A stretch of 64,000 nt of DNA from Aradus depressus (lineage: Eukaryota; Arthropoda; Insecta; Hemiptera; Aradidae), in assembly GCA_963662175.1 (NCBI GenBank), contig OY759216.1:34303087-34367086 (forward strand), written 5' to 3'. Positions 1-64,000 of the stretch are shown piece after piece (position 1 is the first letter of the stretch; each line of letters starts with the position of its first letter). Position numbers and translations under genes: made by a program. The notes under the pieces are model-generated. The model saw only the letters and a program-made list of their open reading frames with translations, made no database searches and was not told the DNA's origin.

Positions 1-32
1 ACTTCCCCTATACATCGTATATCAGGAGAAGT
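1..32 (+). repeat. Family C terminal hairpin fragment
   Basis: The first bases are an imperfect palindrome (ACTTCCCC ... GGAGAAGT). The same end is seen at 10560-10590, where it closes a long family C copy. The rest of this copy lies upstream of the window. Confidence 0.6.
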
Positions 33-585
33 AAAAGAGCCTCGTTAGGAGAGCGTGTTCTTTTATTAAACCAGTATCTGGGTAAGTTAATCCAGACATT
101 CTCGTTTAGCGCAACAGACAGACACCCAATTATATTTATGTAGGTCTAACTCAAAAATATATACATATATATTTTATACCGTATCGTAGTTATGAGAAAA
201 AAATGTCAGTTGGTTCGGTGTTGAACGGTTGACATCCAATCTTTATCCTGTCCTAACTAAGTATATCTCATAAAGAAGCTTAACTCGGGTTCTGGACAGC
301 AGAACTACAGAAGCCTCCGATCACGAACTGACTGAGACCAGTGGGGGATCCAATGGGGGAATCTAGGAAACTGTTCCACAATAAAAGTTAATTTGTTTAA
401 CATGAGTGGAAAAGTTTTTCCTTTAGGTCTCCATTATACTAAAATCAAAAATGAATCACTCTATTAATTCAAAATAATTTTCAAGGTTTTGGCATCGGAA
501 TGGTAAGGCAAATTTCAAGTCTGTATTTCAAGGAGCCTGCAGTGACATGAAGCGACTTAATAATAATAATAATCTTTATTGAGTC
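33..585. other. No recognised feature
   Basis: AT-rich sequence. I see no coding region, RNA gene or repeat apart from a short (AAT)n run near 560. Confidence 0.5.
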
Positions 586-1190
586 TAAAGGCCCCCATCC
601 ACGTACGACCAAATCGTCAGATATATCGTCAGACGGATTGTAAGTAAATATCTGACGATGTCGATAGCACATACACGGCCTGAAAAAATCGTTCGATTTA
701 TAGTTGTCATTTGTGTTTGTCGGTGTCTTTTTTAATTAAAATTTTACTGGTGTTTAAATTAGTTTTGAATAAGTATAAAAGTATTTTCATTTTACGTCTT
801 TTACGATTCCGTGTTTGCACACTGCTACTAGTAACACACAAGTTTATAAAAGTATTTATTTGTTTACAATTTTATTAGTAGAATTTAAAGAATGATAGCT
901 GAAGATGAAGTCCTACTCTATTCTGCTGCTGCTGTGGCTATTGTGTGACCATGCAGTTATGGTTTCAGTTCAACTGCTTATCAGATCTGACGATATCGAC
1001 CTACACTTGCGATGTATCGGACAATCGATAGATCGCATCTGATGATCTCTTGAAAATGTCAACAATCATTTTATGATCTGAAGATAATTAAAATCGCAAA
1101 CAATCATGCCACACACAGTCGATTTATCTGACGATCGGAATATTTTTTGACATATCTGACGATTTGGTCGTACGTGGATGGGGGCCTTTA
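586..1190. mobile_element. MITE-like DNA transposon with 39-bp perfect terminal inverted repeats
   Basis: Bases 586-624 are the exact reverse complement of 1152-1190; the ends read TAAAGGCCCCCATCCACG. The 605-bp interior is AT-rich, has no transposase ORF, and repeats a subterminal ATCTGACGAT motif on both strands. That fits a non-autonomous cut-and-paste element. I could not settle the target-site duplication because the outermost bases are ambiguous, so the superfamily (hAT-like or PIF/Harbinger-like) is open. Confidence 0.85.
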
Positions 1191-1400
1191 TATACAATTT
1201 AAAGTTTGTTGAGTATCATTATCTAAATAGGTTACAAACGAAAAAGATAAATGCATACAGATATATATTTATATTATCTCTATGGAAGAAAAACAATAAT
1301 TATGCATAAACATACATACAAGAAATAATAATAATAAAAAAGAAATGACTAGGAAATAAAAGCTATAATTATAAAACAACATATAGGTTAGGTTAGGTTT

Positions 1401-1730
1401 TATGACTCATGCCCGGGCTTTAACTACGAGGTCATATCGCCTACTACCAGAGCGCTCTTTCGTCACTCTGGTGGACATGAGCCCGACTCTACTGTGGGAG
1501 TCCTAAATTTTCCTACCCTAAATTTTTATTCATCTAGGGTAGGGGTCTTTAACGAGTACCTGACATCGTACAGGCTCGGGACCATCGCTTAACGTCCCAT
1601 CCGAAGGACGGCGTGCTTAAGTTTATTTTACCTCCCAGATAAAATAAACTAAGGGCCTCGGTCGGGCTACGAACCCACGGCCTTGAGCTCAGAAGTCAAG
1701 CACGCATACCACTGAGCTACCGGCGCCCTC
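1401..1730 (-). mobile_element. tRNA-derived SINE, near full length
   Basis: Read on the minus strand it starts GGCGCCGGTAGCTCAGTGG, a tRNA-like head with an A box. The B-box region is damaged but recognisable. The family body follows, ending near GGGCATGAGTCATA. It should be transcribed by RNA polymerase III if active. The A box is good; the TTTTA-type insertion around 1630 replaces the usual T-run. It is the reference minus-strand copy for this window. Confidence 0.9.
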
Positions 1731-2994
1731 AAAAACAACATATATTTATAAATGTAATAGAAATAGAGGAATAAAACAAAATAAAATAATAAATAATATT
1801 ATAAAAATAATAATATTAAATAAAGAGAAAATAAAATAATACCAAAACGACAACAATTATTTATTAAAATAATAATATAAATATAAATGAATAAAATAAT
1901 AAGGGGATGGGGGATAATAATAACAGACGTAAGAGATCAATAAGAAATAATAATGATGACTACATGTGACATCCTGCACACTCTAATCTAGGCGTTGAGA
2001 TCTTAGCCATTGCGTACAAACATTGCAATTCGTGTTTCATAATGTTGATTTTGATGCAAGAGAATAACTATAAATACACTAACATCCGTGAGAATAACTA
2101 ATTTAAAATGTGAGTTTGCAAACGATAATGAAATATAGGAAGAGGATTGAACAAAGAAAGGAGCGAAGAGTGAAGTGCTGTTGGAGACAATAGAAGACAG
2201 ACAACAGGGTGGGAGGTAAGAGGCTCTCTACAAAGAGACCTTGTTCTATCGGCTGTTATTGTAGCATTACTTTGAAGGGGGCTAAGTCAAGAGGAACTTA
2301 GTGGGCTTAACTCATTACCTGGAATTTTAGAATTCGAGTAAGGATCCTTATCGGAGCTAGTAATGCGCTGCATAGACCATGATAAAAAGTGATAACATTC
2401 AAAACGGTTGAATTTACCATCATGAGATTGATAAATAGAAGTCTGCAAACTAGGGATGCATATCGAAAAGAAAATATAGATTTTCTGTTTCAAGAAAATA
2501 TTATGTAAACAGAGATGAAAATTATCTTGACTATAAATATATTATTCTCGTTGATTTATAAAATTCATAGTTGTGTTATATTGTTTTATTTTATTTTATG
2601 AATATAATGTTCTATATTTAAAATAATGTAAATATAACATAAATAATAATGTAAGAAAAAAAGTCAAGACTCATAAATAATATAGAAATTGTCACAAATC
2701 GTCATTGGGTGGTAATTTTAGTTAGCATTGAGGAGAATGATATGAAGGCGTAATCGTTTTAAATGGTTTGTACTAAATGTCAGCTGTTAAAGCGCAATAA
2801 GAATAAACATTGGTTTAAGGACAAATCGACTAGAGCAAACAATTGTAAGCTTATATTAACAGGCTTTGAATTTTGCGTCGTCAAATTAGAATTTAGTAAC
2901 TAAATTACATGGAGTAGGTAAAATTGAAATTAAAATCGAAATTTAAAAACTACAAAAATATTATTTATTTTATCAGTCTTATCTCTTATGCTTT
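1731..2994. other. AT-rich stretch without recognised genes
   Basis: Bases 1740-1960 are a very AT-rich run of AATAATA-type microsatellite sequence, probably beside the old SINE insertion. The remainder has only short chance ORFs. Confidence 0.5.
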
Positions 2995-3030
2995 TGGCTG
3001 AGGATGGTAGAAATACCGAAAGTACTCCCA
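2995..3030 (+). ncRNA. Small hammerhead-ribozyme-like motif, type A copy 1
   Basis: Reading 5' to 3': stem I TGG (2995-2997), core CTGAGGA (2998-3004), one extra T, stem II GGTA/TACC (3006-3009/3014-3017) with loop GAAA, core GAAA (3018-3021), self-complementary AGTACT (3021-3026), predicted cleavage after C3027, stem I partner CCA (3028-3030). This matches the hammerhead order CUGANGA, stem II, GAAA, helix III, NUH. Helix III has no room for a loop, so it would form between two molecules, as in small hammerheads of Penelope-like elements. The unpaired T before stem II is not canonical. Activity is untested. Confidence 0.55.
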
Positions 3031-3462
3031 TGTATATATAGTTAGTGAAATTAGACAATATATTAAATAAACAAGTTTTATTTCATTTTTCAAGTCCATT
3101 TGAATTATTTCACAATATCTCTGCAATAATGTCAGTTTTCATACAAAAATATTAACTACAACACAAATGAAATGGTAGGAACACCAGAGTTGTGATGCCA
3201 GGTTTTTAAAATTCATTTCCTAAACGTTTCCCTAGACTTTCTTTAAAAAAAACTGCTAACCCTCTCAATCAACATCAATAATAGCATATATCTTAAGGAG
3301 AATTTAATGAAAATATATAAATAACAATTACTTTTTTATAATTAATTACTAACAATAAACTGACGAAAGAATCAGAGAACTAAAATATGTGAAACATTCT
3401 CTTATTATATATACTTACCATTTATTGCAGAAATATTGTGAATCTTAGTATTTGTTAAGTCA

Positions 3463-3498
3463 TGGGTGAAGATGGTAGCAATACCCGAAAGTACTCCA
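3463..3498 (+). ncRNA. Small hammerhead-like motif, type A copy 2 (core mutated)
   Basis: It has the same layout as the copy at 2995: stem II GGTA-GCAA-TACC, then GAAA and AGTACT. The first core base is changed (GTGAAGA at 3466-3472), which should abolish hammerhead activity. The flanks share ATTGTGAA and TTAGTATTTGTTAAG with the copy near 22430 and a TATATATTTTGTGAAATAG tract downstream, so it is part of a longer dispersed element of about 150 bp. Confidence 0.45.
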
Positions 3499-3876
3499 AT
3501 ATTTTATATATATTTTGTGAAATAGACAATATTTTTAAAAAACATACGTTTTTCTTTATTTTTTGTTAGAAATAGTCTAGCTTTTGGACGCATAAATCAA
3601 GGAACATGACAGAGAAAAAATTTTTTGTAATCTATCTGGCAGAGTCCAATCTAAAGATGTTCTGCATCCTTGGCATGAATATAACCGTAAAATTAACTAA
3701 TGGCAAAAAATGTTTATATGTTTTCTGTCTGTAGGAAGAAATACGATAAAGGAACAACAGCTAAAGTATACCTACATATATATACTAAGTACAGACGATG
3801 TCTATATAATGGGTATTATGTATTTACAAAGCAAGATAACTTACATTTTTATAATAAAATTAAGTATAAAATATAA

Positions 3877-4430
3877 AAAGTCGTCGGTGAATCACCGGCA
3901 ATGTACTTCCCCAGAACGAATTAATTAACGTTTCGCTCCACCTCGAAAACCAGTCGACCGTTAGCACTAATATCATAGTTCAACAGTTGACTTACACAGG
4001 GGCTCCTCCTAAATCCTCATACTAAATTTTATGAAGATACATTCATTACATCGACAGTTGTTAGGGGTTTTGAATTGAGCCGCCTACCCTGAGCCCCCTC
4101 CAATTTGATTGAAAATCGACAGGTGTTGTCCTTATGGGGATTTGGGCACACATATACAATTTCGTGTCGATACTTTCATTATATCGACAGTTATTCGAGT
4201 TTTTATGTTAAGCCTCCCCCTTTTCCCTTTGGTCGATTTGGCTAAGAAACAATAGATGTCGTCGTTAGAGGGTTCTGGATATACGTATAAAATTTCATGT
4301 CGATACATTCATTCATGTTTTTGTATTAAGTCCCATTTAATTTTTGTAATCTAGAGGTAGGAAAATATGAAATTCTGTTGAAAACTTCGCATCGGAATTT
4401 TGTCCGATCTCATAAATTCCCCTACACATG
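3877..4430 (+). repeat. Family C dispersed repeat, long copy
   Basis: It begins with the hairpin GTCGGTGAATCACCGGC and the TACTTCCCCAG segment. An internal module containing CATTCATTACATCGACAG then recurs at about 4041, 4173 and 4307, a spacing near 133 bp. It ends in the GAAATTCTGTTGAAAACT segment. No ORF runs through it. It is the clearest copy for seeing the internal repetition. Confidence 0.8.
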
Positions 4431-5083
4431 CACCATAAATGAGCTTACATGGAGTAACATTGAACCAAAGAAACAAGTAACACTAATCCACATACAGTGA
4501 AAGGTTATTTGTTTAATAACATATATAAAAATAATGAAACGGCGGACTTATTTAGTTACAAATATGCTTATTTACGAGGAATCATTTATTATAAACATAT
4601 GCAAAATGAGTAACCGGTTCTCTTGGAGTATTAATTCAGCTGTAGCCTGGAGTGTGAGAGCAAAGCTCAAATAAGTGTCGATATATTTTATGATCTAAAT
4701 TGCGATTATAGATAATCTAATGAATACTTTATGTATGGATATTCAACATTTCATAAGTCACATATTGATAAATAAGAATGGTTTAAGATTTAAAGGGAGA
4801 GCGGAACCTTAGACTTTGCTAGAAGATAAGAAATGAGTTTTCTTCCTCCTCAATCCATCTGAATCTGACAGAGGTTGCCATATCACGTCTGAAATAGGGG
4901 GCTGTCTTGTGTACAGAGGTCTGTTTTCAGATGGACTTTCTAGATAAACGAAGCAGGCTACACTTATGGATCACGACAACTGTTAAGTCGCGAGTTGAGT
5001 GTGGGTGAATTCGGGAACACGCCGAGACAATCGATAGGAGTCGGCGGGACTCTTGAACTACATGAGTCAGTAAGCAGTTGGGC
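4431..5083. other. Unassigned sequence, GC-richer towards its end
   Basis: No ORF of note. From about 4800 the composition becomes less AT-rich. Together with the tandem repeat that follows and an AATAAA near 5610, this could be a worn solo LTR, but I found no clear TG...CA ends or target duplication. Confidence 0.3.
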
Positions 5084-5585
5084 ACCACGCGGGGTGGACT
5101 GAGTTGGTTGAGTTGGCTGTTACCACGCGGGTATAAAGTGAGTCGTCTCTTAACAACGAGAGGGACCAGTTGGTCACCACGCGGGGTGGACTGAGAGTCT
5201 GGGTCGAGCCAGCACGCGGTGTGCGGAATGGATTCGTCCTTATTACCACGCGGGTATAAGGTGAGTCGTTAGTTACCATGCGGAAGTGAGTTGTTTATTA
5301 CCACGCGGGTATAAAGTGAGTCGTCTGTTACCAAGCACAGTAAGTGAGTGACTTGTGTAGTTCCCACGCGGTATGGGACTTATTATTGAACAACTGACTT
5401 TGTGTTCGTTACCACGCGGGTATAAGGTGAGTCGTTAGTTACCATGCGGAAGTGAGTTGTTTATTACCACGCGGGTATAAAGTGAGTCGTCTGTTACCAA
5501 GCACAGTAAGTGAGTGACTTGTGTGGTTCCCACGCGGTATGGGACTTATTATTGAACAACTGACTTTGTGTTCGTTACCACGCGG
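5084..5585 (+). repeat. Tandem repeat with 166-bp unit and short CCACGCGG sub-repeats
   Basis: Copies 5245-5410 and 5411-5576 are nearly identical (I see one substitution, GTGTAG versus GTGTGG). A third copy starts at 5577 and breaks off after ACCACGCGG. Upstream, 5084-5244 holds diverged units with the same ACCACGCGG(G)TATAA and GTGAGTCGT words. The high identity suggests a recent duplication. The unit is much less AT-rich than its surroundings. Confidence 0.9.
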
Positions 5586-5759
5586 TTTTGTAATAAGGGT
5601 GTTGTCCAAATAAATATATCTCTTGTTCTACTCGAAGTTCTCATTTAACCTGTACCCAAACCCAACAACAACACTCCACTCCGGGGTCCGTCTTCTAACT
5701 GATTTCTTTAAAATATCATCCTTTTTTACTCTGAAAAAAAATGTATTTATTATATTACC

Positions 5760-5950
5760 TTATATTAATTCGGTTTGGTGACGTAAAATCTGCCGATCAA
5801 TTCTTCAGTCACTTTTAATAGAGATAAAATGCTGAAACTTGGTACATATATCTGAATCCGGTGACAATTCATTATATCAAAATTTCAGCAAGATCAGTGG
5901 ATCGGTTCGCTGACTATCCGTTACAAGTCATAAATCAGTTTTTTTTATAA
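5760..5950 (+). repeat. Family G dispersed repeat, 5' part
   Basis: It shares GAAACTTGGTACA, a GTGACAAT block and TATATCAAA-TTTCA with 11170-11390. The downstream part of the family (GAGAAAACGGTTAGTTGG) resumes at about 6410, so the SINE at 5963-6282 appears to have inserted into this repeat. Confidence 0.5.
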
Positions 5951-5962
5951 TATTATTTATAG

Positions 5963-6282
5963 AGAGCGCCAGTAGCTCAAAATCTCAGGTTTGAAACCCA
6001 TCTGAGGCCTTTGCCTGGCAGGTAAGCAAACCTTGAACAATAGAAAACAATCCTAAACCTTGCCAACTCTTTGGTACTAGTATTGAGCCAGCCGTCCTTC
6101 AGATGGGGCGTTAAACGATGATCCCGAGCTCGTACGATGTCAGGTAACTATACCTGGCTAGGCAATACATATATGTACATATATACATATATATACTCTG
6201 ATTGCAGAGACGGGCTCATGTTCACCAGAGAGACGAAAGAGCGCATTGGTAGTAGGCGATAAAGGGCATGAGTCACAATAAG
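5963..6282 (+). mobile_element. tRNA-derived SINE, diverged copy
   Basis: It begins GAGCGCCAGTAGCTCA. The segment between A and B box is deleted. The body keeps the family landmarks GCCGTCCTTCAGATGGGGCG, CGTACGATGTCAGGTA, GACGAAAGAGCGC and GGGCATGAGTCACAATAA. A TA-rich insertion at 6160-6195 interrupts the middle. It lies inside a family G repeat. Confidence 0.8.
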
Positions 6283-6659
6283 TAATTACATACAATATCT
6301 TATATTTCAATTATAACATACTAAAAAGTATAAAATAAAATTTTTTTTTCTGAAGGCGATCGATTGGGTGGGAATATGAATTCTAATAGAGATAGCCGTA
6401 TGCGTCATTTATGAGAAAACGGTTAGTTGGAAAAATTGTCTATTAAAATGTCCCATATGAAAATTCTAATTAATAATTTTTGAGTATATGTATATAAAAT
6501 GACGGATAGACGAAAGCAGCTCGTGAACAGAAGAGCATTAGATGCGGTCGGAATCTGTTAGTCAACTCAGGCAGGCAGGTCTCTGCTAAGAGTTCCAAGC
6601 ACTTTTCAATAGAACACAACACGAAGGGACGGGACAGACAAGAAAGTAGAGTGTCTCCT

Positions 6660-6689
<30 letters not shown>
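6660..6689 (+). repeat. Thirty-base G homopolymer
   Basis: An uninterrupted run of 30 G on the plus strand. It could form a G-quadruplex, and its exact length in the assembly is unreliable. Confidence 0.9.
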
Positions 6690-6690
<1 letters not shown>

Positions 6691-8014
6691 CAATTGGTAC
6701 AAATAGTTAACAATACAATAGACAATATGGCTTCATAGTGGATCTAGATTGGACCACAAGGAAGCAGAGAGCGTAAGTGAATTATAGGGCAGTCACCACA
6801 GTGATTCGATATAGATAAGACAGCATGTAGAGACAATAGGAGTGGGATATTCGATAGTAGTCAACTAACTAGTTGTCGGATATATGAGGCTCCTGAAGGA
6901 CATGATGTCGGATATGTGAACATTCGCCACACAGTTACAGCATGAGTAGAGAAACATAAGTAGTATATATTGTTTTAGGAAGTAAATAAGTTATCATTAT
7001 CAAAATCCTATAACTTTAGGCAGCTTCTGCGTATACGGAAGTTTTTCCCAATTCAATTTATTTCTAAATGAAAAATATAACTAATAGAAAAATGAGCTAC
7101 AAACTTTAGGAACCTTCACATAACGATCATATTTTAGGTAATTTCAACCATCATTTGGACAAGGTATGTTGTGGGCGTTTTTTGGTTTTAGCAATTTTCC
7201 TATTAATTTCTGTTGTCAGACTACGGAAATAAGTTTAATGTAATGGTGCAGGATGGAAAGAATGATGCGCCTTATTTCAGGCAAAATGTACTGTTTTAGA
7301 TGAAAGATATAAATTGATGCCAATAATGTACTCTATAAATTTACTGTTGGTTTAGTTAGTTATCTGTTGTGACATGTTCACATATCCGAAATAACCTCAG
7401 GCTAGCAGCCTCACTTATCCAACTCATCATCATCCTTACACATGTACTATCTACTTACATTTTATAGACCGCCTATTTTGTCCTGAGGGTTGTTAAACCC
7501 CAGACAACCAAACGATCTACATATCTAAACGGTTGGTTCCACTTAAACTAATATATGAAGAACAATATGAGATGTGGTAAAGTGAGGGTGAATATGTTAA
7601 CTCCGGGTATTCACCCCATGAAGGAGGGCAAACATATGTCCCGTCAATCGTCGTATCACTTACGCAAAAGTTATCGAAACTTGTGTTGGGTCTACACAGG
7701 AGCAATATTTGTAAACATGGTTCAATCGTTCGGAAATACATAATTATAGATAGAGATGACGAAAAAAACTTTTAAACATGGAATTCATAAAACAATCAGT
7801 TATGAAGATGACAAATTTATTATGTCATTGCAATTTCATGTGACGGTTGTTAGAGAAACGATCCTTCACACTTCCGACCGAGGTAGTTGGTCCAGAATTG
7901 TATTGTTACTTCGGTCGCGTATTTCCGATGCACCATGAGTAAATAAATACGTTTAATAAATAGACCCTTCTTGGTGAATGATTTTTTTGTCTTTGAGTTT
8001 GTTTTGGCAGTCTT
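6690..8014. other. No recognised gene
   Basis: Several 60-75 codon ORFs overlap one another on both strands near 7517-7938. None resembles a known protein or has a plausible coding signature. The word CCTCAGGCTAGCAGCCT near 7395 recurs near 31445, which hints at another sparse repeat. Confidence 0.5.
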
Positions 8015-8155
8015 TTGTCTTTAAGACACTTCTCTCTTTTTCGTTAAGATACTTTCTCCCTTTGAGACACCCAACTTTCTCTTTTTAAGGCACCTGTGTT
8101 TCTCTTTACGACACTTTCTTTCTCTCTTTAAGACAAAACTATTTCTCTTTAACAT
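8015..8155 (+). repeat. Degenerate pyrimidine-rich short tandem repeat
   Basis: About five loose copies of a unit like CTCTTTAAGACACTTTCT, spaced 25-30 bp apart, give a strongly strand-asymmetric CT-rich tract. The copies differ from one another, so it is old. Confidence 0.7.
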
Positions 8156-8685
8156 AATATCACCCCTCATTCAAAAACATCCTTCTTTCGTAACTAGATA
8201 ACTTTTAAAGTAACAAAACACACAAATATTATAGGTTTGGGGGTTTGTGGAGGTTATAGGCCACGAGCTATCTACAGATAGCCAAAAGCTTGGTAAGGAC
8301 TCAAATCTTTGGTTCTTGTTGGAGAGGAAGAGAGCGCAGTGCCGCTACACACTTGACAGTACCTTTGTGCCTTTCATGTGATAAGGAGTGAGAAGGGCAG
8401 ACAGGGTGCCAGCTCTAGCAGGAGGGACAATCAACTAAATTGGTTCAGATTGAGGCTGTGTGAGAGCGGCAACGAAAGGAAACAGAATTGAATTGTACCC
8501 AGAGAGGAACAGGATCACAGCTACTACCTGCCTACAAGACAGACGAACCTCGAGCACCTCACAATTCTTTTAACAATAAAATTACTTCCTATAGAAATAT
8601 TCTATATACTTTAATTTATTTTTCTACTAATTTTTAAGAGAATTTCATTAAAAAAATATTTTTATAAATTCTATAACCCTCTTCG
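8156..8685. other. Unassigned, partly GC-richer block
   Basis: Bases 8220-8560 are less AT-rich than the flanks and end near an AACAATAAAATTA stretch, which would fit a solo LTR or other TE 3' end. I see no confirming ends, so this is only a suggestion. Confidence 0.25.
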
Positions 8686-8689
8686 CAAA

Positions 8690-8975
8690 AGGAGGGGTGT
8701 TATAAGTTTGAAGTCTTTGCCTCTGTGTATGTGTGTCCGTCTGTCTGTGGCATCGTAGCTCCAAGAGGGCTGAACCGATTCCAAATCTGTTTTTTTTGTT
8801 TCAAAAGCTGGTATTTGCGAGATGCTGTAGCTGCTCATAGCCATGTTACCCGAAATCGGGTATGCAGTTTCCAAGATCTTCAGGTTCATCAGACCCTGTG
8901 TAGGGATCTCGGCCTCTATTACAGCTAGAGACTTGGAGTTTGAGCTAAAATGTTTATAAGGCCAAGCCCCTCCTC
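8690..8975 (+). repeat. Family D dispersed repeat, copy 1
   Basis: It aligns over its whole length with 55853-56112. Shared landmarks in order are GTGTTATAAGTTTGAAG, a TG/TC-rich stretch, GGCATCGTAGCTCCAA, GGCTGAACCGATT, GGTATTTGCGAGATG, TTTCCAAGATCTTCAGGTT and CTTGGAGTTTGAGCT. Neither copy has a credible ORF. The family looks non-autonomous; its class is unknown to me. Confidence 0.8.
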
Positions 8976-9629
8976 CCTAAGCCCTTCAAGCTCCCCCCCC
9001 CTTTTTTTTTTAACGGTTTATTTTTTGGGTCTGGTTTTTTTAAAAATTTTTATTTAATATTATATATTTATAATAATTTGCGTTTTCTGTGATAATTCTC
9101 GTAATTTTTAATATAAGATAAATTTAATAACACTAAATTGGTAAAATGGAATGATCCCCCGTCGTCCAATTGGCTGGAATGTTTGCTTCCCTAATTATAC
9201 GTAATATAGTAAGAATCCGTTCTGTAGGAGATATTTTGTATATAGTTACTTGGCTGTTTATAATATAATTTTATAGATTTTATTTGTTGAGCTGTATGAT
9301 AGTATATATGTAAATTTATTCTGATAATTTTCTATTTCATTGTAAACATTCATTTGGCAGTTTGTTCAATTTATATTAATTTTATATTATTCCATAGATA
9401 TTTATTTTGTTATTATTATGAGTATTTAAGTATATATATGCGCATATAAGATATCAAGATATTTCTCTAGACACCACACTATACAGATGGGGGGGTAAAC
9501 AAGGTTTAATTTATTTAGTTACTCCGTCCTGATGCATTAAGGTTTTTGCTAATTATTTTTCCATATTTGTGTATGTTGAGTTTTCACCTGAAGATCATGT
9601 TTTCCGACCCTCTGATTCGCATCGACATG
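8976..9629. other. AT-rich, no recognised feature
   Basis: Short C and T runs follow the family D repeat; the remainder is low-complexity AT-rich sequence. Confidence 0.5.
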
Positions 9630-9800
9630 AATTTTACAATGAAGATTTATTTGTCCTGTAAGTAAAACAATGATTTTTAGTCAAAATGATACGACTGATT
9701 TTAGAGGGACAGCGAAAACATAGTTGCTTAATTACTACATTAAGCATCTTTTCTTTATCATACATAAATTACATTGCCGGTGATTCACTTTTTTATTCAA
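9630..9800 (-). repeat. Family C fragment
   Basis: Reverse-oriented family C words are present: GATTTTTAGTCAAAATGAT..., GAGGGACAGCGAAAACATAG and CATTGCCGGTGATTCAC. About 35 unrelated bases separate the last two. Confidence 0.55.
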
Positions 9801-10189
9801 TAATATACAATACAATAAAAAGTGTGAATGCTCTTATCTCAAAATTGTATGCAAAAATATTGCATGTTCGAGGGGAAAATTAAACTAAAGGAAGGCGGAC
9901 AAAGCGGGGGAGTAATAATATATTTTTTGAACGGGAAAGTACCCTCATGGAAAGTGTGTCAGTTGTACCTTCGATAAAATAGTGATAATGCAGTACTATA
10001 GTCAAAGATGTACGTTTCATCGTTATTTAAGCTATCTGGTCACGACTCGAGATCCTAAAGCGACAATGTACTTCGCACCATCTTCAAAATGAAAGTTGAC
10101 TTTATATTTTTTTCTTAATTTCTAATATTTACAATTGATAAATATAACCACAAGTGACTTTGATGTGATACAGTAAGAAAAAAAATTGT

Positions 10190-10591
10190 TAGGTGAATCA
10201 AAGGCTATAATCGATCGTTTGGGCTCAATATTTTGACAAGTTTACATTGTGACTTCTGAATCCTGACACTAAAATTTTGTGTCCATAAATTGGCAGTTAT
10301 TATCAAGCCCCCTTCTCCCCCTTCCCTTCAACTGAAATCGCGGAAAATTAATAGGTGCCATCATAATGAGATTTTTAATTTAAATATAAAATTTCATGTC
10401 GATACATTTATTACAGTTATTTGAATTTTTATATTGAGCCCTCTCTGATTCCGCTGAAAATTGATTGTCGTCCTTATAGAGCTTTTCATCATCATGAGGT
10501 AAGAAAAGATGAAATTCCGTTGAAAAATCCGGATCGATTTTCTGACCGATTACATAACTTCCCCTATACTTCGTATAGCTGGGGAAGTGAA
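10190..10591 (+). repeat. Family C repeat with intact 3' terminal hairpin
   Basis: The internal modules are followed by GATGAAATTCCGTTGAAAA, CTGACCGATTACATAACTTC and the closing hairpin ACTTCCCCTATAC / GTATAGCTGGGGAAGT. The start is degraded (GGTGAATCAAAGG). Confidence 0.75.
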
Positions 10592-11169
10592 GCTACACTT
10601 ACTTTTATCTTTTTCAAACTGCCAACCTTGGTCTAAAACTTGAGAAGGGAAATAATTCCGAAACGGTTGCCCTGTGAAGTTTTATGCCTCAGCCTCTGAG
10701 GGGTCACAGAGCCTCTCTGACCCAGCCTACAGACAGTATTGTCAGACGACACACGAACTGGCTAACATTTACGACGGGCCAGCCTAAAGCAACACCCCCT
10801 TGCGTGACACGTCTCAAATACTAAAACTTTTCCTCTTCTCCTAATGTCTTCAACTTTTTTTGCAGATTTTTTTTTTTCTTCTTCATTATCCTCTTTCTTT
10901 AACGAATGAGCGGACGTAAATTAAAAATGTATATATACAGGACATCTCCACGTAATGAGCACTTTTATTGCAACTGCAAATCTCAAGGTTCAAAAGTAAA
11001 TAGTAAGGATTATTCTCACATGAATAATTAACATTTAAAAATTCCACTAAAAAGTCCTTCAAAACAATTACATTTCTTAAAACAAATTCCCATGAACAGA
11101 AAATAATAATATTTCATTAAAAATAATTTTAGGTCAACGATTTGGTCTCATGGTATTATTATATATCTT
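10592..11169. other. No recognised feature
   Basis: Unique-looking sequence. It is GC-richer at 10660-10810 and has T and A runs near 10860. No ORF or RNA gene is supported. Confidence 0.5.
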
Positions 11170-11400
11170 AAATTATTTCAATTTGATTACGTCACTTCTA
11201 GACATAGAAAGCAGAAACTTGGTACAAAATTTCCGTGACAATGCTTTATATCAAAGTTTCAACTAGATTGTTGTTGAGCGTTTCACCGCCTATCTCGCAT
11301 CATGATATATATCATATCATTTTATCAGTTAGCTCGATTTATGGGAAAACGGTTGGTATAGTTTATTTGGAAAAAATGTTACTTATTTCTAACTAACAAT
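11170..11400 (+). repeat. Family G dispersed repeat
   Basis: It shares AGAAACTTGGTACA, GTGACAATGCTTTATATCAAA and GGGAAAACGGTTGGTA with 5760-5950 and 6355-6440. It is uninterrupted here, which supports the view that a SINE split the other copy. Confidence 0.5.
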
Positions 11401-11467
11401 TTTGTCAAATTTGAAGTAGGAACAATGTTACAGCGTCTCAAAATTTGTTTTCCCTAACTACAAAAAA

Positions 11468-11527
11468 ATAGACATAATATGTCCATAATGGACATAATAT
11501 ATTATGCCCATAATGGACATAATATGA
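11468..11527. repeat. Short repeat of a 21-bp GACATAATATGTCCATAATG unit
   Basis: About three imperfect copies. The unit contains palindromic ATAATAT words. Confidence 0.7.
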
Positions 11528-11644
11528 TTAATATTATTAATCAATACCAGTTTCAAAAAAAATAATGAAAAATTAGACAAACGCTGAAGAGGCCCTGGTC
11601 CTCTATTGGACTTTGATGAGGAGGATGAACTGATCGCTAGCAGC

Positions 11645-11832
11645 CTTAACAAAGAGGTCGCCTACTACCGTCGAAAGATCGCTCTGGTGGACATGAGCCC
11701 TACTCTACTGTGGGTTCTAAATTTTGCCTATACTGGGTGTTTACGGAGTACCTGTCATCGCACAGGCTCGAAACGGCCATTTAAAATCTCCTCCAGAGGA
11801 CGGCGTGCTCAAGGTTTTTTTTTTTTAACTTC
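11645..11832 (-). mobile_element. Partial tRNA-derived SINE
   Basis: Only the body is present (GAGGTCGCCTACTACC, GTGGACATGAGCC, CTACTGTGGG, GTACCTGTCATCGCACAGG, AGGACGGCGTGCTCAAGG). The tRNA-like head is missing; the sequence leaves the family after a T-run near 11830. Confidence 0.8.
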
Positions 11833-11969
11833 GGCAGGACTAAGTAGACGGCGAGCACGCTACGATTTGATGAAGAGATGAGGGTGGCCCCTTGAGAAGA
11901 GCTGGGTAGGCTATTGTGCAGAGCTCTCACCACGTGGTCCCCATGGCAACACCCTCTCTATGCAAACCT

Positions 11970-11991
11970 CCCCCCCCCCCCCCCCCCCCCC
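11970..11991 (+). repeat. Twenty-two-base C homopolymer
   Basis: A C run on the plus strand (G-rich on the minus), within a GC-richer block at 11880-12080. Length is uncertain, as for any homopolymer. Confidence 0.9.
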
Positions 11992-12247
11992 ACCACTCAC
12001 CCCTCACCACATGAGACTTATTACAGAGGCAGGCTACTAATTAGTAGGAGAGGTTTCTCTGACACCTCCTCAAAGGAAGGGGACACACGCTACACGTCCC
12101 TCAAAATACAGAGCTTCCTTACTTTTGGAACAAGACCTTCTACTTTTGAGTTCATTGTCCTACCTCGTAATGAACGGTCTCTTTTTGTAAAAATTTGAGA
12201 AATAAATTTGTTTTATTAAATGTAAAAAAATACATTTCTAGGATTAC

Positions 12248-12424
12248 TAGGGTGGTGGACATGAGCCCGACTCTATTGTGAGAGTCCTAAATTTTGCCTA
12301 CCCTAAATTTTTACTCACCTAGGGCAGAGGTCTTTAACGAATACTTGACATCTCACAGGCTCGGGACCATCCCTTAACGTTCCATTCGAAGGACGACCAA
12401 CTCAAGGTTTTTTCACCTCCCATT
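12248..12424 (-). mobile_element. Partial tRNA-derived SINE
   Basis: The middle of the SINE, from GGTGGACATGAGCCCGAC to AAGGTTTTTTCACCTCCCAT. Both the 3' tail and the tRNA-like head are absent. Confidence 0.85.
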
Positions 12425-12537
12425 TATGTGTTTGTATTCTAAGATTTATATCGGTTGATTTATATATTTTATAACCTATTATTATGTACAAAATTGTATG
12501 ATCTAACCAATTACCATGTTATGGTTTAACGGATATA

Positions 12538-12566
12538 AATATTATTATTATTATTATTATTATTAT
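12538..12566. repeat. (ATT)n microsatellite
   Basis: About nine ATT units, continuing the sequence after the SINE fragment. The same flank (TGGTTTAACGGA followed by ATTATT) is seen near 39070 and 48350, so it is probably the tail of a dispersed repeat. Confidence 0.85.
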
Positions 12567-12867
12567 ATGCTGTACTCTTATGCTGGAGCGAGAAATACGA
12601 TTGTAAATAATACTAAGATGGGCTTCAGTATTTCTTCATCAGGTTAAGAACATTGTTAATTTTCGTCCTTGCTTTCCTTAAACCGTATACTACAGACATG
12701 AGGAGCCAGCATCTCTCGACTGGACTTGAATGGACGAGTCAGGAAGGAAACACGGATCAATGATTTCATATTCCTTTCCTGGTCTGACTTGACCCGAGTG
12801 TGAAGAATGACCTGCATATATTGGTTCCGGAGCCTGCTCAGGATTCAGTGGACAGTTACATAAAAAA

Positions 12868-13140
12868 AAAATTTGTCAATGAATCACTCCCTCAACGCTA
12901 ATTATTTAACGTTTTCGCGCTCTCATAACCAATTTTTAGGACGATTCTTAGATAATTAATATGTCGTCTTTATGAGGTTTTGGATTTACATATAAAATTT
13001 TTGTGTTAAGCCCTTCCTAATCCTCCCCTCTCCTTTAGCTATTGAAAATCAATCATAAGGTCCTGGATACATATAAAAATTGTGTCGATATATTCATTCT
13101 ATCGGGAGTTATCGTGTTCAAAGACAGGCACACAGGAATT
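12868..13140 (+). repeat. Family C repeat, degraded
   Basis: Family words in order: GTCAATGAATCAC, AACGTTTTCGCGCTCTC, TTTGTGTTAAGCCCTTCC and ATTCATTCTATCGGGAGTT. Internal deletions have joined modules. Confidence 0.65.
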
Positions 13141-14539
13141 TTAGGAGGACAGGAAATTATAACTTACCCAGGTCTACTTGTTTTACTTAGAAAATATGAG
13201 AAAAAGTTTGATTTATCCGGACAAGAACGGAAGACACTCAGGATATGCCACGGAATAAGGGGTATTTTTTTCACTTCAGTATAGAACCAAATAAACTCTC
13301 ATCAATCAAAGTAACCAAGTAAATGAAGGAGCTGAAGTTTTCTTCTACAAAAAAAACAAAAATTTCTGTCGGTTGCCTGTGAATACGATCACTTACGATA
13401 GAATGAATGTTTCAAATTGAAATTTTATGTGCAAGAAAAGTCAGAAAAAAACTGAATTTAAAATTTGTAAAAAGATGTTCATTTTGTAAACAAACTTTAC
13501 TTAGAAAAAGAATGAGGGGAAAAAAAGAGAGTTTTAATCAATTTCCTAAAAAATAGGGGTATTGCCATCTTGATACTCTTGGATCATTTAACATCCGAGA
13601 ACCTTACATTTTTATTTTATTTATTCATTAATTAACATCAATTTTTTTTGTTATCGATCTCATTAATAGGTGTTCACATTTTTTTAGAACGGTTAATCCG
13701 GGGTCCGGTTGGTGTCATCATCGATTTTTGAGAAGGTAGCAGATAATTGCTCCGGGCTACACAGAACGCACCTATGATCTAAACTACAGACAGACTGGGT
13801 GTGTTTGTAGCCCTGGCACAGTTTACATTGTGCCGCTTGTAACGTTTTTCAATAGTAACCTAAGGAAAGCATTACTTGAATGCCACAAAGTACTTTTTAA
13901 ATTAAAAAAAAAAAAGAACTTACATCAAATATAAACGGCAGAGAAGAACAGTTAGGTCTTACCTGTAACAAAATAACAAAAAAAAAACATATTGTATAAG
14001 ATGTCAACACTGATAATTGTTAAAATTAATCCATAAATAATTTGAAACATTAACATAAACAGTATCAAATTAGGTAGTCAAATTAATGGCTATATAATTA
14101 AACTGTTTTATTAATGGAGGCATTTAAAAAAAAAAAATCAAGTCCTATTAATAAAATATCAAAAACCAGATTGGGACAGGACAAACTTTCTCAACATTTA
14201 CACATGAGAGGGACACTGAAGGCAGTAATTATTTTATGTAGAACGATCTTTAAATATGCAAATGTGGGTATGCAAATAATGTGTTGTCAGCAAACCGATT
14301 TGTATTATTTAAGAGAGAAACTCTTTGATAAAGTTTATTTGAAATTGTTTATTTAAGTTTTGCCTTTGAAGGGCAAGCAGGAATTTGGGAGGCGGCAAAA
14401 GAAGGGTTGATGTTTGGGTAATCTGGAAAATCAGGGGCGAATATTGTTCATTTATATTTATAACGGGTTTTGTGCTCTCTCTCTCTCTCAAACCTATCAA
14501 TTTTGTTGAAATCAATGAGTGTGTTACTTAGGTACATCT
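13141..14539. other. No recognised gene
   Basis: It contains A and T runs, a (CT)n microsatellite at 14473-14489, and unconvincing ORFs of about 80 codons at 13042 and 14114. I see no domain or splice-supported structure. Confidence 0.5.
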
Positions 14540-14945
14540 GAAAACTGTTACAAAAGTCCATGTCGTGCTTACATTCATTACATCAACAGTTAGAATTATT
14601 GAGTTGAGCCCCCCCTCTGGTCCCACTTCCTCCCTTTGGCCGATTCAACAGAAAATTAATATAGGTATCGTCCTTATGTGTTTGCCGATACATTCATTAA
14701 TTCGGCTATCATGAGGGATTTTGTGTTAAGCCCCTTCCCTTCGGCCGATTCAGCTCAAAATTAATAGATGTCGTCTTTATGGGGTTCTGGATACACATTA
14801 AATTTCGGGTTGATATATTCATTCTATCATAGACACACACGCAGGTTGGTTGTTGTGATGGTTATTTAGAGTCCGAAAACATGAGCTTCCGGTGAAAACT
14901 CAAGATTGCATTTCTGATCGATTACATAAATAATCTCTTCTGCTT
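14540..14945 (+). repeat. Family C repeat
   Basis: Two internal modules (CATTCATTACATCAACAG, CATTCATTAATTCGGC), then TATGGGGTTCTGGATACAC, the GGTGAAAACTCAAGAT segment and TGATCGATTACATAA. The terminal hairpin is lost. Confidence 0.75.
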
Positions 14946-15929
14946 ATTGTTAAGTGATATGGTTTTTGAACAAAATTCATTTGTGTAATTGAACAATGTC
15001 TAACAAGCAAAAATTTAAGTTTAATATACTTCAATTTACATGAAATATTATTCAAGTTTGGCCAATAGAAATTGAGGTACAGTCAATTTTGAAAGGCCGC
15101 CATTTTGAAAAAGGAAAGATTTATGTACAGTCACTCAGATGGGGAACAGGAAAAATGTATTTCCCCCCATCCATGAAATTTTAAATTGATAATCTCTTAG
15201 TATTTTGTTTATTACACAGTATAATTTATTTTTAATCTTTATTACATTTTTTTTTTGTTTAATCAGACAATCTGAACAATTTTCGCTCCAAAGAATCATA
15301 AATAGAAGTAACAAAAATTAAAAATAAATAAGAAAAAATGAAATGGCAGAAGTAAAACTATTCCTATAAAAAAATGAAAATAAAAATACCTTCTTCAAAA
15401 AATCACCAATGGACACCAAATATTACATTAACTTTTACTAAAACGCATTCTATGGAGCACTAAAATAATTAAACTGTGGTAAGATTTATTCGAATAACTC
15501 GCTGAAAACAACCCCTAATTGTAGAGTGGCACAAGACGCGGGGTGAGGAGGGCCACTACTGAACCCCACTCCCCACAAACCACAGACCAACACACTCGTG
15601 ACGGCACATCAACATGGTTCTCACGGAACTTGGTTTTTGTGACTACATCTTTCTTGTTACTACCAACAGCTTATTATAATTACTATTTTGTTTTGTAGTT
15701 TCATTCTCTTCAGATAGAGTTATATGAAGAGCTGAACCATCTAGAGTTCATAACTTTAATATAAAGACAATACAATATGGCCTTCAGCTCATTGCCAACC
15801 AAAGCACGCACAGGGGGTAGAGTTTAAAGGAGAAGTATCGTTACTTCCTGGTAAGGATACTTCGAGGCATGCGTACTTACCTCCCATGGAAGACATTCGT
15901 TATCAAATAAATTGAAAGGTAAATGACAC
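14946..15929. other. No recognised feature
   Basis: AT-rich, with a GC-richer patch at 15520-15650. No supported gene. Confidence 0.5.
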
Positions 15930-16400
15930 AACCATAGATGATGATGATGTCTTTCTGTGCGTCTAACTGTCTGTGTATGTGACTAGAACTTTGAAAGTGC
16001 TCTAATTCAAAAACAATTGTAGCAATGAATTTAAAACCTGGAGAGAGATGACTGACACATGTGCTATCTTAGATTTTGGTTGAAATCAGAGGGTAATTAA
16101 TATCAATTTACTTTGAGACCCAAGAACATTCTACAAGATACCGCTAATATTTATAAGTTGATCGAAAAACCTCTTTACATAAAAGTTGTAGAAAAAACTG
16201 AAAGACAAATTTTACATACAGTACATTGTATGGTGTCGAAGGTCGCCCGAATTGCGAACTACATGGCAAAAACTGTCATAAAATGATGTTTTGAAACCCA
16301 CTTTTTCAGACATTACTTGATTTATGCAAACACTATTACTCCTATCGAAAAATGCACCACTAACAGAAATTGTGTCAAATCTATAAACGGTGTTAAGTTT
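15930..16400 (+). repeat. Family E dispersed repeat
   Basis: It shares GATGATGTCTNTSTGCGT, a GTGCTCTAA-type word, ACGATTGTAGC-like and GAANTTGAAA words, TTTACATAAAAGTT and CTATCGAAAAATGCA with 36052-36395, 42075-42530 and 56950-57235. It is non-coding. Confidence 0.65.
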
Positions 16401-16497
16401 GGCTCAATGACTTGTCTGCAAGGCAGCGGGTTTTCAAAATATATCATAAGGGGATCATAAGGTGATAATGAATGATTTAATAAAAATTTAATTTACA

Positions 16498-16704
16498 TTA
16501 CATCCTGTCTGAATGTTTACCAGATGTAATTAGTGGAGAATAGGAGTATTCAGGGACAGCCTGCAATATAACTAGCGCTCCAGCTGAGTGAGCGGTCACG
16601 GTCGGAAGCACACCCCAGTCCCCACACTTCAGTCCTGTTCCATAATTGGATATATCGTGGAGAAGGGAAGGGGGAGGGGGGGGGGGGAGGGGGGGGGGGG
16701 TCAA
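16498..16704 (-). pseudogene. Possible LINE RNase H-like tail, degenerate
   Basis: The minus-strand reading contains GTGLKCGDWGVLP followed by TVTAHSAGALVILQAV. This loosely resembles the RNase H region that follows the reverse transcriptase in some Jockey/I-type LINEs. It lies downstream, in the same orientation, of the RT remnant at 17127-18278. The start of this ORF is a G/C homopolymer artefact (proline run). The match is by eye only and weak. Confidence 0.25.
16674..16700 (+). repeat. Interrupted G-run
   Basis: G runs broken by single A bases, ending in 11 or 12 G. It can form a quadruplex on the plus strand. Confidence 0.85.
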
Positions 16705-17126
16705 AATGCAATATCCGCTCTGGCAACTGCCAATCTGGCCAATTTTATAGATTGAATTTGACAGGTTGTTGAACCGATTAGAATATCGGCAGTCCCTTAG
16801 TTGTACAACTACCAGGGAAGGGGTAGGAATCAGAAGGATTCTATGTGACGACTGAGTGAGGACTTTAATAGTGCATACAAGAAGACCTGAAAAAAGAGTA
16901 AAGCTATTTATTATCTATTATTAGGCAATTAAATCGGTGTAATGACTCAGGGCAGCCATTTCAAATTTCATATTTAATGGGCGTCACTGCTCTACTCAGA
17001 ACCTTAAAGTAAAAGTTTAAATAAATGTTTTTAAATGTGTTGCTTTAAAACAAAAAAAACGTTAACTTGACTTAGAGCAATTGGCCAAATATATTAAAAT
17101 TTGGTCATAAGCAATTGGACATATGG

Positions 17127-18278
17127 TCATAAGATGATGTCCTCAAGAAGCTGGGGCTTTAGATGACGGTGGGGCAGAGGTTCCCCAATGCAAGAGTTCG
17201 CGGGTACATTCTCTGCACCCCAGTCCTCAAACTTGGTCACTACCTCCAAAATCGGTACTGACACTCTCCTCGGAAACATCCTGCTCCCTACGTATCTGAG
17301 AGTTACAAGCAAAGGCGCGTTTATGGCAAGGTGATGAAAGTTTTTTCAAGTTTGACCACTATAGCCCGTGTGCGTATGAGATGAGTGGGGGAATGAGTAC
17401 GGTGAACATTAACAGGGCACATTGGTTGAGAAGTGAGGCTCTGATGGCCAGTTTGGAGTCTTGAGTCCAGGAGAACTCCTAGATACCTCATCGTCTGCTA
17501 TATTGTCCAGAGAATAGTATCGTGGTTTAAAAAGTTAGTTTCCGTCTTGTTCGCATTTAGCGTCAGCTTCCACGAATGTGCCAAGATATTTATACTCTCC
17601 CGAAAAGTGCGCACGGCCCTATCGAGATTAAATTCCTGAGCTATGAGGGGCGTGTTATCTACAGAGGGTGACATCTATATCGTTGCACTATAGATTGAAG
17701 AGAAATGGAATGAGGATCGAACTTTGGCAGGCTCCTGCACCGATATTCCTTCGATTGTTAAGGAAAGAGTTACCCGTAACTTCGAAAGCTCTATCGGTGA
17801 AGAATGAAGTTATAAGGAGACTGTATGTCATACGCTGGAGTTGGTAAAGCAAGTTCGTGTGTCAGACTGTATCTAAATAAGAAGGAACATCTAGGAGAAC
17901 GGTTGCAGTATATTGCTCCGCCTCGGAACCTCTGACAGTAGCCTCTAGCCAACCTGATGCGCAGGTATGCTGTTCGCCATTTCCAGAAAGTCCAATAGCA
18001 TCCCATAAATCAAACCTTCAGCTAACTGTCCAACCGAAGGGAAGGTAGTTTGATGGTTGGACTTTCCTCGGCTTATGGAAAATGAATATAACCGCATTTT
18101 TCCATTGATTCGAAAAATATCCAGCTCTGAAGTAGCCTTCGTAAAACCTCTCGCAACACTTAGTAGCTGGAGGAACTCCCGATAGCTTTCCACTTGCTGA
18201 TTCTCCGGTTCCCATCAAATCTGATGCCCAAGTTGGAACAAGAAACCATCTTCCTATGATGCCCAAACCAAACACCAA
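17127..18278 (-). pseudogene. Degenerate LINE reverse transcriptase (Jockey/CR1-like), several frameshifts
   Basis: On the minus strand, 18278-18018 reads GYFRAGYFSNQWKNAVIFIF then HKPRKVQPSNYLPF, matching the 'cWK.a.v..i.KpGK....YRPI' region of non-LTR RTs. Bases 17674-17507 read in one frame, with NTPLIAQ and NLDRAVRTFRESINILAHSW followed by KLTLNANKTE: the RT palm after the catalytic YADD box, here decayed to SVDN. RYLGVLLDSRL follows at about 17496-17455. Frames change between segments and stops occur, so it cannot make a working enzyme. The catalytic aspartate pair is lost. The 5' part (endonuclease) was not found. Confidence 0.75.
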
Positions 18279-20179
18279 CAGACATTTAACTTTACTTATC
18301 TGATACCCCCCTCCACTTCGTAAGCACTTAAAAAAAGTTTTAAAAAACTCTGGAGAGTGAAGCAGTTAGTCAAGTAGTTGGAGCGAGGCCAAAGAAGGAA
18401 GAACATAAATCCTGCAGCATGCGTAGGCTGGCTTTCTGAAAGAAGCACAACTGGGTGGATATCTGAAAATAGACCTGAGTGCCTACATAGGAGAGTATAT
18501 AGGAACGGATATATATACTGAGAGTCGAATTGTATACAGACTGAATCGAACGCTACTTATATCGAAAATACGGATCTGCGAATTGGCGGAGTTTGGAAAG
18601 TCTCAACACAATAATCCTACTAAGTGTCCTAAGTAACCTAGACAACTTGGCACAATAACAGTTGTAATAAGCCATAATATTTGTACCCTGTGATAGTATA
18701 GTAACAGTAACATGTGCTCCACAGATCCCTGCTCAGACAGACTTCAGACCGGTAGTCACTTCCTTCCATTGTTCTCCTGCTTCCTCTCCATTTCCTATAT
18801 CTTTACTGAACCTCCACAGTTCTATTTTAAACTGCGATCGACCCTATCGTATCAGAACAGCTGAACTTTCCTAAAAATATCTAGTGAACTTCTTCAAAAA
18901 ACAGACATTTACCGTAAAGAGGGAAATATGAGAGATATCGGGTAATACTTATATACTTACCTTAGTAAGTACAGTCATTTCCAAAACGCCAATTTTTTAC
19001 AAGAGACCGCAGGGAGGGGGTATATCCCCAGAGATGTAGAGTGAAGGTAGGTTTATCTGAGAAAGTACCGAATGAAGGCTATTGGCGAGGAATCACGATT
19101 CTACCCGAATCGAGATGCAAATGTTTTCTCCCTATACGTCCAGACACTACTCTTCATATGGTGTTTTACCAACAGTGGTCCATTATTACCCACAAGAACA
19201 GTTTTGTCGTATTACAAGATAAAGAACACCGACTATTGCCGACTAGTCACGACTCAGCCCGATTTGATCAGCACATGTTTTACCCCCTTACTACAACACT
19301 GCACTTCTCTAGATTGTTCCTGTTACCAAAACTGGTCTATATTTAGCTATGTATGATAACAACAGGCGGTGTCTTCAAATTTGACAATATTTCAGAACAC
19401 TCTCACACATTGTGATCCGAAGAAGGCAAGTGAAAGTGTCCCGAAATAATGCCAAATCTCCTAGACACCTCTGGAAGAAATGCAGGAACAACAATAAGTA
19501 ACAGTCTGTAGGAACGTACCTCGAGTGACCTAATACCAACTATAGCAGATTGCTCACGTTCCGATTTAAGCTACGCATCTTTTTCCCCTTACAACTTCTC
19601 TAGATTTGTCCTGTTACCCATGGTCTATATTTATGCAGTAAAACAGATTTGTCCAAACGGGTCGAGGCGTGGTCCCATCTCGAGTGGCTCCACTTGTGTA
19701 TCCATTGAACAGCTGCACCGCCTGGGATCGTCTCTGGCCTTCCATTACTCGACCTCTTCAGATATTCTTAGTTATATCATACATAGAATCTATTCTAGTT
19801 TCTATAGTCCACGTGGACTGTGGAGTACCTATCAATAAAGACCGGTGCTCACGACGAGAAAAACATAGTTTTTAACTAGCAAATCGCAAGAGGTTCAGGT
19901 CACAGCGTCACCGGGCGACAGCGTTGGCGAGGGGTTGCGATCACAGTTTCTTGAGTCCTGGCTGTTCGTAGTTAATAGTACGTACGTAAACAATTCCGTC
20001 AGTATAGATACGAAATTGTTGTGGTTTCACTAAAACATAGGTTACACGTAGGTAAATTTCACCAAAACGTAGTTACGTCTCGGAGATGGAAAATTATCCC
20101 CAGATCTGGGGCGTTTCTACTGAAGAGTACTGTATATATAAAACCCAAACTTTGTATGTCTGGTACCTAATAACTCAAA
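18279..20179. other. Mostly unassigned; a short direct repeat 292 bp apart
   Basis: About 45 bp (CTTCTCTAGATT.GTCCTGTTACC, then TGGTCTATATTTA) occurs at 19301-19350 and again at 19592-19636. ORFs at 19041-19356 and 19620-19875 overlap this region but match nothing I know. An ATCAATAAAGACC near 19830 could be a polyadenylation signal of an LTR-type element, which I cannot confirm. Confidence 0.35.
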
Positions 20180-20700
20180 AAGAGCTGATCGTATGTTCAC
20201 CTAACTTGCAGGATATTTCAAGGAAGGCCCAACTTAGAATATAGACTATGTGGTATCTCATAATTCTGAACGGGAGGGGAAGTTGTAGGGGCCTGAGACA
20301 TAAAAAGTAAACAGTTGATAGAATTCTCGTGAAATTTCACATGAAGAATCCTCGTAAGCTCCGTTCAAACATCATTTGACAACTCAAAAATGGGAGTAGC
20401 CCAATCATACAATCAGTGCCTAGCTCTTTAACGATTGATTGTATTTTCAAAAGTTTCACATTAAGTAACCTCACAAGCCCGGTTCAAAAGAAGCCATGAG
20501 GTATTTCAAAATTATGAACGGGAGGAGGGGTTGCGGTGGAAGAGAAAACATAAAATGTCTACTATCCTTTCAATAGTTGATTACATTTTCATGAAATTTC
20601 ACTTGTACCATCCTTATAAGCCCAGTTCAAGCATAACCATGCAACATCAGAAAACAATCAATGAAGGAGAGTTTGGAGAGGGAGGTGGGCATACGCGGCT
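20180..20700 (+). repeat. Degenerate tandem repeat, about three units of 120-145 bp
   Basis: The word pattern GTTGAT...ATTTTCATGAAATTTCAC followed by CCTTATAAGCCCAGTTCAA recurs at about 20313, 20433 and 20576. Between them TATTTCAAAATTATGAACGGGAGG appears in varying forms (20250, 20500). Divergence is high, so the array is old. Confidence 0.65.
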
Positions 20701-22231
20701 AACCTGCCTAACGTTACTAACCGGGCAACCTGCTAGTACTATATATAACCTAGTATGTACTATATAAGTATATTGACCACTACAGTGTGTTTTTCAATAA
20801 AAAAGAAAGTAATGTATTGGATTGTTCTATGTGTAGACATGAATCTAACAAGTGGAGGTTATATTAGGTTGTCTTATATCGATACTGTGCAAAGTCGATA
20901 TTGTGTAAAAATAGATATCATTCTCGAATTGTAAAATTGTTAAAATAAATATAAAAGTGTTTATCATTCATAATTAAATTAAACTAAAGGAAATATGATA
21001 AAGAAATATCAAATTTCAATTAAAGTTATGAAAACAGATGTTTTGTATTTTTTAAGGCTGTGCAAAAATTGAGCCAATGAGCGAGGAATGTGCAAAAAAG
21101 ATGGAGATTTTTTGTTCCCTCTGGGAAGAGAGTTCTTCGTATGTAAGGCATGTTCGGAGGTGGTTCTGTGACAAGTTCAGTGCAGTAGACATTATATAAA
21201 AATGTGAGTGAGTGTAACGACGGTTGTTTGGAAAGAGAAGACCCGGAATATGTGAACGTCCAAAAAGATGAAAACTCCAAATCAACACAAAAAGAAAATG
21301 ACCTAAGCACAAGGAACAAGTTCAGGAGCTAGAAGAAGACGTGGCCGAAATATCTGAAACCCAGCATCAATTTATCCATATGGTATCATCACATCCTCAT
21401 TCGGAACGAGAAGAAAAAAAAAAGAAGAGATTGTCACTCCAGGTTTTTTAATTGTTGTAAAAAATATATGTGTGTGTAAAGAAAATTGTGACTAACCCAA
21501 TTCTATCTTTTTATAAATTTAAAAAAAAAAATCATATAAATACATATAAAATGTAACACCTTTTTTAATTTTAACCAGATTATATTATAGTATGGGATAA
21601 TTCGGTAGTTAAATAATTTATTAAAAAAGGACCGTTACAATATATATAACGGGCTGTCTACAGGTTATATAGACACCCAAGAGTAGTTGTGTGGAATATG
21701 TACTATATCCCAAGATCGTTTCACGAATGATACGATAGGTCACGCGATGTCAACACACATTGCGATTTTGCACCGTTCTGACGATGATATTCCTTTTTCT
21801 GTCTCCCCTGACTAGTTGGTATGATTTGCAGACCCCACTGTAGAAACGGCTCCTGACTGAGCTGAACCAGTGGTCGCCACATGAGCAAGTTCCGTTGCTG
21901 ACCCACTCTTCACACAATATCTATATCCGTATCAGGAGACACATTGTGTTACTCCCCCGCTAGCCGTGTCTGCCCCTTGTGTACCCAATTAGCAAGTTGA
22001 ACCAAATTGGATCTGTCCATCACATAAACTTTTTTTTTTTTTTTTAACCCAGTTTTAACCCATCCTATATAACAGTTTGGGTGAAACATCGTCATTTGGA
22101 AGTGAGGATGCAGGTAAACAAAAAACCGTCGATTCAAAACTCCATTTCGTTGGGTCGAAGACCGAAAATAAAACCACTATAACAAATGTATCTCCTGAAC
22201 AAGAATCCTCAGTTTTTTATTGATATTTAAC
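20701..22231. other. AT-rich, no recognised gene
   Basis: It contains a T-run at 22030-22045 and chance ORFs on the minus strand (21026-21319, 21721-22137) without recognisable domains. Confidence 0.45.
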
Positions 22232-22340
22232 ATTTTTTGCAGAGATATTGTGAAACACTTTATAACAAGTAAAGAAAAAAACGTATGTATAATATTATTT
22301 GCGGACTATAATATTGTCGATTTCACAAATATATATAATA

Positions 22341-22376
22341 TGGGATTACTTTCGGTATTGCTACCATCTTCAGCCA
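22341..22376 (-). ncRNA. Small hammerhead-ribozyme-like motif, type A copy 3 (intact core)
   Basis: On the minus strand: stem I TGG, core CTGAAGA, extra T, stem II GGTA-GCAA-TACC, core GAAA, AGTAAT in place of the palindromic AGTACT, cleavage site C, stem I partner CCA. It has the same 36-nt length as the copy at 2995. All core residues are present; helix III pairing would be weaker. Confidence 0.5.
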
Positions 22377-22436
22377 CGACTTATCAAATACTAAATGGGA
22401 CTAAACAAATACCCAATTAGTATTTGTTAAGTGGTG

Positions 22437-22470
22437 ACTGAAAACAGTAGCAAATCCGAAAGAACTCTCT
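22437..22470 (+). ncRNA. Degenerate hammerhead-like motif, type A copy 4
   Basis: It is recognisable by position and words (ACTGAAAACAGTAGCAAATC then CGAAAGAACTC) but has a core change (CTGAAAA) and broken stem II pairing. It is not expected to be active. Confidence 0.35.
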
Positions 22471-22490
22471 AGAATATATACATACTTTGA

Positions 22491-22798
22491 GGGCGCCGGT
22501 AGCTCAGTGGTATGAGTGCTTGCTTACTGAGCTCTAGATCGCGAGTTCGAAACCCGGCCCCCCTTAGGTTTTTATCTGGGAGGTGAAAAAACCCTGAGCA
22601 TGCCCCCTTCGAATGAGGAGTTAAGCGATGTTCTCGAGCTTGTACGATGTCAGGTACTCAAGTCCCCTATCCTAGACGAATAAACCTAGGTAGGCAAAAT
22701 TTAGGACTCGCACAGTAGAGTCGGGCTCATTTCCAACAGCCCTTGCGGTAGTAGGCGTTATGACCTCGTAGTTAAAGCCCTGGCGTGAGTCACAATAT
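22491..22798 (+). mobile_element. tRNA-derived SINE, full length
   Basis: A clean head: GGCGCCGGTAGCTCAGTGG (A box) and GAGTTCGAAACCCGG (B box). Then TTATCTGGGAGGTGAAAAAA, TACGATGTCAGGTACTCAAG, the AGAGTCGGGCTCAT box and the GCGTGAGTCACAATA end. Both pol III promoter boxes are intact. It truncates the neighbouring hammerhead-bearing repeat, so it inserted later. Confidence 0.92.
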
Positions 22799-23194
22799 CC
22801 AACTAATTTTGGATGCTGTACAAGTTAGCTTGAGCCTCTGAATAATCTCCAATGAGTCTTCCTTTCGACAAAGCAAGCAAATATTTGCCAATAGAAAACC
22901 GACCCCTCGGATGAAGCAAGATTGGTGTTTTACTCGTATGTAGGTAGCGCCACTGTTCTATTTGGGAAGGGAGTGAACAATGTTCACACTCTGCTAATGT
23001 ACTGAGCTTGTTGACAATGTTGACTTGCCATCAATGTTGACCCTCCACTTACCCTATGTTGACATCCAAATCCAGTCAGTACAGAACAGGTAAAGCGATA
23101 CTAGCCACTTCTATTGCAGTCCATCTAAAAGCTACGAGTATGAAGCAAGTCTCTGTCAAATATGAACGAAAGAGTCCCTGTTAACTTTTTTTAA

Positions 23195-23283
23195 AGTTAT
23201 CGATGAATGGCTCTTACTATAAGTGGCTTTCGAATCCTCAAACTAAATGTTGTGTCGATACATTCAATACATCGGCAGTAAAT
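23195..23283 (+). repeat. Family C fragment
   Basis: It contains CGAATCCTCAAACTAAATGT and GATACATTCAATACATCGGC, the entry to the first internal module; the rest is missing. Confidence 0.6.
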
Positions 23284-25065
23284 GCCCAGAACTCCACAAT
23301 ACCTATTTACTTTGAAAAAGCAAAGGCCTGTTAAAAATGGCACTGTAATTACCAGCTCAAAAATTACCAGCTATCAAATTCATCAAAAAAAATTAGAAGT
23401 TCTAGGAAGGAATGCAATGGACGTAGCTTAGACAAAATTATCTTTGAAGAATTTATTCATCAACTCGAATCCTTTTTACGATATTAAGAATAACTTGGCA
23501 TCACATTACAGAGAAGACATGATTTTTGAAAAAATATCAATTAATTAATTGAACAAAATGTAGCTCTAAAACGGATTCTGTACATGAAAAAAAAAAAAAA
23601 AAAGTTTTAGTTTTTTGTTGTTTACCTGCATTTTGAACTTATTATAACTAAAAATTATGTAAATCATACTCATTCATATGTAAATAACTAAATAATACCG
23701 TTATAGAAACGTGGCTAATATGCATCGTACATAAGGCCAAAAAAAAAAAAAAAAAAATATCATAGGTTTCATTAAACAGCTATTGGTTGTTATCTATATT
23801 TTTTGTAATTTTCATTAGAACAGATAATTTACGTATATTTACGTCTTCAACTGAAAAAATTACATGGTATATGACATGCAAGATCATATCAGATCAATAT
23901 ATGCAACCTGACTGACTTTTTTTTTTTTTTTTAATTTTAATTTACAAATAGGTCTTTACAGCTGCAAATAATATATACAATAAGCAAATTTGCTGCAAGA
24001 GAAAAATATGGTATTGTCAAAATGTCAAGAGAGGAGAAATCAACCAGTGGAGACACTCCCTAGGCACTGAGTTGCACTCATTTATAACTGACTGTCACTA
24101 TTGCTACTAAGGAGATCTCTAGGACATTGGCGCGTAAGATGTTGGAGAAGTGAGGGTGGGAGAATGGAAGGCACGGACTAGTACTGTGGGAAATAAGGGA
24201 AGAAAATAAAATAACGTAACGCTATCTTCTTTTAAATGAGAAAGGGAGCCTCTGAATCAGATTGTACTTTAGGGCCTTACAGTGTAATGTATGGCTAGGG
24301 GCTGGTTAACACACCCTTGGATACGGCCAGCTGTACAGAGGTGTAGCGAGTTGCTGCATTGAAGGTTTATAGAAGGCAAGAGGCAGATGTCAGAACTGCA
24401 GCCAATATGGTTGATAGAGACGAACCATTTGGCTTAGTTCCCATAATAGAACATCTTGAGATACCATCAATACAGAAGTCTTTAAATAGATCGAACATCC
24501 GACAATATTCGGATACTAAACTAATCTCATCATCATTTATCACTCAAGTATTGATTTTGATCTCTTCATTTCATTAAGCTAAGAGTTTACCTTTTAAAAG
24601 TTGCTCATTACCAATAAGGTTTTGGTAAAATACTTTTCCTAGATTTTAAGGTTAAGATCAAATTTACAACTCTATGTAGTGCCAAAAAGTGCAAGGATTT
24701 ATACAAAAATTCTATTTGAAAACTTGTGCCGTATCGTTTGCATAATACACAAACTTTTTTGGAATAGTAGTAAGTTTTGAATGTGGGGGCTGCAAGGGAC
24801 AAGTGTCGTATTTGAATTTCTCATTCTACATGGGGGGGAACTGTTTGGTCTCTTCTGATCGCTTGAACTTCTTGATAAACAAGAAAAATCATTCCAAAAA
24901 TTGCACATCAAGGCTTTTACTGCCAATGCTTTTTTTATGCTTGTAATATCAATAATTTAAATAATTATTGTTTTATAACATTTTTTGGAAGGTTGATTTC
25001 TCGATGAATTTGAGTGTGCCGGACGAACCAAGAAGCGGTTACTGCCAAACGGAGAACCTTGTTTT
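23284..25065. other. No recognised gene
   Basis: A-runs of about 17-19 bases lie near 23588 and 23741, and a T-run near 23915. They may be retroelement tails, but I cannot name the elements. ORFs at 24359-24926 look random. Confidence 0.45.
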
Positions 25066-25218
25066 CAAATCTTAACGTTCCATCCGAAGGTCTTTTACCT
25101 CCCAGACAGAACACCTAAGGACCTCGGCACAGAACACCTAAGGACCTCGGCCGGGTTTGGAACCCGCGAACTTGAGCAGAGTAAGCAAGCACGCAATATC
25201 TTTGCTACCGGTGCCCTC
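25066..25218 (-). mobile_element. tRNA-derived SINE, 5' part with a small internal duplication
   Basis: On the minus strand: GGGCACCGGTAGCAAAGATA head, B box GCGGGTTCCAAACCC, then a CCGAGGTCCTTAGGTGTTCT unit present twice. The body beyond the AACGTTAAGA region is missing. Confidence 0.8.
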
Positions 25219-25236
25219 TGTTATTCTTGTTAGTTA

Positions 25237-25446
25237 TTGTGACTTATGCCCGGGCTTTAACTACAAGGTCCTGCAGAGGGGCTAACCATGAATAGGATTC
25301 TTTAACGAGTGACATCGAGTGACATTCTGACATCGCACTGGCTCGGAAACGTCCCATTCGAAGGACAGCATACTCAAGGTTTTTTTACGTCCCAAATAAA
25401 AAACGTAAAGGCCTCCTCGACCGGGTTTCGAACCCGCTACTTGGTC
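25237..25446 (-). mobile_element. tRNA-derived SINE with internal deletion, in tandem with the previous copy
   Basis: On the minus strand it runs from GCGGGTTTCGAAACCCGGTC (B box) through TTTTTTATTTGGGACGT and CCGTCCTTCGAATGGGACG to GGGCATAAGTCACAATAA. About 90 bases of the middle are missing near 25270. It sits head-to-tail with the copy at 25066. Confidence 0.8.
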
Positions 25447-26138
25447 ATATATAAAATAAATGATCTTGAATTTTTAAACTGTAATTTTGTTGCTATTTCA
25501 ATCCTCAACACTGTAGATTCACTTCAAAACAAATGAAGTTGTAAAGAAAATTTACACAAATCTGATACAAAACGAACATGAAGGAAGCCATCGTGTGTCA
25601 CAGAACGCCAAATGAAACATATGTAGAACTTAATACATTGGTAGGGATGGGTTGGTAAAGGGAGAAATCATCATATCTCTCCCACAAGAAAGTTACGTAC
25701 AAGGTAGGTAAGGTACCTTACTTACAAGGTATGGAAGAAGATACAAAAGTTTCATATCTGAGAGACAGCCTTCACCAGGAGTCGTAGAAACATTCGTCAC
25801 GTAGCAACCTGCCTTATCTGGTGGGGTGGGAGGTTGACGTGTCAGCGGAGATAGGACCGAGAAACATCTGTACCAACACAATAACAGAATAGGAGAACAG
25901 ACGGTGGTATCAAGAGTCACCAACTGGGAGAGACAGTCTGCTATCAATTCTGTATCTATCCGGTAACTAGAATTTCAAAGATGGATATATTGCTTACTCT
26001 CTTATTCCAGACCCAGGTAGTCTTTCCCCGATCTGACCAGCCACTTTTATCGTCTACAATTGATCTACCTCCCTTCATCGTCCTTGGTCCTGTGCCGCTG
26101 CTTTCCAGTTGACAATATGGAATTCGGTCGCGTCTTTT
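25447..26138. other. No recognised feature
   Basis: It includes a short palindrome AAGGTACCTTACTTACAAGG near 25710. It may hold the decayed upstream body of the LINE that follows, but no RT motif was visible. Confidence 0.4.
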
Positions 26139-26740
26139 TTATAATGTCCCCCATCGGTAATTCTGGTGGTCTCCGTCCTTGGATACGGCCTTGGAGGACA
26201 CAGTTCGACAGTTTGTCGGGGGCCGCTTCTGACCACCGTCCATTACAGTTTTCGCCTCTTCATCCCGTCCACTAAGGACATGGTCCACTTCCTGGGGGTC
26301 TGTCCTGTCTTGGCAGAGTGGCGACTGAGGGACCTGGGCAGGGTCAGCTCCTCTCTGGAGGAGACCATCCAGATACTCAATGGGAAGGATTGGCACTCAC
26401 TCTGTCTTCATTCATACATGATGCTAACAATTACAGGAAATTTCTTGTTGAACAATTTAATTATTAAATAATATATTTTAAAAACCTATTACAGTTATTT
26501 CTATTTTCTGCTTATCTGTCTTATTAATATTATTATTTTTCTTTTTACTTTATTTTATTTTTATTTATCTTAGTTAGAGGTACAATTGTACAGGAATTTT
26601 CTTTATTTAGTATGAACTATGAGTAGTTATATTTGCTGTTTATAACCCTCTCTCCTGACTCAGTATTTACTGATTATACTCGACATTAGAGTGTTTTGTA
26701 AGTGCATGTGTAAATAAAGTATATATTCATTCATTTAGGA
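26139..26740 (+). mobile_element. LINE 3' end: C-terminal ORF2 fragment plus 3' UTR
   Basis: The plus-strand reading ending at 26471 contains KDMVHFLGVCPVLAEWRLRD followed by LGRVSSSLEETIQILNGKDW. This is the layout of the C-terminal zinc-finger/tail region of Jockey- and R1-type LINEs ('HFL..CP.L...R..LG ... W'). The stop at 26471 is followed by an AT-rich 3' UTR with AATAAAGTATATATTCATTC near 26715. The 5' end is truncated, as is usual for LINEs. The first cysteines of the zinc finger are not clear. Confidence 0.65.
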
Positions 26741-26889
26741 TTGATGCGGCATGTTCTCAGCATCAGGGACCAGGCTTCGCAGCCAAACAGCAGCACAGGC
26801 TTTATAAAGACAGAAGCATGCTCTGTTGGTAAACACCGGGTGCACTGATCTACCTCCCGGAACATATTAAAATCCGCAAGGATGGATCC

Positions 26890-27165
26890 AAATCCGGTTC
26901 ATTCGTATATTTTACAAGGCCTACGTGTATTTTTTCTTCTAGCTGCCCCGTCTTAAGTTTCAACCAAATCGGTAAATTGGTTTCAGAGTGAAAGCGAAAA
27001 CATAGTTTATCAATTCGCGCTGAGGAAATTGCCGGTGATTCACCAATATTTTTTTCATTTTTGAAATTAGAGTATTGGAAAATATAAAATTGTGGTGAAA
27101 ACTCAACATCGAATTTCCGACCGATTACTTAACTTCTTCTATACCTCATTTAGTTGGAAAAATGA
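26890..27165 (+). repeat. Family C fragments, rearranged
   Basis: A short minus-oriented piece (GAAATTGCCGGTGATTCACC at 27025-27045) is followed by plus-oriented GGTGAAAACTCAACATCGAA, CCGACCGATTACTTAACTTC and a worn terminal hairpin. Confidence 0.6.
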
Positions 27166-28184
27166 AAAGCTTAATATGCCTGAGGCCGCCACAAAGTTGG
27201 GCGGATGAGACATATAGTTGTGTGACACTGGCTTCTCATTACTGTCATTAGGAACCTCCTCATAGACAAGGCTGTAATCAGGGTCGCCAGTTTGGCCAAG
27301 GAGCCTCATCAAATATGAGAGAACTCAGCTTAATAGTCTCCATACATCTTTCGCCTTACCAACTCAAGTCGATTGATTGATTGATTGAAGGAGTGGGTTG
27401 TGTACAGCGATCTCCCATTAGAAAAACTCACTCAACTCAACAACAATTACCGCTAAATTGGTAAAATCTGACGCCAGCTCTCTCCACCCCGAAGTCTCAT
27501 TAGAACGACTTGAGCTGACTGAGAGGAAAATGGAAGAAAACAAGTTATCTTCACAATGTCTCAAACGAAATGGGAAACATTCGAATGGGGACTTACCATA
27601 CCGTTATCTTGTTATGCGAAGCTTCCAGTTCGCTTGTGGTTCGGTATTGATCTAATCCACTCTACTCTCGCACGTCCTCATCTTTCTCTGTCGTAAGATC
27701 CAATACCTTGTCAGTTTGGAATCGTCAATCCATAACAGAGGAAACCTCTAAATAGATATGTTATATATAACATCATATAACATATATATATATATAACAG
27801 CATATAAAAGTCATGTATCATATACAAAGGCTTTAACTCAACTTCGCTTCCATTTTTATTTCCTTGTGAGGTCCCACATCAATATCCTATAAGTTTATCG
27901 TAATTATTTTTGTTTAATATTTCGCTTTAATATTTGTTTATTAATATACACATAAATACACTTTTTTTTTCTATATTTTACTCTTTGTGTCCTAAGTAAT
28001 TCAATCTTTCCAAAATATCGTCGTGAAAGAAGACATTTCACAAGAAGTATAAATATAAAATATTTATAATTAATCATTTAATAAAAATGGCATATATTGT
28101 ATTTATTAATAATATGAATTCCATATTAATTTATTTTCTATTATTTATTTTAATATTTATTATTATCTTCATTATTATTCTTCA
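27166..28184. other. No recognised gene
   Basis: It includes a GATTGATTGATTGA run near 27372 and a TA-rich stretch at 27760-27800. Confidence 0.5.
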
Positions 28185-28443
28185 GAGCGCTCTTTCGTTA
28201 CTCTGGTGGACATGAGCCCGACTCAACTAAATTTTGCTTACTCTAAATTTTTTATTCACCTAAGACAGGGGCCTTTAACGAGTTACCTGACCGGGACCAT
28301 CGCTTAACGTCCCATCCGAAAGATGTCGTGTTTAAGTTTATTTTACCTCCCAGATAAAATAAACTAAAAACCTCGGCCGGGTACAAACCCGTTAACTTGA
28401 GCTCAGAAAGCTAGCCCGCATACCACTGAGCTACCGACGCTCA
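28185..28443 (-). mobile_element. tRNA-derived SINE lacking its 3' tail
   Basis: On the minus strand the head GCGTCGGTAGCTCAGTGG, a damaged B box (AACGGGTTTGTACCC) and the body up to GAAAGAGCGCTCTG are present. It shares the TTTATTTTATCTGGGAGG variant with the copy at 1401-1730, so the two belong to one subfamily. Confidence 0.88.
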
Positions 28444-28584
28444 CTATTCTCATAAGTGTTTATATTCGAAGATTTAATATCGATGTATTTAATAATGTAA
28501 AAAATTGTGTGACTTTAACGGAAATTATAATTAATATTATATTTACTTCATATCTACTCAAAAACCACTACAACTGTCCATGCA

Positions 28585-28690
28585 ATGGAATGTATCGACA
28601 CGAATTTTTAAATTCCAAAAAGGAGAAAATTCGTTATTTTCAGTGAAATCGGCCGAAGTGAAACAGGGGTGGGGCTCAACTTAAAAACAA
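28585..28690 (-). repeat. Family C fragment
   Basis: Reverse-oriented words GAATGTATCGACACGAATTT, AAATCGGCCGAAGTGAA and GGGGCTCAACTT. Confidence 0.65.
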
Positions 28691-29300
28691 TATTGATTAA
28701 GAACATTCTCCAGACAAGGGAGGAAGTACGAGTATTCATCCACTAGAGCGTGTGTCAAATAATAATAGCTGTTGTGATTCCAACGGGAACATGAAAAAAC
28801 AAAAGAAATAAAAAAAGTTTGGAATATAAAGAGTGACGTCATGAAGGACCATGATTTGATACACACACGATCCTTCTCTAGGCTTTAACGTTCTCATACA
28901 CATACGTACAGCCAAGCACTACAATTGTATACGTTACCAACACACACACACACACACACACACTTCACATCCCATGTCACATGTTCCCGTTCCTTTTCGT
29001 TTTTTTTTTCCTGGTTCCTCTTTAAGAGCCCTCTTCTCGTTCGGTCTCCACTCTAGCCCTCCCCTTCTCTGACAGATGTAGGACATCGACAAGATGCTTA
29101 CGTCGGGAGAACAAACCCCCCTCTCGCCAACCATTTCCTGAAACCTAACCTCACACACAATATCAAGACAATCAATCATCCCTTCCTTCAGCTTATTTTG
29201 TTCCTTTCATTTCAACTGAAAAAATAATTGGACATCATTTTATTCAACCCTTCTAACGAGCAAGAATAGCTTCTTTTTACTTCCTCAGTATAAGGAAAGT
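28691..29300. other. Unassigned, contains a (CA)n microsatellite
   Basis: The CA run occupies 28940-28963. A minus-strand ORF (28934-29179) reads through the microsatellite and is not convincing. Confidence 0.55.
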
Positions 29301-29379
29301 TATGTCCACCAGAGCGACAAAAGTGCGGTAGTAGGCGATATGATCTCGTAGTTAAAGCCCGGGCATGAGTCACAATAAC
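29301..29379 (+). mobile_element. tRNA-derived SINE, 3' end only
   Basis: The last 80 bases of the family, from GTCCACCAGAGCGACAAAAG to GGGCATGAGTCACAATAACT. The next element begins about ten bases later. Confidence 0.85.
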
Positions 29380-29389
29380 TAATTAAAAT

Positions 29390-29601
29390 AATAGGTTTTA
29401 TATTGAAGCAGCTTTTACTTTCTTACTCAATTAACAAAAAAAAGGGTCTTTTATCAAGTTTAGCCTAAAAACAGGATACTCAAGTCACTGATGATGGGAA
29501 GAAATAACCCGAAACGTTTGACCATGTAACAAAAGAAATTTATAAATAAAAATAAAAAATGGGAGTAAGAAAGTAAAAGCTGCTTCAATATAAAACCTAT
29601 T
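29390..29601 (+). mobile_element. Small inverted-repeat element carrying a hammerhead-like motif
   Basis: Bases 29390-29428 are the exact reverse complement of 29563-29601 (39 bp). Between them lies the motif at 29484-29522. A 13-base word TAATTAAAATAAT at 29380-29392 recurs with one extra A at 29635-29648, a likely target-site duplication; about 33 extra bases sit between the right inverted repeat and it. The end sequence resembles the end of the palindrome at 59707, so both belong to one family. Confidence 0.7.
29484..29522 (+). ncRNA. Small hammerhead-ribozyme-like motif, type B copy 1 (intact)
   Basis: Stem I GTCA (29484-29487) pairs with TGAC (29519-29522). Core CTGATGA (29488-29494), extra T, stem II GGG/CCC (29496-29498/29108-equivalent 29508-29510) around a 9-nt loop, core GAAA (29511-29514), self-complementary ACGT (29514-29517), predicted cleavage after T29518. 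Four perfect stem I pairs at exactly the hammerhead position make chance unlikely. Helix III would need a second RNA copy. Confidence 0.6.
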
Positions 29602-29761
29602 ATCAACTCTATGCTCCTGACACATTATTGAAGATAATTAAAATAATGGAAGTTCCAGTAGAAAGGAAATAAAAATAAATAAGATAAATTATGATTTTTT
29701 TTTTTTTTTGACTATACATATTAACCATGCATCTATAACAATGTTACTAAATAATTCACAG

Positions 29762-29812
29762 AAGATCCGGATGGGATTCGAACCCGCAAATATAGTTACA
29801 CCATGGACCATG
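29762..29812 (-). mobile_element. tRNA-like fragment of a second SINE family
   Basis: The minus strand reads GCGGGTTCGAATCCCATCCG, a good B box with acceptor-side sequence, preceded by GGTGTAAC. No cloverleaf can be completed and the A box is gone, so it is not a working tRNA gene. It differs from the main SINE family. Confidence 0.55.
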
Positions 29813-30054
29813 TTATAATAAATTATTTTTGATTTGATTTTGATTTTTTTTCAGTACCTATACAAAATGTATAGTACAAAGAGTATAATACAAAAATGAA
29901 GCTAAAATCTTATTAGTAAACCGCTTTGCAGGTATTTTTAAAACTTAAAATAATGTTTGTTTTCTGAACAATTTAATATTTCATGAAATTTGCTCATTTC
30001 ATCAGCAGAATAATTTTTTCATGCAAAAGAGAACTTTGGGCAGAACAATATGTG

Positions 30055-30304
30055 ATGTGGTTATAACAGAACTTTTTAATACCAACCACCTTTGTACTGA
30101 TCACACCCCCCTCTCAAATACATTTCATGCTGCCATTATAAGGTACCTATATAAAAGTCACTCTCAGAACTACGTTGTTCAATGAAACAAAGAAACCCGC
30201 TGACGACAACACATTCATTTCATATAGCCTGTATGAAATGAATTCGAGAGGGGGAAATAAGAGTGATCTGTACGTAGGAAGAGTCCTATTATGGCCAAAC
30301 CACA
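30055..30304. mobile_element. Family F MITE-like element with long imperfect inverted repeats
   Basis: The ends are ATGTGGTTATAACAGAAC and GTCCTATTATGGCCAAACCA. About 75 bases at each end pair imperfectly, including GATCAC/GTGATC and CTCAAATACATTTCAT/ATGAAATGAATTCGAGAG. No ORF. Related pieces lie at 37306-37555, 43040-43076 and 57266-57390. Confidence 0.7.
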
Positions 30305-31165
30305 TAAATTTTCATCGATACTATAGTTACTTATAGAGAAGAACAGTATAAATCATTAAATAAAAAAATGAAAAATAGCTGTCCCACGACATTTACTTGG
30401 CTAATAATAAAATGAAGTGAAGGCTCATTTTCTTATAAGCGTTGGACAACCTCTAAACCAAATGAATATATAGTTACAAGAGCGAAGTCACTCCCAGTGA
30501 AGCCAATGATTGCCGAGCACAACGCCCAGGCGACTTCATAAAACGTTAATCATTCAAATGCTAGGTCCACGAAAGGAGGTTATGACTGTGAAGCGCTAAG
30601 GAGCCTCCTATATGGGAATCCAATGTCCAAAGTGAACGTCTTAAAGACAAGACAGGATGTCATTTAAGGATCAGACTAGGCGGAGCTTCACCAGAGCTTC
30701 AAGTGGTAGAGATAAACAGGTTGTCGGATTTATTGACCAAGTGAGAAACAACGCTGATTACTAAAAAGGCATATGAAATGTGTGCAGAAGGATTCTATTC
30801 CTTTATTAATCCATAAAGGATTAGTGTAGAGCAGCGGTTCCTCAAGAGCCATACACAGACATTCAGCTTTACTTACGACTAAGTGTAGTGCCGGCGTTGC
30901 CCGGTGATCACAAAACTACAGGTATACCGATGATCGCATCGGTTGGATCAATCGTCTTCCCAGTATACCCCGAATACAAGGGGGTCAAGGAGCGCCAGTC
31001 TGTCCCGTAAGGGACCAAAGATTGTCACCCCTAGACACCCACAGCAACACTGTGAATAAATAAATAAAACCCAATATTTTATATTTACTTCCTCCTTCCC
31101 CGACGATAAGCGGGCCGGGTGATTTGCAGGAGCACCCGTGAAAAAAAAAAAAAAAAAAAAAAAAA
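30305..31165. other. Unassigned, ends in a 25-base A-run
   Basis: The A-run is at 31141-31165. The GC-richer 180 bases before it may be the 3' end of a retroposed sequence, but I found no matching target duplication. A GTGCCGGCGTTGCCCGGTGA word near 30890 resembles Helitron 3' hairpins seen in arthropods. Confidence 0.35.
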
Positions 31166-31582
31166 TGAGAAGACATCATCGCGAAAATGGTCGAAATGTG
31201 TTTGTGTTCAAAGGGACCTTGTAACGTGAAATTCTGTTGTAAACTCTATTACGTCATAAGAAAGCTTTTAAAAAAAAACTCCGAAGTGGGGCTGGTATTC
31301 TTCCAGCCAGCCAGTAGTTCCGCCACTGGCGGAGGGCCCCATAGATAGCCAGAAGACACAGGTAGTTGATCTAACGGAGGATGAAGAGGACGTTGCACCT
31401 TAGCCAGGCAGCCAACATGACATGACAGGACACAAACCTCAGCCTCAGGCTAGCAGCCTGATCCCAACTGACAAAGCAGTTTCTTGTAACCTACTGCAAA
31501 AAAACTTTGACATTTTGTACAGAAAATCTCCTTAATTTAACTTTTTTATTCAGGATAAACACATTTTTCTTTGCCTAAAAAA
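31166..31582. other. No recognised feature
   Basis: A GC-richer patch at 31290-31470 includes AGCCTCAGGCTAGCAGCCT, shared in part with 7395. Confidence 0.45.
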
Positions 31583-31964
31583 GAGAAGTCGATGATTCAC
31601 CGGCAATATATTTCCCCAGCACGAATTAATCAATTAAGTTTTGGCTCTTCCTCCAAAACCAAACGAGCGTTTGGGCTAAAAATCTGTAGTTGACTTACAT
31701 TAGGGGTCTTTGAATCCTCAAACTATATTATGTACCGATACATTCAGTACATCAGCAGTTATTCAGGTTTTTGAGTTGAGCCCCCTCCTCTGATACCCCA
31801 CATTCCTTTCGCCGATTTCGCTCAAAATTAACAGGTACCGCCCTTATGGGGTTTTATGAAATTTTTTTTGTATGAATTTTTTTGGTTTTGACCAGGGAGT
31901 TGGAAAATACAAGAAATTCCGGTGAAAACTCAACATCGAACTTCTGACCGATTATATAACGTAT
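31583..31964 (+). repeat. Family C repeat, good 5' end
   Basis: It starts AGTCGATGATTCACCGGC and TTTCCCCAGCACGAATTAAT. It includes GGCTAAAAATCTGTAGTTGA, one module, and the end GGTGAAAACTCAACATCGAA / TGACCGATTATATAACG. The terminal hairpin is lost. Confidence 0.78.
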
Positions 31965-32640
31965 GGAAATGTCCATACTATTATTATTTATTGGTTCATT
32001 TACAAAGGGTAGGGGAGTAAATTTCTTTTTCCAAAATTATAAAACCATTTTAAAGAAAGTTATAAAAAAAAACATAAATAGCGCAATTTCAATAAAATAT
32101 GTTCCGTTAAACTTATTGTCAGTTCCTACACCATTACAGCTCAAACTATCCAATTTGAGCAGAACCACCATCTTGAAATATTCTGTACAAGGTTCATTCT
32201 GTCTTCAACCAATTAGGTAACACAAACTAACCGAGGTCATAGCTGTAAATCTACTCAGGTTTACGAATTGCTAACGGTTTACAACAATGTTTATAGTTAC
32301 TTAACAAGGTTATGTTTAGTACCGAGAAGAAGAGGGCACGCAGAATTAGGCCATTTTGGGGCCTAAGACATAAATATAAGTTTATGGGAGCCTTTGGTTA
32401 TTTAAACTGGCAGGTGAAGATTTCATGCCTTATATTTGGTTCTGTAGAGTTCGAAGGGCACCAGTGATCAGTATGGCTGAATTATGTCCCTATGAAACAT
32501 GACAAAGACATACGATACTTGGGACCATCTTGACAGACGACTGACTTGAACTGTTATCAGACCTATCTAGACGAATATTCTGCTAAGCCCTCTCTCACCA
32601 AAATAATTCAAAATAACATTTTTTCCAACTGTCACACAAT
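31965..32640. other. No recognised gene
   Basis: An 85-codon ORF (31963-32220) has no recognisable domain and AT-driven composition. Confidence 0.5.
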
Positions 32641-32812
32641 GCCAATCCGTCCTTCCGATGGGACGTTAAGTGAAGGTTCCGAGCCTGTACCATGTCAGTT
32701 ACTCATTTAAGACCTCTACCACCCTAGGTGAATAAAAATTTAGGGTAGGCGAAATTTAGGACTCCCATAGTAGAGTATTTGTCTACCAGAGCGCTCTGGT
32801 AGTAGGCTGCCC
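32641..32812 (+). mobile_element. Partial tRNA-derived SINE
   Basis: The body from GTCCTTCCGATGGGACGTTA to GAGCGCTCTGGTAGTAGG; head and tail are both missing. Confidence 0.85.
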
Positions 32813-33167
32813 TCCTCGGCGACTGAATCGTCGTTGGCCGCGTGGCCTCCTGTCTGAGGAGAACCCCTATGAAGGCGGTGGGGCTAACCTGCTGCTTCAT
32901 CAACTGACCCAAGTGTTTTTGATATACCGCTCTTGTGTTCTCACAGTTGAAAATTGTTAATAAAAACGTGTAGAAAACATTTTTTTTTTTCAATATATGC
33001 ATTTTTTTATATTTACAGATGTAGACGTCTGGAGCTGGAGCCTATTCTCAACCCGAAACACGTCACAAATCAACGTCACCCCCTTCAACACAGAAAACGC
33101 AATTCCCAAATAACACTGAGATTGGAAGCCACGAAAGGCTTGTATTTACATCAGTTAAACAAAAACA
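32813..33167. other. Unassigned
   Basis: A GC-richer patch directly after the SINE fragment is followed by AT-rich sequence. No feature supported. Confidence 0.45.
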
Positions 33168-33690
33168 AAAGTCGCCAGTAAAACTCCGGCAATGTATGTA
33201 CTTCCCAGGACAAACTAATCAACTAACTTTTAGTTCTCCCACGAAAACAAATCGACTATTTGAGCTAAAAATCAATAGTTGACATGAATCCTCATACTAA
33301 ACTTCGTGTCTGTTCATTCATTACTTCGGCAGTTATTAGGGTTTTTGACTTCCGCCCTTCTCTTCAACCTATTCACGGAAATTTAAAGGTGTCGTCCTTA
33401 TGACGTTTTGAAATTTAATTTAAAAATGTCACATCGATCCTTTCATTACATCGACAATTATTAGAGTTTTTGTGCTAATCCCTCCCTTCCCTTTGGACGA
33501 TTTGGCTGTAAACCAATAAGTGTAGTTCTTATGGAGTTCTGGATACATATAAAATTTTCTGCCAATACATTCATGGTATCGAGAATTATCGTGCAGAGAC
33601 AGACATGATAGATTTTTATTTTTGGAATTAAGGCGTACGGTGGAAACTCTGAATTTCTAACTGATTACATAATTCTCTCGGTACTTCAAA
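33168..33690 (+). repeat. Family C repeat, near full length
   Basis: It has three internal modules (TTCATTACTTCGGCAG, TTCATTACATCGACAA, TTCATGGTATCGAGAA) at spacings of about 110-135 bp. The mariner remnant abuts its 3' end near 33690, where the terminal hairpin should be. Confidence 0.78.
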
Positions 33691-34430
33691 AAAATACGCG
33701 GTCTGACGTCATAAATCAAAATATACTTTATTTAGAAGTTACATGTCTGGGTACCCTTCAAAGTACTCTCCTCCCCAACGCACACACTTATCTCAACGGT
33801 GTTTTAACTTGTCTCGGGAATCCACTCAAATCTTCTTCCTTTCAAGGGTCTTTTGAGTTAGGGGAACAAGAAAAAGTCACAAGGAGCAAGGTCAGGTGAG
33901 TAGGAGGGCTGGGGAAGAACAGTGATCGAGTGTTTGGCGAAAAACTCACGAGGTCTGAGGGCTGAATGGGCTGAATTTCGCCGCAACGCGATGCATCTTC
34001 AATTTTTCGGTCAAAATCTCGTGACAAGATCCAACTGATAACCCACACTCTTCAGCAAGCTCCCTGACGGTCAAACGTCGATTTGCCCGCACCAGGGTGT
34101 AGATTTTGTCGACGTGTGGATCGTCAGTTGACGTGGAAGGACGTCCAGGGCGCTCATCTTCTTCAATCGACTGTCGACCACCCTTAAACCGTTCATGCCA
34201 CTTGAAACATGATCGTACGAGTAGATGAGTAAGTAATATGGAAACTCCGCAAATTTTATTAGTTAAGTTCTTATATAAAGCCTCTCTGCCACAATGCTTG
34301 GATAACGAAATCTGAAGACAAAGTTTTTTATTCGTTGTCCATTTTTGTCGGTCTTTGATCAACTAGCGTGTTCCCCCTTCACTACACATTACATTATTTC
34401 CACTTAATCCCATGGCTGATAGCGTGTTAA
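33690..34430 (-). mobile_element. Mariner element, transposase with large internal deletion
   Basis: On the minus strand, 34362-33946 encodes the N-terminal paired helix-turn-helix region: CFKWHERFKGGRQSIEEDER, GRPSTS, TLVRANRRLTVRELAEECGL and SVGSCHEILTEKL. Just downstream, in another frame, come PSYSPDLAPCDFFLFP (third catalytic Asp region of DD34D mariners) and RWGGEYFEGYPDM with a stop. The central part with the first two catalytic aspartates is missing, so the enzyme is dead. An unusual segment (GVSILLTHLLVRS) sits where families have the 'YG.eaLS..qvF' stretch. Ends are approximate; I could not match terminal repeats with confidence. Confidence 0.85.
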
Positions 34431-36051
34431 AAGATAGTATTTCTCTTTGATATTTGGATCAAAATATCTACTTTTTTTGTTTTTTGGTTTTTGGACAAGT
34501 GGTATTAGACTGGACTGGTGGTGCCCCCCCTTCTTTGATCTTGCTAAAAGCCCCTATAGAAGGAGACAAGTGGGACCGAGTCATGCCACATCGAGTGCTA
34601 ACTGGGCCGCTACCAGTCAGGGGCCTCTCAGACAAGTGTTGCGGCCAATATAGTGGGTGGCCCAACTTCTATTCGAAGGCCTGTTTTCACTTTGCAATTA
34701 CAATAATGAAGTAAACACCACTCTCCACTATTTTTACAAGCTTTTATTTAGCTTGCTTTGTTGTCTGTCTGCAACAAATCATGCAAGTCGATTTTGAACC
34801 CTTTTCAATTAACCGATTGACTTGAAATTAGTACAGTCACATAACTCTAGTGACAATATATGCTTCCGTGTTAATGGCGAAACATTAAAGATGGCGGCTT
34901 CCAAATAAGTATTAGAAAAATGATCGAATTAGATTGAAAATAAGTATGCAGTGGTGTTACAGGGTGCGGATGTAATATGGAGGATGAGTATTCGGAAAAA
35001 TGATCACTGGTGACAATATATGCTTCCAGTGTAATTAATTACTAAGGTACAAGTAATTAATTGTGGTCGTGCATAGTACGGCTGGATTACAATAAAATCG
35101 GTTCAATTACACTAATCGTAGGATACACTACAGACGTTGACAATAATGGATCTATTATAAAACAAAATAAATAAAGACTAAAAAGTGAAAAATATTATGT
35201 ACAGTAGTCTATTGTGAATACCATTTCTTTAGTTTATATGAATTTCTTGCTATTATATTTTTTTGAAGTTTATGTTCAAACACAAATAATTTCATATTTG
35301 CCGTTAAGACAGGACTTCCCTTCTCCTTGGAGTTTCCCTTAATCACAACCTCAAGTAATCTGTTTTTATTTTTTAGTGAGTTTTACCTATCAACGATCAA
35401 CATAAGAATATTAGCTGTGTTCACATATTACTTTCAGCACAAAATTGTATTTCTGAGCTACGGAGCAGCTCTGTAAGCCGTGCATGTTGTTATGCCTATA
35501 TTTTTGGGACAGGATTGAAATGAATCTCGTTGAACAAGTTAGTTAGGTATTCTGTTTAAATAAGGAATGTCTGGCGAGAGTTTATTTGAACAGATGTACC
35601 CATCTTCTGTACTGAATTCAAAAAATGCCTCTTTACAACGTAAATGGAAAATAATTTAAAAAAATGTTTATTTCATATCATAAACATAGACATCATTTAT
35701 TATAAAAAAATTCATCTATTATATAAAATAATTTACTATTGAAGCTATTTTCCGCAGATACGCCTCAGGGAAGTTTACAAAGGAAAATTGGTCAAAAGTA
35801 TTGTTTTCACCAGTTTTCCATTATATATAAAAAAAAAAAAAAAATGGGGTGTATATCTGTGAACAAAATAACTTCCGATAGAATGAAAATATCGGCACCT
35901 TTAATATGATCAGGGTACACTCCAGGCCAGGTAAATATTTTGGGGATTCACAAGCCCTTAAATGAGATACCAATAGATTTACAACAAAATGGCCTAAAAC
36001 AAGGATGGATCTGGAAATGTCAACAAAAATATTTTCCTTTCTATAATTTAG
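34431..36051. other. No recognised gene
   Basis: A GC-richer patch at 34500-34680 gives overlapping ORFs on both strands with no known domain. The word GTGACAATATATGCTTCC is repeated at 34853 and 35012. An A-run lies near 35829. Confidence 0.4.
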
Positions 36052-36395
36052 TTTGAGGAAGTATTGTTGTAATCATGCGAAAAACCTAGATCCTCCTTTC
36101 AACGGAATTACATTTCATGGTTCCCTCAACATGTCACCATTTTTACAATGATGTCTGCATGCAGTTGGAACTTTGTGCGCGCTCTAACTCTAGATTTTTG
36201 CCGAAATCGTACAAAAAAATACCACTTTACTTCTGGACCTAAGTATATTTTAAAGTCACGGCTTATACTTATGACGTATAAGACAAGAAGACATGCCGAA
36301 TACCGTTCTAAAATGTCGCTTTGAAACACAATTTTTTAGATGTTTGCTTCATTTACGCGAAAACGATTACTCATACCGAAAAATTTAATCTTACC
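36052..36395 (+). repeat. Family E dispersed repeat
   Basis: It shares GAGGAAGTATTGTTGTAATC, CAATGATGTCTGCATG, AACTTTGTGCGCGCTCTAAC and CGAAAACGATTACTCATACC with the copies at 42075 and 15930. Confidence 0.65.
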
Positions 36396-36449
36396 AAAAA
36401 TGTTATTATTATTAATTAATTAATTTAATTTAAATAAAAATAAATAAAA

Positions 36450-37190
36450 TACAGCTGCAGAGTAGGGCTGGAAGTTAATGTCGACAAGAGCGACTACCTT
36501 ATAGTCAGTAAGAATATTCATCTGGAGCAGGAATTAAATGTGGGGACCTTCTCCTTCCCAAGAGTTGAGAACTTCAGATATCTCGGTTCCACGGTAACTA
36601 GCATCAACTCGATGCTGGAGGAGGTGGACAGAAGACTTCTGCAGGCCCAAAGAGCGTATTTCTCTGTCATCAAACTGCTACGGTCCAGAGCCTTGTCAAG
36701 GAACCTGAAGTATAGGATCTACAGCTCCATGGTAAAGCCCGTTCTGATCTATGGGTGTGAAACCTGGACCCTGACCTCACATCTGGAGAAACGTTTCCAG
36801 ACGTTTGAACATAAAATGCTGAGGAAAATAGCAGGTCCGGTCAAGGATAGAGAAACCCAAGAGTAGAGGATCAGAACCAACAGGGAGCTGAGGGACATCT
36901 TCTGGCAACACCCGACCGTAGTTGCAGATATGAAATCACGGCGCTTAAGATGGGCTGGACACGTGGTGAGAAGCGGACAGCAGACAGCCATAGGACGCAT
37001 CATGGACGCTCAGGTCCAAGGAGCCAGATCACGAGGAAGACCACGGCTGAGGTGGACTGACCTGGTGAAGAAGGATGGTGTGGAACACCACGTGGAGAAC
37101 TGGCGACCGGTGGCGCACGACTGATCGCGGTGGAGAAGGCTAGTGTGGGCGGCTAAGGATCTTCAGGGTTCGTCGCCAACGGAGTAAGAG
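36450..37190 (+). mobile_element. 5'-truncated LINE, C-terminal part of ORF2 with two in-frame stops
   Basis: One frame runs from 36450 to a stop near 37190. It reads GLEVNVDKSDYLIVSKN, ENFRYLGSTVT, RIYSSMVKPVLIYGCETWTL, MLRKIAGP, RRLRWAGHVVRSG, RGRPRLRWTDLV and WRRLVWAAKDLQG. This is the post-palm thumb and C-terminal region of RTE-like and related LINEs common in arthropods. It is interrupted only by TAG at 36864-36866 and TGA at 37122-37124, with no frameshift, so it is a fairly young copy. The RT catalytic core is absent because of 5' truncation. The end has AGTAAG-type short repeats. Confidence 0.88.
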
Positions 37191-37305
37191 TAAGTAATTA
37201 AATTTAAATTAGTCAAGACCAGTGCGAACAAAGTTATAGCGCTTACAAAATAAGTTTAATTTTAGGGGTTGTTTTTTATTTAAAAAAAAATTATTTAAAA
37301 AAATA

Positions 37306-37555
37306 AATATGTTATACGGCCATAACAGGACTTTCTTATACCAACCACTTTTGCACAAATCACTCTCTCCCTCTCCCTCCCGCCTCTCAAATTATTTTAC
37401 ACTGGCATTACTGGATATAAGAAAGTCACTCTTAAAATATTGCTGTGAAACGAAACAAAGGTCATGATGCCAAGACATATACACACTAGCCAGTATGAAA
37501 TGAATTTGGGAGACGGAAGAGGAGAGAATGATCTGTAAACGTAGTTGGTATAAAA
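37306..37555. mobile_element. Family F MITE-like element
   Basis: The left end ATACGGCCATAACAGGACTT with ACCAACCACTTTTGCACAAA is partly mirrored by GATCTGTAAACGTAGTTGGT on the right, after which the end is truncated. It contains ATGAAATGAATTTGGGAG as in the copy at 30055. Confidence 0.65.
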
Positions 37556-38236
37556 AATGTTTTTTCTTTCTGCCGTCTTCCAGATAAATTAGTTAATTCT
37601 CATTCACTAAAAATTTTAAGAACCAAATTACTCCGAATAAAATAATTTCCCCCCTTTAACAGAATGCTGTCTTGGCTGCTGGACGTGACGAAGGTGAAGG
37701 CAGCCAACTGGGCCAGAGACTGTCTCCTACAAGGATGTTGTTACGTCACCATCATATGTTCTCATATCAGACTATTATCATAACGGACTCCTCCCCCCTC
37801 CCCCAACAATTTAGCCTTGAATGCTCTTTTTATTTTTTTTATATTTCTTTATTTTTTATTCTTTCAACTTTATTATCAATTCTTCTTCCCGTCTTTTATT
37901 TCTTTGTTTGCTGTTTTTTTTGTGTGTTTTTTTTCTCCAGACAAAAGAATATAATTAATTCAAATTAATTAATGTATTGTGGTTGGTGTTTAAGGACGCA
38001 GTAAGCCACAGATGAAACACTAGTAGACCTATTTCACTTCACCTTGTGTTTCGTATACTAAAGCTTTAATTGTTGCTTTCTTTTTATTTTCTTGGCAGTA
38101 TGAGGTCCTCCACCAATATTCTATCATTTTTATAGTAATTACTTTTAATAATTTTATTATTATCATCAATTATTTTAGTTATAATCTATTTACTTTACTG
38201 ATATTTGTTAATTTATTTATATATGAGTCGCCCAAG
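37556..38236. other. No recognised gene
   Basis: T-rich, especially 37820-37940. The ORF at 37672-37968 is low-complexity in its second half and not convincing. Confidence 0.5.
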
Positions 38237-38517
38237 TGCAAAACTTGTTAAATCCAAAACTCGAGATTTTTGCGCCATTTTGTTCATTGGACCAAACTCA
38301 GTGGGATGCCGTAGATCAAACAGTTGCAAAACACTTCTAAATCTTTAAAAATGAGCTTCGAAAATCCGATATTGCTGCAAAACTCTGTAAATCCCCTTTG
38401 GCGATTGCTGCATAACTCGTTAAATCCATCCGATTCGGCCGCGTCATAACTCGTTATATCCTCACCCATACATAGGTACTTGGTGCTCTTGGTTTGACTT
38501 CAAATCTCGTTAAATCC
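38237..38517 (+). repeat. Seven iterations of a 17-bp CATAACTCGTTAAATCC-like motif
   Basis: Copies, with small changes, start near 38239, 38255 (partial), 38326, 38377, 38410, 38444 and 38500. Spacing is irregular (about 16-70 bp) and the sequence between copies differs, so this is not a simple tandem array. The last five include a preceding TGC or GTC and end in AAATCC or TATCC. No ORF or known element explains it. Confidence 0.7.
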
Positions 38518-38695
38518 TGGCTATATTCTCCCCTCTTCTTTTCAATATTACCAGCCTCCTATTAATATTTTTCACGTATTTTTGTGTTGGTAACGTGGCA
38601 ACAGTGTTTCACGTGTGGGTTATCCATTTTTCAATTACTGCTGTTTCTTTCTTGTAGTGTTAAATCATCTTCCCCATTTTCTTATATTATAATAG

Positions 38696-38867
38696 TTATT
38701 ATGATTCATGTCCGGGCTATAACTTCGAGATCATATCGCCAACTACCAGAGCGCTCCTTCGTCACTCTGGTGGACATGAGCCCGACTCTACTGTGGGAGT
38801 CCTTAATTTTGCCTATTCTATTTATGATAGGGGTCTTTAACGAGTACCTGACATCGTACAGGCTCGA
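38696..38867 (-). mobile_element. tRNA-derived SINE, 3' half
   Basis: From the 3' end (TTATGATTCATGTCCGGGC) to GTACCTGACATCGTACAGG; the tRNA-like half is missing. Confidence 0.87.
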
Positions 38868-40046
38868 AATACAGTAAACCATTCTTACTTTTTTCTCAAC
38901 GAAATTTCGATTCGAAAGTTATATGAACTTTTGATTATAAAACAAAAAACTATTATTATTCATCTCATAAGTGTTTGTATTCTATGATTTAATATAGGTT
39001 GATGTGTATAATTTATATAAGCTATTTTGAAACATAAAATTGTATGACGTATTCAACTACCATGTTATAGTTTAACGGAAAATAATATTATTATATAATG
39101 CCCCCTGGAGCACCAGAGGCTGAAGTGGACTTATTGTAGTTCCGCATCAAGATCTTACGATGAGAAGAAGAAAACTATTCACAAGAATGGCTGAATTTTC
39201 TACATAAAAGGAGAGAAAGATCAACTGCCTACTTTGAAGTATAAAATTATTTGCCTACTTTAAAGTATATTTCAGTGAAAACTTTAGCTGATTACAAATA
39301 ATTTGAGCAGGGGAAGTACATTGTGTGATTAACCGACTTAAAAAAAAAATATATGTATATATATAATAGATTCTTTAGAAAATTAAGAATATCTCTTTTT
39401 TCCTTCAGCCTTCTCCATCATTGAGATTCAGGACTTCAAATTTTATTTTATAGAGTTGTAAAAATATTACCAAAATTTTAAAAAACGGGTTGAGATTAAA
39501 AAAATAATAAAAAACTCAATTCCGCCGGAGAACACTCTCAGTTAAAAAAGCACTCTTTTATGGTTAAAATTAACAACCACAAATTAAAACTTGTATATAC
39601 ATTTGATAGGTATACATATGATGGTTTGTTTGTTAACAACACCATCTATTTGAAACCAGCCTCACTCAGGGCGTAATAAGTGCAGTGAAAATGTTATTTA
39701 ACGGTGAACCAATTACTGCGGCGAAAATTGTAAATATCTGCCATCACTTCCCGCTGTAACGTGAGAAAACAAATCGCCCAATAAAAGGACGAGCTTATAA
39801 CGGCAAAGCTGAATGAAACGAAGTCAATATAAACTGACGATAATACAAATAATTTTATATATAAGATATTTTTACGATTTCTCTTTAAAAAATTTCCCTA
39901 AAATTGACCGTAAAATATTTAAAAAAAAAAAGGATTGTCAATAAAAATAAACACATATTTCATGAAAAATATCTTTTACCGTTAGTTACAATCTGTCAGA
40001 TAGTAAGTAAACGACTAATTTACAGAAATTTTGCAGATAATAATAC
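38868..40046. other. Mostly unassigned, with a short family C piece
   Basis: Bases 39267-39340 hold minus-oriented family C end words (GAAAACTTTAGCTGATTACA, GAGCAGGGGAAGTACATTGT). ACCATGTTATAGTTTAACGG near 39060 recurs near 12520 and 48350. The remainder shows nothing I can name. Confidence 0.45.
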
Positions 40047-40350
40047 AATGAAATATACTGTAATGAATGTATCGACATGAAATTTTATATTTAAATTCAA
40101 AAGCCCGTAAGGATGGCATCTATTAATTTCCTGCGAAATCGCTCACAGGGAGGAAGGGACCAGAGAAGAGGGACTCGACTAATAACTGCCGATGTAATGA
40201 ATGTATCGACACAAAATTTAGTATGAACATTCAAAAGTCAATTATTGAGTTTTAGCTCAAATGTTGGATTAACTTTGGAGGGAGAGCGAAAAAATAATTG
40301 ATTAATTCTAGTTGAGGAAGTACATAGTCGGTGATTCACCGACGACTTTT
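40047..40350 (-). repeat. Family C repeat with perfect 5' hairpin
   Basis: Reverse-oriented copy whose 5' end (at the right) is AGTCGGTGATTCACCGAC, an 8-bp perfect stem with a one-base loop, followed by a T-run on the plus strand. It includes TGTAATGAATGTATCGACAC twice, about 130 bp apart. Confidence 0.8.
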
Positions 40351-41093
40351 TTTTTTTTTCTGTCTCAATTTATTGATTCTTGCATTCTTTCGTTTTATTT
40401 CTTATGTTATTATTATTTTTTTTATTATTTTTCATTTAATTTTATTACTTTTTTAATGTATTTTATGAAGACCCCTCCTTACAGACGGCCCTGGCCCTGG
40501 CCCTTTGTCAGTATATTTGTATTCTAAATACTAGAATATCTTGCCTGTTTTAATAAAGTATTCATCATTAATCCACTACCCATAATGGAAACTATTTTTT
40601 GGCCCATATTATACCTACCAAAATTATTTATATTATATAAAAAAGTTTATATTATAAATACGAGGAGAGAATTTGGCCGGGAGGGTGGTCCATTGTTTTG
40701 AGGTGGAGAGATACAAACCTGATGATACATAACATCTAACAATAGCTGATAAACATCATCATCAACATCATCTGAAATGCTGATAGTGTAAAGTGTCAGT
40801 CAGGACACAACATCAGATAGGCCCCTCTTGACAAATTTCTGGTAATTTGTTGTTTGTGTGTGTATATGTTAAACATATGTCAGACAGACAATGTTCTATG
40901 TTCACTATGTGCCTTCTTGAAATGACAAAATGGTAGCTCACTAGAGCAATGAGAAATTTCATAATAAAGTTTTGGTAGTTTTCAATAAATAAGATCAACA
41001 GAAGTGGCCACAATACCAAGGAAGTTAATAAAATAAATTTAATGGTTACGCAATTGTGATATTAGATATTATGACTGACTTATGATAATAAAG
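40351..41093. other. No recognised gene
   Basis: T-rich start; CATCATCATCAACATCATC near 40756. No domain-bearing ORF. Confidence 0.5.
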
Positions 41094-41400
41094 TTAGTTA
41101 TTATGACTAATGCCCGGGCTTTAACTGCAAGGTCATATCGTCTACTATCAGAGCGCTCTTTTGTCGCCCTGTTGGTGGACATGAGCCCGACTCTACTGTG
41201 GGACTCCTGAATTTTACCCACCCTAAATTTTTATTCACCTAGGGTAAGGGGTCTTTTAACAAGTACCTGACATCGCAAAGGCTCGGGACCATCGCTTAAC
41301 GTCTCATCCGAAGGACGGCATGCACAAGGTTTTTTCACCTCCCAGATAAGAAAACCTAAAGGCCTCGGCTGGGTTTCGATTCCGCTACCAGCGTCCTCTT
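41094..41400 (-). mobile_element. tRNA-derived SINE missing the A-box region
   Basis: Complete body from TTATGACTAATGCCCGGGC to GGCCTCGGCTGGGTTTCGAT. About 35 bases of the head, including most of the A box, are deleted just before GCTACCAGCGTCCTC. Confidence 0.9.
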
Positions 41401-41538
41401 ATAATAATAAATATTTAGAAACAAAAAAATTAAGTTTTGAAAATGTCCAAATGGGTGAAACTTCAGCCAATGTACAAAAAATAAATATTTTTTGGAGCCA
41501 GTAAGATCAATGAAGTGTTGTTTTAATCATATCAACCA

Positions 41539-41824
41539 GACGCCGGTAGTTCAGAGGTAGCGGGCTTGCTTACTAAGCTCAAAATCGCGGGTTCGAAACT
41601 CGGTCGAAGATCTTAGGTTTTTTATCTGGGAGGTGAAAAAACCTTGAGCAGACCGTCCTTCGGATTGGACGTTGAGCGATGGTCCCGAGCCTGTACGATC
41701 TCAGGTACTCGTTAAAAACCCCTAGCCTATGTAAATAAACATTTAGGACTGTAGAGTGGGGCTCAGGTCCACCAGAGCGACGAAAGAGCGCTCTGGTTTC
41801 CGGGCATGAGTAACAATAACTTAT
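41539..41824 (+). mobile_element. tRNA-derived SINE, near full length
   Basis: Head GACGCCGGTAGTTCAGAGGT, B box GCGGGTTCGAAACTCGG, body with GGAGGTGAAAAAACCTTGAG, and a 3' end GGGCATGAGTAACAATAACT. Small deletions occur near 41745 and 41800. It lies 139 bp from the oppositely oriented copy at 41094, so the pair can fold back. Confidence 0.9.
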
Positions 41825-42074
41825 ATTATTTGTCTTATTATTTTTTAATTTTCTCTCCACTGGAACTTTCATTACTACACATCGAAGTGATGATTTCTGA
41901 CAAGCAAAATACGCGCTTTGTCACAGATGTTGACTGATGTACCATTATCGTCTCGTAATGTCCTATAATAAGATTATTCCCCTTAAATATTTTTCTGCTT
42001 CAAAAGTGAAAATCAATGTAAATATTCAGATTCTGCCTAACCCACTGCAGTTTCTCTTTCATTTCAACATTATA
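41825..42074. other. No recognised feature
   Basis: AT-rich spacer. Confidence 0.5.
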
Positions 42075-42530
42075 ATATCTTCAGTATAAGGAAATATTGT
42101 AATCGCGGAAAATCCGAGTTTTCATTATAATTTCACGTTTCAAGGTCTCCATAAAAGGTTTTGACCGACTTTGCGATGATGTCTGTGCGTACATGATTTG
42201 AATTTTGTGAATGCTCTTATGTAGAAACGATTGTAGCTATGAACTTGAAATTTGATACGAAGAACTCACATGAGCTAACTTAGATCTGATTAAATTCTGG
42301 CGGAAAAGTAAGACCACTTTTCTACGGCGCTAAAGTACATTTTATACGATTTATGACCAAATTGAAAATCTTTACAAATAAAAGCTCAGTTTGCGAGATA
42401 AATTACAAAAAATCCTTAACTGTCTTTTTGAAACCCTATTTATTAGACATTTGTTTGATTTACGCAAAAACTGTTAGTCCTATCGAAAAATTGGATCATA
42501 CCGAAAATGTTCCTTATTAAATGTTATTGT
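42075..42530 (+). repeat. Family E dispersed repeat, longest copy
   Basis: Landmarks in order: AGTATAAGGAAATATTGTAA, TTTCACGTTTCAAGGTCTCC, GCGATGATGTCTGTGCGTAC, AACGATTGTAGCTATGAACT, CTTTACAAATAAAAGCTCAG and ACTGTTAGTCCTATCGAAAA. Best copy for defining the family. No ORF. Confidence 0.7.
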
Positions 42531-43377
42531 GCCTCACCTTGAAACGCTTAAAGAATTTTTAAGTTTCTTTTTATTATCGGTAATTTTATTATTGAAAATA
42601 ATGAGAGTCTGATACTAACACATTATTTCTTTGTACATTAGAGGACACACACATAAGATAAATATAACGGTGTCATATAAATCTAGGTCACATCTTTTAT
42701 AAAAGAGGTTCCACATTTTAAGAATGACGCTATTTCAACACGAGTTCTTCTGTCAGATAATGACATAAATTGGTTACGAATGACGAGAATGCAAATTGTA
42801 CAAATAGGAGAAGACACTTTAAAGACAATATGAAAACAAAGGTAATTGGAGAGAAATGCTAATCAAAAGATCTAATCTGCATGAAGAAGACATCCTAAGA
42901 TTAGAGAGGTGTCTATGAGATTAGAGAGATGTCTATAGAGATATAAAGAATCGAGAACTCGGATCCAATATTTCCTATTCAAGTACTTAGTAGTAAAGCT
43001 GGAGTCGAATACTATATTATCTAGTAGTGCTTATCTTTTTTCAATTGGTATAAGAAAGTCCCGTTATGGCCATATTATATATTTTATTTTATTCTTAAAC
43101 ACTGAATTGAAACATTTCAGTAGAGAATATATTTACCATTTTTAGAGAATATGGCGAAAAAATATCAATGTTTTTTTATTTAAAAGACGCTTTTAATTTG
43201 TTAACCTGCTGTTTTTGTTTGTTTGCTATGATCCCTGTAATTGCTTTCTAAATGAAAGAGTGACAATAAATAAATGAATTATCTTAATAACTTTAAAAGC
43301 TTCAATATAATCAAACAGGAAACCAGGAGCTGTATAATTACAAATTGAATAGTTTTATAATTGAAAATTAAAAATAA
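42531..43377. other. Unassigned, includes a family F terminal fragment
   Basis: Bases 43040-43076 (TTGGTATAAGAAAGTCCCGT then TATGGCCATA) match the right terminus of family F. Confidence 0.5.
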
Positions 43378-43563
43378 CATCAACCAAAAATATCAGATAC
43401 CCTTGTGGCTTACCCTTTCCAGGAGGCGGCAGCCATCATTCCACACCTTACCACAGACAGAGCAGAGAGGATACTGCAGACGGAGGCAACACGAGGACAA
43501 CTGACAGCGGGTTGGGAGACCGCAGTGCGGAGAGCCACCCAGACATTTGGCAGGATAGGATAA
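43378..43563 (+). pseudogene. Unidentified protein-like ORF fragment, no start codon
   Basis: A 61-codon open frame reads DTLVAYPFQEAAAIIPHL and, further on, RAERILQTEATRGQLTAGWE and AVRRATQTFGRIG before a TAA. Composition is GC-richer and the residue mix looks like real helical protein rather than translated AT-rich DNA. There is no ATG. It could be a decayed transposon ORF or an exon. I do not recognise the family. Confidence 0.3.
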
Positions 43564-44112
43564 GCCCCAGTAGTCTGGGGAGTGATGAATATGTTAAAAG
43601 ACCGACCTACAGGGCATAGGGCCAACATAGGTCTAGGGGATAGGACCAACATATATCCGGGGCATAGGGTCAATCGAACCGCATCACCTTACACACTGGT
43701 CTGTGCAAGTCGAGCCCGAGGCTAGAGGAGACCTGTTGGCCCCAACAAGGTCAGGCACTGCTCACACGCCTATCTCGCTTCTCCTCCACCCGTTTCTAGG
43801 TCTACCATCTACAATTTTCGGTCTAAAAATTTCTAGAGGCTTTTCAAAGTAGCATTTTCTATCTCAAAACTAATTTTTAATGTTTATTCTATTCAAATTC
43901 ACTTTAGTACTAGCAGTGCGGAAGTCACCAAAAACTCCCCACACATAGGAGTTGAACTTCAGCCACCATCTAAGAAAAATGACGCCCATAACTAATCTCT
44001 CAACATGATTTTCCCTCATTTTCTTGTAAACGATGCCTATAACGGGAAAAAATATACTGAACCTGCACATGAAAGCTGGTGTAATTATACATGTCAGCTT
44101 GTTGTCGTAGCA
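43564..44112. other. No recognised gene
   Basis: Directly after the ORF fragment, CATAGGG(C/T)CAA-type words recur three times at 43613-43675 (a short degenerate repeat). The rest is unassigned. Confidence 0.4.
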
Positions 44113-44393
44113 GAGGGCTTTAACTACGAGGTCATATCGCCTACTAATGGAGTGCTCTTCTTTCGCTATTGTGAACATGAGCCCGACTCTACTATGGAAG
44201 TCTTAAATGTTGTCTACCTAGATTTAATTGTCTAGGGCAGGGGGTCTTTAACAAGTACCTAACATAGGCTGAAGGCCATCCGAAGGATAGCATGCTCAAT
44301 TCTTTTTTACCTCCCTGGATGAAAATCCTTAGGGCTTCGATCTTGAGCACAGTTGGCAAGCATTCAATGGCATCGCTACCGGCGCTCCCTTGC
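44113..44393 (-). mobile_element. tRNA-derived SINE, diverged
   Basis: On the minus strand the head GAGCGCCGGTAGCGATGCC, no recognisable B box, and a body with several deletions; the end is GAGGTCATATCGCCTACTAA/GGCTTTAACTACG. It is older than most copies. Confidence 0.8.
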
Positions 44394-46289
44394 AGGAGCT
44401 GCCAGCAGTAATACCATTTGGTTATTTTTTAGGGTAACCTTACTTGATCAGACACTGCAAATAAAGCCCACAATGATCCCACCGTGTGGACTTTTTGCAC
44501 CAGTTCCGCAAGACTCAAGGATCACGACTATCCAATTATTATTTAATACAAGTTCAGATTGTTTCACATAAAAACCAACTCCATTAAGTCTTCCTTAATA
44601 GAAGTGGACCCCGTAAATAGAGCTCTACTCATAAAAGTGGAGGAAGCAGATAAGTGTGTGTTTGTGTAAGTGTGGAAACTTAAAGAACTAAGCCCATTAT
44701 TTTTGATGTATTTTAAGTAAAATATATATTTTAGAAAAATAGGAAATTTAAGTTCTGAATCTATTATAGTCAATAGTGATCAGTGAGTGTAGGTTCAGTG
44801 TTTAGCGAGCTTGAGTTCTCTCTTCTTGACAGAATGCATTGCCAAGACTCTCGTGTACATCACTACAGTTGGATAAGACTTATTTTCACATACATATATA
44901 TATATATATACATACATATAGATACATTTCAAAGATCTTGGCTATCTAAGATATAAGTTTTTAAGTAGAAGATATATATGTAAGAAGAACACTGAACAAC
45001 AGGGCTATACCACGCAAGGGTTGAACGTTAGGCACTCCAGCGGGCAACGAGCAACGAGCAACGCAGGGCACCACAGTTAGTGTTTGGCAACGGTGGACGC
45101 TCCAACTAGTATTTGCCGATATGTGCCGAGCAAGGATGGGCCTCCAGATAGTATGTGCGACAAAGGTAGCAATGAGCATCACAGGAAACGAACAAACAAT
45201 ATTAGAATAGGATTCAACTCAAATAAAATTCTACGTCAATACAAAAAGAACCTGTTGTTTTATTGTACAATTTGAGAAGTAACATCATCATAAAAGTAAT
45301 GGCTGCCACGTAACAGACGCAATTACAAATTACATAATACATTTTACTTTCTTGGAATATAAATCAATTTTCTAAGAAATTGTTAACAACATTCGTAGAG
45401 ATATTAATTCTTAATATCGAATTGTGTGAATTAAAAATCAGGAAGTGAAAACTCAATTAGTTTTTCTAAAGAAAAGAGAAAGTATACAAGCACGTGTTGA
45501 AAAATGCGAAACACCTGTAATAAATACATTGGGCTCCTTGTCATTCAAAAAAGTTGAAATAATTTTGAAAAAAACAATATTTTAATACAATATTACAATC
45601 AGATCTGAGACAGAGACCTTTAGCACACCAAACCTAGACAGAGAAGTAGCCAAGGCGTAATAGCCCGAAATATGACGATATGGATGAAAACGACGAATTT
45701 AAGAAGAATAGGAAAATTTATGACATGCCTTTGAGCTAGTAAAAGGACTGAACGGATTGACACGGACAATGAAATATAAAGATAGACAAATGAGTATTCC
45801 GAGAAGATACGTGCCTTTCACCCGTAACAACAGATATACAGCCGAAGCAGAGAGGCTAGAACCTCACCTCTGCTCATAGATATTATCCATAAGTATCTAT
45901 GATAGAATCCAAAAGGAAAAAGTGAAAACCTAAACCTTGAAAATTAATAATATATTTTGGAAGTGTTATGTAAACGAAATTTTGATATTTTTTAATAGGA
46001 CAGACAATTTCAAATTCAACAATTTTTCGATTATATCAACAAGTCACATTAGAAATAAGAGCTTAATATATCAATTATGAAAACTTTGTTTCTTTAATTT
46101 TATTATTATTTCCTTTTATTTAAATAGTTGAAAGTGAGAACATTATTTGATATATATTTATGTGAAATATAATATATCTCTCATTTACTATAGAGAACCT
46201 GTCACCTAAGCTATTGTTATGATGCTATAGTATCCCTGAAAATAAGTTTTGGCTATGCCCCTGAACCAAAACGCGGATTTATACAAAAA
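44394..46289. other. Unassigned; (TA)n and an LTR-like patch
   Basis: A (TA)n run lies at 44895-44912. Bases 44990-45290 are GC-richer, contain GCAACGAGCAACGAGCAACG and end with AAATAAAATTC, then TGTTGTTTTATTGTACA. This resembles an LTR end but no partner or target duplication was found. Confidence 0.3.
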
Positions 46290-46568
46290 CTAGCAGATTA
46301 CCCGGCTTGCACGGAGTTACTTTAAGCAGGTCAGTAACGTTATTTGCTCGGTTAGTAACTTTAAATTAAGTAATTATAGAATTAAGTTAAAATTTTCAAT
46401 GGAATTGAGGGTGATGCACCAGAAATTTTGATGCCTCACGGCCTACATAAGACCTTTAAAATGATATTCTACTCAATTCAAAACTAGAAAACCCATATTA
46501 GCAGCGCCATATTATTTGAGGTAATCTCGAAACAAAACAACCTTTCTCTCTTTATATACTAGTATAGA
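46290..46568 (-). mobile_element. Short non-autonomous Helitron-like element
   Basis: On the minus strand the 5' end is TCTATACTAGTATATAAAG and the 3' end is GCCGGGTAATCTGCTAG, flanked by A and T, as expected for Helitron insertion between A and T with no duplication. TCTATACTA starts and CCGGGTAA...CTAG ends are characteristic of arthropod non-autonomous Helitrons. The 3' hairpin is degraded (CCGTGCAAGCCGG). Length 279 bp; no ORF. Confidence 0.65.
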
Positions 46569-46594
46569 TTATCGGTTTAATGAACTATTGTTTC

Positions 46595-46850
46595 GTGGGC
46601 TCAAAATCCGGCCGAGGCTCTTAGGTTTTTTACCTGGCACGTGAAAAAACCTGCAGCACGCCGTCCTTTGGATGTGAAATTAAGCGATGTCAGATACATG
46701 TTTAAGACACTACACAAGGTGAGTAAACCTAATAGGCAAAACTTCGGATTCCACAGTGGAGTCGGACTCATTTCCATCAAAGCGACGAAAGAGCGCTCTT
46801 CTAGTAGGAGATATGACGTAGTTAAAGCCCGGCCATGAGTCATAATAACT
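46595..46850 (+). mobile_element. tRNA-derived SINE without the tRNA-like head
   Basis: It begins within the B-box side (GGGCTCAAAATCCGGCCGAG) and runs to GGCCATGAGTCATAATAACT. It includes GCACGCCGTCCTTTGGATG and GACGAAAGAGCGCTCT. Confidence 0.85.
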
Positions 46851-47499
46851 ATTTTTTCTTACAGAATAAACTATAATTTCCTGCTTCAAAAATTGACTTA
46901 AATTAAATTTCTTAAACGATGACCAAGCATTCTTGTGAAGCAGAGAAAAACAATAAAAGTGACGATTCGAAACAATAAATGAATGAAATAGTGAGCAAAT
47001 TACTGCAAAAGTAACATTACTATTAGCGGGCAAAGTGTGTAGTAAATCATTAGTAGAGCCTTATGGTAAAACTGTTCTTATGGCAAGACGACCTCTGGAT
47101 GAGTTCGGAGAAACCCTGGGAGAAACTTCTACTTGAGGTCAAAGTTATAAATTTCCTTTGGAACCTGGACGAGGGGGAGAGAGAACGAACCTAGGACGGA
47201 CCATCTGTTTATCAATTTGTAATAATAATACTCAATTGAAACATTAAGTCTATTTCATTTCAATTATTGCATTTTATAATGTTTAAACATGACTATATTA
47301 CCATGAAACAACGCTCATGTCAATTGAAGAGTATCGAAAGATGCCAGCTGTCTGGGAGCATAACAAAGGAGGCCTCAAGAAACACTCATGCCAACTTTTT
47401 TACATTCTCTGAAATAAGTAATCGGTGAGAAATTTAATGTTAAATTTAACCAAAATTCCATGTTTTCCGATTACCTAAATCCAAAATTGAAAAGAAAAA
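46851..47499. other. No recognised feature
   Basis: AT-rich with a GC-richer patch at 47080-47200; no gene supported. Confidence 0.5.
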
Positions 47500-47590
47500 A
47501 AGTAAATCAATGGTAAATCACCGGCAAAGTACTTTCGGCACGAACTAATCAATTAAACATTGCTCTTCTCTTTTTGAAAAAAGTATAACT
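47500..47590 (+). repeat. Family C 5' fragment
   Basis: AAATCAATGGTAAATCACCG, GGCACGAACTAATCAATTAA and GCTCTTCTCTT: the first segment of the family, then truncated. Confidence 0.65.
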
Positions 47591-48009
47591 CATAAAGGAA
47601 TTAATTTATTTATGCCCTTCCCCATTTCTTGAAGTCAATAGTTGAACAAAAAAAATTTAAATTTCAACTAAAAATGTTCATGTTAGAGGAAACCCTTTAC
47701 AAGGAAACGGAATTTTATTCTCACTGTTCAAAAAGAATAATATAATCACAATAAAGAATCGTTTTTCATATCCAAAATCATTATTTGATACAAAGCTTTC
47801 ATTTTTATATTTCGGGCAGAGTTCCTCCACACCTTAAAAGTCAGTCCAATGTACGTTATTGTTTTATTTATTCATTTATATATATTTTTTTATTTTAGAC
47901 ATTTTTATACATTCATTTATAATTGACTAATATATATTTATATATTATTTTTCATATATTGTTATAGTTACATTGTATTCTTTCTTTTCTATATCTCGCC
48001 ACATTGGGA
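47591..48009. other. AT-rich sequence leading to the hammerhead-like motif
   Basis: TA-rich, notably 47870-47990. It may be the body of the element ending at 48050, but no boundary is visible. Confidence 0.4.
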
Positions 48010-48050
48010 CCTGATGATGGGACGTAAGAACGTCCCGAAACATCGTTGGG
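48010..48050 (+). ncRNA. Hammerhead-like motif, type B copy 2
   Basis: Core CTGATGA (48011-48017), extra T, a perfect six-pair stem II GGGACG/CGTCCC (48019-48024/48031-48036) with loop TAAGAA, core GAAA (48037-48040), helix III AC/GT with a three-base loop (48040-48046), T48047 as the expected cleavage base. Stem I is weak: only the closing C-G pair is obvious. The core agrees with the copies at 29484 and 60356. Confidence 0.5.
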
Positions 48051-48394
48051 GGATAAAGACACTTCCGAAGAGTTTTTTTTGAAAAATAGTTATCTTAATT
48101 TTTATTAAATTGAAAAATGTGTCTACTTATTATGAACGTATCTTGTATTATTATTATTTTTTTTTTTTATATACTCATATATTTTAAGGTATTTATTTGT
48201 ACAGTTTTTATTAATTTCATTTTACTTTTTTTAATGGTTTTTTTGTTACTACTAATCATAGATCTATGTGTTAGACTCAAGTAGTTATAAATCTAATTTA
48301 TAAGCTATCTTAATGTATAAATTCATTTGACGTATCCTATTACCATGTATTGGTTTAACGGAAATGAATTATTATTATTAAAATTATTATTATT

Positions 48395-48590
48395 AAGGTC
48401 GCTCTCTTCCAAAACCAATTGACCGTTTGCATTGAAAATCAATAGTTGAACACTAAATTTTATGTCGATTATATCGGCTGTTTTCGGCCTTTTTCTGACC
48501 TCCCCTTTTCTTCGACCGATTTCGCAGAAAATTAATAACTTTGGGGTTTTGAGATTAAATATAAAATTTCATGTCGATACAATGTTTGAT
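48395..48590 (+). repeat. Family C fragment
   Basis: GTCGCTCTCTTCCAAAACCA, TTTATGTCGATTATATCGGC and TTTCATGTCGATACAATG. The terminal parts are absent. Confidence 0.7.
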
Positions 48591-48633
48591 CGGAGGGGTT
48601 GAAGTAAACATTGAGTAGAGCATCGCTTTAAAT

Positions 48634-48894
48634 GTGTTACATAGGTCGGTGAAGCGTCAGTCATTTCCATTTATGCTGAGGGGGCCACCTCTGGATGGTC
48701 TACCTCTCCCATCATCGCCTGAAAGATCTAATGTAGAATATAAAGACGACGAGACGGCGGTTCACTTCCTAGATATATGCTCGGAGAGACTCCTCATTTT
48801 TTGCAAAGATGTGATCATAGAAGATTGGACCAGGGGAGCATTCTCAGATTCGTTAAGGAAACTGGAAGACTGGGTCCTTCATGAAGGACTGTAA
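48634..48894 (+). pseudogene. Possible LINE C-terminal fragment
   Basis: The ORF contains KDDETAVHFLDICSERLL and ends SLRKLEDWVLHEGL. 'DET..HFL..C' followed by a terminal helix is the usual layout at the C-terminus of Jockey/R1-type LINE ORF2. The second cysteine and the surrounding zinc-finger residues are not certain. It could be chance. Confidence 0.4.
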
Positions 48895-49331
48895 ACGAAC
48901 TGTAGCTCAGCGCTTCCGGGAAAGGGATAAGAGCACTGAATGCTTAGGTCACTAGGTGCAAAGCACCAGTATTTATATATTGTAACATATAAGAAATATA
49001 CACGAGAGGAGCTTGTTTTACAAATTGTACTGTCCTATCACGCAACTTGGTATCTCTCAACAAATGTAGTCTGGTCGGTAGGTAGCCTGTTCTTAATCAC
49101 AGGTTCCAAACAACCTGTTACTCTAATCCGATCACCTCCAAATCTGAGAGGATTTAAACGTCTAAAACTTCTTTGGAGATTTACCATAATTAATTTACTA
49201 ATGGTCTTTAAATTCCATGGTTGACCGAGGTGATTTAAAGTTTTAAACAATTTTATATTTTAAAATCCCTGCTCAGGGCTTTCTTTCATAATACACTCGT
49301 TTCCATTGACATATCTCAATCTTTTTTTTTT
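48895..49331. other. No recognised feature
   Basis: If the preceding ORF is a LINE tail, this may include its 3' UTR. No poly(A) or short-repeat end is evident. Confidence 0.4.
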
Positions 49332-49430
49332 TTACTTCCACAACTACACAAAGTATAGGGGAAGTTATGTATTTGGTGAAAAATTCAACAGAATTATATG
49401 TTTTTCGACATCTTGATTCCAAAAATAAAA
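49332..49430 (-). repeat. Family C 3'-end fragment
   Basis: The plus strand reads TACTTCCACAACTACACAAA, GTATAGGGGAAGTTATGTAT and GGTGAAAAATTCAACAGAAT: the reverse-oriented end of the family with a damaged hairpin. Confidence 0.6.
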
Positions 49431-49729
49431 GAAGACTTACTGGTAACTAACCTTATGATTTTTAAGGTGTTAAGGTCAAAATAAAAAAAAATTAAAAATA
49501 ATGATTTCTGTCGTGTGTCTTCTATGGGCAGCCTCTAGCTCTCACCCAAAAATCATAGCCACTTGAAACACAGAGGGTATTTGAATCTTGAAGAATCAGT
49601 CACAAACCAAACACAAAAAAATTCCGTTCCAGGAAAATCTTCGCGCTGCACTATGTGAAAAGAATGTTTACATACCCAGTTGAACGAAGCTAATCAATCA
49701 GAAATTTGAGAAAAATGAAATATAATTTA
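49431..49729. other. No recognised feature
   Basis: Nothing I can name. Confidence 0.45.
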
Positions 49730-50071
49730 GCGAAGAAGGAGGGGGAGAGGAATAAGGACTCTTATTGATTTTCAGCTAGATCGGCCAAAGTTAAGAGAGG
49801 ATTTAGGGTGGGTCCTAACATAACAATTCTAATAACTACCGTTAAAATAATTATCGAAATGATTTTTCATATGTAAATTAAAAATGTCATAAAAAATACA
49901 CAAACAATAATTCTCCAGGACTTGGAATGAATGTATCGTAATTTAGTAAGAAGGTTCAAAAGTACCTGAGTAAGTAATCTGTTAATTTTTAGCCAGAACG
50001 GTCGATTGGTGTGAGAGGGAGAGCAAAAACTTAATTAATTCGTGCTGGGGAAGTACATCGCTAGAGATTTT
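49730..50071 (-). repeat. Family C repeat
   Basis: Reverse-oriented, with GATCGGCCAAAGTTAAGAG, GAATGAATGTATCGTAATTT, GAACGGTCGATTGGTGTGAG and the 5' end CGTGCTGGGGAAGTACAT followed by a decayed hairpin and T-run. Confidence 0.75.
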
Positions 50072-50735
50072 TTTCATAAATAGTCGAGTAGGAAATCAAA
50101 TTAATAGGTAGCATCTCGAACTGCGAAAATATAAATAACGATTTTTTGTCAAATCCCCCAAACTTTTAAACAATATGTCCTTCTAAAGTGAAGGGCAGAA
50201 GTTTGATGGAGGAACATTCCATGAGGAGGGACATATAGTTCAATGTTAGAAACATTGGTGACATTCCATGCTACCGGTCAAAATTCCATTCAAGGCTCTG
50301 AAACAAATCAGATTCGGGACTTCGCTCGTGCTGTGGATTAGCCCTTCTGTCTACAATTCACAACGACCTCGGTTCAAAGACTAATCTCATCAGTAAACTA
50401 TATAAAATTTCTGACTAATCACATAATTTTCCGTATACTTCGAACGGTTGGGGTAGTAAAAGAACCAATTTTTTATCAATCTAAAGGCCAGTAAACTGGG
50501 TATAATGTATGCTACTTTTTTTAAAATATATATCGATACTTTGTATATATCACCAGCCGTTTAACTCCATAATAAATTCTAATTAACAAAATAGCAGCAG
50601 TTATTACGGTTCGATGTTGATACCCTTGATTCCAAGAAAAGATAAATGTCTAGATGTCTATGGCTATGTGAACATGATGACTCCCGATAGAATGAATATA
50701 TCGACACAAAATTTTATATAAGTACTTCGATGTAT
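50072..50735. repeat. Spacer with two short family C fragments in opposite orientation
   Basis: Plus-oriented piece at 50395-50462 (TTCTGACTAATCACATAATT plus a worn hairpin). Minus-oriented piece at 50655-50735 (GAACATGATGACTCCCGATA and GAATGAATATATCGACAC). Confidence 0.5.
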
Positions 50736-51574
50736 AAAAAATACACACATTTAAATTATTAATATTAAAAAATTAATTATACTTATTTTTCTATAAAATC
50801 CAAGAAGCAACAGAATTAGTAAATAAATAATATGAATGCATTTTCTTTTGAAACAAATGAGTAGAAAACAAAACACGGCCATCAGCTGTTTTTGAATTAG
50901 TGTAGAGGAGTCAATGGTGGGTGGTCTGGGTTGAGATGTGAAGGTGGACAGAGAGTTGTTGTTTAATGATGAACTAAATAAGTGTGAATTAACAGTAAAA
51001 TTGATGCGCAAAGAAAGTACTGTTATTTATTAGTATGTACAAAATATGTATATATGCACAAATATACATAACTTTGATTTGAAGAATGGCCAAAATATAT
51101 TTAAAAAAAAAAAAAAAGGATGAAATAGTTTTAAGAACTTAGTTTTTACGATTTTTCTTTCAATGTTTAGTTTTTAATTTTATAATGTAGATGTAAGAAA
51201 ATAAACTGAATTATTTGTTCTCGTAAATTCTTTGCTATTCATTTTCCCTGTTGGCCCAGTAAGATAATTTAAAAATCTTTGGATTAGATTTAATATTTTT
51301 GCAAAATTTAGAAAAACAATATGGCACCTCTTTCGAAATCCAACTGAAAAGTTTGTTAATTGAAATTTCGTGCACTTTCTTCAAAATTGCACGTCTTGAA
51401 CTTTGGTATTTTTGGGACATTTTTCGGAAATTACTGTAGAAATCAAAATTAAATAGAAGACCAGTTATAAAATTTCTACAGGGAATATGGTAATTTATCG
51501 TTTATTTAATTATTATTTATTATTAATTTATTTATTATTTATATATTTCTAATTTTTTTACCCCAGTACCCAGA
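50736..51574. other. AT-rich, no recognised gene
   Basis: An A-run near 51100 and a TTTATT-rich tract at 51495-51560. ORFs are chance. Confidence 0.5.
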
Positions 51575-51830
51575 GCGTGGACATTTATTGATTATCAATC
51601 AAATCGGCCAAAGAGAAGGGAGGATTTGAGGGTGCCCAACTCAAAAAATCCAGTTAATAGGGTTTTTTGTGTAATGAATGTACCGACATGGAATCTTGAA
51701 TGAAGTTCCTGAATAAGATGTCTATAGATTTTCAGCAAAATCTGTCGATTAGATTTAGATGGGGAGTGAAAATTCAGTTGAATATTTCGCGCCGGAGAAA
51801 TACATTGTCCTGTGAAAACGAATTTTGGAC
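51575..51830 (-). repeat. Family C repeat
   Basis: Reverse-oriented, with AATCGGCCAAAGAGAAGGGA, TGTAATGAATGTACCGACAT and TCTGTCGATTAGATTTAGAT, ending GCGCCGGAGAAATACATTG. Confidence 0.7.
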
Positions 51831-52729
51831 CTTCCCCTTCGCTCTCCCGTATAAATGGAGGAGTTCATACAATAATAAAAAAAATAAAAGTGAATCACTA
51901 TTAATAATATGTACTTCCCCAGCTGATTTTATTTTCAATGTTAGCGTTGAGGCCAGATTAGTAGTATTGGTTTGGGAGGGCTGCGAATTCCCACTAAGTT
52001 CGCCTCAAAGCCCTCTTGTCTGCCAGAAGTGGCTAAACATCACCTGGATTTTAGAACCCTTTGTGATTTTAAGAACCCATGTATATGATTTCGAGTTATT
52101 ATAGAACCCCACTTTGAACCTGGCTGAAAAACCATAAGCCTTTTACTTGAATATACAATTTTGTATCGTTTTATGCTTATTCTTTCGGAAGGCGAGGTAT
52201 ATTATTTTCTGAGTTAGAGGGTGAATTCTACGTTGAATTTTTGACTTCCCTAAAAACTACATACAGTTGTGAAAATATAATGATTGGAATCTGTTATTCA
52301 AAATAGCGGTCATTCTCCAGTTATGAGTAGGTAACCTAAGTTATGTTATACTAAGTTCACAATGCACACAAAACATATGTATCTACTTACACACTAAACA
52401 TACATCATCGATCCAAGTCAGTTTAAGAACAGACCTACTAGGCTCGTCTTCAGTCAGCCGCCATGCTTCATAGACTAAGGGGTGAAGTGTCCTTGGTGAC
52501 GAACTGCGGGTAGCTTTCTTCAATTCCTAATACTAAGAGTCGCCATTGAAGCGTTGGAGGCTATGGGGGTTTGCTCTAGTGCCGAAGCGAGGAATGGGAG
52601 TGAAATCATCCAATTTCGTTTTACATCCAGCTACAAGAAGTTGAGAGGATGTTATGTTATCGGTAACAAACTAGATGATGGGTTTTCACTGTTATTTCTT
52701 AATTTATGAGCCCCGATTCCAAAAAAAAA
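51831..52729. other. No recognised gene
   Basis: Short family C-like words lie at 51885-51930. A 134-codon ORF (51700-52104) runs over repeat sequence and I regard it as chance. Confidence 0.45.
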
Positions 52730-52782
52730 AAAAAAATCTCTCTGTATGTATGCGAAGAAGATAACTTATGATAGACTGAGTA

Positions 52783-54189
52783 TACAGGGTGTCCCAGATA
52801 AACGGGCCACAATCCAAATAATTCGGAAACGATTAGTGCTAGCAAAATTTTACAAAGATTGGAAGTTGTACGTCTCAACGAGTGGTATGCAGTGGTGTGA
52901 AAAAAAAATGAGAAATTTAATGTAATAGGGCTTAAATGGCGAACGGAAGGAAAGGGTTACCTTTTAAGCCCATTAACAATTAACACAATTTAAAAGTACT
53001 TGAAAAGTTGGGAAGAACCCCGAAAAAAAAATCTTTGTACCTGTAAAACTACCGGAGATATGTTGGTTCAAAATCAGAAAAGTGTTAAACCCAGTGTTTG
53101 ACGTGTTAAACCTTTGAATAGAGTGAGTCATGTAACTGAAGTTAAGAATGGTTCTTAATGTATTTTTTTCTTTACTTTCATATAAAAATACTCAGATTGT
53201 AATAATTATAATAATAAAAGGGCATAATTTGAGCCATATTTTCAACATTTTCTGAAGATTTGGACAGTATTTTTTTCTTTGGGGTTACTAAAAGAATAGA
53301 GTGCATTTCAGACAGCCAATATCTCCTGAACAACCAGAGGGGACATTGTCCAAGAATGTTTAGCAATACGGGAAGAGACTGTTGCCAAGAGTGTCGAATC
53401 GGTCAGCCGAAGATTGGATGCATGTTTGAGAAATCGTGGAGCAATTTTTGAACATTTAGTGTAAATCAATAATCACCTACATGTAAGCATGTGTATATGT
53501 ATTTTTAATGTAGTTCAGTTCTTCATCTCTTGTTCAATTGTAATAATTACTTTATACATACAGTATTGTTATTTTATTTCTGAAAGTGTTTATTGTTTCT
53601 TTTATACCCTTCAAAGATACCACTTTTCGGAAGCTTTTGTATTATGTCAGTTCTGCCCATAATGCTTTTACCAACATTTGCAAGAGTCCATATTACCTAA
53701 AATACTGTCCAAATCTTCCGAAAATGATGAAAATATGGCTCAAATTATGCCCTTTTATTATTATAATTATTACAATCTGAGTATTTGTATATGAAAGTAA
53801 AGAAAAAAATATATTAAGAACCATTCTTAACTTCAGTTACATGACTCACTCTTTTCAAAGGTTTAACACGTCAAACACTGGGTTTAACACTTTTCTGATT
53901 TTGAACCAACATATCTCCGGTAGTTTTACAGGTACAAAGATTTTTTTTGCGGGGTTCTTCCCAACTTTTCAAATACTTTTAAACTGTGTTAATTGTTAAT
54001 GGGCTTCAAAGGAAACCCTTTCCTTCCGTTCGCCATTTAAGCCCTATTACATTAAATTTTTCATTTTTTTTTCACACCACTGCATACCACTCGTTGAGAC
54101 GTACAACTTTCATTCTTAGTAAAATTTTGCTAGCACTAATCGTTTACGAATTATTTGGATTGTGGCCCGTTTATCTGGGACACCCTGTA
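52783..54189 (+). mobile_element. Tc1/mariner-type element with 491-bp terminal inverted repeats
   Basis: The ends TACAGGGTGTCCCAGATAAA and its complement are flanked by TA on both sides, the target duplication of this superfamily. Bases 52783-53273 and 53699-54189 are inverted copies, differing at only about a dozen to fifteen positions by eye. The 425-bp centre contains only the last part of a transposase (53330-53464). It is therefore a deletion derivative, and unusual for how much of it is inverted repeat. Confidence 0.9.
53330..53464 (+). pseudogene. Transposase C-terminal fragment
   Basis: Forty-four codons ending in TAA read TTRGDIVQECLAIREETVAK then SVESVSRRLDACLRNRG and AIFEHLV. This fits the end of IS630/Tc1/mariner-like transposases ('TTRDDM...I...C..i......R...S...R...CI...G.HFEHL'). 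A stop codon lies directly upstream in frame, and the DDE catalytic core is absent. Confidence 0.8.
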
Positions 54190-54690
54190 TAATATATAGA
54201 CACGAAATATTATATGTGTATCCAGAACCCCATAAAAGCCTATCAATTTTCAGAAAAATCGGCTGAAGAGAAGAGGAGAGAAACAGAGGAGGGAGCTCAA
54301 CTTGAAAACCCTAATAACTCCCGATGAAATGAACGTATCGAAACGAAATTTCATATGTAAATTCAAAATCAAAAAACAACACCTACTAATATCCGCGGAA
54401 TCGGCGGAAGGGGAAATCAGAGGATGAGCTCAAATGAAAAAGTCCCTGCCGGTGTAATAATTGTATCGATATGAAATTTTATAGTTAAATACAAAACCCC
54501 ATGACCTATTAATTTTCTGCGAAATCGGGAAAAGTGAATTAATTTTCGATCAGAACCTATACTCGAAATAACGATTGTATCGATACAAAATTTAGTATGA
54601 GAATTCAGATGGATTTTTACCGCGCAAACGGTCGATTGGTATTGGAGAAGAGTGAAAACTGAATTGATTAAGTCGTTCCGGGGAACACTA

Positions 54691-55613
54691 AATATCTTAA
54701 AGACTAGTAGATTAAGAGAAAAGGGCGCTCGACACGACATAGTCATAAAAAATTGCAAAGAAAAATATATCATTCTGGGATACCCAAAAAGATTGTGTCT
54801 GCTGATGCATGGTATGCGTCTATTTCACGGTCACTACCTTAAGCAGGGTTACCGATAAAGAAGGAGCAGCTTTTTTCTAACTTTTATAGATTCCGAGAAT
54901 TCGTGATCCAATCGCCATAACGCGCTGTTCACAATTCCGTATGATTCATTGTAAACATACAAGGTTTCTACCCCCAATTAGCCTTCAGTTCCAGATCATT
55001 TCTAGTGTCGTGTCCATTTGACTGATGACTGACTGCAACTGATGATGATACTGAGTGATATTGATGAGTTGGTTGCTATGAGATAGAACAGTACTGTGCT
55101 AAGTGCAGGGTGCCGTCACCAGGTGGTGCAGGAAGCAGCTGTGGACAGATGGTTCGGGGGGCCCAACTTTGACGGGGGGATAGTAAAACACAAGCCCCCC
55201 CCCCCCCCCATATCTTTCATAACCCTCCATCCCCTCCCTTATTTAGATGATATACCCTCAGGGTAGGAGGTAATAATTTGCCGTTGAGGAAAACTGCCGC
55301 TTTTTACGAGTAATGTAACTTTGAAAGCCACAAAACTTGAACCGTTATCAGAACAAGACGACCCTTTATCGCAACTATAGCTTGAGATAGCAAGTTGACA
55401 TTAAATATTTGCATATGTAGATCAACTGTTATCTTTTGACGTGAATATCTTCAAAACGTTAGTAACTCACAAGCAATGAACCTACCCAGCTCGCATTTGT
55501 AGTTACGCTTTCTCTAGAAAAGTGTTTCCTCTTCAGCCAATTTGGCTATAAATTAATAGGTGACATGAGGGATTTCCCTGTGCATTTGGTTAGACGCCAC
55601 ACTACTGATGTAC
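54691..55613. other. No recognised gene; C-run
   Basis: A 15-base C-run occupies 55195-55209 in a GC-richer patch. Nothing else is supported. Confidence 0.5.
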
Positions 55614-55655
55614 CACTAATGATGACGCAGTTGCGCTGAAACCCGGTTCTGGAGG
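55614..55655 (+). ncRNA. Degenerate hammerhead-like hairpin, type B copy 3
   Basis: CTAATGA (G to A in the core) at 55616-55622, a stem CGCA/TGCG, then CTGAAACCCGGTTCTGGAGG and TTAAATAAAA. Layout and position of GAAAC agree with the other type B motifs, but core changes make cleavage unlikely. GATTCTGGAGGTTAATAAG near 58165 repeats its tail. Confidence 0.3.
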
Positions 55656-55852
55656 TTAAATAAAACACTGAAAAGATCACAACTTTTATTTTATTCATGA
55701 GACATTTTATAATATCTAGTGTCCCTCGTTATTTCTGTACCTTAGAAGTAAAGAATCTTCATTTTATGACAAAATCTAGTTATTGTTTTTCTACATATAC
55801 CAAAAGCTCAAACATTTATTGTTAAATGGTTTTATTTCAATTGTCCCAAGAA

Positions 55853-56112
55853 GAAGGTGTTATAAGTTTGAAGCCTTTGTTTGTGTGTGTGTCTGTCTGT
55901 GGCATCGTAGCTCCAAAACGGCTGAACCGATTTCAAAGCGGTTTTTTTTTCTTCAAAATTTGGTATTTGCGAGATGGTTCTTAGCCATGTTTAGTGTTAA
56001 TCGGGTATGCCGTTTCCAAGATCTTCAGGTTTCATCAGAGCCTGTGTAGGGATCTCGGCCTCTATTACAGCTAGCGACTTGGAGTTTGAGCTCAAATGTT
56101 TATAAGGCCAAA
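55853..56112 (+). repeat. Family D dispersed repeat, copy 2
   Basis: Full-length match to 8690-8975, including GGCATCGTAGCTCCAAAACG, GAACCGATTTC and GGGATCTCGGCCTCTATTAC. It is followed directly by a type A hammerhead-bearing segment. Confidence 0.8.
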
Positions 56113-56146
56113 CTTGTTGAACTTCCACTTAGTATTTGTTAAATCG

Positions 56147-56183
56147 CGGCTGAAGATGGTAGCAATAGCAAAATTATTCCCAT
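56147..56183 (+). ncRNA. Degenerate hammerhead-like motif, type A copy 5
   Basis: GGCTGAAGATGGTAGCAATA is intact, but stem II's second strand and the GAAA box are mutated (GCAAAATTATTCCC). Its flanks match those at 3440-3570 closely (TTAGTATTTGTTAA upstream, GAAATAGACAATATTTTTAA downstream). Confidence 0.4.
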
Positions 56184-56249
56184 ATATTATATATATTTTT
56201 TGAAATAGACAATATTTTTAAAAACAAACGTTTTTCTTTATCCTTTAAA

Positions 56250-56949
56250 TAATATAATGTTGGACTGATACCTCTGTGCTACTTATTTAACAAGTAAGTC
56301 CACTATATCCGACTGTCAATAAAGAAGAAATCTATTTTATCGTTCCCTTCTTCTTCAAGTTTTAAAGTTTATCCTGGATGACATTTGACAAGGGGATGGA
56401 CTCAATGCCCTACATGTTCTCTTTTATGGTTTTGATAAATGATACCGGATTAAGTAGCCAAAGAAGGATCTAAAAAAATCAAAAAAAATATGATTTACTG
56501 TTTTGTTTTCGAATCATCCCCCTGGTGCCAGCAAGATAGATAGATAGCTGACCTTCTATGTTTATGTTGCTATGCTTGGAAATGAGAAATTTCACATAGA
56601 AACAGATACAAATAGAAAGATGTTATTTTTCAGTAGAATTGGAAGAATGTGTCCAGAAGATATGCGTATTCCTTTTTTTTTCTTCAACAATTTAACTAAT
56701 TTTGTCATCAGGGAAAAAAAAAATGAAATTTAATTTATAAAACGTTATTGACAAAAGTACTTTAGAGGTAAAGAATTGTAACTCTACATTTTGTAGTTAA
56801 AATTGAGTTAATTACTTCTCCTCGTAATCAGAGGGCTCAAATTGTCTTAAAGGGTCTTACTCGAATATCAACTATTAGAGATATCGTAAGAACCAGTAAT
56901 AATTAACATAAGACCATTTAACATTAAACAATTTTAGTAGCTCTTGAGA
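56250..56949. other. No recognised feature
   Basis: AT-rich. ATAGATAGATAG near 56540; nothing else. Confidence 0.5.
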
Positions 56950-57235
56950 AGCCGTTAACGATTCTTTACCGATGTCACATGTCGTAGCTTGATTTCGGCT
57001 TTAATCGAACTAAGATTGTGACTATGTTACTTCGTGCTTAGGCACATTTTAGAATATGCCGCTTACATTTATGAACAAATTAAAAATCTTTACAAATAAA
57101 AGTTATAGAAAAAACTGAAAGATACATTTTATATGCAATACTTTTATTGGAAGGAAGCTCATTTGCTGCCTTTAACTGACTTTTTGAAACGTTTGCTTGT
57201 TTTACGCGAACACTATTATCTTGTTGAAAAGGTTG
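56950..57235 (+). repeat. Family E repeat, 3' part
   Basis: GATGTCACATGTCGTAGCTT, AAAATCTTTACAAATAAAAG and TTTTACGCGAACACTATTAT match the downstream half of 42075-42530. Confidence 0.55.
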
Positions 57236-57265
57236 AAAATAAATTACAAAAAAAAAATATATATA

Positions 57266-57390
57266 TGTGATGTGACCACAACAAGACTTCCTTATACCAA
57301 CTACTTTTGTACAAATCACTCTCTCTCTTTCCCTGCCCCTCTTCAAATTCACTTCCTTCTTGCATTACTGGGTACATGAGAGTCACTCTC
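57266..57390 (+). mobile_element. Family F element, left part only
   Basis: CTTATACCAACTACTTTTGT, ACAAATCACTCTCTC and AGAGTCACTCTCAG. The right half is replaced by the minisatellite that starts at 57391. Confidence 0.6.
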
Positions 57391-57790
57391 AGAGGCATAT
57401 CGGCTTTAGTTATGAGTTAATGTGTAATATTATCCAGATACATACATGCTTTAGTTAGGAGTTTATGTAATGTGTTAGCCAGAGGCATACAGGTTTTAGT
57501 TACGAGTTAATTTAATGTAGCCAGAGGTATATCGGCTTTAGTTATGAGTTAATGTGTAATATTATCCAGATGCATACAGGCTTTAGTTAGGAGTTTATGT
57601 AATGTGTTAGCCAGAGGCATATCGGCTTTAGTTACGAATTAATGTAGCCAGAGGCATATCGGCATGAGTTAATGGGTAATATTATCCAGATGGATAGGTT
57701 TCAGTTCGGAGTTTTGTTATGTAAGCAGCGGAATACAGGCTTTAGTTACGAGTTTATGTATTGTAGCCAGAGGAATACAGGCTTAAGTTT
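57391..57790 (+). repeat. Minisatellite, units of about 42-46 bp with 132-bp higher-order period
   Basis: Basic unit: CCAGAGGCATATCGGCTTTA then GTTAYGAGTTAATGT. About nine variants follow one another. The pair starting at 57391 and 57523 repeats the same three-unit order (including GTAATATTATCCAGAT), giving a 132-bp higher-order unit. No coding potential. Confidence 0.9.
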
Positions 57791-58246
57791 TAGCCTTTGG
57801 ATAAGAAAATTGGGTACAAATGAGAACGTAATGATGTAAAGTCAACCTGTACCAAATAGCCTTAAAAAGTTAGGAAAGGGTAAAAATCGAAACGCTCAAT
57901 AGCACATAACATTTTGGACACCCCCTCATAATAAATAAGCCAAAGCAGATCCTCATTAACATGAGTTATGGGAGAACTGTCAGAGAGGGCTGGGGAGATA
58001 TATGGGTACATAACATGAAATATGGGGTTTGGACAGTGTTAGCGTTAAGAGAGCAGAGTCAATAGGGACCACCTTCCTTCAGTTCTCACCCAAATGTCCA
58101 ACAATAACTTTTTGCCCTTATCAGAGATAAATAAGGCTAATTCATTTAGGCTTTGCCGATTCTGGAGGTTAATAAGCCAGCGGGAAGACAACCTACCTTA
58201 TTTTATGTATAAAAATGTTATAATATATCCTATAAGATCTATTTAG
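57791..58246. other. No recognised feature
   Basis: Unique-looking sequence; no supported gene. Confidence 0.5.
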
Positions 58247-58389
58247 TTATTATGACTCATGCCCGAGCTTTAACTCACCTACTACCAGAACGCTCTTCCA
58301 TGAGCCCGACTCTACTATGGAAGTCCTAAATTTTTATTCACCTAGGGTAGGGATCTTTAACGAGTACCTGACGTCGTACAGGCTCGGGT
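58247..58389 (-). mobile_element. tRNA-derived SINE, 3' half with deletions
   Basis: From TTATGACTCATGCCCGAGC to GTACCTGACGTCGTACAGGC. Two internal deletions remove the CGATATGACC and GTCCACCAGAGC stretches. Confidence 0.85.
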
Positions 58390-58619
58390 TATAATTCCTC
58401 GTATACCAAGAGCTCACTATTTAAAATGTTTAAAAGGTCTCAGCGCCATTTGACCCAAGACCCTTTCATACAATCTGAGCCCTTGGAATACGGGGAATCT
58501 CGATTTTAACATCGATTTATCTCTAAGGTACTGATTTAGCGATCTTTTTAATTCAAGGTCACATTTGTTTCTCCTCTACGAAATAGGTTGAATTTTTGAA
58601 GAAAAAAAAAAGGAGGCGA
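58390..58619. other. No recognised feature
   Basis: Nothing recognisable. Confidence 0.45.
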
Positions 58620-58990
58620 ACAACAGTCAATAGACCGTTTTTGCTAACAATAAATAGTTGACTTTCACAGGACTTCTGAATCCTCATACTAAATTTCGTG
58701 TTAATACATTCATTACATCGGCAATTATTAAACTCTTTGTGTTAAGCCCCCACCTAATCCATTCTTCCTTAAAGTCGACTTGGCTGAAAATCTATATGTG
58801 TCCTTCTTATGGGGTTCTGAATACACATATACAAGTTTGTGCCGATAAATTCATTCAATCAGAAGTTATCATGTTCACAAACACGCATTTTTTCTTCTTC
58901 ATATTTTGAATAAGGGAGTCCAAAAAATACGAAATTACGGTGAAAACTCAAAATCGAATATCTAATCGATTACATAACTTCCTCTACGGC
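58620..58990 (+). repeat. Family C repeat
   Basis: It enters at CCGTTTTTGCTAACAATAAA. It has modules TTCATTACATCGGCAATT and TTCATTCAATCAGAAGTT, then GGTGAAAACTCAAAATCGAA and CTAATCGATTACATAACTTC. The final hairpin is lost. Confidence 0.75.
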
Positions 58991-59665
58991 GCTGGTAAGT
59001 CAGTATTTCACAATTCTGCTGAACACAAAGCAATGCCCAACACTGAAAGTGAAAGTGGAGAGAGACGATCACTGAAGAAGAAATCTATTTAGGAGTCTCA
59101 CTCACCTTCAGGAGATCCTCCCCTCATTAGAACGAATTCGCTTCGCTTTTCAATTCTCGTTTCGAATTTCCGAATGTCATCATTTTCATTCCCTTTAAAT
59201 TCAATTTCTTCCAATTTTGTTTTTTTACCGGAATTCACTTTCCCACTTATACGTAGTAATACGGAAGGGTTACGTAATCGATTAAAATATCTGTATTCTA
59301 CAATTAACAGAATTGGTTAGTTTTAGTCTGACTGTGGAAGCCACAAGTTTCGTTTTCAGTTTTTCTGTAACTTTCTATACGGAATATAGGAGTAGTTATA
59401 TAATCGGTCAGAAATTTGATACATAAAACCCTATAATGACGACATGGATTAGTTTTCAGCCAAAGGGACGGGGGCAATTGAATGTAAAAATGAGTGAAAG
59501 TAGTATATTTCGGGCTAGTTTTGGGTTATTCCTGATGAAACACTTTTTTGAGAAGTAGACCCCTCTGCAGGTAAGAAAACCAAACACAGTTAGGTGGTCA
59601 GTACGAAGAAGTTACGTGACTTCTGGGCATTTAAGAAGATTTGAATGTATATACATATATATATG
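58991..59665. other. Unassigned, with a short family C piece
   Basis: Minus-oriented words TATATAATCGGTCAGAAATT and ATAAAACCCTATAATGACGA lie at 59395-59470. Confidence 0.45.
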
Positions 59666-59760
59666 TTTAACAATACTGTAGATGTTGATTAGCGACTGTA
59701 GATTATAATTGTAGGAATATTGAGGGTCAGTCAAAGATGGAAAAAAAACACTATTCAGAT

Positions 59761-59797
59761 GCCAACGTTTCGATATATTTTATATCATCATCAGGGC
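59761..59797 (-). ncRNA. Small hammerhead-ribozyme-like motif, left arm of palindrome
   Basis: On the minus strand: stem I GCC, core CTGATGA, extra T, stem II GATATA/TATATC with loop AAA, core GAAA, self-complementary ACGT, cleavage base T, stem I partner GGC. It mirrors 60356-60392 exactly. Confidence 0.55.
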
Positions 59798-60355
59798 CTA
59801 CAAACATGGGGGGGAAATCAAGATTAGAATCAAAAATAAACAAAAATTGTTTTTGTTGATAAACATTACTGAACGTTAAAAATACATTATAACAAGTTAA
59901 AAATTGAAACTGACTTACTATGAATAATTACTAAACATTAAAATTAAATATGAATACATTACTAAACATAAACATTAATAATGGAAATAGACAAATAGGT
60001 GGAACATAATAAAGAGTAAACATTAAAATGACTTACTATGAATAAGCAGGATTGGGGAGAAGATATGTACACTGGATGGAGTCTTACATTCCAGCCCCAA
60101 CCCTGCTTATTCATAGTAAGTCACTTTTATGATTTACTCTTTATTATGTTCCACCTATTTGTCTATTTCCATTATTAATGTTTATGTTTAGTAATGTATT
60201 CATATTTAATTTTAATGTTTAGTAATTATTCATAGTAAGTCCGTTTCAATTTTTAACTTGTTATAATGTATTTTTAACGTTCAGTAATGTTTATCAACAA
60301 AAACAATTTTTGTTTATTTTTGATTCTAATCTTGATTTCCCCCCCATGTTTGTAG

Positions 60356-60392
60356 GCCCTGATGATGATATAAAATATATCGAAACGTTGGC
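60356..60392 (+). ncRNA. Small hammerhead-ribozyme-like motif, right arm of palindrome
   Basis: Stem I GCC (60356-60358) pairs with GGC (60390-60392). Core CTGATGA (60359-60365), extra T, stem II 60367-60372/60376-60381 (six pairs), GAAA (60382-60385), ACGT (60385-60388), predicted cleavage after T60389. All hammerhead core positions are present; helix III would require pairing with another copy. Confidence 0.58.
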
Positions 60393-60763
60393 ATCTGAAT
60401 AGTGTTTTTTTTTTCATCTTTGACTGACCCTCAATATTCCTACAATTTAACAATACTGTTTATTTGGACGAGCCAAATTCACGCTATGCGCAAATATATA
60501 AAAGAAAGATTTAAAGTACGAAGTACTGGTAAAGTCTCAGTTTGAGTCGCCTCTCAGGTATTGATGCACCTAGACTTGAAGAGTGCAGGCCCGCACTAGG
60601 CTTCCATAGTGATTTTTACTCTGCAAAAAAGCCCAGTTCATCGTGGATTTTGTGTTTCCTGACAAACTAGGGCGGCGTCAACACCTCCTTCCCGCCCTAA
60701 CATGAAGACGTTTAACCGAACAATAAGAGAAAAAAAATACCTATATAAATACATATAATTTAT

Positions 60764-60900
60764 GTGGTTGGTAGCGTGCTTCCCTATGGAGCTCAAGATC
60801 GCGGGTTCGAAACCCAGCGAGGCAATTAGATTTTTTATCTGAGAGGCGAAAAATATTGAGCACGCCGTCCTTCGGATAGGATGTTAAGCGATGTTCCCGA
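60764..60900 (+). mobile_element. tRNA-derived SINE, 5' part
   Basis: GGTTGGTAGCGTGCTT, B box GCGGGTTCGAAACCCAG, TTATCTGAGAGGCGAAAAAT, GCACGCCGTCCTTCGGATAG; it ends after AAGCGATGTTCCCGA. The very start of the A box is degraded. Confidence 0.85.
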
Positions 60901-62068
60901 TTAAGTACTAAGATTTACTTCCAGAAAACTTAGTTATTTACAAAAACATTCCAGCTGGATAGTGATTCTCCAACGACTCTTTTCCTTCAGAATGTCTCAG
61001 GAACCTCACCCACAAAGAATATTTCTACCGGTATATTTTCTTTATTGTTGTTCGATTTTGGTTTAACGTTGCTGCTCTTTTCTATAATTAAAATCTACAC
61101 TTTTCTAGTTGATTGTAAATTTTGATTTAACAATAAGAGTTTTTCTTATAATCGTTGAGTTAAATTCTTATAATTTTTTTAAAAAAATGTCCAAATCTGG
61201 ATGTTGATGAATGTGGCAATGGAGTTTGGTTCCATCCCTCAGCACAAATTAAGGTCAACCTCTTAGCGAAACTTACAAATAGTAAAACTTGCTAGAAATT
61301 AGTCTCTAGCTAATTATAATAAGTTTTTCTTACACATTTTTCCTATAAAAAAAAATAATAAGTTTCTTTACAAATTCATCAAACATTTGAAAATTCCTAA
61401 ACAAAAAAATTAAGTTCGTGGCGAGTTGTCTGTCTTCAGAAGACTTTGAGCCAGAAAGTTACTAAAAATATCTAAGAACATAAAACCAGGAAAAATATAA
61501 TTATTCAAGGCAAGACTACCTGTAGATATAAACGTTAAACAACGAATGTAGTGGATATTTGTATGTACCTACACATACAATTTTCTGGGCAAATAAATAT
61601 TTATGCAGCGATACACACATTTTTTATTTGTGAAAATAAAATAAATCCTATTTCCATGCAAATGTTATCTGCTTTGAATAAAACATCTTGAAGAGTGCCT
61701 TGGAGAGATGATAACTGGTAGAGATGGGGAAGGTTATCTACAAGGACTTGCTTGGAGTGCAAAATAACTCGTCAGTGCTATAATATTATAGTGATAATAA
61801 TAATATAATACACATCACAATATACTATATTATACTAATGTATTCTGCAATCTATAATATTAAATTAAACACTACCATTCCACAGGATTTAAGTCCCAGA
61901 TATAAAAATGAATATAATTTGTAAAATATATAGATATACAAATCGTCAAATACAATTTATGGATAAATAATAACATAATTAGAGTAGCACAAAAATTAAC
62001 AGAAAGTAGAATTTTGGCAAGAAAAGAAATGCCAACCAATATTGGTACTTACATGTGCATTAAGCACG
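60901..62068. other. AT-rich, no recognised gene
   Basis: No ORF above noise and no repeat of the named families. Confidence 0.5.
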
Positions 62069-62510
62069 GGATTTTCAACAAATTGACACCAACTGTATAC
62101 TTACACTCTGAGCCAAATACTCAAAATTATAAATATAAAAATGTTATAAATACATAAAAATAAAACAAAAGAAAATGAAGTAAATAATTGTACCAAAATG
62201 TTGGATGTATATGAAGTAGAAATTGTAGCAAAAAAATAAATTCTTGCTGATCGTATTTACCTATGCCTACCAACTTAATGATAAAGGACCATTTTTGAAG
62301 TAATATCCGATTTTCAACAAATTTACGCCAACTTTAAACACTCAGAGCCAAATACTCAAAATTATAAATATAAAAAATTAATAATTACACAAATATAAAA
62401 GTTGAAAGAAAATTAAGCAAATAATTGTAGCAACATTTTGGATATATTATATATGTTGGATATAATACATAGATTTTTTTTTTTTTATGCCACACCTACG
62501 CCTACCACCG
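62069..62510 (+). repeat. Diverged direct duplication, offset 239 bp
   Basis: ATTTTCAACAAATTGACACC and GAGCCAAATACTCAAAATTA, plus AAATAATTGTA, TTGGAT and CGCCTACCA-like words, appear in the same order at 62069-62276 and 62308-62510. Confidence 0.75.
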
Positions 62511-63977
62511 TACATAATAGAATAATTAGCTGCAATAATTAATTTAAATATAATTACTTCTTTACACAGATGTATGAACATATTTCCATATTCTAAGAAG
62601 ATAAATGCAGCAAATGGCGTTTTTCGTTATCTACAGCTAATGAGGTCCTTTTATCAGCTTTCATAGCAATCGAAACCATAAAATTTATAATTGTAAACAA
62701 AATTTAAAACCTATTCTCAGAACTCCAAATGATAAAATTATGAAAAAAGGCGTTATGCAGAGATCAACAGATTCATTGTTGTAAAATTATTGTTAATGAC
62801 TTCCTAGTAATTTATTGCCTACTTTTTTTGTTTGTATTTGTTATTGGCCAATTTTAATAAATAAGGTTCAAATATTCATTATATATTTCTTTGAAAACAC
62901 AGAGAGAACAGTAGAGGGGCAATCTACTTGAAAGCGTAACAAATTAAGCAAACAAAGCAAAAAAAAAAAGTAAATGGAGACAGGATAAAGTAAAAACCAA
63001 AAAATTATATATAATTTCTGTTGAGCAGCTGAATCAGTGTATACAAGTTTTCAATCCATGTATACAACGGAGAGATTTGCGATAAAAACGAGGTGGCTCT
63101 TCTTGGTTAGCCCATTTTATCAATATTTTTTGATAATGATAATGTTAATAAACGAACCTGTTATTCTACGCATGTTGATTAAGCTGCACAAGTTACTTCA
63201 GTGAAGAATTCTCAGGCAATACTTCAAGTTGTACACTTGACTTCACATAAGTTCGCACAGACGATTCAGAAATATAACTATATAATTAAGCAAACAATCC
63301 GAGGTTAAACGAGGCACAACCCATGTTTTCTTGTTCAAATTAATAAAAAACATGTGTTTGATGTTTGGTAAACAAAGAGGATGAATTCTCAAATTATTTT
63401 TAATGAAACAGCGAAAAGAAAAAGGGAACAGAGTACCGAAGAGTGAATTAGGAGGACAGATTAATAGGAAGTCACTAAAGTAGTGGTCCAAATAAGTAAA
63501 AATGAGTTAACATGGTATAGCACTGGGAGACACAGAGCTATACAGACCCCCGAACAGATGGCAACATACTGAAGAGGAGAAGCACAGCAGCACTGTCTAA
63601 CGGACTACAACTCAACCTCTCCTTTACAATGTTGACCACATTGTGTTCCTTCCCTCGCAGGGGCATAGATAATTTTTGTTTCTGAGCAGTTCAGCCCTGC
63701 CTCATAGAATTTGTCATAATTGTACTTTGGTTTCCCAAGGGCATACAGTATACATACAAGTTATATATAAGTGGGGTATGAAATTAAAGGTATTGAAGCT
63801 CTTAGCATGAAATTGTAGTTTAATAGCCAACATAAATAAAAAATACGGGGAAGTTAAAAAAAATATCTCCAAAAGGAAATAGGCGCAAAAATGTAGAATA
63901 CTTGAAAAAAAAAAGTGTGTCCGTTTGTGTGAACACCAAAGCATCCAATGGACTAAGGTGTTATCCCTTCCCTTTTG
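62511..63977. other. AT-rich, no recognised gene
   Basis: Minus-strand ORFs at 63243-63491 and 63714-63944 are hydrophobic because of T-richness and match nothing known to me. Confidence 0.5.
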
Positions 63978-64000
63978 AGAGTCCTAAATTCTGCCAACCC
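63978..64000 (-). mobile_element. tRNA-derived SINE fragment running off the window
   Basis: GAGAGTCCTAAATTCTGCCA is the internal SINE word seen in all minus-oriented copies. Confidence 0.6.

What the first reader, a model, noticed from the sequence alone, without database searches (positions are those of the whole stretch)
59666..60459. About 350-bp-arm near-palindrome with a ribozyme motif in each arm
Two nearly identical inverted arms, a 37-bp centre, a 14-bp flanking direct repeat and opposed hammerhead motifs. A transcript through the arms would be a long hairpin in which the motifs lie opposite each other. It shares end sequence (TATAATTGTAGGAATATTGA versus TGATAATAGGTTTTATATTG) and the one-sided extension with the element at 29390, so they form one undescribed-looking family.
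Basis: partly seen in the sequence, partly recalled or inferred. Interest (0 to 1): 0.88.

Follow-up and report, generated by a model that had tools for sequence, protein, structure and literature searches.

The report
Palindromic Penelope-like retrotransposon insertion
The long palindrome is one shortened, gene-less copy of a jumping gene of the known Penelope-like kind, and its relatives in the same genome suggest that such copies form when both cut DNA strands are extended from two start points on the element's RNA.

Summary
The palindrome is real: two arms of about 350 bp inside a 14-bp target-site duplication (TSD), one hammerhead motif per arm. It is not a new kind of element. It is a 5'-truncated insertion of a Penelope-like element (PLE): inverted pseudo-LTRs, a one-sided tail of 27-29 nt, a TSD and minimal hammerheads. 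Longer copies continue into an ORF end with a GIY-YIG endonuclease (PF01541 just above Pfam's cut-off). The unnamed host genome (698 Mb) holds 1,035 tail junctions. The 29390 element belongs to a second PLE family with the same plan.

The relatives show a rule: 39 of 40 two-arm insertions (26 of 27 in family A, 13 of 13 in family B) have exactly one tail. Inner ends of the two arms are uncorrelated, yet arms of one locus share rare variants. This fits reverse transcription primed from both cut strands at two start sites on one RNA source, better than the published self-priming idea; 6 of 27 near-perfect palindromes leave fold-back possible for a minority. PLE inverted pseudo-LTRs, tails and hammerheads are in print; I did not find the near-strict one-tail rule in the papers I could read. 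No full-length element was examined.

The parts
59666..59679 (.). left target-site duplication, TTTAACAATACTGT
   Evidence: identical 14 nt at 60446-60459; 0 of 200 shuffles as long
59680..59706 (-). tail, present on this arm only (27 nt; 29 if the GT before it is counted)
   Evidence: tail junction occurs 1,035 times in the genome, reversed control 0; tail-less arms start at template 27-30 in 21 of 26
59707..60093 (-). tail arm: pseudo-LTR, 5'-truncated at template position about 416
   Evidence: blastn to templates T44 and T22
59764..59794 (-). minimal hammerhead motif of the left arm; base before the predicted cut at 59764
   Evidence: motif scan; no Rfam call
60058..60094 (.). 37-nt centre: mostly inner end of the tail arm beyond the reach of the other arm
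60095..60447 (+). tail-less arm: inverted pseudo-LTR, template 380 to 28; its last two bases overlap the TSD
60359..60389 (+). minimal hammerhead motif of the right arm; base before the predicted cut at 60389
60446..60459 (.). right target-site duplication
29380..29392 (.). second-family element: left TSD, TAATTAAAATAAT (repeated at 29635-29647)
   Evidence: p 0.000 of 500 shuffles
29388..29428 (-). second-family element: tail-less arm, 41 nt (its first bases overlap the TSD)
29431..29636 (+). second-family element: long arm with tail (template 206 to 1); the tail is about 29604-29636
29488..29518 (+). minimal hammerhead motif of the second family; base before the predicted cut at 29518

Best explanation
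The feature is a short, ORF-less insertion of a Penelope-like retroelement. Shown: two inverted arms, each a separately 5'-truncated copy of the element's 3' end; a tail on one arm; a TSD; the same plan in many other copies; a GIY-YIG ORF end upstream of the pseudo-LTR in longer copies. Inferred: the element's enzyme cut both target strands about 12 nt apart. Each free 3' end primed reverse transcription inside one RNA, or two RNAs of one source: one at a distal start site (tail arm), the other some 27-30 nt further upstream in the RNA (tail-less arm). The two cDNAs ran inward, stopped at unrelated points and were joined, which leaves two head-to-head copies of the 3' end. The hammerheads face each other because each copy brings one; no role at this locus is shown.
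For: GIY-YIG, PF01541 at 23.3 bits (cut-off 22.6) in an open frame of L022, with tblastn matches of the same family in the bodies of 9 of the 40 loci. Exactly one tail in 26 of 27 family-A two-arm loci (25 by mapping, L047 by eye) and 13 of 13 in family B. Tail-less arms start at template 27-30 in 21 of 26 (range 23-37). TSD of 10-14 nt in 20 of 27 family-A two-arm loci and of 11-14 nt in 10 of 13 of family B. Inner ends uncorrelated (Spearman -0.23, p=0.25, n=27); own arms closer than permuted pairs (0.0282 against 0.0430 +- 0.0022, p<=0.00005, 22 loci); 19 shared rare variants against a mean of 1.5, maximum 5. No two of the 100 exact tail junctions that one search lists lie within 5 kb. In vitro the Anolis PLE cuts and extends both strands from two internal start sites that bound the tail (PMC11167929, main text).
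Against: 6 of 27 two-arm loci have inner ends within 13 nt of each other (one, L022, because the alignment breaks there), which fold-back would also give. L027 has two tails and inverted flanks. The second piece of L045 starts at template 405, not at a usual start site, and 5 single-arm loci show a TSD-like repeat at the inner end, so pairing is not obligatory. In 7 of 27 loci the partner arm ranks below 20th in likeness, and only 9 of 27 have any shared rare variant, the window copy none. The Anolis study saw no difference of start site between strands. The reverse transcriptase was not examined. Loci were ranked or chosen by palindromic form.
Confidence: 0.75

Rival explanations
1. Self-priming: a first cDNA, or an antisense template, folds back on itself and is copied, which makes the inverted arm. 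Proposed for Penelope elements of the rotifer Adineta vaga.
For: PMC3846280, discussion. 6 of 27 loci have inner ends within 13 nt. L027 has two tails and a 200-nt inverted repeat of its flanks (98%) abutting them, as fold-back copying would leave. Arms of one locus share variants, as this also predicts.
Against: Copying a folded cDNA to its end would put the tail and the flank into the second arm; 39 of 40 two-arm insertions have one tail, and most have a direct TSD, not an inverted flank. Inner ends differ by more than 50 nt in 20 of 27.
Confidence: 0.12
2. Two separate insertions, or a later inverted duplication or gene conversion, made the arms alike.
For: Gene conversion between arms would also raise their likeness. 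L024 and L032 share TSD and similar flanks, so duplication of sites occurs.
Against: One TSD encloses both arms in most two-arm loci and only one arm has the tail; both recur in two families.
Confidence: 0.05
3. A terminal-inverted-repeat DNA transposon or MITE.
For: Inverted arms inside a direct repeat.
Against: One terminus has a tail that the other lacks; TSD length varies; arms are truncated at many points; longer copies carry a GIY-YIG ORF end.
Confidence: 0.01
4. Assembly or library artefact.
For: Long inverted repeats are a known artefact class (general knowledge, no call).
Against: TSD, one-sided tail, 5 differences between arms, same plan at many loci.
Confidence: 0.01

Closest known systems
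Canonical Penelope-like elements with GIY-YIG endonuclease (Penelope of Drosophila virilis, Poseidon of Anolis, Pen families of Adineta vaga)
   Same: GIY-YIG ORF end, inverted pseudo-LTRs, 30-40 bp tail on one of them, TSD around 9-14 nt, 5' truncation, minimal hammerhead (PMC3846280 abstract and two sections; PMC11167929 abstract and main text; PMC6155905, PMC7761336 and PMC8969392 passages)
   Different: The copies here are mostly very short, often two pseudo-LTR pieces with little or no body; tail use is one per two-arm insertion in 39 of 40; the reverse transcriptase was not seen
Metazoan non-LTR retrozymes
   Same: Small, without ORF, hammerhead-bearing; PLEs are named as candidates for moving them (PMC7229834 and PMC7761336, passages)
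   Different: Retrozymes are described as direct tandem repeats with mostly canonical type I hammerheads; this is an inverted pair with a minimal hammerhead and is joined to a PLE ORF end in longer copies
Twin priming of LINE-1 (recalled, from no call)
   Same: Second target strand primes on the same RNA and gives an inverted piece
   Different: Here both primers use fixed start sites near the RNA 3' region, so both outer ends are the same element end

Membership tests
Penelope-like element (canonical) | C-terminal GIY-YIG endonuclease in the ORF | tested here: met
   Met in longer copies, not in the window copy, which has no body: PF01541 23.3 bits, cut-off 22.6, E 7.9e-05; same-family tblastn matches in 9 of 40 loci
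Penelope-like element (canonical) | Telomerase-like reverse transcriptase in the same ORF | not tested
   No full-length copy reached; protein and family searches of the genome did not complete
Penelope-like element (canonical) | Pseudo-LTRs, often inverted | tested here: met
   27 of 40 loci have a second inverted arm that begins at the outer end
Penelope-like element (canonical) | Optional tail of 30-40 bp on one pseudo-LTR | tested here: met
   27-29 nt in family A, about 31-33 in family B; one per two-arm insertion in 39 of 40
Penelope-like element (canonical) | TSD of variable length | tested here: met
   10-14 nt in 20 of 27 family-A and 11-14 nt in 10 of 13 family-B loci; shorter or none found in the rest
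Penelope-like element (canonical) | Minimal type I hammerhead in the pseudo-LTR | tested here: inconclusive
   Core and both stems present in three families with different, still paired stems (read by eye), but one extra nucleotide before stem II and no Rfam call; cleavage not testable
Metazoan non-LTR retrozyme | Direct tandem repeats with canonical type I hammerheads, without linked ORF | tested here: not met
   Inverted arms, minimal hammerhead, ORF end in longer copies
TIR DNA transposon / MITE | Inverted repeats that reach both termini, TSD of fixed length | tested here: not met
   One terminus has a tail that the other lacks; TSD length varies

The most novel reading that the evidence does not exclude
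PLE insertion is a coupled two-primer reaction: each paired insertion in vivo uses one distal and one proximal start site, about 29 nt apart, on one RNA molecule, perhaps because the first reverse transcriptase of a dimer occupies or uses up the proximal site and the second must start at the distal one. The palindromes are signatures of paired target-primed reverse transcription, and those whose tail arm ends at template 416-419 are full copies of a short RNA that starts at a promoter inside the pseudo-LTR.
Probability: 0.4. Interest if true: 0.65.

Novelty: new member of a known kind. Interest (0 to 1): 0.42.

Why it matters
How Penelope-like elements insert, and why their pseudo-LTRs are so often inverted with a tail on one side, is open: a 2013 paper proposed self-priming, and a 2024 in vitro study found two start sites and extension of both strands. 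This genome has about a thousand tail-bearing copies of one family, so the one-tail rule, the uncorrelated inner ends and the common source of the two arms can be tested on large numbers. The single palindrome in the window is otherwise an ordinary short copy.

Tried and rejected
Rfam at gathering score and at E<=10: no hammerhead family; the miRNA-like rows reflect the inverted repeat and lie below their gathering scores. My first hammerhead regex printed nothing, being too strict; the second found three. ARAGORN: no tRNA in the window. No ORF of 150 aa or more in the window. Protein homologues: 10 candidates, none with E<=0.001. Solved structures: none with E<=1. A full-length autonomous copy: not reached. 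A DNA search with the outer 150 bases scored 40 of 2,001 candidates over narrow regions; 3 had an inverted neighbour, starting at query 20, 30 and 23, which by position look tail-less; they are not in my counts. Papers not held: PMC4209133, PMC8557442, PMC5785218, PMC2377424, among them key PLE and PLE-hammerhead papers, which limits any statement on novelty.

Full report
Observation. The palindrome at 59666-60459 is as described: two arms of about 350 bp with 5 differences in 350 aligned columns, a 37-nt centre, a 14-nt direct repeat at both flanks, a one-sided extension at 59680-59706 and one hammerhead-like motif per arm on opposite strands.

Relatives. The window lies in a 698-Mb genome of 74 contigs. 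A search with the 766-nt element gave 119 matches from the 40 candidates scored out of 1,674. I fetched 39 loci. With the window copy that makes 40. Their plan is: host DNA - tail (AGATGTTGATTAGCGACTGTAGATT...) - pseudo-LTR - a body of up to about 1.65 kb - and, in 27 of 40, a second, inverted arm that begins at the element's outer end; many second arms are only partial. Of the 13 others, 10 have a single arm with tail and 3 a single arm without; L029 among them has two arms in direct order. Five of the 10 have a TSD-like repeat of 10-15 nt at the inner end of the single arm (L016, L018, L023, L038, L044, no shuffle control), and L045 has a second inverted piece from template 405-466 followed by an 11-nt repeat of its left flank. 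The tail junction occurs 1,035 times in the genome with up to 2 mismatches, and 0 times for the reversed control.

Identity. Where copies reach further inward, the strand on which the hammerhead is sense carries, upstream of the pseudo-LTR, an open frame that ends in a GIY-YIG domain (L022 and L044; PF01541 23.3 bits, cut-off 22.6; same-family tblastn matches in 9 of 40 loci). GIY-YIG endonuclease, inverted pseudo-LTRs, a 30-40 bp tail on one of them, a variable TSD and minimal hammerheads together describe Penelope-like elements (PMC3846280: abstract, structure section, discussion; PMC11167929: abstract and main text; passages only of PMC6155905, PMC7761336, PMC7229834, PMC8969392 and PMC12910113). 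The reverse transcriptase was not examined.

The 29390 element. Same plan, different sequence: a 41-nt arm and a 206-nt arm with tail inside a 13-nt TSD. Its search gave 129 matches from 40 of 186 candidates. I fetched 12 of the listed places, picked because two arms were visible there. All 12 and the window copy have exactly one tail. L023 holds a piece of a third PLE-like family (GIY-YIG matches of 37-39% identity; another hammerhead).

Hammerheads. The three families share CTGANGA, one extra nucleotide, stem II and GAAACGTT, while stems I and II differ but stay paired: GCC/GGC and GATATA/TATATC in A; GTCA/TGAC and GGG/CCC in B; GGTC/GGCC (with one G-U) and GGAAA/TTTCC in the third (pairing read by eye, no formal covariation test). 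Position 7 is T or A, once C. Single copies of A carry private changes in core or stem. Whether published PLE hammerheads have the extra nucleotide I could not check. In a transcript through both arms the two ribozyme strands would pair with each other, so activity there seems unlikely (inference).

How it forms. Published ideas are self-priming on an antisense template (PMC3846280) and, for the Anolis element in vitro, cutting and extension of both target strands with two adjacent internal start sites that bound the tail (PMC11167929). The copies allow a test. First, exactly one tail in 26 of 27 family-A two-arm loci (25 by mapping; L047 by eye, as its tail lies beyond an unmatched stretch) and in 13 of 13 of family B. 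The exception, L027, has two tails and a 200-nt, 98% inverted repeat of its flanks abutting them. Among the 100 exact tail junctions that one search lists (a capped list of 1,035, not chosen by palindromic form) no two lie within 5 kb; 23 of the 37 tails found in held loci are exact. Second, tail-less arms start at template 27-30 in 21 of 26, range 23-37. Third, inner ends are uncorrelated (Spearman -0.23, p=0.25, n=27; ends taken from the longest BLAST piece, so approximate). Fourth, the arms of one locus resemble each other more than arms of different loci (0.0282 against 0.0430, p<=0.00005, 22 loci) and share 19 rare variants against a mean of 1.5. By BLAST ends, 15 of 25 joints have 0-3 bases of gap or overlap, 8 have 6-39 unassigned bases, and L032 and L034 have 130 and 1,040; L022 and L041 could not be read so.

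Results against. In 6 of 27 loci the inner ends lie within 13 nt of each other, which fold-back would also give; one of these, L022, is an alignment break inside a larger palindrome. The partner arm is the closest one in 8 of 27 loci but ranks below 20th in 7, and 18 of 27, the window copy included, have no shared rare variant. L045 and the single-arm loci show that the second arm may start elsewhere or be missing. The Anolis study saw no start-site difference between strands. Fold-back would copy tail and flank into the second arm; only L027 looks like that. Paired target-primed synthesis from two start sites explains the rest best. The order of steps, the use of one RNA molecule and the cause of the coupling are inferred.

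A recurrent inner end. Eight of 38 tail arms stop at template 416-419 (L010, L012, L015, L017, L019, L024, L025 and the window copy, whose last bases are ambiguous). The sense sequence there is TTTCATTGCAATG, which looks like an initiator (recalled consensus), so these may be full copies of a short RNA that starts inside the pseudo-LTR. CATTGCAATG is also a perfect palindrome, so a stop or annealing effect is not excluded.

Limits. Family-A loci were ranked by likeness to a palindromic query, which favours two-arm and near-perfect copies; family-B loci were chosen as two-armed. Two-tailed copies would not have scored worse, tail-less ones slightly worse. Gene conversion between arms could raise their likeness. 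L024 and L032 share a TSD and similar flanks and may not be independent. No tool names the host.

Verdict. A real and well-read observation: an ordinary insertion of a known kind of element, in families that I did not find described. The near-strict one-tail rule is the part worth a specialist's time; it was not stated in what I read. Literature searches were made, and key PLE papers were not held.

Noticed in passing
L027 (G000:C12:14455500-14462573): Both arms have a tail, and 200 nt of flank on either side are inverted repeats of each other (98%) abutting the tails; looks like fold-back or a later inverted duplication.
   Followed up: partly
pseudo-LTR template position 416-419 (window about 60093): Eight of 38 tail arms stop at this point, where the sense strand reads TTTCATTGCAATG; possible transcription start.
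   Followed up: partly
L024 and L032: Same TSD (ACAAAATTTAGT) and similar flanks on different contigs, but arms of different reach: a duplicated site, or two insertions at one spot of another repeat.
   Followed up: no
L023, near position 600-900: Piece of a third PLE-like family with its own hammerhead.
   Followed up: no
left side of tails in the held loci: Many targets read AATGT or GT just before the tail, sometimes as part of the TSD and sometimes not; this suggests primer-template pairing at the distal start site (read by eye).
   Followed up: no
window about 60763-60826: Looks like a tRNA-derived SINE head (GGGTTCGAAACCC box), by eye only; ARAGORN calls no tRNA in the window.
   Followed up: partly
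L016, oriented body 1808-2372: Open frame of 188 aa that by eye looks like a LINE-type reverse transcriptase piece next to the PLE copy.
   Followed up: no
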